Below, piece after piece: positions 1-34,912 of a DNA stretch of 34,912 nt. Under the pieces are notes generated by a model. That model did no database searches and had not been told where the DNA came from. It saw only the letters and a list, made by a program, of their open reading frames with translations. Each line of letters starts with the position of its first letter. Position 1 is the stretch's first letter. The stretch is from Actinopolymorpha alba DSM 45243 (GTDB lineage Bacteria; Actinomycetota; Actinomycetes; Propionibacteriales; Actinopolymorphaceae), in NCBI RefSeq assembly GCF_000373925.1, contig NZ_KB892799.1, positions 1 to 34,912 on the forward strand, in the 5' to 3' direction. A program made the translations under genes and the position numbers.

Positions 1-384
1 GATCACGCGGGCGTGATCGGCGCTGATCTCGCCCGCGTTCAACGCCAACTGCACAAGCGGGAGCACGGTGTCCAGGTCGTTGGCCAGCTTCACTGCCGCC
101 CGCGCGTGTTCGGGGCGCATCCGCAGCAGCGACGACAACAACGCCGCCGTACCCGTCGCACCGACACTGGCACCCAGGTCACGCCGGTCCGCCTCGCGGA
201 TCACCTGCAGCTGGACCGCCTCGAGCTGCGCCGAGAGAGCTTCAAGACTGACCAGCAGGTCGGTGAGCTCGTCCCCTGGAGTCGACCACAACGGCGCACC
301 AGACTCCTCGGCGAGGCGGACACGTATCCGTTCGACCAGCACCGAGAACGGGTGCCGGCCCGCATCCGCCGAGGTCGAATCCAT
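1..384 (-). CDS. DUF222 / 13E12-type HNH endonuclease, N-terminal part (runs off the window)
   Basis: Reading leftward from an ATG at 384, 128 codons stay open to the window edge and code for the N-terminal DUF222 region. It has an acidic helix rich in Glu and Leu, then READRRDLG at about residues 63-71, the run GATGTAALLSSLLRMRP, the segment HARAAVKLANDL and finally AGEISADHARVI, all hallmarks of the 13E12 repeat family. In complete members an HNH nuclease domain follows; it would lie outside the window, so nuclease activity is inferred. The ATG abuts the hairpin repeat element at 388-659, which therefore is the upstream region of this gene. The family is commonly multicopy in actinobacterial genomes. 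Confidence is high for the family and moderate for the exact start. Confidence 0.85.
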   Translation of the reverse strand, partial: MDSTSADAGRHPFSVLVERIRVRLAEESGAPLWSTPGDELTDLLVSLEALSAQLEAVQLQVIREADRRDLGASVGATGTAALLSSLLRMRPEHARAAVKLANDLDTVLPLVQLALNAGEISADHARVI

Positions 385-473
385 GCCCGGACACTACCGG
401 CCACCACCGACAAGACCCGGCCCCGAAAGCCCACAAAACAAGGGCATCCCGCATCCGACAGGGCCATCGTTCT

Positions 474-525
474 GGGTCGGGGGCACCCTTGGCCAATAGA
501 GCCGTACAAGGGTGCCCCCCGACCC
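474..525. other. Stem-loop in left repeat copy (GC-rich)
   Basis: GGGTCGGGGGCACCCTT pairs with AAGGGTGCCCCCCGACCC across a 17-base loop, GGCCAATAGAGCCGTAC. One extra C bulges in the right arm. The loop is identical in the copy at 34523-34573 (reverse complement), although there the stem carries a compensable difference. No T-tract follows, so it is not a typical intrinsic terminator. Confidence 0.75.
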
Positions 526-596
526 ACAACGGCACGCCCCGCGATGCCAGCCGCCCACCGCCCACCGCCGGGCCTGCTGCCCAACCTGAGTGCCCA

Positions 597-645
597 TGAT
601 CATGAAGGCAGAGAGGGCTATACGTCCCGAAACCCTTCATGATCA
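597..645. other. Stem-loop in left repeat copy (TGATCATGAAGG arms)
   Basis: TGATCATGAAGG and CCCTTCATGATCA form an inverted repeat around a conserved interior that contains GGCTATACGTCCCGAAA. The same structure is at 34410-34460 in the right copy. Additional overlapping TGATCA motifs follow to 658. It could be a protein-binding palindrome or an RNA hairpin. Confidence 0.7.
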
Positions 646-674
646 CGATCATGATCACGGCAAACGAGGGCGCG

Positions 675-2075
675 TCAATGCGGGCTTGCGTCCGTGGGCG
701 GCGTACCTTTTGCCGCCTCGGGAGCGAGGCGGTGCAGGACGCGTTCCATAAAACGGTCGTACGGAAGGCTCAACCCCTGCGTGGCAATCGGGTCGGGCTG
801 GCCGGCGACCGCGAGCGTGTCGGCGGTCCAGGCGTCGAGTTCGGCCCGCAGCCGAGCGACCCGTTGCGGCTCCTCCGCCGCGAGGTCCTGCCGCTCACCC
901 GGATCGGCTGTGAGGTCGAAGAGTAACGGATCGGGACGGCGCGGCCGCCCGTACAGATCCGGCAGCGGCTCTCCCCCAGCGTCATGTGTCACCGGAACGA
1001 TCAGTTTCTCCGTCGCCGTCCGCCACGCCACCGACGCCTGCCGGGTCGACTCGGTGGAGACGACGTAAGGCCGGATCGATCGAGCCGATCCGCTCAGCAA
1101 CGGAAGCACACTGCGTCCCGTCAACGGATAAGGCGGCAATTCGAGATTGGCGAGTTCACACAAGGTGGGAAGCACGTCCTCGTGTGAGACAAGGGCATCG
1201 CACCGGCCGCGCTCGCCTGACGGCGTTCGCAGCATCATCGTGGTCCTGATGACCGCGTCGTAGAGGCCGTGGTGGTCGAAGTACAACCCACCCTCACCGA
1301 AACACTCGCCGTGGTCCGACACCAGCAGCACCACGGTGTCATCCCAGCCGCGGCTGGCGCGCAGCCCGTCGAGGAGCCGGCCCACCTGGGTGTCGACCTG
1401 GGTGATCTCCCCGTCGTACTGCGCGACAATGTAGGCGTAGTCATCGGGATGCCGCAGCTTCATGTCGGCAACGAACGCGTCGTAGTAGTCTGGATGGATC
1501 GCCCGGACCTCCGACATCTCCACCGGACCAGAGCCCGGCTCGTAGTGGAGGGTGTCGTACGGCGGCAGCGGACCGTACGGCGTGTGCGGGTCCCAATAGT
1601 GGATGAACAGAAACAGCGGTTCCTCACGTGCCCCTTGGACAAACGACAGGGCACGGTCGGTGAGCTGCCGGCTCTGGTCACCAAACGGCGCGTAGAGAAA
1701 GCCGGAGTAGTGGTCGTATCCCCGCGCGAACCAGGTGCCGCGCCCAGCCCCCTGGACGACCAGGTTGTCGCAGGCGACGGTGAGATAGCCGCCGGCCTTG
1801 GCGAGTTGGGACAGAAGCTGGATCTTCGCGTCGAGCGGATGGCCGCCCGGGTGGCTGACAACCTGGTGATGGTACGGATGCAGGCCGGACAGCAGGGTCG
1901 TGAACGCTGGCGTGGTAGGGATCCCGGCCGCGAACGCCTGGTCGAACACAACGGACTGCTCGGCCAACCGGTCGACCGCGGGTGACGTCGGCCGCGGATA
2001 GCCATAGCAGCCAAGGTGATCCGGCCGTAGCGTGTCGACCGCGATCACGACGATGTCTGGTCGCTTGGCGGGCAT
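675..2075 (-). CDS. Sulfatase-fold hydrolase (alkaline phosphatase superfamily) with Thr nucleophile position
   Basis: A 466-residue protein of the PF00884 sulfatase fold. The N-terminal metal site is at IAVDTLRPDHLGCYGY (D14), and the second metal cluster is VSDHGE (D254, H255) with FDHHGLYD (about 267-273). HYWDPHTPYG near 160 is also typical. The signature segment reads T54-T-P-A-F-T-T-L-L-S-G, whereas FGly-dependent sulfatases have C/S-x-P-S-R. The modified Cys is therefore a Thr, as in phosphodiesterase or phosphotransferase branches of the superfamily. The substrate is unknown, perhaps a sulfo- or phospho-sugar; true sulfatase activity is doubtful. There is no signal peptide, so it should be cytoplasmic. 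AAAGGAG lies 5 bases or less upstream of the ATG. It is the last gene of the five-gene minus-strand operon, 9 bp after the preceding stop. Confidence 0.88.
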   Translation of the reverse strand: MPAKRPDIVVIAVDTLRPDHLGCYGYPRPTSPAVDRLAEQSVVFDQAFAAGIPTTPAFTTLLSGLHPYHHQVVSHPGGHPLDAKIQLLSQLAKAGGYLTVACDNLVVQGAGRGTWFARGYDHYSGFLYAPFGDQSRQLTDRALSFVQGAREEPLFLFIHYWDPHTPYGPLPPYDTLHYEPGSGPVEMSEVRAIHPDYYDAFVADMKLRHPDDYAYIVAQYDGEITQVDTQVGRLLDGLRASRGWDDTVVLLVSDHGECFGEGGLYFDHHGLYDAVIRTTMMLRTPSGERGRCDALVSHEDVLPTLCELANLELPPYPLTGRSVLPLLSGSARSIRPYVVSTESTRQASVAWRTATEKLIVPVTHDAGGEPLPDLYGRPRRPDPLLFDLTADPGERQDLAAEEPQRVARLRAELDAWTADTLAVAGQPDPIATQGLSLPYDRFMERVLHRLAPEAAKGTPPTDASPH

Positions 2076-2084
2076 GGCGCTCCT

Positions 2085-3172
2085 TTAGCTCGCCAGATCG
2101 ACCGGCGCAAAGCTGATCCGGCGACCCTCACGCGCGGACTCGTACGCCGCAAGGATCATCTCCACGCACACCTTGCCCTCCTCGGCGGTGGCCAGCGGCC
2201 CGCGCCGGTCATGCAGGTAGTCGACGAGCGGACGCGGCACCGCGGCGATCCGGCTGCCGTGCGGGGTGTCAGCTGGAAACCCGAGGTCCTGCCAGTCGGG
2301 CTCACCACGCCGGAAGAGCTTCAGGGCCGTGGCGCCCGGTGGTCGGGGCAACGCCGACGACACCAGGTCGCCGTAGTTCTGCACGATCACCCCTTCGTCA
2401 CCGTAGATCTCGGTCGTCGCCTCGGCCGCCAGCATCGTCGAGCTGTTGAGCAGGATGCCGATCTCCTTGTTCGCAAAGCGATAGAGGGCCACGCCGTTGT
2501 CGTCGGGCGCCGTGTCGGTGACCACGTTGTCGATCTCGGCGAGCACGCTCACCGGGCGGCCGAGAAGCCACAGGAACCAATCGGCCGCGTGGGAGGCGTC
2601 GTCCATGAACATGCCGAGGTTCTGGACCGGATCGATGTGCCAGTTGCCGGGCCGGGCGAAGTTCGGGTCGAGCAGCATGGGGATGGCGTGCCGACGGCGG
2701 ACGACGGCGATTCGGCCGACGGCACCCTCGTCGAGCAGCGCCTTGATCTTCTGGTTCACCGGATCGGCACGCATCTGGTAGCACATACTGAACTTCACGC
2801 CGTGCTCGCGGACGGCCGCGATGATGGCATCGCAGTCCGGCAGCGTCAACGCCATCGGCTTCTGCAGCAGAACATGCTTGCCGGCCGCGGCCGCCGCGAC
2901 CACATGCTCGGCGTGCTTGTTCGTCGGGCTGGTGACGATGACCGCGTCGATGTCGGTACGCGCGAGCAGCTGGTCGAGGTCGGCCTCGAACGACAGACCG
3001 AACCGCCGGCATCCCTCCTGCCCGCGGTCGCGGTCGTCGTCCCAGCCGGCGACCGCGACCGCGCCGTCGAGACCCGCGATCGTTGTCAAGTACGCGTTGA
3101 CATGGGCATGCGCGAAGCTGATGACACCGATGCGTACCGGCTCGCGGCGTTCTTCTGGTTGTTCTACTGAGG

Positions 3173-3176
<4 letters not shown>
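2085..3176 (-). CDS. Gfo/Idh/MocA family oxidoreductase (atypical NAD loop)
   Basis: A 363-residue NAD(P)-dependent dehydrogenase-type protein. It has an N-terminal Rossmann domain, VIVTSPTNKHAEHV near 80, the LLQKPMAL motif near 105 in place of the usual EKP, and a C-terminal alpha/beta domain that includes the MDDASHAADW helix usual in this family. The dinucleotide loop is GVISFAHAHVNAY rather than GxGxxG, as in a subgroup of the family; cofactor use is thus less certain. Its ATG overlaps the stop of the upstream sulfatase-like gene (ATGA), implying translational coupling. It likely oxidises or epimerises a sugar or cyclitol processed with its operon partners. The specific substrate cannot be read from the sequence. 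Confidence 0.88.
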
Positions 3177-4587
<1,411 letters not shown>

Positions 4588-4591
<4 letters not shown>

Positions 4592-5574
4592 CCGGACACC
4601 TCCTCGACCGATCCGCCCTCGAACGAACGGATCGCGGCCTCGATCACTTCCTGTGCGGCCAGGCCATCCTCGCCCGACGCGTCCAGCGGTCCGCCGGAAC
4701 TCGTCTGCTCGACGAACCGGTCGATGCGGTTGCGGAAGGTCTGCCCGAACCCCTCCATGCCGCCCATGATCGGGTTGTCGATCACGAGCTTCTCCGGTGA
4801 TATACGCGGAAAGAACTCCAGGCGTTCGAAGACGTTGTCGATCACGAACCGGCCCGCGCTGCCGCCGACCTCGCACCGCTCGATCGGGTGGAGCCCACTC
4901 GCGTCGTAGCTGCCGGTGAGATGACCGACCGCACCGCTGGCGAACTGCATGTTGATCGAAGCGTTGGACCAGATCGTGCGACCGGGGCCCTTGTGGAGGA
5001 ACGCTTGCACCTTCGTGATCGGCCCGCCGAAGTAGCGCATCACGTCGATCGAGTGCGGATGCAACGCCCGCAGATGGAACCATGGCGAGGTCTCGTTCGG
5101 GTTGTTGATCCAGAGCGCCATGTTGACGAAAAGAACCTCGCCGAGTGCGCCGTCCTCCTGCAGCTTCTTCGCCCGCGCGGCGGCCGGCGTGAAGCGGTGG
5201 TTGAGGTTGACGCCGAGGAGCACCCCCTTCTCCTTCGCCCGCTGGACCATCTCTCTGGCCTCGACGATGCTGTTGGAGATCGGCTTCTCGACGAGGACGT
5301 GCTTACCGGCGTCGAGCAGCCGCACGGTGGGTTCGTAGTGGTGACCGCCGTTCTCCGGACCCGCGGTCGCCACGCTCACCGCGTCGATCTCTTCTGAGGC
5401 GATTAGCTTGTCCAGGTCGTAATAGGCGGGTACGCCGTACTGCTGAGCGACCGGATCGACGCGCTCGGGCAGCAGGTCGCACACCGCGACGAGTTCGGCG
5501 TTCTTGTTCTCGGCGTACCACCGCGCGTGCGTGCGTCCGATGCCGCCAAGGCCGACGACCGCGACTCGAAGCAT
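4588..5574 (-). CDS. Gfo/Idh/MocA family oxidoreductase (canonical)
   Basis: A 328-residue sugar or cyclitol dehydrogenase-type protein beginning MLRVAVVGLGGIGRTHA, a canonical GxGGxG NAD(P)-binding loop. It also carries GKHVLVEKPIS (EKP lysine near 96) and NLNHRF, and the segment LRALHPHSIDVMRYFGG resembles the family's catalytic His helix. I chose ATG 5574 rather than an upstream ATG at 5679 because GGAGGAG lies 7 bases before it and the extra 35 residues are arginine-rich and unlike the family. It follows the isomerase gene after 64 bp and overlaps the next gene by ATGA. Likely role: redox step in the same sugar pathway. Confidence 0.9.
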
Positions 5575-5638
5575 TCTTGGTCTCCTCCTTCTCGACCGCC
5601 GTCCAGCGGCCTCCATGGGTGTGACTGCTTCGGCGGGC

Positions 5639-6433
5639 TCAGCTGTTGAGCTCGGCCAGGCAACGGGAGAGGTACCCACGACTCTCGGCCGCGATGCTCG
5701 CCGCCTGTGCGAGCGAGTACGACCCGGCGCCGATCACCTCGAGGTTGAGCGGACCGGCGTAGCCGACGTCGCGCAGCGCCCGGAGGGTCGCGGGAATGTC
5801 GACGGCGCCGCGGCCGGGAACCTGGGTGGGCGGCGGGCCGACCGCGCGTTCGCGGCTCGCACAGTCGCGGAAGTGGGACGTGATGATCCGCTCGCCCCAA
5901 CGGTCGGCGATCTCCGGCGGCTCCTCGTCGGCCCGGAACAAGTGGCTCGGGTCGAAGTTGAGCCCCAGAGCCGGCTCATCCACCTCACTCATCAGGCGGA
6001 GCGCGGTCTCACCGTTGTAGATCGCCTGGCCGACATGGGGTTTGACCGCGAGCCGCAGGTCGTACTGTCCGGCCAGCTTGGCGAGCTCGCGCAGGTGGGC
6101 GATCGCCTTGACGGTGGACTCCTCGTCCCCCGAAACGCCACCGGAACCGATGTTGACGATCGGGACCTGAAGCCGGGTGGCGAGGTCGAAGACCTGATCG
6201 AGCCGCTCCCGGTCGGTCGACGCCGCCTCGATCGCGGTCGCGTGGAGTCCGCGGTCGGACAGGAGCTGGATCACCCGCCGGATGGTGGCGGTGTCGTCAT
6301 CGGGGGACACGTGCTCACACATGCCCTTGATGACGGCGAGCTCGACGTACTCATAGCCGGCGAAGGCGATCTGGTCGAGGGCGGTCTCAAGGTCGACCGC
6401 GGCGAACAGAACTGTGTTGCACCCCAATTTCAT
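5639..6433 (-). CDS. Sugar phosphate isomerase/epimerase (xylose isomerase-like TIM barrel)
   Basis: A 264-residue AP_endonuc_2-type TIM barrel. It starts MKLGCNTVLF; GYEYVELAVIKG contributes the first barrel Glu, and VKPHVGQAI, NFDPSHLF (Asp/His ligands) and SHFRDC supply the metal site in strands 5-7. The C-terminal strand LNLEVIGAG holds the last Glu. A divalent metal and an acyclic sugar or inosose-type substrate are expected for the family; the exact reaction is unknown. CAGGGGGAA precedes the ATG by about 9 bases. It is the first gene of the five-gene operon, so the promoter should lie in 6434-6700. Confidence 0.87.
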   Translation of the reverse strand: MKLGCNTVLFAAVDLETALDQIAFAGYEYVELAVIKGMCEHVSPDDDTATIRRVIQLLSDRGLHATAIEAASTDRERLDQVFDLATRLQVPIVNIGSGGVSGDEESTVKAIAHLRELAKLAGQYDLRLAVKPHVGQAIYNGETALRLMSEVDEPALGLNFDPSHLFRADEEPPEIADRWGERIITSHFRDCASRERAVGPPPTQVPGRGAVDIPATLRALRDVGYAGPLNLEVIGAGSYSLAQAASIAAESRGYLSRCLAELNS

Positions 6434-6775
6434 GGGAATACATTCCCCCTGAAGTTCGAGAATCCGGACTCGGTGAAAGAAGGCGTGTGCGAACGCCGTC
6501 CCGGGAGCCGAGGTGGTTTCGAGTACCTGCGACGATGCCGGACCTGGCTCCAGGGGTCAACCAGGCCCGACCGTTCTCGGTCAGGACCGTTCGCGGTGAA
6601 CGAAACCGGACACCCTACGGGATTTACAGGGGGTCGCGGGCAGGCTTAGATTTCTTCGTTGAAACGTTATTAGTGCCGATCTTCGCCGCAACGACGACCG
6701 GCAACCTGACCTTGCCTCGCGGCGGGAAGCTAGCCGTCGTTGACGATCTCTCGATCCTTCGTCGCCAGGAGTTCG
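6434..6775. promoter_or_regulatory. Divergent intergenic region with a candidate operator (6657-6672)
   Basis: No gene is credible here. The region separates the minus-strand sugar operon from the plus-strand acyltransferase pseudogene. The AT-richer patch at 6650-6675 holds CGTTGAAACG (6657-6666, palindromic CGTT-N2-AACG) overlapping TTGAAACGTTATTA, which contains the AACGTT core seen in many LacI-family operators. I see no convincing -35/-10 pair for either direction. The operator call is weak. Confidence 0.3.
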
Positions 6776-7649
6776 ATGCGCAAACCCGCACTCGACCTTG
6801 CCAAGGTGCGACGCCAGCTCGACCTGTCCGATGAGGCCGTACGCTGGCCTGCGGAGATCGCCCGGCCAATCACGGACGCTGGCCCGGTCCTGCCCGATGA
6901 CGCCGAGGCGGAGCGCCTGCTGGCACTTCTCGGCGTCGATCCTGAGGACCGTGCCGACGTCCTGGCGGCCCGGCCGGATCCGCACACGCACCCGGCGCAG
7001 TGGTGGGTGTTCGACCGGATCTACCGCGACCAGCTCGCGACGATGGATGCCAGCCTGCCGATCGACGGTCTCCGGGGATGGCCGGCTCTGCCCACCAGCA
7101 CCGGCGCCGTCGGCAGGCACCTCTACGTCTGGCTGTACCTCGCCGTCCTGCCCGAAACCCGCAGGGTCCACGCCGAACGCGGAATCCCTGACGACATCTC
7201 CTGGGCGAGCCTGCCGATCGGCGAGGCGTTGCGCGCGCACCGGGCGATGACCGGAGAGAGCGGTCTTGGCCTGTTCAACCTGTGGGGTCAGCCGGTACGC
7301 CTGCGAGTTCTTCTCCCGCCACTATCCCGACGAGCCGGTCGCGTTCTTCACCTGCGTGTCCTGGCTGATGGACCCACAGCTTGCCGACTATCTGCCGGCG
7401 ACTTCCAACATCGTGCGGTTCCAGCGGCGGTTCCAGGTCCTCCCGCTCCTTCCAGAAGCCGACCCGGTGGAAGCCGATCACCTGATTCTCAGCTTCGTGT
7501 TCGGACGATCCTGCTCAGAATCGGAGATTCCTGCGTCGCTCCTCAATGAACTACCGCAGGAGTCCGCCCTGCAGCGTGCGTACGTCGCGCACCTGCGGTC
7601 GGGGCGTCATTGGTACTCGCGTACCGGCTGGCGCCCCTTCCACCAGTGA
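6776..7649 (+). pseudogene. Acyltransferase-domain (DUF5596-like) protein, broken by internal deletion and frameshift
   Basis: ATG 6776 follows AGGAG with a 4-base gap. Frame 2 encodes a coherent N-terminal half up to SGLGLFNLWG (about 7279), with DDAEAERLLALLG and WWVFDRIYRDQL. After that, frame 3 from about 7300 to 7649 encodes the matching C-terminal half, including CEFFSRHYPDEP, SWLMDPQLADYLP, SNIVRFQRRF, LPQESALQRA and TGWRPF. In intact relatives, as I recall the family, a stretch of several tens of residues links these halves; here it is missing and the frame changes. Either a deletion created a pseudogene or, less likely, an assembly error did. It is probably inactive. Confidence 0.75.
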
Positions 7650-7751
7650 CGGCGAGTTCAACGGAGTTCAACCCCAGGTGCGAGGTGGCCGGTCCTCTGT
7701 GGCGCGGGTCTGGCAGTGAGGTCGTACTAGGCGAGCGGAGCGCAGGAGGCG

Positions 7752-8121
7752 ATTCGCATCGGTACCAGCAAGTTCGACCAGTTGTTCGCTACAGCGACTC
7801 CGCTGATCGTGGCTGGCGAGCACCGACGCGAGACCCCGCCGGTCGAGGGTGGCCGCTGGCCTGTTAAGCGCCGTATTTCGCCCACCCCTGGGCAGCGTGG
7901 TCGGGCAACGGCTTGATGAGCTGACTGGCGAGGCAGCGTAGCTCGCCGGCACTGGCCATTGGCAGACTGGCCAGTCCAGCTCGGCCCATCTCACCATTCG
8001 GGCCCTGGAGTGGTACCGCGAGCAAGTCCCGGCATCCGATTCAGCCGTCCACCGTTACCTGACCGCTCTGGAAACCGCGCAGCTCGGCCAAGCCGCAGCT
8101 GCCACCCCGAAAGCGTGCTGA
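7752..8121 (+). pseudogene. Remnant of an unidentified gene (one frameshift, one in-frame stop)
   Basis: No intact gene lies between 7650 and 8167. Frame 3 from 7752 reads IRIGTSKFDQLF and VAGEHRRETPPVEGGRWPV. At about 7867 a shift to frame 1 restores coherent protein (SAVFRPPLGSVVGQRLDELTGEAA), consistent with one extra A. A TAG at 7939 interrupts it, then GHWQTGQSSSAHLTIRALEW and YREQVPASDSAVHRY continue to a TGA at 8121. The HLT motif recalls 2H/2'-5' RNA ligase-type folds but I cannot name the family. The 5' end is unclear. Confidence 0.45.
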
Positions 8122-8167
8122 TCATTGGCAGTGCAGCCCCGAGCCGGCGTCGGTTAGTCTGCGGGCC

Positions 8168-9139
8168 ATGCCGACATCAGTGGGATACGTTGTTGCGGTC
8201 GATGCGGGCGGGACGCAGACCAGGGTCGGCTGTTTCACTCTCGATGGAGTGCTGCTGGCACGGTGTGTAGGACCAGGTGGGTCGCCCAATCACAATCACG
8301 GTGCCGCCGAGCACGTCCGCTCCACGATCGCCGCAGCGATGACCGTTGGCGCGCTCGCGGTTGAGGATGCAGTTGCCTTGACGGCGGGAGTGGCCGGGTA
8401 CGAAATCGATGCTGCGAACGACTGGATCGACACCTTCTTCGAAGGGTCCACACTCACCTGCCCACGGCAGGTGGTCAACGACGCGGTAGTCGCGCACCGA
8501 GGCGCGCTGGCCGGAGCGCCGGGAGTCATCGTCGTGGCCGGCACCGGTTCAATGATCGCGGCGATCACCGATGACGGCACGGTGCTCGAGAGTGGCCGGT
8601 TCCAGCACTATGCCGGAGGGGCACGGCACCTCGTCTTTGACGTGATGCATCGCATCCTGATCGGCGACCACATCGACGCCGACGCGAAGTTGATCAAGAC
8701 GGTACTGACCTGGTGGGGAGCTCGGGACGTCGGAGACCTTCATCGGATCGTACTCGGACTCGACGGTCAGGACTACAACGACGTGAAGCGCCAGTACGGC
8801 GGTCTGGCACCAGCGATCACAGCCGCCGTAGACGACTCTCCGCTCGCCGATGCCGCGGTGACCCGCCTGGCCGAGAAGACCGCAGTCGGCGTCCGACTGC
8901 TGGCCCCGTTGATCAGCAGAAGCGCCGTGCCGGTGGCATTGGCAGGGGCGTTGGCGACCTCCGCTGAGTTCGCCGATCGGATCACACGGCTCCTGACCGC
9001 CAACTCCGAACCCAACATCACCATTGCCAATGCCGCACTCGATCCGCTCGGCGGTGCGGCCCTGATGGCGTTGGAGTCCATCGGCGTGGCCGTCACCCCC
9101 GAACTCGTCAGGCAACTTCAGGTCTCGACCGGCCGCTAA
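8168..9139 (+). CDS. BadF/BadG/BcrA-type ATPase, N-acetylglucosamine kinase-like
   Basis: A 323-residue ASKHA-fold kinase. The phosphate 1 loop is VDAGGTQTRVG (residues 10-20), the phosphate 2 loop is VVAGTGSM (near 123), and the adenosine motif region has LAGALATSAEF near 260 and LDPLGGAALMAL near 300. Members phosphorylate amino sugars such as GlcNAc, or act as ATPases; substrate here is not evident. It has an ATG start without a clear Shine-Dalgarno sequence. It stands alone between two decayed genes. No sugar transporter or deacetylase is adjacent, so its pathway role is uncertain. Confidence 0.85.
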   Translation: MPTSVGYVVAVDAGGTQTRVGCFTLDGVLLARCVGPGGSPNHNHGAAEHVRSTIAAAMTVGALAVEDAVALTAGVAGYEIDAANDWIDTFFEGSTLTCPRQVVNDAVVAHRGALAGAPGVIVVAGTGSMIAAITDDGTVLESGRFQHYAGGARHLVFDVMHRILIGDHIDADAKLIKTVLTWWGARDVGDLHRIVLGLDGQDYNDVKRQYGGLAPAITAAVDDSPLADAAVTRLAEKTAVGVRLLAPLISRSAVPVALAGALATSAEFADRITRLLTANSEPNITIANAALDPLGGAALMALESIGVAVTPELVRQLQVSTGR

Positions 9140-9180
9140 GCCGGGTACGAGGTTGCCGGAGGCACGTCCGCACAGGCGCG

Positions 9181-9545
9181 TCAGGAGCGCCTTGGGTACC
9201 ACGCCGGAACGAGCTCTGGGTCGCGCGGGTATCGCTCGATGTCCTCGAAGTAGTCGTCGTCGATCGCGGCGACGGCGGTGGGCCGGGTGTCGTCAACGGT
9301 CCGCGTGTCCTCTTGCTCGGCGGCGGAGTGCGGCTATTCCCAGCCCAGTATCTGGAGGAGCACCGAGCTGACGGCCGCGACGGTGCTGACGATCCCGGAC
9401 ACGAACATCCAGAAGTCCGACCGCCGGAACCACTGCCTCCAGGCCGGCTGTTCCGCCCACTGCAGGTAGGCCAGCGCCCGTTCCTCGATGTACGCACCGA
9501 ACTTGTCGCGAGCCCTTCTAGCCGAAAGTCTGTGGCGTTGGCCAT
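9181..9545 (-). pseudogene. Small single-TM membrane protein, apparently broken
   Basis: On the minus strand one frame carries RDKFGAYIEERALAYLQWAE, then QPAWRQWFRRSDFWMF and a hydrophobic helix FVSGIVSTVAAVSSVLLQILGW, ending at TAG (9334-9336). The same frame then continues with protein-like acidic sequence, EDTRTVDDTRPTAVAAIDDD and YFEDIERYPRDPELVPAWYP, to TGA at 9181. This fits a CAG-to-TAG nonsense mutation. The likely start MANATDFRLEGLA (ATG 9545) is in another frame, so a frameshift near 9505 is also implied. Alternatively, a short intact gene starts at 9570 in the helix frame and ends at 9334. Family unknown. Confidence 0.5.
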
Positions 9546-9568
9546 GCTCCGCTGGGATCCTTCTCGCC

Positions 9569-10051
9569 ATGACGCTGACGACTCGACAGCTCACCTCCGG
9601 GGACTGGCCGTCGTTCTGGCCACTGTTGAAGGACATGGGCACAGATGATGAGGAGACTTCCGCGCGAGGACGATACGACGAACTGCTCGTGGATCCGAGA
9701 TGGGGAATCCTCGGCGGCATCGACGGTGACCGCTTGATCGGCTACGCGGCCGTCCAGGACTACGGCCCGCACCTGCGTCTGGGGAACCTTCACCGGATCG
9801 CGCGGCTCCATGATCTTTACGTCCACCCGGATGAACGCGGGCGAGGAGTCGGACGCGTTCTCATGGAGGGAGTGACGACCTGGGCCGCGGTGCGCGTGCG
9901 ATATCTCGAATGGCAGGCGGGCCACAAGACATCGGCACCGTTCTATGAACGACTGGGATACAAAGGTGAGCCGTGCCCGCAGCCGGAATACCCGACGTTC
10001 GTCATCGACTTTCGCACCAGAACACCGGATGATCAGGTCGCGGAAATCTGA
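9569..10051 (+). CDS. GNAT family N-acetyltransferase
   Basis: A 160-residue protein with the GNAT acetyl-CoA fold. Motif A is LHDLYVHPDERGRGVGRVLM (about residues 81-100), with the R/Q-x-x-G-x-G/A pyrophosphate loop, and the C-terminal APFYERLGYK is motif B. The acceptor is unknown. ATG 9569 is preferred because upstream in-frame codons overlap the broken minus-strand gene and do not look like GNAT. No Shine-Dalgarno sequence is visible, so the mRNA may be leaderless. Its stop lies 1 bp from the stop of the convergent GNAT pseudogene; the two are not obviously close paralogues. Confidence 0.85.
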   Translation: MTLTTRQLTSGDWPSFWPLLKDMGTDDEETSARGRYDELLVDPRWGILGGIDGDRLIGYAAVQDYGPHLRLGNLHRIARLHDLYVHPDERGRGVGRVLMEGVTTWAAVRVRYLEWQAGHKTSAPFYERLGYKGEPCPQPEYPTFVIDFRTRTPDDQVAEI

Positions 10052-10052
10052 T

Positions 10053-10524
10053 CTAGGAGGGTTCGTTGATCATGAGGTAGTCGTCACCCTCTTCGCCGTA
10101 GCGGCGGAAACCAAGGCGGGTATAGAGCCGCTCCGCATCAGGGTTGCTCTTGCTGACTTGGAGCACCGCCGGCAGCCGCCTTTCCCGCGTTTCCTGCAGA
10201 AGGGTGGTGATGACCGTCGTACCAATCCCCCTGCTCTGATGCTTTGGCAAGATCTGCAGACCAGCGATCTCCAGCCGTTCGTCTGTACGAAACCACCCGG
10301 AGCCTGCCGACCCGCTCGGTGCCGGACAGGATGACGTACGTCACGCTGTCCTTCACCTTTCCGAGAACCTGTTCCGTGGCCGCGGACCTGGCCCCGTCGA
10401 CCCACGTCGGAACCTCCGCCTCAGGGGAAATCTCCGGATGCGTCTGGAGGTGAAGGCGGTAGAAAAGATCACCGAGAAAGTCCACGTCATCGAGCGTGGC
10501 CGGCCGCACGTTCGTTGTCCCCAT
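10053..10524 (-). pseudogene. GNAT acetyltransferase with a single frameshift
   Basis: From ATG 10524, MGTTNVRPATLDDVDFLGDL to SGTERVGRLRVV is a GNAT N-terminal half in one frame. The protein then continues in another frame as RTDERLEIAGLQI, LPKHQSRGIGTTVITTLLQE (motif A with RGIGT) and AERLYTRLGFRRYGEEGDDY, ending at TAG 10053. Removing one T from the TTT near 10291 would restore a continuous protein of ordinary GNAT length (about 156 residues). It may be a recent pseudogene or a sequencing error. Confidence 0.7.
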
Positions 10525-10588
10525 CGCGCCACCATGAACGCCCTCATCTGCCGGGCGCAACCGCTTTTCCGTACGAGGAGGCGTGACC

Positions 10589-11662
10589 GTGGCAGCGACG
10601 GATCACGAGAGGCATGGCGCACGGCTGCGGACCTGGTGGGCAGACTTCAACAGACCATCAGCGTCGGCAGACAACGTACGACACCTGATCGAAGCCGTGG
10701 CGCCTGGTGCGACCGCGACCGATCTCGGCGGCTGTCTGAGCCTTAACCTGCTGCTTCGCCCGATCAACCTGGTGGTGCGCGTTCACCAGCCTTTCGTCTC
10801 TCGTCGCCGTCTCCTCGCCCTCCAGCAGCTGCGCAGGCAGCTCGCCGGCAGCGGTCTCAACGTGGCCGATCCTCTCCCAGCCAGACGCCGGCCGCTTCTT
10901 CGATGCGGGGACAGTTGGGCGGAGTTGGAGGCCTACGTTCCGCACGTCGACCTGGCAGCAACGTGGGATAACTACGTCTGGATGTTCCGCGGGATAGGCC
11001 GCCTTCATCGCGCACTGGCAGTGGTCGACACGGAGATACCGAGGCCCGTCATCTCCACCTACGCACCGCCCGGATCACTCCGACGCTGGATGTCCGTCAC
11101 GGAGCAGGCCCTACGCCACGACAGCCGCGTCCGCGACCTGCTTCGCCGCTCCCGCAAGCTGCTCCGATCACTGGCCGCACAATGGATTCCACAGACCGCG
11201 CTCCCCACGCAGCTCATCCACGGTGACGGCAAGCTGAGCAACATCCGGCGTACCCCAGCGGGCGAAACAGCCTATCTGGACTTCGGCTTCGCGGCGTTCC
11301 GGCCACGCATTCATGATCTCGGCCACTCACTGGCCTGGATGGTCCTTCGACCGGACGACAGTGGCACGGCCGAATCCTTTCCCTGGTGGGACAGGGTGCC
11401 GGATCTGCTGGGAGAGTACGAGGACGCGGCCCATACCAGGCTCACGAACCTCGAACTCCTCGCCCTGCCGGCCTCCATGGCGGCGGTCACGGCCTACCAG
11501 CCAGCGGTCGCCGGCTTCGCCCGCGACCCGATCACGAAACTCCGGGATCCCACCGTCGACCGCTTTCTTCGAATCGGGCAATGGATCCTGGCCAACCGCC
11601 AAGCCGTCATTGACACCGCTCGCCATACTGGGGCTGACCCTCGATCAGACGCCGGAGGGTGA
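10589..11662 (+). CDS. APH-like phosphotransferase family protein
   Basis: A 357-residue kinase-fold protein of the aminoglycoside phosphotransferase/choline kinase superfamily. The Brenner-type catalytic loop is LIHGDGKLSN (H211, D213, N218) and the metal-binding motif LDFGFA has D231. An N-lobe strand INLVVRVHQP supplies a candidate lysine-equivalent region, but Arg rather than Lys is present (VVRVH). It may act on a small metabolite or sugar; antibiotic resistance cannot be claimed. I prefer GTG 10589, 7 bases after AGGAGG, over GTG 10583, which sits almost on the Shine-Dalgarno. It converges on the methyltransferase at 11645-12400 with an 18-bp overlap of 3' ends. Confidence 0.82.
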   Translation: MAATDHERHGARLRTWWADFNRPSASADNVRHLIEAVAPGATATDLGGCLSLNLLLRPINLVVRVHQPFVSRRRLLALQQLRRQLAGSGLNVADPLPARRRPLLRCGDSWAELEAYVPHVDLAATWDNYVWMFRGIGRLHRALAVVDTEIPRPVISTYAPPGSLRRWMSVTEQALRHDSRVRDLLRRSRKLLRSLAAQWIPQTALPTQLIHGDGKLSNIRRTPAGETAYLDFGFAAFRPRIHDLGHSLAWMVLRPDDSGTAESFPWWDRVPDLLGEYEDAAHTRLTNLELLALPASMAAVTAYQPAVAGFARDPITKLRDPTVDRFLRIGQWILANRQAVIDTARHTGADPRSDAGG

Positions 11663-12400
11663 AACCAGTGCGCATACGAGATCTCCGCCGAACTCCCCTT
11701 GCTGTGACAGTACGCGGAATCCGGATGCTGCCAGCTCATGCCGGAGCTCCGCTGGCCTGAGGTGCCGGCGATGAGGCACGTACCACTCACCATCGAACTC
11801 CACGGCAGAATCGCTGAGCGGGCCTCCAGGTAACGCCTGATAACAGATTCCCGTGCTCTCGTCGTACCGGAACGAGCGGTCGTAGATCCGCTGCGGGTCG
11901 TACATCGCCGTCGAGATCAGGTAGTAGCCCGTTGACTCGAGCCTCGCCCGCACCGCGGCGAAGACTCTGGCCCGATCGTCATCGGTGACAATTGATTGAA
12001 GACAATAACTGTCCACGATCAGGTCGTAGCGCTTGGGCACGCGACTGCTGGCGACGTCACACATGTCTTGGACATCGAAGTGGACTTTCACCCCACGCTC
12101 GCGGGCGTTTCGCCGCGCGAGGTAAATAGCCTGAGGAATAAGGTCAATCGCGTCGACATTGAATCCTCGCTCGGCCAGGAAGCAGGCGGCCGGTCCCGTT
12201 CCACAGCCGTATTCCAGCACTTCCGTCTCGGACCAGGGCGCAAGAGGGAGATCGGCGAGAGTGCGTTCAAGGAACGACCGGTTGGGAAAGTCTTCGAAGC
12301 TCGGCGCTTGATCGAGGTCGAAGAGGTCGTTCCACTGGGTCAGCCCCTCCTGGTCGATTCGCCGGTATGCGGACTCGTGTTCTGCGTAGTAGTACCTCAC
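11645..12400 (-). CDS. Class I SAM-dependent methyltransferase
   Basis: A 251-residue Rossmann-like methyltransferase. Motif I is VLEYGCGTGPAACFLAERG (about residues 54-72), followed by VDAIDLIP (motif II acidic residue) and YDLIVDSYCLQ (motif IV). The N terminus (YYYAEHESAYRRIDQEGL) is typical of a Methyltransf_25 subgroup. Substrate is unknown. GTG 12400 was chosen because GAAGGAG sits 7 bases upstream; the longer open frame has no methyltransferase character. It overlaps the convergent phosphotransferase gene by 18 bp. Confidence 0.85.
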   Translation of the reverse strand: MRYYYAEHESAYRRIDQEGLTQWNDLFDLDQAPSFEDFPNRSFLERTLADLPLAPWSETEVLEYGCGTGPAACFLAERGFNVDAIDLIPQAIYLARRNARERGVKVHFDVQDMCDVASSRVPKRYDLIVDSYCLQSIVTDDDRARVFAAVRARLESTGYYLISTAMYDPQRIYDRSFRYDESTGICYQALPGGPLSDSAVEFDGEWYVPHRRHLRPAELRHELAASGFRVLSQQGEFGGDLVCALVSPSGV

Positions 12401-12572
12401 GACAGGTCTCCTTCCGGCGCGAGCAGGCAGCAGTCGTACGGACGGCCCGGCGAGAGCATTCTTGCGCGACCAGCCGGCGATCGGCCACCCAGAAATCCAC
12501 TTGACCGCCGCGTTAGCCTCTGATCTGCTAGACGGCCGCAACCGACCATCCCACCCTGGAAGGAGACGAATC

Positions 12573-12656
12573 ATGTCTGTCATCGTCCGTGTACTTGCTC
12601 CGAAAGGTCTCCCTTGGCATTCGCCCGATCGTTCCAGTGCTCCCACTGCGGCGTAG
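12573..12656 (+). CDS. Possible 27-residue leader peptide ORF overlapping the RNHCP gene
   Basis: ATG 12573 has the best Shine-Dalgarno in the neighbourhood (GGAAGGAG, 7-base spacing). It encodes MSVIVRVLAPKGLPWHSPDR plus seven residues and stops at TAG 12656, inside the RNHCP frame whose own TTG start (12614) has no ribosome site. It could be a translated leader that couples initiation of RNHCP, or the relic of an N terminus separated by a frameshift. No family recognised. Confidence 0.4.
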   Translation: MSVIVRVLAPKGLPWHSPDRSSAPTAA

Positions 12657-12958
12657 ACGTATCCCTCGACGCGCCGGGTACAACCCACCGCAATCACTGC
12701 CCCAGCTGCCTGTGGTCCAGGCACCTTGACCGTAACGTCCCCGGGGATCGAAAATCCGATTGCCCGGGCGGAATGGAACCCATCGCGGTGACCGTCCGCG
12801 GCAAAGGCCGATGGGTCCTCATTCACCGCTGTACGAAGTGCGGCCGGCTACGACTCAACCGCACCGCCGGCGACGACAACCAGCTCCTGCTGGTACGCCT
12901 CGCCGCACTCCCCCTCACAATGCCGCCGTTCCCGTTCCAGGGCCTGCAGGACGACTAG
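12614..12958 (+). CDS. RNHCP domain-containing zinc-ribbon-like protein
   Basis: A small protein (up to 114 residues) with the diagnostic block HRNHCPSCLWSRHLDRNVPGD (given here across residues 25-45) that defines the RNHCP family. Upstream is CSHCG and downstream HRCTKCGRLRLN; the Cys pairs CxxC, CxxC and CxxC suggest zinc binding. C-terminal LLLVRLAALPL completes the usual length. The function of the family is not established to my knowledge. The start is uncertain: TTG 12614 is the only in-frame start codon near the conserved region, without a Shine-Dalgarno, and it lies within the 27-codon ORF at 12573-12656. Confidence 0.8.
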   Translation: MAFARSFQCSHCGVDVSLDAPGTTHRNHCPSCLWSRHLDRNVPGDRKSDCPGGMEPIAVTVRGKGRWVLIHRCTKCGRLRLNRTAGDDNQLLLVRLAALPLTMPPFPFQGLQDD

Positions 12959-12988
12959 GATCTGCTTGGAGCGAGCGTTGACTAAAAA

Positions 12989-13012
12989 GGCCGTGAGCAC
13001 TGGGCCACGGCC
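12989..13012 (+). terminator. Candidate terminator hairpin after RNHCP gene
   Basis: GGCCGTG and CACGGCC pair across a 10-base loop, 30 bp after the RNHCP stop. A run of A precedes it (AAAAAGG) and no T-tract follows on the plus strand, so a rho-independent role is weak. Confidence 0.4.
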
Positions 13013-13110
13013 CATTCATCAACCAACGCCTCATCCGCACCTAACCCGACCCGGGGAAATGGACGTCGCGCTCACGTAGTCATGCGGGCCGGTAGGGTGA
13101 GCCGTCACCG

Positions 13111-13962
13111 TTGACGAGAGCGGGGTACGAGTTGCCGGAAGCCACGGTGTTGCGAGAGTCCGAACACTGGCAGATCGTGCGGCCTCCACACTCCCTCACC
13201 GAAGGACACGTCGCGCTGGTCATGCGGCATCCCAACCATGGTGGGCATTTGACCGTCAACATGGCTGCTGACCTGATCGCCACGTATCGCATCGCCCGCG
13301 GAGGTCTGCACGCCGTACTTGGCTGCGACGGATTCGCGCTGAGCTTCGCCCATTCCTGGCAACCGTACGGTCGTGGCATCGGCGAGCCGTCAGCCGACTG
13401 GGGCCACCGCCCTACCATCCATGTCTTCGGTCGCAGTCGTACGGAGCGCCTCAAGCCGATTCGAGTGATGGCGCTTCCTGTTCACGATCGCCAAGCACCA
13501 ATCTCACCAACCGAGCAAGCCGAGCTTGACCGACAGCTCACTATCGCGTTCGCCAACGCCGACACGACCAACTCACCCGTCATACTCCACACAACTGACC
13601 CGAGCCCTTGCGACGGCTGTGCCCCTGAGGTCGAGCGAGACCAGGAACTCTGGCGGTCTGACGGCGTTCGTGCCATCCGGCCGCGCCAGCCGCTGCTGGA
13701 TGCGAACATCCTGGTGATGCCGCTCCGGCACGTCGAGAGTCCCGGATCGCTGCATGCGCACGAGATCGTGTCGTACGCCGAACGGCTCCGCGAGGTGCGT
13801 GCCCAGTTCGCCCGGCGGTACGGAGCCAGCGGGCTGAGCTGCTTCCTCAACGATGGGACTCGTGCCGGCCAGGAGACGCCGCACGTACACGTCTTCGGCC
13901 GCGCTGTCGACGAACCCCAGAACCCGTTCGAACTCCTCGCCCAACGTCTCCGCGCGCGGTAA
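13111..13962 (+). CDS. Tandem HIT-like (histidine triad fold) protein
   Basis: A 283-residue protein built as two HIT-fold halves. In half one, HWQIVRPPHSLTEGHVALV resembles the HIT N-terminal strands and GHRPTIHVFGR (about 104-114) aligns with the triad motif but with Thr-Ile between. In half two, SGLSCFLNDGTRAGQETPHV and HVHVFGR (about 252-268) reproduce the Q-x-x-P-H-x-H of HIT hydrolases, although the third His is replaced by Phe. Family members are nucleotide hydrolases or transferases; activity here is uncertain because both triads are altered. The TTG 13111 start has GGTGAG about 9 bases upstream; another start is possible. Confidence 0.7.
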   Translation: MTRAGYELPEATVLRESEHWQIVRPPHSLTEGHVALVMRHPNHGGHLTVNMAADLIATYRIARGGLHAVLGCDGFALSFAHSWQPYGRGIGEPSADWGHRPTIHVFGRSRTERLKPIRVMALPVHDRQAPISPTEQAELDRQLTIAFANADTTNSPVILHTTDPSPCDGCAPEVERDQELWRSDGVRAIRPRQPLLDANILVMPLRHVESPGSLHAHEIVSYAERLREVRAQFARRYGASGLSCFLNDGTRAGQETPHVHVFGRAVDEPQNPFELLAQRLRAR

Positions 13963-14091
13963 GCGCGCCACGTCCGCACACCGGTCGTACGTCAACGGAC
14001 GTATCCAACACGCCGCTCAACGCATGACGACTCCGCCCGGGCGATCCCCGATGCTGGTCCACGCACCGGCCAGAGCAGGAAGGACGTCACC

Positions 14092-14649
14092 ATGAGTACA
14101 CCCGGACCGGCCCGGGCGGCAGCCGTCCGTGCGCCGAGCCCCGAGCGCACACCGTGGCGGTTGGGCAGGCGCACACGAAAGGCCGTCCTGGCCATCCACC
14201 TAGTGGCGTCGGGGACGTGGATCGGCATCGACGTCGTCATGGCGGTGGCCGTCTTCACCGCGCTGCTGAGCGACGACACTCCCACCAAGGCGCTCAGCTT
14301 CCAGGCACTCGACCTGTTCGTGGTCTGGCCGCTCTTCGTCACCGGCCTCGTCTGCCTCGCCAGTGGGATCACCCTTGGAATCGGTACCAAGTACGGCCTC
14401 TTCCGCTATTGGTGGGTGGCCACCAAACTGGTGCTGAACATCATGCTCGCCAGTCTGGTCCTGATCGCCCTGCGGCCAGGAGTGTCCGAGACCGCCGAAC
14501 GTGCCCGGCAGGCAATGGCGGGTGAGGCTGTTTCCCTCGAGGTCGGCGACTTGCTCTTTCCGCCGATTGTCTCCCCGCTCGCATTGCTCATCGCTGTGCT
14601 CCTGGCTGTATACAAGCCGTGGGGCCGAATCCGCCGCAGGACTCGGTAA
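14092..14649 (+). CDS. DUF2269-like integral membrane protein
   Basis: A 185-residue protein with four predicted membrane helices: about residues 31-57 (AVLAIHLVASGTWIGIDVV and on), 72-97, 106-128 and 157-175. A basic, proline-rich N terminus (about 30 residues) and Arg-rich C terminus (RIRRRTR) suggest cytoplasmic ends. The order and the HLVASGTWIG segment resemble DUF2269-type proteins; function unknown. AGGAAGG sits 8 bases before the ATG. It appears monocistronic. Confidence 0.75.
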   Translation: MSTPGPARAAAVRAPSPERTPWRLGRRTRKAVLAIHLVASGTWIGIDVVMAVAVFTALLSDDTPTKALSFQALDLFVVWPLFVTGLVCLASGITLGIGTKYGLFRYWWVATKLVLNIMLASLVLIALRPGVSETAERARQAMAGEAVSLEVGDLLFPPIVSPLALLIAVLLAVYKPWGRIRRRTR

Positions 14650-14715
14650 TCCGCCACGGATCCTCCAAGGCAAATCTGGGCTGCGATTCGTCCACTCTGC
14701 TCTACGATTCGTCAC

Positions 14716-15276
14716 ATGAACGTGAGAATCGTCAAAGGGGGTCGGCCTGGGGCGGGCGAGCCGCTCGAGCCGCCGATGTCGGAGATACCTGGTCTGGTGC
14801 TGGCCGAAAGAGTCGTCACCCGTTCCCCGGAGATCGTGATCTCGGTCGGACCCATCCAGGTATTCTCGACGGGATTCCTCGTAGCATTTCACCTTCGGTT
14901 TGCTCCGAGCTATTCCGACAGCAACGAGGAGCAAATCCAGGATTTGCAGAATCTGATGCTGTCCAGGCCGGCCGAAGCGGCGCGGCCACGCGTCACGCTG
15001 AGCGTTCGGTACGCCGACCGCCCGACCCGTGTCCTGGCCGGCCAGCCGACAATGCCTCCCGCCGACTCTCCATTGTTCGATCTGGTCGACGGCGGCGGCA
15101 ACTCCCGTCAATGGCGCCTGACGTACTGGCTGTGGCCGGACACACGCACCGACGTCACCTTCCTCGCGGCCTGGCCAGAACGCGGGGTGCCAGCCGGCGA
15201 GGTCGTTCTGACCAGTAGCGACCTCGCGTACGCACGTGCCGCCATTCAGCAACTGGACTGGAACGCCACCGAGTAA
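14716..15276 (+). CDS. Hypothetical protein, 186 residues
   Basis: I do not recognise the family. The protein has a beta-rich look: VISVGPIQVFSTGFLVAFHL in the N-terminal half, then RVTLSVRYADRPT and SRQWRLTYWLWPDTRTDVTF, and a C-terminal segment EVVLTSSDLAYARAAIQQLD that resembles the end of small actinobacterial hypothetical proteins. No signal peptide or clear membrane helix. TACGAT lies 7 bases before ATG, which fits a -10 element of a leaderless transcript; CGATTCGTC occurs twice, 21 bp apart, just upstream (14684 and 14705) and might be an operator. It converges on the nucleotidyltransferase gene. Confidence 0.65.
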   Translation: MNVRIVKGGRPGAGEPLEPPMSEIPGLVLAERVVTRSPEIVISVGPIQVFSTGFLVAFHLRFAPSYSDSNEEQIQDLQNLMLSRPAEAARPRVTLSVRYADRPTRVLAGQPTMPPADSPLFDLVDGGGNSRQWRLTYWLWPDTRTDVTFLAAWPERGVPAGEVVLTSSDLAYARAAIQQLDWNATE

Positions 15277-15280
15277 TGGA

Positions 15281-15305
15281 CTTGGGGGTCGCGCGATCCC
15301 TCAAG
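15281..15305. terminator. Candidate bidirectional terminator hairpin
   Basis: CTTGGGGGTCGCG and CGATCCCTCAAG can pair with one or two mismatches. It sits between convergent genes, 4 bp after one stop, and overlaps the other gene's stop codon. No U-tract is present. Confidence 0.45.
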
Positions 15306-15798
15306 CGGTTGGCCCCGACGGGCTGTCCTGCCGCTGGAGCCACTCCTCCGCCGACACCCGCCTCCCGCCGATCGACGGCTGTACGGCCGGCCAACTGGCG
15401 CGGTAGTCGATCAGAGCTCTAGCACTGGCGACCCGCAGTCCGCTCGCTTCGACGTCCAACACGTTGGCGGGCCACGCATGGCGAGCAGATCCCCAGAAGT
15501 CGGTGTAGTAGATCCCGTCAGCGCGCCGTACGAGAAACAACTCGACCATGATTTCCTCGGACTCGAACGCACGCTTGTGGGGAAAGCGCTTCGCGGTGAT
15601 CTCAGCCACTGTCGCAAGGAACCCATCGACCAGCTCGAAGTCCTCTGCTGGATAGAGAAGATCGATGTCGTGGTGTACGCGTGGTAAGGACAGCCCGAGG
15701 AGCTCCTCAGCCCAGCCGCCGAACAACCACGTGACGATGCCGGCCTCTTCCAGGTGGGCGACGATATGTCGTACAAAGGTAAGGTCATTGGCTCGCAC
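15301..15798 (-). CDS. Nucleotidyltransferase-fold protein (aminoglycoside 2''-adenylyltransferase-like)
   Basis: A 165-residue protein with the minimal nucleotidyltransferase pattern: WLFGGWAEELLG near 24 (the GG-W helix) and HHDIDLLYP near 42, which supplies the metal-binding Asp pair. ESEEIMVELFLVRR gives the third acidic strand. The arrangement resembles the ANT(2'')-like PF10706 family; many chromosomal members have no shown resistance role, so the substrate is open. The GTG 15798 start lies 14 bp after the VOC gene and belongs to the minus-strand set ArsR-phosphatase > VOC > nucleotidyltransferase. Confidence 0.78.
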   Translation of the reverse strand: MRANDLTFVRHIVAHLEEAGIVTWLFGGWAEELLGLSLPRVHHDIDLLYPAEDFELVDGFLATVAEITAKRFPHKRAFESEEIMVELFLVRRADGIYYTDFWGSARHAWPANVLDVEASGLRVASARALIDYRASWPAVQPSIGGRRVSAEEWLQRQDSPSGPTA

Positions 15799-15812
15799 GA
15801 TCCACCAGGATC

Positions 15813-16232
15813 TCAGCCCTCAGAGGGCGTACTCGGTGCAGATGTGTCGGCACGGTGAGCTGACTGAAAGAGTTCGATCAGGTTTCCAGCGGGGTCGGCG
15901 AGCAGAACTTGGCGCCCGCCGGGACCTGAGACCACGTCACTTCGGAAATGCAAGCCCGCGCGGCGCAGCCGGTCGATCTCGACGTCCAGATCGTCAACGA
16001 CGAGGTGGATACGATTGCGACCCGCATGGGCGGCGTCATCAGGGGTAGCGCGAGCGCCGGAGCTCGAGGGACCAGAGAGCAGCAGCCGCAAGGGGCCGCG
16101 AACGACGTCGGCGAAGGCTGGTGCGGCATTGGTGCTCACTGTGAAGCCGAGGTTAGTGGTGTAGAAGTCGATGGCCGCCTGCACATCCTCAACAAGGTAA
16201 CGGACGCTGGCATACCGGTCAGGTGCGGTCAT
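15813..16232 (-). CDS. VOC family (glyoxalase/bleomycin resistance fold) protein
   Basis: A 139-residue vicinal oxygen chelate protein made of two beta-alpha-beta-beta-beta units: SVRYLVEDVQAAIDFYTTNL begins unit one and NRIHLVVDDLDVEIDRLRRA begins unit two. DPAGNLIELFQ carries the terminal Glu. The usual first metal ligand position is occupied by Val/Arg (SVRY), so the metal site may be incomplete. It has no Cys, which argues against an ArsI-type C-As lyase despite its neighbour. Its ATG overlaps the ArsR-phosphatase gene by 14 bp. Confidence 0.82.
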   Translation of the reverse strand: MTAPDRYASVRYLVEDVQAAIDFYTTNLGFTVSTNAAPAFADVVRGPLRLLLSGPSSSGARATPDDAAHAGRNRIHLVVDDLDVEIDRLRRAGLHFRSDVVSGPGGRQVLLADPAGNLIELFQSAHRADTSAPSTPSEG

Positions 16233-17028
16233 GACTGACTCTCCTAACGTCGGCGAGAATGGGTATCAGGTATCTGATCCTGGCATCGATGTCAGCTGCG
16301 ATGCGCTGGAAGGCGGGATAGCTGGCTTGGTCGTCGCCACCGGCCTTGGCCGGGTCTGGGAGGCTCCAGTGGATTCGCCGCGCGTGGTCGGGAAACTCTG
16401 GGCAGACTTCACGAGCCCTGTCGCACAGGGTGATCACCTGGTCGAACCCGCGGCCGGCGAGAGTATCCAGGTGCTGGGGGCGCTGGTTCGCGACGTCAAT
16501 GCCGAATGCCTCGCGCAGCACCCGAGTGGTGTTGGGGTGCAGGTCGCGCTTTGGCTGACTGCCTGCGCTCGTCACGGTCACGCTGCCGGCAGCGTGGTGG
16601 CGCAGCAGTGCCTCGGCGATCGGTGAGCGGGCACTGTTACCCGTGCATACAAACAGCACGGCAGCGGTACGCGGGGACCGCTGCCGTGCGGCCGGTGGGG
16701 TCGGTGGGGTCGGTGATGCGACCTCCCGGCGGAACGCCGGGTGCAGCGCCGCACCGCTATCGGTCAACGCATCCGCGCAGCGGTCCAGATCCAGGTGGTA
16801 GTAGCTGTCACGACCGTCGAAGCTGCTGCGGGTGGCGGTGACCAGCCCACCGTCGCGGAGCAGCCGCAGGTGGTAGGAAACCAGGTTCTGTGGCTGGTTG
16901 ACCTGTGCCGCCAACTCGCGGACCCGGTGGTCGCTGTTGGCGAGTTCGGTGAGTAGCCGCCAGCGCAGCGGGTGGGCGGCCAGCCGGACGAACGCCGGTG
17001 GCGCGCTGGCTTGACTCGACGGCAGCAT
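16219..17028 (-). CDS. ArsR-type regulator fused to low-molecular-weight phosphatase / arsenate reductase domain
   Basis: A 269-residue two-domain protein. Residues about 10-100 form a winged helix (HPLRWRLLTELANSDHRVRE, LVSYHLRLLRDGGLVTATRS). A Pro/Thr-rich linker (about 104-120) leads to a low-molecular-weight phosphatase domain: VLFVCTGNSARSPIAEALLR with C128 and R134 forming the CX5R loop, and SLPDPAKAGG as the general acid loop. Such a domain can be an arsenate reductase or a phosphotyrosine phosphatase. The HTH part lacks the classic Cys pair of metal-sensing ArsR. ATG 17028 chosen. The divergent gene at 17105 and two palindromes between them imply autoregulation. The VOC gene overlaps downstream. 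Confidence 0.85.
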   Translation of the reverse strand: MLPSSQASAPPAFVRLAAHPLRWRLLTELANSDHRVRELAAQVNQPQNLVSYHLRLLRDGGLVTATRSSFDGRDSYYHLDLDRCADALTDSGAALHPAFRREVASPTPPTPPAARQRSPRTAAVLFVCTGNSARSPIAEALLRHHAAGSVTVTSAGSQPKRDLHPNTTRVLREAFGIDVANQRPQHLDTLAGRGFDQVITLCDRAREVCPEFPDHARRIHWSLPDPAKAGGDDQASYPAFQRIAADIDARIRYLIPILADVRRVSHDRT

Positions 17029-17041
17029 GAGCCGACGATAC

Positions 17042-17075
17042 GTCAAACTAGATTGTTATATCAAGCTAGTTTGAT
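17042..17075. promoter_or_regulatory. Two tandem ArsR-type operator palindromes
   Basis: ATCAAGCTAGTTTGAT (17060-17075) is a perfect ATCAA-N6-TTGAT palindrome of the ArsR/SmtB type. GTCAAACTAGATTGTT (17042-17057) is an imperfect second copy. Together they also form the 9-bp inverted arms TCAAACTAG and CTAGTTTGA. They lie between the divergent ArsR-phosphatase and NAD-binding protein genes. On the minus strand TTGATA and TATCGT, 18 bp apart, would be a promoter overlapped by the sites. Confidence 0.75.
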
Positions 17076-17104
17076 GGAAATGTGGACCGAGATAAGGAGG
17101 TCCC

Positions 17105-17974
17105 ATGAATGCCAGCCGCACCGTCGTGGTCGCGGGTGCGACCGGGTACATCGGCCGGCACGTCGCGCGGGTTCTGCACGCCCGGGGCTACCGGGTGCGG
17201 GCGCTGGCTCGGGATCCGCGGCGCCTGGAGCCGATCCGCGATGCCTGCGACGAGGTGTTCATCGGCGAGGCAACCCAAGCCCGGACCCTTGACGGGCTCT
17301 GTGCGGACGCCGAGGTGGTCGTTTCCTCGCTGGGACTCCGAACGCTCCGCAGTCGCCCGACGCCCGATGCCGTGGATCTGGACGCCAACCTCAATGTCCT
17401 GGAAACCGCCCAGCGCGCCAGCGTACGACATTTCGTCTTCGTCGGAGTACTCAACGGCGAGGAACTGATGGAGTTAGTTCCGATCCTGCGGCCACGCGAA
17501 ACGTTCGTGCGGCGGCTGAGGAACTCCGGCTTACGGTGGACCGTCCTGCGGCCGACGGGCGCGTTCAACGACATGCAGGAGATCTTCGGGCTTGCCAAGC
17601 ACGGTTGGGGTCTGGTGCTGGGCGACGGGCATCATCGGATCAACCCGATACATCCGGCCGACATCGCCGCCGTCGCGGCGGACGCCATCACCGACATGAC
17701 GTTGTACGACACAGAGTTCGGCTTCGGCGGCCCCGATATATACACCCACGAGGAGCTATCCGGGCTCGCTGCCCAGGTGCTCGGCCGAACCATAAGGATC
17801 GCGCACCTGCCCTACTGGCCAATCGACTCAGTGATCGCCGCCACCCGCTTGTTCAACCGCAACGCTTCAGGGTTCCTCCGGTTCTTCCGTCAAACCCTCA
17901 GCCGGGACATGGTGGGCACTCCCCTCGGCGAGCACACCCTCCGGGACTACTACCGCGAACTCGCTCACCCGTGA
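17105..17974 (+). CDS. NAD(P)-binding Rossmann protein (atypical SDR / NmrA-like)
   Basis: A 289-residue atypical short-chain dehydrogenase. The nucleotide loop is VVAGATGYIGRHVAR (GATGYIG, residues 9-22), with ALARDPRRL after strand 2 and VSSLGLRT after strand 4. GSG-type NAD(P)H binding is expected; there is no clear YxxxK, so catalysis or a redox-sensing or epimerase role is open. HPADIAAVAADAI near 180 is a usual family motif. AAGGAGG precedes the ATG by 4-5 bases. It is divergent from the ArsR-phosphatase and shares its operators, so it is likely the regulated target. Confidence 0.85.
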   Translation: MNASRTVVVAGATGYIGRHVARVLHARGYRVRALARDPRRLEPIRDACDEVFIGEATQARTLDGLCADAEVVVSSLGLRTLRSRPTPDAVDLDANLNVLETAQRASVRHFVFVGVLNGEELMELVPILRPRETFVRRLRNSGLRWTVLRPTGAFNDMQEIFGLAKHGWGLVLGDGHHRINPIHPADIAAVAADAITDMTLYDTEFGFGGPDIYTHEELSGLAAQVLGRTIRIAHLPYWPIDSVIAATRLFNRNASGFLRFFRQTLSRDMVGTPLGEHTLRDYYRELAHP

Positions 17975-18055
17975 ACCCGCTGCGTTGAGTCGGCTGGATC
18001 TGAGGCACAGTAATTGGGTCACTCACCTAGTCCTGATTGGGCTACTCTCAGCGCC

Positions 18056-18814
18056 GTGAGCCAGCCCCCAGCGCCCGGATATTACGAATTCCTCGACTTC
18101 AACGCACCGCTGTCCGATGCTCGTGCCGAGTCGATTGCGGGGACCATCGCGTCAGGCCAACCGGCACGGATTGTCGATCTCGGGTGCGGTTGGGGCGAGC
18201 TACTCCTGCGCGCACTTGCCATGGCACCGACGGCAACTGGCTGGGGCGTTGACTCCGACGCCGAAACGATCAAACGTGGGCGCGCCAATGCATCGAACCG
18301 GGGGCTTGCCGACCGGGTAACCTTCACCGTCGCCGACCTGAGCGCAATGCCCGAGCCTGCCGATGCGGTGATCTGCGTGGGCGCCGACCACGCTTTCGGT
18401 GATCAGCGGGAGGCCATGCGGAGCCTTCACTCCACCGTCCGCCCCGGTGGCCGCTTACTGCTGGGCACCGGATTCTGGGAACACCCGCCCACCGTCGCGC
18501 AAGCGGCCTCGGTGGGGATGGCACCGGATTCCTTGCACGATCTCGCCGGGCTGGTAGACCTCGCCATCCAGGCGGGTTTCCGTCCACTCTCCGTCCAGAC
18601 CGCAAGCCGCGACGAATGGGAGCAGTTCGAGTCGGGATACCTGGCGGACTGGGAAAGCTGGCTGATCAGCTACGGCCACACCCCAGGAGCGGATGACATC
18701 CGCCGGATGGCAGACAAACACCGCAACGAGTGGTTGCGCGGCTACCGCGAAGTTCTGGGCTTCGCCTATCTGATGCTCGCTCGCCCGTTCTCCGCTGAAG
18801 AGCCCATCGAATAG
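18056..18814 (+). CDS. SAM-dependent methyltransferase
   Basis: A 252-residue class I methyltransferase. Motif I is IVDLGCGWGELLLRAL (about residues 38-53), the acidic residue after strand 2 is in WGVDSDAETI, and VTFTVADLSAMP and AVICVGADHAFG give motifs III and IV. LRPGG-type turn is VRPGGRLLLGTGFW. Substrate unknown. GTG 18056 was chosen because the family N terminus begins there and TACTCT sits 7 bases upstream, as in leaderless actinobacterial transcripts. Its stop is 4 bp from the stop of the convergent gene. Confidence 0.85.
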   Translation: MSQPPAPGYYEFLDFNAPLSDARAESIAGTIASGQPARIVDLGCGWGELLLRALAMAPTATGWGVDSDAETIKRGRANASNRGLADRVTFTVADLSAMPEPADAVICVGADHAFGDQREAMRSLHSTVRPGGRLLLGTGFWEHPPTVAQAASVGMAPDSLHDLAGLVDLAIQAGFRPLSVQTASRDEWEQFESGYLADWESWLISYGHTPGADDIRRMADKHRNEWLRGYREVLGFAYLMLARPFSAEEPIE

Positions 18815-18818
18815 GCCC

Positions 18819-19337
18819 TCAGGTCGTCGGTGCGAGTTGGAGCCAGTGGTCATGGTCGGGCCAGCGGGGCAACTGGTGCACGGCGGGACCACGATGCCGT
18901 ACGTACGAATCCCGCGCAGGGCGGACAGCCGTCCGGATCGAGAGGACCCGCCAGGTACGCCGGCCGTCGTACGGCGCGCCGCCCATTTCCGGGTCAGTCG
19001 CGAGATCCCATTCGTAATCCCATGCCACCGCAAGCGCGCCTTCGACGGCATAGCGCACGCCGACAGCGGGTCGCCGCGGCTCCTGATACGCAACAATTCT
19101 TAGGTCACCGGCGTCGATGATCCACGTATAGCCATCCGACCGCGCCGTACCGGTGATGCGGTAGATCCCCTGCTCATCGCTGAGAAGCCGAATTCCGTCC
19201 TCGTCGGATCCAGCGTCTCGACGAGGTCCGGCCATCACTGACAGCCCGGCGAACAGGCTGTCGCCCACCCGCAACGGCGCGATCTGACCATCACCGATCA
19301 GCGCCTCGTCGATCAGGGCCCACAGCGTCGTCGACAT
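18819..19337 (-). CDS. Hypothetical protein, 172 residues
   Basis: I do not recognise the family. It begins MSTTLWALIDEALIGDGQIA and has mixed alpha/beta content with no membrane helix or signal peptide. A run of short strands (IYRITGTARSDGYTWIIDAG, LRIVAYQEPRR) and the Trp-rich C terminus (WPDHDHWLQL) are its visible traits. GAGGG sits about 8 bases before ATG 19337. It follows the NUDIX remnant by 11 bp and may once have been cotranscribed with it. Confidence 0.65.
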   Translation of the reverse strand: MSTTLWALIDEALIGDGQIAPLRVGDSLFAGLSVMAGPRRDAGSDEDGIRLLSDEQGIYRITGTARSDGYTWIIDAGDLRIVAYQEPRRPAVGVRYAVEGALAVAWDYEWDLATDPEMGGAPYDGRRTWRVLSIRTAVRPARDSYVRHRGPAVHQLPRWPDHDHWLQLAPTT

Positions 19338-19348
19338 CTGCCAAACCC

Positions 19349-19684
19349 TCAGCCGGCCACGATGATCGGCTCTGTGGGTGGCCCGCCCGTCAACAGATTC
19401 GCGAGCAACCGCGGCAGCCCCGCTGGCCGCAGGAGATCCGTGGTCGCGAAAAGCTCCTCGACGGTCCACCAGCGATGACCGGTCACACTGATCTTCTCCA
19501 GATCCTCGAAACCCGAGGTATCAATCTCGAACGCAGGAACCCGGGCAAAGAAGTATCGCTGCCGCAAGCGCTCGGGCGCGGGACAGGAGGAGGGTCGGGC
19601 TCCAGCAGCATGGCGCCACAGTCTAATCCTGAGGGCGCGACCACCGAATCCCTGCTCCACGGAGTTCCCAGCGCTGTCGGTCAC
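19349..19684 (-). pseudogene. Truncated NUDIX-like protein (C-terminal part only)
   Basis: The readable protein part, RQRYFFARVPAFEIDTSGFE then HRWWTVEELFATTDLLRPA and GLPRLLANLLTGGPPTEPII, matches the C-terminal region of actinobacterial NUDIX hydrolases. The NUDIX box (GX5EX7REUXEEXGU), which should precede it, is absent: the upstream codons (about 19565-19684) are non-family sequence. A 5' deletion is likely, leaving a non-functional remnant. Confidence 0.55.
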
Positions 19685-19715
19685 CCTGGCTCGCGGTGCC
19701 AGATACGCTCATGCC

Positions 19716-20210
19716 GTGTCCAAGGATTCCATCGACCGGATGGTCGACGAATGGGCGGAACGCGAGCCTGGTCTCGATGCCAGTCCCCTCCTGGTCGTGG
19801 GACGGCTACTCCGGTGTGCCGAGAACGCGCGCGGCCTGCTCGGTGAGACCTTGCGGGCGTTCGGCCTGAGCTACGCCGACTTCGACGTTCTGAACACGCT
19901 TCGCCGGCGTGGAGACCCGGAGGGTACGCATCCTCGGGAACTGGCCCGGTCGGTATTGATCACGTCGGGCGCGATGACCGCCCGGGTCGATCGTCTCGAA
20001 CGCCTCGGCCTGGTCGAGCGACAATCTGATCCCGATGACCGCCGTGCGATCCGTATCCGGTTGACCAAGACGGGTGAGCGGATCGCGGCGCAGGCACTCG
20101 AAGCCGTCCTCGATGCCGACCGGGCGATCCTGGAGCCGCTCAGCGACCGGCAGCGCAGCACGCTGGCCGGCACACTGAAGCGGCTCCTCCTGCACCAGGA
20201 ACAATCCTGA
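19716..20210 (+). CDS. MarR family transcriptional regulator
   Basis: A 164-residue MarR-type winged helix protein. Helix 3-4 are GTHPRELARSVLITSGAMTA (about 69-88) with the recognition helix in SGAMTARVDRLERLGLV, and the wing is ERQSDPDDRRAIRIRLT with the conserved DxR. N- and C-terminal helices form the dimer. GTG 19716 is close behind a GATACGCT element that could be a -10, suggesting a leaderless transcript. It converges on the DUF6506-like gene, so a functional link is suggested by position only. Confidence 0.9.
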   Translation: MSKDSIDRMVDEWAEREPGLDASPLLVVGRLLRCAENARGLLGETLRAFGLSYADFDVLNTLRRRGDPEGTHPRELARSVLITSGAMTARVDRLERLGLVERQSDPDDRRAIRIRLTKTGERIAAQALEAVLDADRAILEPLSDRQRSTLAGTLKRLLLHQEQS

Positions 20211-20238
20211 CCGCGGTCAAGGTTCAGGTTTCAGGCTC

Positions 20239-20841
20239 TCAGTAGACCTGGGCCTCGAAGGACGCCTTGTAGGCCGCGGCGCCATCGATCGACTCGAACG
20301 GCCAGCTGACCAGGCTCACCAGCGCCGCCCCATCGACGGCCGCGGCGACCTCGGCCGCGACCGTCAGCGGCGTACCCCCGCAGATCTCGATCAGGTCCGC
20401 ACCGTCCTTGACCGCCTGGACCGCCACCTGCGCGGCGGTCCGCGCGTCGGGGGCACCCACGATGGTGGTCGTACGACCACCATTGTGCTGGCGGGCAATC
20501 CGGTCCGCGGCCGGATCCGCGCCGGTGTCCGCGTAGATCGTCACGGAGTGCCGCGGGCTGTCGGTCCGTACGGCCCCGAACCCGTAGGACGCCACGCCGA
20601 CCGGCGTACGCCCATCGACGGCCGCCACAACCTTTGCGGCGGTGGTGAGGTCGAAGCCGCGGTAAAGCTCGATCAGGCGTACGCCGTCCGCCGCCAACCG
20701 GTCCGCGACGCGTGCGGCGGCCTCGGCGTCAGGCACCCAGACCAGCGCGGTGCGTGCGCCCGGTTGGTCGAGCGTGGCCCAGGTCCCGTCCTTCTCCGCA
20801 GTGGGCTCCAGAAAGACGAACGCGCCCTCGTAGTCACCCAT
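20239..20841 (-). CDS. DUF6506-like protein, internally duplicated
   Basis: A 200-residue protein with two similar halves. Half one is about residues 4-90 (EGAFVFLEPTAEKDG, TALVWVPDAEAAARVADRLA, GVRLIELYRGFDLTTAAKVV, GRTPVGVASYG). Half two is about 98-190 (HSVTIYADTGADPAADRIAR, TTTIVGAPDARTAAQVAVQA, GADLIEICGGTPLTVAAEVA, ALVSLVSWPFESIDG). Each half is the size of a single DUF6506 protein, a small beta/alpha fold of unknown function. ATG 20841 chosen, with GAGGGTGG 6 bases upstream. An inverted repeat lies 19 bp further up. Confidence 0.75.
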   Translation of the reverse strand: MGDYEGAFVFLEPTAEKDGTWATLDQPGARTALVWVPDAEAAARVADRLAADGVRLIELYRGFDLTTAAKVVAAVDGRTPVGVASYGFGAVRTDSPRHSVTIYADTGADPAADRIARQHNGGRTTTIVGAPDARTAAQVAVQAVKDGADLIEICGGTPLTVAAEVAAAVDGAALVSLVSWPFESIDGAAAYKASFEAQVY

Positions 20842-20859
20842 CGTGTGCCACCCTCTCAT

Positions 20860-20894
20860 TTAGCTTGGTCCTAAACTACTTTCATCCAAGCTAA
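20860..20894. promoter_or_regulatory. Inverted repeat upstream of the DUF6506-like gene (MarR-type operator candidate)
   Basis: TTAGCTTGG and CCAAGCTAA are perfect 9-base arms separated by 17 bases. Nested in it is TTTAGCTTGGTCCTAAA, a TTTAG-N7-CTAAA palindrome of MarR-operator size. It lies 18-53 bp before the ATG at 20841. The MarR gene at 19716 is the nearest regulator but lacks this motif at its own start. Confidence 0.55.
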
Positions 20895-20939
20895 CTCCAG
20901 AGCGGCGCGAGGCTATTCCCAGACGGGATGAAGTGATTG

Positions 20940-21950
20940 CTAGCGCAGGGCGTCGTTGACGTACGCGTCCAGCTCGGCGAGGAGTTCGGAACGCCGGTCC
21001 GGCGTGGTGAAACCCGCCTGGATCGCCGTCCGGGTGATCTGGGCAAGCTGACCGGCGGTAACGCCAAGCGATGCGGCCGCGGCGTACTCACCCTCGATCG
21101 TGGTGCCGACCTGGATCGGGTTGTCGGTGGCGAGGGTCACTTTGACCCCGGTCTCGACGAGCCGCGGTAACGGATGCTCGGCAAGTGAGGGTACGGCGCC
21201 CAGGAAGGTGTTGCACGTGAGTGCGCACTCCAAGGTGATCTGGCGTTCGATGAGGAGGTCCATCAACGCGGGTTCGGCGGCGGCGTAGATGCCGTGCCCG
21301 ATCCGCGTCAGGCCAGGAGTGCGTGCCGCGGCGGCGATGTTGGCCGGCGTCATTTCCCCAGCGTGCGCGGTGATTCCGAGGCCAACGCCGGCGAACCGCT
21401 CCGCGAGTGCGTAGATGGGAGTCCAGTCGGCCTCGCTGAGGTACGGCTCGTAGAGGAAGTCAACGCCAGCAAGACCTTCGCTTCTGGTGCGTATGCACGC
21501 GTCCGCGATCTCCCTGATCCACTCGGGAGGCATTCCCATCATGACGATGGCTAACGCCTCCGCACGCAGGCGCGGATACCGCTCCTGGGCTTGTCGTTCC
21601 GCCCGGCGAAACAAATCCATGAACCCGTCTTTGAGGATCGTGTCGCCGCCACACCGAACCTCCACGTAGGTGGCGCCGGCGGCCCCTTCATATTCAAGGA
21701 GTTCAGCGAATCTCGCCACAAACATCTCGTCATCGTCGTCGGCGAGCGGCACCGGCTTCACTGAGCCGATCAGTCGGAGCCGCTGGGGTCCGGGCGGCAC
21801 CGTCTCCATGAAGTGTCTCCGCCACGCCGCCCAGTCGAACGCCGCGCGCCCCTCACGACGGGCGAGGATGCGATCCAGACAGCGATGCGCCTCCTGATGC
21901 AGATGCAGATCCGCCTTGGGAAGTGCTGTCAACTTCGCCCTCCACTTCAC
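20940..21950 (-). CDS. Adenosine deaminase-like metal-dependent deaminase
   Basis: A 336-residue TIM-barrel amidohydrolase of the ADA/ADAL family. The H-x-H zinc site is KADLHLHQEA (H16, H18), with GITAHAGEM (third His and catalytic Glu pair region) and RIGHGIYAA (catalytic His). At the last zinc site the family has S/T-D-D-P; here it is LATDNPIQVG, so the zinc Asp is kept but the neighbouring substrate-contact Asp is Asn. Strict adenosine specificity is therefore uncertain. GTG 21950 is the most likely start because the conserved fold begins there, although the frame is open upstream and no strong Shine-Dalgarno is seen. Confidence 0.82.
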   Translation of the reverse strand: MKWRAKLTALPKADLHLHQEAHRCLDRILARREGRAAFDWAAWRRHFMETVPPGPQRLRLIGSVKPVPLADDDDEMFVARFAELLEYEGAAGATYVEVRCGGDTILKDGFMDLFRRAERQAQERYPRLRAEALAIVMMGMPPEWIREIADACIRTRSEGLAGVDFLYEPYLSEADWTPIYALAERFAGVGLGITAHAGEMTPANIAAAARTPGLTRIGHGIYAAAEPALMDLLIERQITLECALTCNTFLGAVPSLAEHPLPRLVETGVKVTLATDNPIQVGTTIEGEYAAAASLGVTAGQLAQITRTAIQAGFTTPDRRSELLAELDAYVNDALR

Positions 21951-22545
21951 GTCGACCGGGTCGACCCCGTCTGGGTTGAACCCGTCGCCGAAGCTAGCCG
22001 AACGCCGACTCCACAACCAGCACGAAAGCAGCCGGCTCGACGAAGTTCCGGCAGGGCGGAAAGCAGAGCTCAGGATCAGCGAGAGTGGGCCCTGAACGAA
22101 GCTGACGAACCCGTGCTCGCACGAGGACCCTTGACCTGATGTCATCGTTTGGCCGCGCGGATGGGGGCCGCAGAAAGGCCCGAGAACGCCAGGGAGAGCC
22201 GTTCCGGTAACGGCCACGGATTCAGGTGCGGCGGCCCCGCGGGGACAGCTCGCCGTTTCCCGTGTGATCGTTCTCTCTGATCAGCCCTGCTGGCGTCCGT
22301 GGTTCCGCACGATTCCTCCCGATCACGGCGCTTCACATGTCATGCGTCAACTTTCTGGCAGGAGTTGATCTTGGTCTGTCTTTTCGGGCATGAGGGCCAT
22401 GACTCCCGACGACGTCGGGGGGGTGCTTCCTGCGGTCGACCCGCTGAAGCGGTTGGTGCAGGTAGGTGCTGTCGGGTCGAAGGCGTGCATGTTCTGCAAC
22501 GCCGCGGCGTGATGTGGACGCGGAAGGGCTTCTTGGTGTCGATCC
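21951..22545. other. Long intergenic stretch; one weak small ORF (22390-22512)
   Basis: Nothing here reads like a known protein. The only candidate is a plus-strand ATG at 22390 giving 40 residues (MRAMTPDDVGGVLPAVDPLK, then RLVQVGAVGSKACMFCNAAA), without a clear ribosome site. Its Cys-Met-Phe-Cys end is curious. Other frames in both directions are short and Arg-rich. The stretch separates two minus-strand transcription units, so the promoter of the deaminase gene is expected near 21951-22150. Confidence 0.3.
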
Positions 22546-23640
22546 TCAAGCATGTGGGTTGATCTCGGCTGTGGTCAGGTCTGCGAGTCGTTGTGCGGTG
22601 TTGAAGTGGGGGGTGAGCCGGTTCTTGGTCATGGCGAAGGAGGTGCCGGTGGCGGTGTCGGCGTAGACGTAGCTGCCGCCACCACCGACCCAGCCGAATG
22701 TGGTAGGTGTCTGTTCCGGCTGAGTACCGATGCGGCCGAGCGGATAGCCCAGGGCCAGCTGTGCATGGTTACCGAAGACCTGGTCGGTGCCCTCGAAGGC
22801 CACCGCCGTCATCTCCTGGAGTTGGCGGGAATCGATGAGCCGACTGTCGAGGACGGCGGCGTTCATGGCTGCGATTCCCCGGGCGGTGAAGGTGCCGACC
22901 GACGGGATGTCAGCTTGCAGGATGTCGTGGTTGTTGCCCATGGCCGCGGTGGGTTGCAGTTCCCAGGGCGCAAGAACGGCATCGCGGTCGGGTCGGGCGA
23001 TCGGGGGCGGTGCGGCGTCTTCGAGTCGTGCCAGCCGGGTCAGGTCGGTTCGGGGCACACCGAAGTACAGGTCACCGTCGATACCCAGGGGCAGGCTGAC
23101 CCACTCGTGCAGGAGTTGCCGCATTGGTTTGCCTGTGGCCCGGCGTGCGACCTCGCCGAGCAGGAAGCCAAAGGTGAACGAGTGGTATCCCGTCTCGGTC
23201 CCGGGTCGCCACCGCGGTTCGGCGTCGGCGATCGCGGTGCAGACCCGCGACCAGTCAGCCAGGTCGGCAGGGCCGAGGCCACGAGGCATCGCCGGCACGC
23301 CGACTGAGTGTGTGAGCACGTGGCGAAGAGTCGCAGTCGCCTTGCCGAGGGCACCGAACTCTGGCCACAGGTCGACCACTGGTGTGTCGTATCCGACGGC
23401 ACCGGTCCTGACGAGCAGGTGAGCGATCAGCGACGTCATGACCTTGCCAGTAGAGAAGCTGAAGAACGGCGTCTGCGGGTTCACCCTGCGCCCGGTCTGG
23501 CCGTCGGCGATACCGGCGACGGCGTCGACAACAAGAGCACCGTGGTGATAGACGGCAACCTGCAAGCCGGTTTCGGCTCCGGTATCAACGAGTTCGTCGA
23601 GAACGGCTTGGACCTTTTGCTGCAGTGAAAGCATCATCAT
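22546..23640 (-). CDS. Serine hydrolase, beta-lactamase / penicillin-binding fold
   Basis: A 364-residue protein of the class C beta-lactamase-like (PF00144) family. The nucleophile motif is FSFSTGKVMTS (S-T-G-K, near residue 64-67), TGYHSFTFGFLLGE provides the Y-x-S second motif, and GWVGGGGSY near the C terminus replaces the KTG box. Members are esterases, amidases or peptidases as well as lactamases, so resistance is not implied. No signal peptide: it should be cytoplasmic. ATG 23640 overlaps the upstream stop (TGATG) and two more in-frame ATGs follow at once. It ends the ArsR-SRPBCC-PNPOx-hydrolase operon. Confidence 0.85.
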   Translation of the reverse strand: MMMLSLQQKVQAVLDELVDTGAETGLQVAVYHHGALVVDAVAGIADGQTGRRVNPQTPFFSFSTGKVMTSLIAHLLVRTGAVGYDTPVVDLWPEFGALGKATATLRHVLTHSVGVPAMPRGLGPADLADWSRVCTAIADAEPRWRPGTETGYHSFTFGFLLGEVARRATGKPMRQLLHEWVSLPLGIDGDLYFGVPRTDLTRLARLEDAAPPPIARPDRDAVLAPWELQPTAAMGNNHDILQADIPSVGTFTARGIAAMNAAVLDSRLIDSRQLQEMTAVAFEGTDQVFGNHAQLALGYPLGRIGTQPEQTPTTFGWVGGGGSYVYADTATGTSFAMTKNRLTPHFNTAQRLADLTTAEINPHA

Positions 23641-24158
23641 CACCGCTTTGGCCACGTGTAGCGAGTCTGGCTGGACGTCGGTAGCTTGCCGAAGGCGAAT
23701 CCGATGGTCGGCGCGACTCGATACAGCCTGGTGTCGCCAGCGATGACGGCCTCGCCCAACCGACACCAGGCACCTTCGGGGCTCGTCAGATGCGTGCCAT
23801 ACTTCCGCTCGAAATCCGCGGCGGCCTGTTCACGCTCGGAGCGCTCATCCACCACGGATGCGACACCCTCGATGACGACATCCACACCGGTCAAGGCATT
23901 CGTGCCGGCCGTCAGCACACAGCGGGGATTGTGCTCAAGGTTGCGTGCCTTGCGCTCTTGATCACCCGTGGTGAAGCACACGCCGCCCAGACTCCAAGCC
24001 GCCAACAGCGGCGTTACGTGCGGTCGCCCGTCAGGCCGCACCGTAGAAGGCCAGAAGACCTCCGCCTCACCCAGGACGGCCAATGCCGACGCCCATGGCG
24101 TCGCTTGCGCGCCCGGAAGCGAGAACGGCCCCAGTACAGCATCCGGTTCGGTTTCCAA
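23640..24158 (-). CDS. Pyridoxamine 5'-phosphate oxidase family (split beta-barrel flavin/F420) protein
   Basis: A 172-residue split-barrel protein. FWPSTVRPDGRPHVTPLLAA is the typical strand pair, followed by CFTTGDQERKARNLEHNPRC with the K-x-R-N-L phosphate-contact motif, then VVIEGVASVV. The cofactor could be FMN or F420; general stress or quinone-type reductases are the relatives. The start is uncertain: TTG 24158 is the best in-frame codon, about 10 bases after GAGG. It lies 43 bp after the SRPBCC gene and overlaps the serine hydrolase by one base. Confidence 0.8.
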   Translation of the reverse strand: METEPDAVLGPFSLPGAQATPWASALAVLGEAEVFWPSTVRPDGRPHVTPLLAAWSLGGVCFTTGDQERKARNLEHNPRCVLTAGTNALTGVDVVIEGVASVVDERSEREQAAADFERKYGTHLTSPEGAWCRLGEAVIAGDTRLYRVAPTIGFAFGKLPTSSQTRYTWPKR

Positions 24159-24201
24159 CAGGTCACATCCTCGGTGCCGTCGAGCATGGTGCCGCTGGCC
24201 A

Positions 24202-24651
24202 TCAAGACCGCCCGAGTTCGCGAGCGAGCGCGTCCAGCCAGTCGCCGGTGCCTTGTTGGCGCCACTCGGGTTGCTCCTGGTCGTCGAGGAAGGTGTCCTG
24301 TTCGGTGAGGACCAGGTGCGTGCCAGTGCCGTCCGGAACGAACTCCACGGTGGTCACCGACACGGTCGCCAGCACGCCGCGGCCGTACAGCAGCGTGGTG
24401 TAGACGATGCGCTCGTCGGTGAGGATGTCGCGGTAGACCGACTCGGCGACGATATCCGCGCCGGAGTCTGTGCGTCCGTGGGCGGCTTCGGCGCCGCCGA
24501 CGCGGAAGTCGAGGGTGTAGTCGGTGTCGTTGGCGGCGAACCATTTCGCTTTCGTGTCGCGATCGGCCCAGGCCGCGAAAACCTGTGCGGGGGAGGCGGA
24601 GTAGGTCCGCTCCAACGTGAACGTGCTGTGCTTCACCGAGTGGTCGGTCAT
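24202..24651 (-). CDS. SRPBCC (AHSA1-like) domain protein
   Basis: A 149-residue START/Bet v1-like protein. FTLERTYSASPAQVFAAWAD is the characteristic N-terminal strand-helix, KAKWFAA follows, and TTVEFVPDGTGTHLVLTEQD forms later strands before the C-terminal helix GTGDWLDALARELG. AHSA1-like proteins bind hydrophobic ligands; biochemical role is generally unknown. Its ATG overlaps the ArsR stop (ATGA), and the ArsR-SRPBCC pair is a recurrent two-gene unit in actinobacteria. Translational coupling is likely. Confidence 0.87.
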   Translation of the reverse strand: MTDHSVKHSTFTLERTYSASPAQVFAAWADRDTKAKWFAANDTDYTLDFRVGGAEAAHGRTDSGADIVAESVYRDILTDERIVYTTLLYGRGVLATVSVTTVEFVPDGTGTHLVLTEQDTFLDDQEQPEWRQQGTGDWLDALARELGRS

Positions 24652-25046
24652 GATCTGGGCTCCTCACGTGAAGTCGTGGAGGGGTCGTCTGAGGTCGTGG
24701 TTGTCGTGGAGTGGTCGGCCGCGCTCTCGCCGAGGACGTCGCCGAGGCGGTCGAGGCGGTGCTCCCACGTCGTTCGCTGGAGGCGCAGCCACTCCTCGGC
24801 GCGCCGCAGGCCGGATGGATCGATCTGGCAGGTGCGGACGCGTCCGGCCTTCTCCGACCGGACCAGCTCGCTCGTCTGCAGCACCTGCAGGTGCTGCACC
24901 GTGGCCGCGACCGTCACGCCGAGCAGGCGCGCCAGTTCGCTCACCGTGGCCGGGCCGCGGGTCAGGCGCTGGATGATCGCCCGCCGGTTCGCATCGGCGA
25001 GAGCGTGGAACACCCGATCCGCGCCCGCCCACTCATGGTTAAGCAT
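24648..25046 (-). CDS. ArsR family transcriptional regulator paired with SRPBCC gene
   Basis: A 132-residue ArsR/HTH_20 winged helix protein. The DNA-binding part is DRVFHALADANRRAIIQRLT, then VSELARLLGVTVAATVQHLQ and the wing LVRSEKAGRVRTCQIDPSGL. The C-terminal tail is Ser/Thr-rich (TTTTTSDDPSTTSREEP). No metal-binding Cys pattern, so it likely senses a small molecule. ATG 25046 was chosen because a clean promoter places the transcript start at or beside it. GTTAAGCATGCACTTAAC overlaps the start codon, implying autorepression. It heads the four-gene operon down to 22546. Confidence 0.87.
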   Translation of the reverse strand: MLNHEWAGADRVFHALADANRRAIIQRLTRGPATVSELARLLGVTVAATVQHLQVLQTSELVRSEKAGRVRTCQIDPSGLRRAEEWLRLQRTTWEHRLDRLGDVLGESAADHSTTTTTSDDPSTTSREEPRS

Positions 25047-25055
25047 GCACTTAAC
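25038..25055. promoter_or_regulatory. Candidate ArsR operator over the start codon
   Basis: GTTAAGCATGCACTTAAC has 6-base perfect arms (GTTAAG/CTTAAC) around a 6-base centre. It overlaps both the ATG and the -10 box, ideal for autorepression. Half-site-like CTTAAG is also present at 25090-25095. Confidence 0.6.
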
Positions 25056-25082
25056 CGTAGGAGCACCCCTCCATAAAGTCAA
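25054..25082 (-). promoter_or_regulatory. Promoter of the ArsR-SRPBCC operon
   Basis: On the minus strand TTGACT (25077-25082) and TACGGT (25054-25059) are separated by exactly 17 bp. The transcript start would fall near the ATG at 25046, giving a leaderless or nearly leaderless mRNA. Confidence 0.65.
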
Positions 25083-25205
25083 GTCGTCGCTTAAGCTTTT
25101 GCTCTCGGTTCAACTGAGCACGGACTTCTGTCGCGGGCATCGGGGTCACGCGATGCGCCCCTCAAGGTGGGCCTGTCGTGGCGTGAGGTCAGCCCGCCAG
25201 AAATC

Positions 25206-25234
25206 TTGACGCACTAGACACACCCCGCTAACGA
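25206..25234 (+). promoter_or_regulatory. Promoter of the AlkB-type gene
   Basis: TTGACG (25206-25211) and TAACGA (25229-25234) with exactly 17 bp between them form a good sigma-70-type promoter. The LexA box at 25232-25245 overlaps the -10 box and likely start site. Confidence 0.7.
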
Positions 25235-25245
25235 ACGCGTGTTCG
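25232..25245. promoter_or_regulatory. LexA (SOS) box
   Basis: CGAACGCGTGTTCG is a perfect CGAAC-N4-GTTCG palindrome, the consensus LexA site of actinobacteria and Bacillus. It overlaps the -10 of the AlkB-type dioxygenase promoter, which predicts DNA-damage induction of that gene. Confidence 0.8.
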
Positions 25246-25268
25246 AACCATCGGGTAGAGTCAGGACC

Positions 25269-25898
25269 GTGACCGCGGCGTTCCAGGCCTCCCTGCTGGA
25301 CTACGACGACGAGCCGGGCCTCGGCGAGCTCGCCGGCGTCGTCCGCCGCGTCCCGCTGAGCCTCGGCGCGTGGATCGACCTGCGACCCGGCTGGGTGCGC
25401 GGCTCCGACCAGGTGTTCGAGCGACTACGCCAGAAGGTGCCGTGGTACGCCGAGCGGCGGGAGATGTACGACCGCGTGGTCGACGTTCCGCGGCTGCTCT
25501 GTTTCTACGACGAGGACGCTCCGCTCCCCGACCCGCTGCTGGTCCGGGCGAAGGCCGCGCTCGACGCCTACTACCGCGAGGAGTTGGGCGAGCCGTTCCG
25601 CACAGCCGGCCTGTGCCTCTACCGCGACGGCAGCGACAGCGTCGCGTGGCACGGTGACCGGATTGGTCATGGCCGCACCGCCGACACCATGGTCGCGATC
25701 GTCTCGCTCGGGGCGCCGCGTTCCCTGCTGCTGCGACCGCGTGGCGGCGGTAAGTCGGTCCGGTGCCCACTCGGCCACGGCGACCTGATCGTGATGGGCG
25801 GGTCCTGCCAGCGCACCTGGGAGCACTGCGTGCCCAAGATCAAGGGCGTGGTGGGGCCGCGGATCAGCGTCCAGTTCCGTCCGCGCGGCGTGCGCTGA
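25269..25898 (+). CDS. AlkB-type 2-oxoglutarate/Fe(II) dioxygenase (alkylated DNA repair)
   Basis: A 209-residue dioxygenase of the AlkB family, which removes alkyl adducts from DNA or RNA bases by oxidation. The iron site is SVAWHGDRIG (H128, D130) and TWEHCVPK (H186); GPRISVQFRP provides the 2-oxoglutarate Arg (R198). AGLCLYRDGSDSVAWHGD is the conserved nucleotide-lid/strand region. GTG 25269 chosen because an earlier in-frame GTG (25239) lies inside the LexA box and upstream of the likely transcript start. It is monocistronic; regulation by LexA is strongly suggested by the site above. Confidence 0.9.
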   Translation: MTAAFQASLLDYDDEPGLGELAGVVRRVPLSLGAWIDLRPGWVRGSDQVFERLRQKVPWYAERREMYDRVVDVPRLLCFYDEDAPLPDPLLVRAKAALDAYYREELGEPFRTAGLCLYRDGSDSVAWHGDRIGHGRTADTMVAIVSLGAPRSLLLRPRGGGKSVRCPLGHGDLIVMGGSCQRTWEHCVPKIKGVVGPRISVQFRPRGVR

Positions 25899-26036
25899 CC
25901 ACACACCGACCGTTGGGCGAGACGGGCAGACCATGCCCGGACACCTCCACGGTCGCCGACCCGCCTACGTGGTTGGCTGCTGGCGAAGACGTCGTGGACC
26001 GAACGCGACCCGCCGAACGCGAGCCAGGGAGGGTGC

Positions 26037-26834
26037 ATGCACATCGACCTCAGGGGACGCGTCGCCGTGGTGACCGGCGCCGGGCGCGGGATCGGTCGCG
26101 CACTGGTCCGTCGCCTCGCCACCGAGGGCGTCACCACGGTCGCGTTGGACGTTCACGCCGACGACCTGGACACGCTGGGCACCCAGCTCGCCGCCGAAGG
26201 TGCGCCTGCCAGCCAGTTCGTCTGCGACGTCACCGACCTGGCCCGGATCCAGGAGGTCGTCAAGGAGACCGCACGCAGACACGGCCGCGTCGACATTCTG
26301 GTCAACAATGCCGGCATCACCGCGGGCGGGCCCGTCGACGTCCTGTCCGAGGAGAGCTGGCGCGACTGTCACGACGTCAACCTCACCGGAACGTTCCTGA
26401 TGTGCAAGGCCGTCGTCCCGGTGATGAAGGCGCAGCGTGCCGGACGCATCATCAACGTCTCGTCGTTCGCCGCGATCGTGCCCACCGCCGGGCACTCGGC
26501 CTACGCGTCGGCGAAGGCGGCGGTCGCGCACTTCACCCGTGCGCTGGCCGGCGAACTCGGGCCGTGGAACATCACCGCCAACGCGTACGCACCGGGCATG
26601 GTGCCCACGCAGATGAACCACTTCGCCGAACGCCCGCCGGCCGAGCAGGACCGCCTGCTCGACCTGCTCACCATCCGCCGCTGGGGTACGCCGGACGACA
26701 TCGCCAACCTGGTCTGCTTCCTCGCCTCAGACCAGGCCGGCTACGTGACGGGAACGCTGATCGACGTGAGCGGCGGCAAGCTCGCCACCCAGGTGCCGCG
26801 GGCGGCCTACGACCAGGCGGCCCGAACGACCTGA
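26037..26834 (+). CDS. Short-chain dehydrogenase/reductase
   Basis: A 265-residue classical SDR. The cofactor loop is VVTGAGRGIGRAL (TGxxxGIG, residues 12-24), with DVTDLARI after strand 3, LVNNAGITAGG (NNAG), VSSFAA (catalytic Ser region) and YASAK (Tyr and Lys), then NAYAPGMVPT. Sugar, polyol or 3-oxoacyl substrates are possible; the position next to a rhamnose mutarotase-type gene favours an aldose dehydrogenase, as an inference. GGGAGG sits 4 bases before ATG 26037. It is convergent with the mutarotase gene. Confidence 0.88.
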   Translation: MHIDLRGRVAVVTGAGRGIGRALVRRLATEGVTTVALDVHADDLDTLGTQLAAEGAPASQFVCDVTDLARIQEVVKETARRHGRVDILVNNAGITAGGPVDVLSEESWRDCHDVNLTGTFLMCKAVVPVMKAQRAGRIINVSSFAAIVPTAGHSAYASAKAAVAHFTRALAGELGPWNITANAYAPGMVPTQMNHFAERPPAEQDRLLDLLTIRRWGTPDDIANLVCFLASDQAGYVTGTLIDVSGGKLATQVPRAAYDQAARTT

Positions 26835-26849
26835 CGACCCCTGGGGTCG
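26835..26849. terminator. Short GC palindrome right after the SDR stop
   Basis: CGACCCCTGGGGTCG starts at the first base after the TGA. It can form a tight stem and may act as a terminator or mRNA 3' end, but there is no U-tract. Confidence 0.35.
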
Positions 26850-26905
26850 CACCTACTCCCTCATCCGGGGGACGTCGCGAATTCGACCTTGCTTGGCGGG
26901 AACTC

Positions 26906-26991
26906 AATGATCACGTATACGTGGTCATTGCCTGCCTTGCATGGCATCGGCACCGCGTGAGGCACCTAATGACCACGTATACGTGATCATT
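26906..26991. repeat. Pair of 24-bp palindromes in inverted orientation
   Basis: Sites at 26906-26929 and 26968-26991 are exact reverse complements of one another. Each is also nearly self-complementary, of the form AATGAyCACGTATACGTGrT plus CATT, with one mismatched pair per site. Their centres are 62 bp apart. GCCT/AGGC pairs extend the long stem inward. They lie between the convergent SDR and mutarotase genes. They could be operators for a dimeric regulator, a hairpin for transcript ends, or ends of a tiny mobile element. Confidence 0.85.
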
Positions 26992-27014
26992 AAGGCCGCC
27001 GCGCGCGAACGCAC

Positions 27015-27353
27015 TCACGTGCTGTCGTCTGCCACCTGGTCGCGCAAGCTCCAGACGTGCGGGAGCACCTGACCAGCCGGGCCGCTTTCGGCGCCGACGA
27101 AGTGATCGACGTACCGGCCGATGTGCGCCTGCCACGCCTCGTCAGCCGGGTCGCCCGCCAGGGCCTTCATCGCGGCTACCCAGTCGTCGCACTCGACGAG
27201 GTGGAACAGATCCCGGCCGCTGCGCCAGATCGACCAGTTCCGGATGCCGATCCGGGCGAAGCTGGCGGCGAGGTCGTCAGGAATCCGCTGGTGTTCGCGT
27301 TCGTAGTCGGCCTCGGCTCCGGGCCGCAGCACCGAGTGCAGCGGGACAATCAC
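27015..27353 (-). CDS. L-rhamnose mutarotase family protein
   Basis: A 112-residue dimeric alpha/beta (ferredoxin-like) protein of PF05336. Features are LHSVLRPGAEADYEREHQRI with the early His, then PDDLAASFARIGIRNWSIWR, DLFHLVECDDW and WQAHIGRYVD. The family interconverts anomers of L-rhamnose or related 6-deoxy sugars and also occurs in fucose and other sugar operons. GTG 27353 has GAGGGGG 4-5 bases upstream. It is divergent from the CoA-transferase operon, and a shared regulatory region (27354-27591) lies between them. Confidence 0.85.
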   Translation of the reverse strand: MIVPLHSVLRPGAEADYEREHQRIPDDLAASFARIGIRNWSIWRSGRDLFHLVECDDWVAAMKALAGDPADEAWQAHIGRYVDHFVGAESGPAGQVLPHVWSLRDQVADDST

Positions 27354-27446
27354 GTTTCCCCCTCGCTCGAACGACGATCAACGACGAACACGGTCCGGGC
27401 CGGGCAAAGCCCGGAACGCCTGGCAGAGCCCGAATCAAGGAGGACC

Positions 27447-27489
27447 TTGCTCACCATACGCAAATTCGGCCATGGTGAGCAATCGTTTG
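27447..27489. promoter_or_regulatory. Inverted repeat and LacI-type operator in the divergent sugar-locus promoter region
   Basis: TTGCTCACCAT (27447-27457) and ATGGTGAGCAA (27472-27482) are perfect 11-base arms with a 14-base spacer. Next to and overlapping the right arm is CAATCGTTTG (27480-27489), a symmetric CAAnCGnTTG core typical of LacI-family operators. The region lies between the mutarotase and CoA-transferase genes. The LacI gene at 32375 is the obvious candidate regulator. A GC hairpin (CCGGGC-AAA-GCCCGG, 27400-27414) sits just left. Confidence 0.6.
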
Positions 27490-27560
27490 TCTGCTACCTT
27501 TCTGCCCATCCCCGACAGAACCGCGTGGCGAGGAAGCTCCCCACAGTTGGCGATGCGGTC

Positions 27561-27586
27561 CGGAACGGAAACGGAACGGAACGGAG
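27561..27586 (+). repeat. (CGGAA) pentanucleotide tandem repeat before the ribosome site
   Basis: CGGAA, CGGAAA, CGGAA, CGGAA and CGGAG follow each other directly upstream of the ATG at 27592. The last unit supplies the GGAG Shine-Dalgarno. Slippage here could alter the leader, but units are outside the coding region. Confidence 0.6.
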
Positions 27587-27591
27587 CAGGC

Positions 27592-28806
27592 ATGCTCGAC
27601 CCCGAGACACCACCCGATCTGCCACTCGCCGGCGTGCGCGTACTCGACTTCAGCCAGTTCCTCGCCGGCCCGGTGGCGGCCCTTCGTCTGGCCGACCTCG
27701 GGGCGACCGTGATCAAGATCGAACGCCCCCACACCGGCGACATCGGCCGCCGGCTCGCGTTCGCCGGACGCGTCGCCGACGGCGACACCGTGTCGTTCCA
27801 CGCGATGAACCGCAACAAGCTCGGCGTCACCGCCGACCTGAAGGATCCCGACGACCTCGCCATCATCCGCCGCCTCATCGAGACCGCCGACGTCCTGATC
27901 CAGAACTTCCGTCCCGGCGTGATGGAGCGGATCGGCCTCGACCCGCAGTCGGTGGCGAAGCTCAATCCTCGCCTCGTCTACGGCAGCGCCAGCGGCTACG
28001 GCGACAGCGGTCCCTGGCGCGACCGGCCCGGCCAGGATCTCCTCGCGCAGTCGGTCAGCGGGCTCCCCTGGCTCAACGGCGGCGACGTCGACCGGCCGGT
28101 TCCGGTCGGGCTCTCGATCGCCGACCACCTGACGAGCTGCCACCTCGCCCAGGGTGTCACCGCGCTGCTCTTCCGCAGGGAACGGACCGGGCGCGGCGGA
28201 CTCGTGCAGACCAGTTTGTTCGAGGCGATGCTCGACCTGCAGTTCGAGTTGCTGAGCACCCACCTCAATGATTCGACCGTCGCGGTCAGGCGTGGCGGGA
28301 CCCACTCCGCGCACGCGTTCCTGCCAGCGCCGTACGGCACCTACCCCACCTCTGACGGCTATCTCGCCCTCGCGATGAACCCCATCCCCGAGCTCGGTCG
28401 CCTGCTCGACCTACCCCAGCTCCAGGAGATGACTGACGAGCAGATCTGGTGGGACCAGCGGGACGCCATCACCGACCTCATCGCGGACCGGCTGCGGGCC
28501 CGCACGACCGCCGACTGGCTGGCGGTACTGGACGCGGCCGACGTGTGGTGTGCGCCCGTCCTCACTCTGGAAGAGCTGGTCGCCAGCGAGGAGTTCGCGG
28601 CGATCGCCATGACCCAGCAGGTGCGGCGGGACGCCGAGCTCACCGAGAACGGCAACGACCTGCTCCTCACCACGACCCGATCACCGCTGCGGATCGACGG
28701 CCAGACGTTGCGCAGCGACCGGCCGGCCCCGAAGCTCGGCCAGCACAACGCGCTGCTCGACGAGCTGACGGACGACCGCCCGCACCGATTGGCAGCCAAC
28801 CAATGA
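27592..28806 (+). CDS. CaiB/BaiF family (class III) CoA-transferase
   Basis: A 404-residue class III CoA-transferase, which moves CoA between acyl-CoA donor and acid acceptor. It begins LAGVRVLDFSQFLAGPVAAL, has DLGATVIKIERPHTGD, SFHAMNRNKLGVTADLK, DVLIQNFRPGVMERIGL and YGSASGYGDSGPWRDR; in GQDLLAQSVSG the Asp matches the catalytic Asp of the family. The C-terminal small domain follows from about residue 230. ATG 27592 has GGAG 5 bases upstream. It overlaps the next gene by ATGA, so it is the first gene of the coupled operon. The acid substrate is likely a sugar acid or its breakdown product, as an inference. Confidence 0.9.
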   Translation: MLDPETPPDLPLAGVRVLDFSQFLAGPVAALRLADLGATVIKIERPHTGDIGRRLAFAGRVADGDTVSFHAMNRNKLGVTADLKDPDDLAIIRRLIETADVLIQNFRPGVMERIGLDPQSVAKLNPRLVYGSASGYGDSGPWRDRPGQDLLAQSVSGLPWLNGGDVDRPVPVGLSIADHLTSCHLAQGVTALLFRRERTGRGGLVQTSLFEAMLDLQFELLSTHLNDSTVAVRRGGTHSAHAFLPAPYGTYPTSDGYLALAMNPIPELGRLLDLPQLQEMTDEQIWWDQRDAITDLIADRLRARTTADWLAVLDAADVWCAPVLTLEELVASEEFAAIAMTQQVRRDAELTENGNDLLLTTTRSPLRIDGQTLRSDRPAPKLGQHNALLDELTDDRPHRLAANQ

Positions 28807-29945
28807 CCAACCTTCGAGGGATCACCTGGGAACACCCGCGCGGGCACGGCAGCATGGCCGCGGCCGCCGCGCGCTACCACCAGCTGACCGACCACGAGGT
28901 CCGGTGGGACCACCGCTCGTTGCAGGCCTTCGCCGACGCGCCCCTGGCCGACCTTGCCAGCGCGTACGACCTGCTGGTGATCGACCATCCGCACATTCCC
29001 CTCGCCGCCGATCAGGGTCTGCTGGCGCCACTCGACGGAGTGGGGTACGACGACCAGCTGGCGGAGCTTGCCCGCCACAGCGTCGGGGCGTCCCACCGCA
29101 GCTACACCCACGCCGGACACCAGTGGGCGCTGGCGAACGATGCCGCCGCGCAGGTCGCGGCGTACCGCCCGGACCTGATCTCCGACCCGCCACGAGACTG
29201 GGACGGAGTCCTTGCCCTGGCCGGTGAAGGCCGGGTGCTGTGGCCCGCGAAGCCGATCGACGCCTACTCCAGCCTCCTCACGATCGCCGCCGGCAACGGC
29301 ACTCCCCCGAACTCCCGCCCCGGCGTGTTCCTCGACGCCCAGGACGCGTACGCCGCACTCGAGCGGCTCCACCAACTCGCGGCGCAGGTCCCGTCTGACT
29401 GCCTCGTTCACAACCCCATCGAGGTGGCCGAACGCCTGGCCGCGGGCGACACGTACGCCTATTGCCCGCTGCTGTTCGGCTACACCAACTACAGCCGCGC
29501 TGGTTTCCGGCGACACCGGCTGCGCTACATCGACATTCCCTGCGATGCGAGCGGCCCGCGCGGATCCCTGCTCGGCGGTGCGGGGATCGCGGTGTCGGCG
29601 TACGCGGGCGACGTCGACGCCGCGCGGGCGTTCGCGTTCTGGGTGGCGTCGGCGGAGGCGCAGGCGGGTGTCTACTTCGACGGCGGCGGCCAGCCCGGTC
29701 ACGCGCTGGCATGGGAGGACGAGCGGCTGAACGCCGAGACGCTGGACTTCTTCCGTGGCACGAGAGCCACGCTGGAGCAGGGGTACGTCCGGCCGCGCAC
29801 CGTCGGCTACATGGCGTTCCAGGACGCGATGTCCCCGCTGGTCACCGCGACCCTCCAGGGACAGCTCAGCGACGACGAACTCCTCTCTCGACTGAACGAC
29901 AGTGCCAGGCGGTGGCTTCAGGAGGACGAGCATGCGGATCGTTGA
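28803..29945 (+). CDS. Solute-binding-protein-like protein without signal peptide
   Basis: A 380-residue protein of the type 1 sugar-binding protein fold (family 1 extracellular solute-binding). Signs are [52 protein letters not shown]-like [20 protein letters not shown], and late [20 protein letters not shown] with [13 protein letters not shown]. The N terminus starts directly at strand 1 with no hydrophobic leader, lipobox or Tat motif, and no permease genes follow. It starts at ATG 28803, overlapping the CoA-transferase stop. A cytoplasmic ligand-binding or enzymatic role is therefore implied; such proteins are annotated as ABC substrate-binding by homology only. Confidence 0.82.
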
Positions 29946-30390
29946 CCGCTGGTGGTCTGACTACGTCATTGGTGAACGCCGTCAGACCCTGGGACGCACC
30001 ATCACCGAAGCCGACGTGGTGCTCCACGCGGGCCAGACCGGCGACTTCTTCCCGCATCACCTGGACGCCGAATGGTGCGCGACGCAGCCGTTCGGCGCCC
30101 GCATCGCGCACGGCACGCTCATCCTGTCCGTCGCGGTGGGCATGACCGCCGGCGACATCAACCCGCAGGCGATGAGCTACGGCTATGACCGGATCCGGTT
30201 CGTCAAGCCGGTGTTTCTCGGCGACACCATCAGCGTGACCGCCGAGATTGTCGCGAAGGGCGACCACCGTCGCGACCCCGACCGGCTCGGCACGGTCGAC
30301 GAACTGGTCACCGTGACCAACCAGCGCGGCGAAACCGTGCTGGTGCTGACCCATCTCTACGTGGTGAACAAGAAGGAGGCGACTACCTGA
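29932..30390 (+). CDS. MaoC-like hot-dog enoyl-CoA hydratase/dehydratase
   Basis: A 152-residue MaoC-type protein. [20 protein letters not shown] then [10 protein letters not shown] (about 33-63) is the hydratase 2 motif with catalytic Asp and His. [20 protein letters not shown] follows. It should hydrate or dehydrate a CoA thioester made by the upstream CoA-transferase. ATG 29932 has AGGAGG 6 bases before; it overlaps the preceding gene by 14 bp and the next start by TGATG. Confidence 0.87.
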
Positions 30391-31259
30391 TGCACGCCTT
30401 CGGACCCGTCATCGACGCCCACCAGCATTTCTGGGACCCCTCCACCGGTGGGTACCCCTGGCTCGCCCGGGAGCCGGAGAGCATCCAGCGCGCGTTCGAC
30501 TACGCCGACCTCGCTCCCCACCTCGCGGCCTATGGCATCGACGGCACCGTGCTGGTCCAGTCCGCGGACTCCGACGAGGACACCGATGCGATGTTCGCCC
30601 AGGCCGCGGCCCACCCCGAGATCCTGGGCGTGGTGGGGTACGTCCCGCTCGAGCAACCCGCGCGGGCCGAGCGGCGACTCCAGGAACTCCTCGGCCGCGA
30701 ACGCTTCGTCGGGATCCGCAACCTGATCCACGACCAACCCGATCCCGACTGGCTCCTGCGTGCCGACGTCGCCGAAGGGCTCGCCCTCCTCGAGGCACAC
30801 CAGGTGCCGTTCGACCTGGTGGCGGTGCTCCCCCGGCACCTGGAGCACGTGGCGTACCTCTCCGAACAGTTCCCCAACCTGACGGTGGTCATCGACCACC
30901 TCGCCAAGCCACCCATCGGTACGCCGCGGAGCGAGCCCTGGACCTCCCTCCTCCGCGACGCGGCGGACAACCCCCGCGTTGTGGCGAAGGTGTCCGGCCT
31001 CTACGCCGCCACCGGCGACCCGGCTGCCTTTACCGCCGACGACCTTGCGCCGTGGATCGCTTCCGCGCTGGAGTTCTTCGGGCCGTCCCGGCTGATGGTC
31101 GGGAGTGACTGGCCGGTCGCCGTCGTCGCCGGAGGCTACGACCGCGTGATGGGCGCCGTCATCGAGGTGGTCACGGCGTACGGACCCGAGGTAGCGGGGC
31201 CGCTCCTCGGTGGTACGGCGATCGCCACCTACGGTCTCACCCTGTCGGTGACGGCATGA
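30390..31259 (+). CDS. Amidohydrolase 2 family, L-fuconolactonase/aldonolactonase type
   Basis: A 289-residue TIM-barrel amidohydrolase. VIDAHQHFWDP (His-x-His), YPWLARE, GVVGYVPLEQP, GIRNLIHDQPDPDWLL, VIDHLAKP, KVSGLYA and MVGSDWPV are all typical of L-fucono- and L-rhamnono-lactonases. It would open a sugar lactone formed by a dehydrogenase; the sugar is not proven. Its ATG overlaps the MaoC stop (TGATG). It gives the clearest sugar-acid signature of the operon. Confidence 0.87.
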   Translation: MHAFGPVIDAHQHFWDPSTGGYPWLAREPESIQRAFDYADLAPHLAAYGIDGTVLVQSADSDEDTDAMFAQAAAHPEILGVVGYVPLEQPARAERRLQELLGRERFVGIRNLIHDQPDPDWLLRADVAEGLALLEAHQVPFDLVAVLPRHLEHVAYLSEQFPNLTVVIDHLAKPPIGTPRSEPWTSLLRDAADNPRVVAKVSGLYAATGDPAAFTADDLAPWIASALEFFGPSRLMVGSDWPVAVVAGGYDRVMGAVIEVVTAYGPEVAGPLLGGTAIATYGLTLSVTA

Positions 31260-32335
31260 TCACCGAGCTGAGCGCGGTCTCCGACGCCGTCGCCATCAGC
31301 GCACCGCCCTCAGTGCACCGCCCGATCGCCGTCGTCGGCGCCGGCGCGATCATGGACGTGGCCCACCTGCCCGCCTACCGCGCGGCCGGCCTTCCGGTCG
31401 TCGGCGTCTTCGACATCGACCACGAGCGCGCCCGGGCCGTGGCCGAGCGACACGAGATCCCGACCGTCTACCGCGATCTTGCCGAAGTCCTCGCCGACGA
31501 CACCGTCGAGGTGGTCGACATCGCCGTACCAGCCGCCCGGCAGGAGGAGGTCGCCACGGCTGTCATCCAGGCCGGCCGGCACGTGCTCGCCCAGAAGCCG
31601 TTCGCCCCCGACCCGCCCACCGGAATCCGGCTGGTCGAACTCGCCGAGTCGATGCACACCGTGCTCGCTGTCAACCAGCAACTCCGCTTCGACGAGGGCA
31701 TGGCGGCGGCACACCGGATGGTCGAGCTCGGCTGGATCGGAGACATCACCGCGTTCTCCATCACCGTCGATATCTGGACCGAGTGGTCTGACTGGCCATG
31801 GCTGCTCGAGACCGAGCGGCTGGAGATCATGAACCACTCCATCCACTACCACGACGTCGTTCGCTGGTTCCTCGGAGAGCCGGCAGGGGTGTTCTGTGCG
31901 GCCGGCCGGCTGCCGGGACAGCGGGCGGTCGGGGAAACCCGGACGATCTCGACGTACCTCTACGACTCCGGGGTGAGCGCCGTCGTCCACGCCAACCACA
32001 CGAACGACCACGGCGACAACAAGGCGGAGTTCCGCATCGGCGGTACGTCGGGAGCGATCCGCGGCACGCTCGGGCTCCTTTACGACTATCCGCACGGTCG
32101 GCCCGACACCCTCGAGGTCCACAGCACGGTGCTCCCGACCGACGGATGGCTGCCGTACCCCGTCACCACCCGGTGGATCCCCGATGCCTTCCTCGGGCCG
32201 ATGGCCTCGGTGTTGTGGGCCGTCGCCGACGGCCAACCGCTGCGATCCTCCGGACTGGACAACCTCGGGACCCTGCGCCTGGTCGAGGCGCTCTACACCT
32301 CGATCGCCACGAAGCAGGTCGTGGCTCTCGGCTGA
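31256..32335 (+). CDS. Gfo/Idh/MocA family oxidoreductase
   Basis: A 359-residue dehydrogenase-type protein. RPIAVVGAGAIMDVAHLPAY (GxGAIM loop near residue 27) and HVLAQKPFAP (QKP lysine) define the Rossmann half. NHSIHYHDVVRWFLGEP is the catalytic His helix region, and the C-terminal beta-sheet domain ends with LGTLRLVEALYTSI. NAD(P)-dependent oxidation of a sugar, lactol or cyclitol is likely. It starts by ATGA overlap with the lactonase gene, ending the coupled set; 39 bp separate it from the LacI gene. Confidence 0.88.
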   Translation: MITELSAVSDAVAISAPPSVHRPIAVVGAGAIMDVAHLPAYRAAGLPVVGVFDIDHERARAVAERHEIPTVYRDLAEVLADDTVEVVDIAVPAARQEEVATAVIQAGRHVLAQKPFAPDPPTGIRLVELAESMHTVLAVNQQLRFDEGMAAAHRMVELGWIGDITAFSITVDIWTEWSDWPWLLETERLEIMNHSIHYHDVVRWFLGEPAGVFCAAGRLPGQRAVGETRTISTYLYDSGVSAVVHANHTNDHGDNKAEFRIGGTSGAIRGTLGLLYDYPHGRPDTLEVHSTVLPTDGWLPYPVTTRWIPDAFLGPMASVLWAVADGQPLRSSGLDNLGTLRLVEALYTSIATKQVVALG

Positions 32336-32374
32336 GGCCGTCGGGTGGCCGCGACCGGTCGGTACGATTGCCGG

Positions 32375-33418
32375 GTGGTACGCCTCGTCGACATCGCGAA
32401 GGCGGCGGGTGTGTCCGTCAGCCTGGTATCGCGGGTTCTCAACGACGACCCGGCGGCGCGGGCGACCGAGGAAACCCGGCGGCGGGTGCGCGACACGGCG
32501 GCCGCCATGGGCTACCGGCCCCACCACGCCGCCCGGGCGCTCAAACTCGCGCGTACCAACACGATCGCCCTGGCTGTCCCCGTGCTCACCAACGCGATCT
32601 TCTCCGAACTCCTCCGCGGCGTGGAGGACGAGGCGCGCGAACTCGGCTACACCTTGATGTTCGCCCGGTCGGAGTCGTTCGACGAGCAACGGCAGATGTC
32701 ACAGCTGGTCGAGGAGGGGCGGGTCGACGGGTTCCTCCTGCAACGGCCCGATGACGAAACCGACGAGTCGCTGGCTCGCCGGATCGGCAATGCTCCCGTC
32801 GTACTCATCAACTCCGTGCTACCCGGCCACCCGGGCAGCGTGATGATCGACGACCACGGCGCGGCCGCGCTTGCCACCGAGCACCTGCTCAGCCTCGGTC
32901 ACCGGCGGATCGGGCTCGTCAACGGCTTCCAGACAACCGAAACGGCGCGGCGCCGGGGTGCCGGCTTCGCGCAGACGTTGGCTGCAGCTGGCCTCGATCC
33001 GGAACTGTCGCCCGTCACCCACTTCGGCTACGCGCCCGAGTCGGCGGCGGCGGAGCACGCGGTGACCGAGATATTCGGCGATGATCGTCCCAAGCGCGAG
33101 CAGCCAACGGCGCTGGTGGTCGCCAACGTCAACGCGGCTTTGGCCGTCCTCACCTGTCTGCGGCGGCATGGCCTCGGGGTTCCTGACGACGTTTCGGTCG
33201 TCGCGATTCACGACGCCTGGACCGCCGAGCACTCCTGGCCGCCGGTCACCACGGTCCGGTTGCCTGTGTATGAGCAGGGCCAGACCTCGGTGCGGATGCT
33301 GCATGACGCGCTGCGGGGTATCGCGGCGGGCGACACGATCATCGAGGAGCCGCCGCCGATCCTCGTCGAGCGGGAGTCGGTACGCCCGTTGCGTGCCCGA
33401 CGTACGGCTCCTCGCTAG
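32375..33418 (+). CDS. LacI family transcriptional regulator
   Basis: A 347-residue LacI-type repressor. The HTH is RLVDIAKAAGVSVSLVSRVL (residues 2-21), the hinge helix is HHAARALKLART, and the ligand domain follows from IALAVPVLTNAIF with HLLSLGHRRIGLVNGF and a PBP1-like C-lobe. GTG 32375 was chosen; TACGAT lies 7 bases upstream, fitting a leaderless mRNA. It likely controls the sugar locus from the operator at 27480-27489, and the effector is probably a pathway intermediate. Confidence 0.9.
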   Translation: MVRLVDIAKAAGVSVSLVSRVLNDDPAARATEETRRRVRDTAAAMGYRPHHAARALKLARTNTIALAVPVLTNAIFSELLRGVEDEARELGYTLMFARSESFDEQRQMSQLVEEGRVDGFLLQRPDDETDESLARRIGNAPVVLINSVLPGHPGSVMIDDHGAAALATEHLLSLGHRRIGLVNGFQTTETARRRGAGFAQTLAAAGLDPELSPVTHFGYAPESAAAEHAVTEIFGDDRPKREQPTALVVANVNAALAVLTCLRRHGLGVPDDVSVVAIHDAWTAEHSWPPVTTVRLPVYEQGQTSVRMLHDALRGIAAGDTIIEEPPPILVERESVRPLRARRTAPR

Positions 33419-33516
33419 GCAACACCTTTTCCGGCGATCAGCGGGTTTCACGCCGGTCTGGCCGACGTACCACAGGTGCGTCTACTCCGCCCGTGCCCAC
33501 GAAACTGCCTGCGCCG

Positions 33517-34338
33517 TCAGACACGTCTGCCTACCGTCAGAACCGATACCCAGTGGCGGGTCAGCTTGCCGTCAGGACGCTCGGCGAGCCGCCGGCGGAT
33601 CTCGGCATAGAGATACTCACGCTTGGCCGGCTCCATGGCAATGTGGCCGGAAAACGTGTTGAGCAAGGCGAGGTAGCTGTCCGCGGTGTAACGGCGTCCC
33701 CAGACATAACGGCGTACGGCAACCGTCTCGAAGTGGCCGGAGGACTCGAACTCCGTTGAACTGTCCGGCCTCGTCTCCGGGAGAGGTGGCGGCCACTCGT
33801 CGTCGTCCTTGTCCTCGCCGATCTGCTCGTACACCGTCTGGATCTCGGCGAAGAACGGGTCGAAGTCCGCCGGAAAGCCGTGCGCCGCCTCCCAGATCGC
33901 GAGGTGGCCGCCGGGCGCGAGCAACTCCGCCGCCTTCGCGTACCTCACCTGCGGATCCAGCCAGTGCCAGACCGTCGCGGCGTAGACGAGATCGAAAGAG
34001 TGTGGCCTGTCGGGCCGCCACTTCTCGAACGGCGTGGTGACGACCGTGACCTCCGGGAACTCGGCCAGATTCCGGCGCGCGTGTGCCGCGAGATTTTCGC
34101 CGAGCTCGAGGGCCGTGATCCGAAAGCCCATCCGCGCCAGAGGCAAGGTCGCCTTGCCGGTCGCACAGCCCACTTCCAGCAGGTGCGCCGACGACTGAAC
34201 GCCGGTCACGGCGATCAGGTCGTCGTACAGCTCGCTGGGATAGTCAGGTCTGGCGTTCTGGTAGAGGGACGCGGCGGAATCGAAGGTGAGCCGCAGGCTC
34301 TGGTCGCTGGACACGGACCCCATCATGGCGGACGGCAT
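33517..34338 (-). CDS. Class I SAM-dependent methyltransferase
   Basis: A 273-residue methyltransferase with N terminus FDSAASLYQNARPDYPSELY (typical of a Methyltransf_11/25 subgroup), motif I LLEVGCATGKATLPLARMGF, ALELGENLAA after strand 2 and FDLVYAATVWHWLDP as motif IV. The His-Trp pair (WHW) is common in that subgroup. Substrate unknown. ATG 34338 has GGAG 7 bases upstream; two later ATGs (34326, 34323) are alternatives. It is monocistronic, 60 bp from the right repeat copy. Confidence 0.87.
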   Translation of the reverse strand: MPSAMMGSVSSDQSLRLTFDSAASLYQNARPDYPSELYDDLIAVTGVQSSAHLLEVGCATGKATLPLARMGFRITALELGENLAAHARRNLAEFPEVTVVTTPFEKWRPDRPHSFDLVYAATVWHWLDPQVRYAKAAELLAPGGHLAIWEAAHGFPADFDPFFAEIQTVYEQIGEDKDDDEWPPPLPETRPDSSTEFESSGHFETVAVRRYVWGRRYTADSYLALLNTFSGHIAMEPAKREYLYAEIRRRLAERPDGKLTRHWVSVLTVGRRV

Positions 34339-34409
34339 GGGGTCGCTCCAAAGGCCATCCTGGAACCCACCTGGGCCTCCGGCCGGCTCCCCATCCGGTG
34401 ATCATGTTC

Positions 34410-34460
34410 GTGATCATGAAGGGTTTCGGGACGTATAGCCCTTTCTGGCTTCATGATCAC
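34410..34460. other. Stem-loop in right repeat copy (TGATCATGAAG arms)
   Basis: GTGATCATGAAG pairs with CTTCATGATCAC, 12 bases each, around a 27-base interior. It corresponds to 597-645. TGATCATGTTCGTGATCA precedes it as an overlapping palindrome. Confidence 0.75.
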
Positions 34461-34522
34461 GGGCCTCGGGTCGGGCAGCGGGCCCTGCGGCCGGCACAGG
34501 CGCCGTGATGGCTTGCCGTTGT

Positions 34523-34573
34523 GGGTCGGGGGCACCCTTGTACGGCTCTATTGGCCAAGGGCGCCCCCGACCC
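34523..34573. other. Stem-loop in right repeat copy (GC-rich)
   Basis: GGGTCGGGGGCACCCTT pairs with AAGGGCGCCCCCGACCC (one A-C-type mismatch on DNA, wobble possible in RNA). The loop GTACGGCTCTATTGGCC is the reverse complement of the left copy's loop. Conserved stem and loop between diverged copies suggests that structure is maintained. Confidence 0.75.
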
Positions 34574-34651
34574 AAAACGATGGCCCTTCCAGATGCTGGA
34601 TGCCCTTGTTTTGTTGGGCTTTCGGGGCCGGGGTCTCGTCGGTGGTAGCCG

Positions 34652-34912
34652 CTAGTGTCCGTCGCCTTTAATTCGTTTACAAATGGCTGTGATGCTGTCG
34701 AGGATCTCGTCTGCGGTTTTGGTCCATACGTAGGGTCGGGGGTTTTCGTTCCAGGTTTGGATCCATGAGCGGATGTCTTTCTCCAGTGCCTGCACGGATT
34801 TGTGGACTCCGCGTTGGAGGAGTTTGGTGGTCAGTTCGGCGAACCAGCGTTCGACCATGTTCAACCAGGATGATCCGGTCGGGATGAAGTGGACGTGGAA
34901 GCGGGGGTGGGC
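34652..34912 (-). CDS. IS630-type transposase, C-terminal part (runs off the window)
   Basis: The last 86 codons of a DDE transposase. FHVHFIPTGSSWLNMVERWF is the third-motif region of IS630-family enzymes, with Glu in MVERWF as the last catalytic acid; the rest is RGVHKSVQALEKDI, WNENPRPYVWTKTADEILDS and a basic end. The upstream part with the first two Asp is outside the window. The TAG stop falls inside the string shared with the left repeat copy, so the element ends at or in the repeat. IS630 elements target TA, and a TA is present at that junction (34653-34654). Confidence 0.85.
   Translation of the reverse strand, partial: AHPRFHVHFIPTGSSWLNMVERWFAELTTKLLQRGVHKSVQALEKDIRSWIQTWNENPRPYVWTKTADEILDSITAICKRIKGDGH

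Follow-up and report, generated by a model that had tools for sequence, protein, structure and literature searches.

The non-phosphorylating L-fucose, L-rhamnose and pentose pathways (FucM, FucA, FucB, FucC, FucF and FucG; COG3970 KDP dehydratase) are one described system to which the locus studied here can be compared, and the available portions of two accounts place the sugar-acid dehydratases of such pathways in the enolase, IlvD/EDD and UxaA/GarD families (PMC6336799, PMC9795676). Another is the CaiB/CaiD carnitine system of Enterobacteria. According to the accessible part of its description, CaiB cycles CoA between product and substrate, CaiD removes the hydroxyl group and the ligase CaiC accompanies them (PMC2131755). 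The word "coa" does not occur in the available text of PMC6336799, PMC9795676 or PMC11199699, and our search of the open-licence literature retrieved neither a description of a CoA-transferase acting in a route for sugar acids or fucose nor a paper for the S. meliloti fucose locus tags. On this search, the CoA-dependent dehydration of sugar acids proposed below is apparently undescribed.

The window, which is the whole stretch of 34,912 nucleotides analysed from the soil actinobacterium Actinopolymorpha alba DSM 45243, resembles the non-phosphorylating sugar pathways in having a RhaM-family mutarotase, a sugar dehydrogenase and an amidohydrolase related to the lactonases (Table 1). The original prediction, made from the sequence alone, had named the SDR, RhaM, CoA-transferase, MaoC, lactonase-type hydrolase and Gfo/Idh families, and Pfam agrees with all of them.

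Table 1. Genes and repeat of the locus (positions are those of the window)
Feature	Position	Strand	Evidence
SDR oxidoreductase, candidate sugar or 2-keto-3-deoxy-acid dehydrogenase	26037..26834	+	adh_short, 209 bits
RhaM-family mutarotase	27015..27353	-	PF05336, 61 bits (Pfam cut-off 23.4)
Inverted repeat, 11-nt perfect arms, 14-nt spacer, upstream of CoA-transferase	27447..27482		
Class III (CaiB/BaiF) CoA-transferase	27592..28806	+	PF02515, 338 bits
Cytosolic SBP-like protein, MBP fold (model)	28803..29945	+	SBP_bac_8 (Pfam)
MaoC hydratase/dehydratase, PaaZ-type, distinct subfamily	29932..30390	+	PF01575, 80 bits
Amidohydrolase, L-fucono-1,5-lactonase-like	30390..31259	+	PF04909 (Amidohydro_2), 148 bits
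Gfo/Idh/MocA sugar dehydrogenase	31256..32335	+	PF01408, PF22725
LacI-family regulator	32345..33418	+	PF00356, PF13377

The CoA-transferase and MaoC genes had also been predicted to be coupled in one operon. The overlaps are real, but the intervening gene at 28803-29945, which is coupled to both, had been overlooked: ATGA overlaps occur at the CoA-transferase/SBP-like and lactonase/Gfo junctions, the SBP-like frame runs 14 bases into the MaoC frame, and the MaoC/lactonase junction reads TGATG. The divergent RhaM gene on the opposite strand lies outside this operon, and the SDR gene, whose 3' end is 757 bp upstream of it, is possibly a separate transcription unit. The score above the PF05336 cut-off places the protein encoded at 27015-27353 in the L-rhamnose mutarotase family; an NCBIfam search with it gave no match. 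Many NCBIfam SDR models match the SDR, none being decisive for its substrate, and the Gfo/Idh/MocA dehydrogenase has no NCBIfam equivalog above cut-off. The hydrolase retains its predicted family through Amidohydro_2 but loses the name L-fuconolactonase; because it scores 172.9 bits with NF052480, below the equivalog cut-off of 400, we call it only a related amidohydrolase.

The CoA-transferase matches PF02515 over its full length (337.9 bits, profile positions 1-366 of 366), and its Asp149 falls in the alignment at the position of the presumably catalytic Asp in formyl-CoA transferase 10uh. The GxD..Q motif of this conserved Asp is kept in 81 of the 82 CoA-transferase frames of at least 400 bits. 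No NCBIfam equivalog scored above cut-off, and the L-carnitine CoA-transferase model NF002914 gave 93 bits against a cut-off of 413. The MaoC protein (PF01575, 80.2 bits) has an Asp and a His five residues apart, Asp38 and His43, which presumably act as the dyad of the hydratase and are invariant in 13 of the 13 sequences of the subfamily alignment. Of the best 80 loci, taken from 577 confirmed relatives, 79 have the motif of this subfamily, HAGxTGDxxPHHxD. A profile of the same alignment gave 261 bits with a solved MaoC protein, 4ffu, aligning over positions 2-148 of 150, and 91 bits with the C-terminal domain of PaaZ; the PDB file labels 4ffu only "oxidase". PaaZ, whose substrate is oxepin-CoA, is a fusion with an aldehyde dehydrogenase.

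The AlphaFold model of the overlooked 28803-29945 protein (pLDDT 92.6) has the full fold of MBP and TMBP, the maltose/trehalose ABC solute-binding proteins, and Foldseek returned MalE3 at ranks 1 and 2 and TMBP 1eu8 at rank 8. Unlike MBP and TMBP, the protein has no room for a signal sequence, because its fold begins at residue 3, and it has a motif of its own (GITWEHPRG in the window, GxxWxHxRG across the family) at which the aligned relatives also start. Structure and alignment thus gave no sign of an export signal, and on this model the SBP-like protein is cytosolic. A further difference is that its gene adjoins that of the CoA-transferase in most loci, lying within 200 bp of it on the same strand in 46 of 68 (among the best 80 of 577 MaoC relatives). 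We dropped the idea of a mere CoA-transferase subunit, as the SBP-like gene occurs without a CoA-transferase directly beside an enolase-superfamily sugar-acid dehydratase in L047 and directly beside a mannonate dehydratase in L079. The family raises a question of its own, that of the role of a transport-type binding protein in the cytosol.

Conservation in the SBP alignment A1 was nowhere strong enough for a scan of the collection, which was therefore made with MaoC alone. Gene calls came from a codon-trained caller, and the gene labels behind most counts from our own BLAST queries and profiles, not from Pfam. CoA-transferase, cytosolic SBP-like protein and hydratase form a recurrent module that occurs in many phyla. 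Among the best 80 of the 577 confirmed MaoC relatives, the CoA-transferase is found in 71 loci, the SBP-like protein in 73 and both in 68; for the 56 of these loci that span at least 17 kb the counts are 54 for the CoA-transferase, 54 for the SBP-like protein, 41 for Gfo and 29 for the lactonase. Across the entire genome of 7.98 Mb, class III CoA-transferases account for 11 match rows, or about 0.03 per 20 kb, so that their association with MaoC in 54 of 56 large loci is far above chance. In successive 2-kb distance bins the CoA-transferase counts are 20, 20, 10, 3 and 5 (46 loci of at least 20 kb, among the same best 80). The CoA-transferase is missing from 9 of the 80 loci and the SBP-like protein from 7, several of them ending at contig edges; with about 10 kb on both sides, L139 lacks both, L155 the CoA-transferase and L159 the SBP-like protein. 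In G240 the MaoC and SBP-like genes lie far apart, and in L144 and L166 no C-C cleaving enzyme was recognised within the locus. Clustering of the unlabelled frames in the loci gave many apparent shadow frames.

The neighbours that the module has repeatedly are sugar transporters, mutarotases, sugar dehydrogenases and lactonases. That the CoA-transferase/hydratase pair recurs with sugar-oxidation genes in many phyla supports the core idea of the original prediction, a CoA-thioester step in the breakdown of a sugar acid. Thirty stretches (L031-L060) were chosen by hand among the matches, leaving out weaker ones; all 12 close relatives among them (L031-L042) retain CoA-transferase, SBP-like protein, MaoC, lactonase and Gfo, and 11 of the 12 a LacI regulator. 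Plasmid neighbourhoods were also hand-picked, from PLSDB gene tables that are incomplete, and L077, L080 and L081, which have no PLSDB annotation, were labelled with our own profiles. Individual parts of the module are exchanged: a crotonase replaces MaoC in a sister branch, the mutarotase is RhaM or DUF4432, and the lactonase is Amidohydro_2 or, in L046, SMP-30 (Pfam). These swaps argue that CoA thioesters are really formed along a route for sugar acids. Pfam also placed an AMP-binding enzyme of the acyl-CoA-ligase type within the operons of L043 and L044 and a thiolase beside MaoC in L044; the AMP-ligase, SMP-30, RraA and thiolase labels were confirmed.

For the CoA-transferase tree we used frames scoring at least 400 bits under a profile from module members, with 12 late loci and the outgroups admitted above 150 bits; frames longer than 700 amino acids were kept out of the main set. 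The window CoA-transferase lies in a 125-member clade of module CoA-transferases, apart from five others of its own genome, with a support of 1.0 that partly reflects selection, because the input frames were chosen by the module-member profile and all 5 outgroups came from one genome. With each sequence labelled by its nearest hydratase (L177-L181 by hand), this one clade serves both the MaoC and the crotonase branches. The likeness to CaiB/CaiD lies in the pairing of a class III CoA-transferase with an enoyl-CoA hydratase; the crotonase branch has the same enzyme families, and L043 and L044 add the ligase. In contrast to CaiB/CaiD, the neighbours of the module are sugar uptake and oxidation genes, and the window has MaoC and the additional SBP-like protein. 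We therefore propose that the module may work like CaiB/CaiD without being such a system itself.

The original prediction had rested on the absence of a sugar-acid dehydratase and an aldolase. For the known dehydratases this holds on the window contig, where tblastn with nine dehydratase queries (IlvD, AraD, UxaA, UxuA, FucD and enolase-superfamily sequences; E 1e-5; other dehydratase families would escape them) gave no match, and where no locus of the non-phosphorylating L-fucose type, with dehydratase and KDF-processing genes together, was found. It fails for the genome, which has a FucD homologue elsewhere (G000:C1:264153-265481, 57% to the FucD of L031), adjoined by AKR and lactonase homologues (L064), and on C79 an FAH homologue (59%), whose neighbouring SDR shares 62% identity with the SDR that adjoins the L031 FAH. 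FucD shares the locus with the module, together with FAH and SDR, in 4 of the 12 close relatives, which led us to drop the view that the CoA pair simply replaces FucD, and it occurs in 12 of the 56 MaoC loci of at least 17 kb (among the best 80 of 577). Several proteobacterial MaoC loci carry MR/MLE, FucD or UxaA. An enolase-superfamily gene lies in the operon of 5 of the 17 crotonase loci among L031-L060 (L048, L052, L053, L057 and L058), some of which were also searched for IlvD and UxaA, and tblastn found another in the crotonase locus L080; the same nine queries gave no sugar-acid dehydratase in the crotonase loci L045, L055, L081, L082 and L181. Since known dehydratases share so many loci, the pair does not simply replace them, and one has to suppose that it handles a different stereoisomer or a different step.

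Three loci argue that the module can occupy the dehydratase slot. L177, L178 and L179 combine CoA-transferase, SBP-like protein and hydratase with an FAH protein assigned to the 2-keto-3-deoxypentonate dehydratase kind (53-59% mutual identity), and over the 30, 17 and 27 kb covered, respectively, neither annotation nor the nine tblastn queries (E 1e-5) revealed a sugar-acid dehydratase; the FAH step is thus present and the known dehydratase missing, in three loci only. The L177 FAH is related to 2-keto-3-deoxy-D-arabinonate dehydratase 2q18, a weak match of 65 bits, and a close PDB relative of the three proteins, 9kkt, is labelled only FAH family. Among six FAH loci without the CoA-transferase, hand-picked among 50 of 279 records, four have a sugar-acid dehydratase and none was found in two.

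Our main reading, to which we give a probability of roughly 0.4, is that CoA-transferase and hydratase make up a two-enzyme, CoA-cycling dehydratase acting on an aldonate. Starting from the gene content, families, coupling and conservation observed directly, we infer its reactions and substrate as follows. The sugar would probably be a 6-deoxyhexose such as L-fucose or a stereoisomer, which RhaM would mutarotate, Gfo/Idh or the SDR would oxidise, and the amidohydrolase would convert to the aldonate by opening the lactone. The CoA-transferase would then pass CoA to the aldonate; the thioester would render the C2 proton acidic, and MaoC could remove water across C2-C3 of the 2,3-dihydroxyacyl-CoA to give an enol and hence 2-keto-3-deoxyaldonyl-CoA, from which the CoA-transferase would hand CoA to a further aldonate, in the manner of CaiB and CaiD. 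Known enzymes (SDR plus FAH hydrolase, an aldolase, or an FAH dehydratase) could take up the 2-keto-3-deoxy acid so released, and the cytosolic SBP-like protein may deliver bound aldonate to the enzymes of the dehydration. To our knowledge 2-keto-acyl-CoA intermediates are unusual, which counts against this proposal, as do the known dehydratases in the same loci, the fucose-pathway homologues elsewhere in this genome, the MaoC loci that lack the CoA-transferase or the SBP-like protein, the separated genes of G240 and the C-C cleaving enzymes not recognised in L144 and L166. The CoA-thioester step of the original prediction accordingly gains from the recurrence, the MaoC/crotonase swap and the dehydratase slot of L177-L179, and loses the argument from an absent dehydratase.

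Part of the evidence would also suit a CoA pair that serves a non-sugar acid that comes in together with the sugar, such as a substituent (acyl or ether) on a glycan from plants or algae, with two pathways under one regulator. GH95 lies beside the CoA-transferase in L041 and was found with our own profile in L114-L116, L142, L166 and L176, L075 has an alpha-L-fucosidase and L078 acetylxylan and sialate esterases; the thiolase beside MaoC in L044 fits as well, and the dehydratases of the same loci would then simply be the normal sugar route. We consider this unlikely, though the best of the alternatives, as L177 and L179, in the parts read, lack genes for glycan degradation and combine a sugar-oxidation set with a dehydratase slot otherwise empty, and as SBP-like proteins also adjoin plain sugar-acid dehydratases (L047, L079). 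The same L177-L179 loci, with module and FAH and no dehydratase found, speak against a CoA step placed after a normal dehydratase, where a 2-keto-3-deoxy or 2,4-diketo acid, or lactate or glycolate, would become a CoA ester to be hydrated or cleaved. The co-occurrence of the module with FucD and FAH in L031, L036, L038, L040, L129 and L146 and the D-lactate dehydrogenase in L075 are what such a step would predict, but we know of no precedent for a MaoC or crotonase enzyme acting on lactoyl- or glycolyl-CoA and find this reading improbable. Least probable to us is a CoA-dependent epimerisation, by dehydration and rehydration on the other face or by a racemase activity of the CoA-transferase family, that would let an otherwise unaccepted aldonate enter the FucD or MR/MLE route: it explains why known dehydratases are present in the same loci, alpha-methylacyl-CoA racemases are among the class III relatives, and the accessible part of PMC2131755 describes a carnitine racemase activity for CaiD, yet it leaves L177-L179 unexplained, where no dehydratase was found to take over.

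Going beyond the CoA-cycling reading, we suggest, more tentatively, that class III CoA-transferase, MaoC or crotonase and the ABC-derived cytosolic binding protein constitute a fourth, CoA-dependent kind of sugar-acid dehydratase present in many phyla, which has escaped notice through the annotation of its parts as CoA-transferase, fatty-acid and transport proteins. If so, the route would close gaps left by missing dehydratases in sugar pathways of numerous bacteria, put right many erroneous annotations (the PDB MaoC relative as "oxidase", SBP-like proteins as "extracellular") and offer metabolic engineering a further route to 2-keto-3-deoxy acids.

Upstream of the CoA-transferase gene, the inverted repeat at 27447-27482 is a candidate for the operator of the locus. 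Palindromes at 26899-26994 were also considered as LacI operators and dropped: the 22-bp palindrome is a dispersed repeat, with 203 copies genome-wide at up to 3 mismatches against 0 for the reversed control, and the copies often occur as pairs 62 bp apart.

The gene content of the original prediction, sugar-oxidation genes together with a CoA-transferase and a MaoC hydratase, is borne out by Pfam in the window, which is the entire contig G000:C93 of a 7.98-Mb genome. The observation was right but incomplete, as it overlooked an SBP_bac_8 gene for a solute-binding-protein-like (SBP-like) protein. Because the frames overlap from the CoA-transferase gene through the Gfo/Idh sugar dehydrogenase (Gfo) gene, this stretch reads as a single operon. 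A LacI gene lies downstream of it, and the mutarotase RhaM is encoded on the opposite strand.

Positions of features in the window and in related loci
Feature	Locus	Position	Context	Basis
SBP_bac_8 protein gene	window	28803-29945	between CoA-transferase and MaoC	Pfam
Putative operon	window	27592-32335		overlapping frames
Two 22-bp palindromes (ATGAYCACGTATACGTGRTCAT)	window	26899-26994	spacing 62 bp	
Putative sulfated-sugar-like cluster	window	675-6433, minus strand	2 sulfatases, 2 Gfo/Idh dehydrogenases, xylose-isomerase-like TIM barrel protein; same contig as module	
RuBisCO-like protein	L145	4473-5762	adjoins SBP-like/CoA-transferase/MaoC genes	Pfam
RraA-family protein	L129	10429-11073	in operon	Pfam
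RraA-family protein	L098	15046-15756	in operon	Pfam
Thiolase	L044 (Actinopolymorpha)	12694-13827	adjoins MaoC; locus also with AMP-binding ligase and crotonase	

The 22-bp palindrome is a dispersed REP-like repeat, with 203 genome copies at up to three mismatches (reversed control, 0) and several pairs 62 bp apart.

The SBP-like protein was found in 30 of 245 genomes of the order (E ≤2e-40), 12 of which, besides the window genome, carry it at 58-65% identity to the window protein. CoA-transferase, SBP-like protein, MaoC, lactonase and Gfo are kept in all 12 fetched relatives (L031-L042). Four of these (L031, L036, L038 and L040) also encode L-fuconate dehydratase (FucD), a fumarylacetoacetate-hydrolase-type (FAH) protein, an SDR and another SBP-like protein. 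In L036 the FAH scores 296 bits against the 2,4-didehydro-3-deoxy-L-rhamnonate hydrolase model, under the cut-off of 500. GH95 adjoins the CoA-transferase in L041 (Pfam) and L042. The MaoC subfamily occurs in 16 of the 245 genomes, every one among the 30, and in 15 of the 16 its gene lies within a few kb of the SBP-like gene.

When MaoC alone was used to scan genome contigs, 577 loci were confirmed. Judged by record title, the best 80 belong to Actinomycetota, Acidobacteriota, Chloroflexota, Bacillota (Paenibacillus), Verrucomicrobiota, Planctomycetota, Bacteroidota, Pseudomonadota and further groups. Among these best 80, 71 contain the CoA-transferase, 73 the SBP-like protein and 68 both, as same-strand neighbours at most 200 bp apart in 46 of the 68. 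Of the 56 spanning 17 kb or more, 54 contain the CoA-transferase, 54 the SBP-like protein, 41 Gfo, 29 lactonase, 15 RhaM, 12 FucD and 8 FAH. Counting against the proposal, MaoC without partners close by was seen in L131, L139 and G240. Among loci that lack a partner, L139, L155 and L159 are flanked by about 10 kb in each direction, and others end early.

The CoA-transferase is partnered by MaoC in one branch and by a crotonase in the other (e.g., L045, L048, L049, L055, L082, L177 and L179). Across the window and L031-L060, MaoC of the module subfamily was present in 16 loci, crotonase in 17, and both in L043, L044 and L054; the window genome has one of each branch (L045, on contig C47, being the crotonase locus). 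In a CoA-transferase tree (n=130), the 125 module members form a single clade (support 1.0) apart from five other CoA-transferases of the window genome. Within the tree, 102 MaoC-linked members group in one clade (0.98), and a second clade (0.91) comprises 21 crotonase-linked plus two MaoC-labelled members. Since these hydratase folds replace each other at the same place, the module step is best explained as hydration or dehydration of an acyl-CoA.

The module and FAH occur together in Variovorax (L177), Pseudosulfitobacter (L179) and on a Streptomyces plasmid (L178), the FAH proteins sharing 53-59% identity with the L177 one. The FAH of L177 matches 9kkt, labelled FAH family, at 427 bits and the 2-keto-3-deoxy-D-arabinonate dehydratase 2q18 weakly (65 bits), and is probably a 2-keto-3-deoxypentonate dehydratase of the COG3970 kind described in an excerpt of PMC6336799. 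Such an enzyme requires a 2-keto-3-deoxy acid as input. Annotation and tblastn with nine dehydratase queries revealed no known sugar-acid dehydratase in the stretches covered of L177 (30 kb), L179 (27 kb) or L178 (17 kb). Among six FAH loci without the CoA-transferase, four have a classical dehydratase (UxaA; MR/MLE; IlvD; IlvD, MR/MLE and AraD), and the same searches found no known sugar-acid dehydratase in the other two. The SBP-like protein adjoins a sugar-acid dehydratase in L047 and L079, where no CoA-transferase was found. Together, the gap in L177-L179, the control loci and L047/L079 suggest that CoA-transferase plus hydratase and a classical dehydratase can fill the same slot.

An excerpt of PMC2131755 describes the dehydration of carnitine as its CoA ester by CaiB and CaiD, with CaiB moving CoA from product to substrate. 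By family chemistry, an aldonate version would remove water from a 2,3-dihydroxyacyl-CoA across C2-C3 to give the enol of a 2-keto-3-deoxyacyl-CoA; the CoA-transferase Asp and MaoC Asp/His are conserved. We file the locus as a putative CaiB/CaiD-like CoA cycle placed in sugar catabolism, and class it outside both the carnitine and the fucose systems.

Against this proposal, known dehydratases share the locus with the module: in 4 of the 12 close relatives with MaoC, 12 of the 56 large MaoC loci (FucD alone; among the best 80 of 577), 5 of the 17 crotonase loci of L031-L060 and L080. This sharing calls for one of three alternatives: a second substrate, an epimerase role or a later step. The original argument from dehydratase absence was wrong for the genome (FucD homologue, E ≤1e-30) and for its relatives (FucD in 4 of 12 loci). 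A FucD homologue was found in all 13 module genomes (12 relatives plus the window genome) versus 76 of 245 overall, which is weak evidence, as many genus g5 genomes without a close module share it. The idea of a CoA-thioester route for a sugar acid survives in a stronger form, on comparative evidence.

The SBP-like protein has a complete maltose/trehalose-binding fold (predicted model, pLDDT 92.6, pTM 0.90), with MalE3 (6dtq, TM 0.82) at rank 2 and TMBP (1eu8, TM 0.83) at rank 8 in Foldseek. In the model the fold starts straight away, and a start motif, GxxWxHxRG, is common to its relatives (64 of the 69 frames scoring 380 bits or more); on both counts it is read as a predicted cytosolic protein. 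A second family, SBP2, occurs in the same operons of L031, L036, L038, L040 and L043 (397-411 aa; Pfam places those of L036 and L043 in SBP_bac_1) and, by profile, in 22 of the best 80 MaoC loci. SBP2 proteins start without a visible signal sequence.

Among the best 80 of 577 loci, the RraA-family cluster occurs in 14 and that of the L145 RuBisCO-like protein in 10. As a candidate aldolase, the RraA-family protein might carry out the cleavage that is otherwise missing. In L144 and L166 no cleaving enzyme was recognised, a point against the proposed route. In the verrucomicrobial locus L140, a DHDPS-family aldolase and a microcompartment shell protein accompany FucD, RhaM, RhaT, Gfo, CoA-transferase, SBP-like protein and MaoC. 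A distant second MaoC paralogue lies near the CoA-transferase in 17 of the 80, including L120, L122, L129, L140, L149, L153 and L161; the three that were called are 172-177 aa long. On plasmids, the SBP-like family appears in 145 records, including Sinorhizobium, Roseibium and Rufibacter, and annotated loci hold varying subsets of CoA-transferase, SBP-like protein, MaoC, RhaM, Gfo, amidohydrolase, sugar ABC transporter, MR/MLE, SDR, FAH and L-fuconate dehydratase. On pSymB of one S. meliloti strain (L072, ml21, versus L086, ml28), an IS21-type insertion sequence lies immediately downstream of the CoA-transferase/SBP-like pair.
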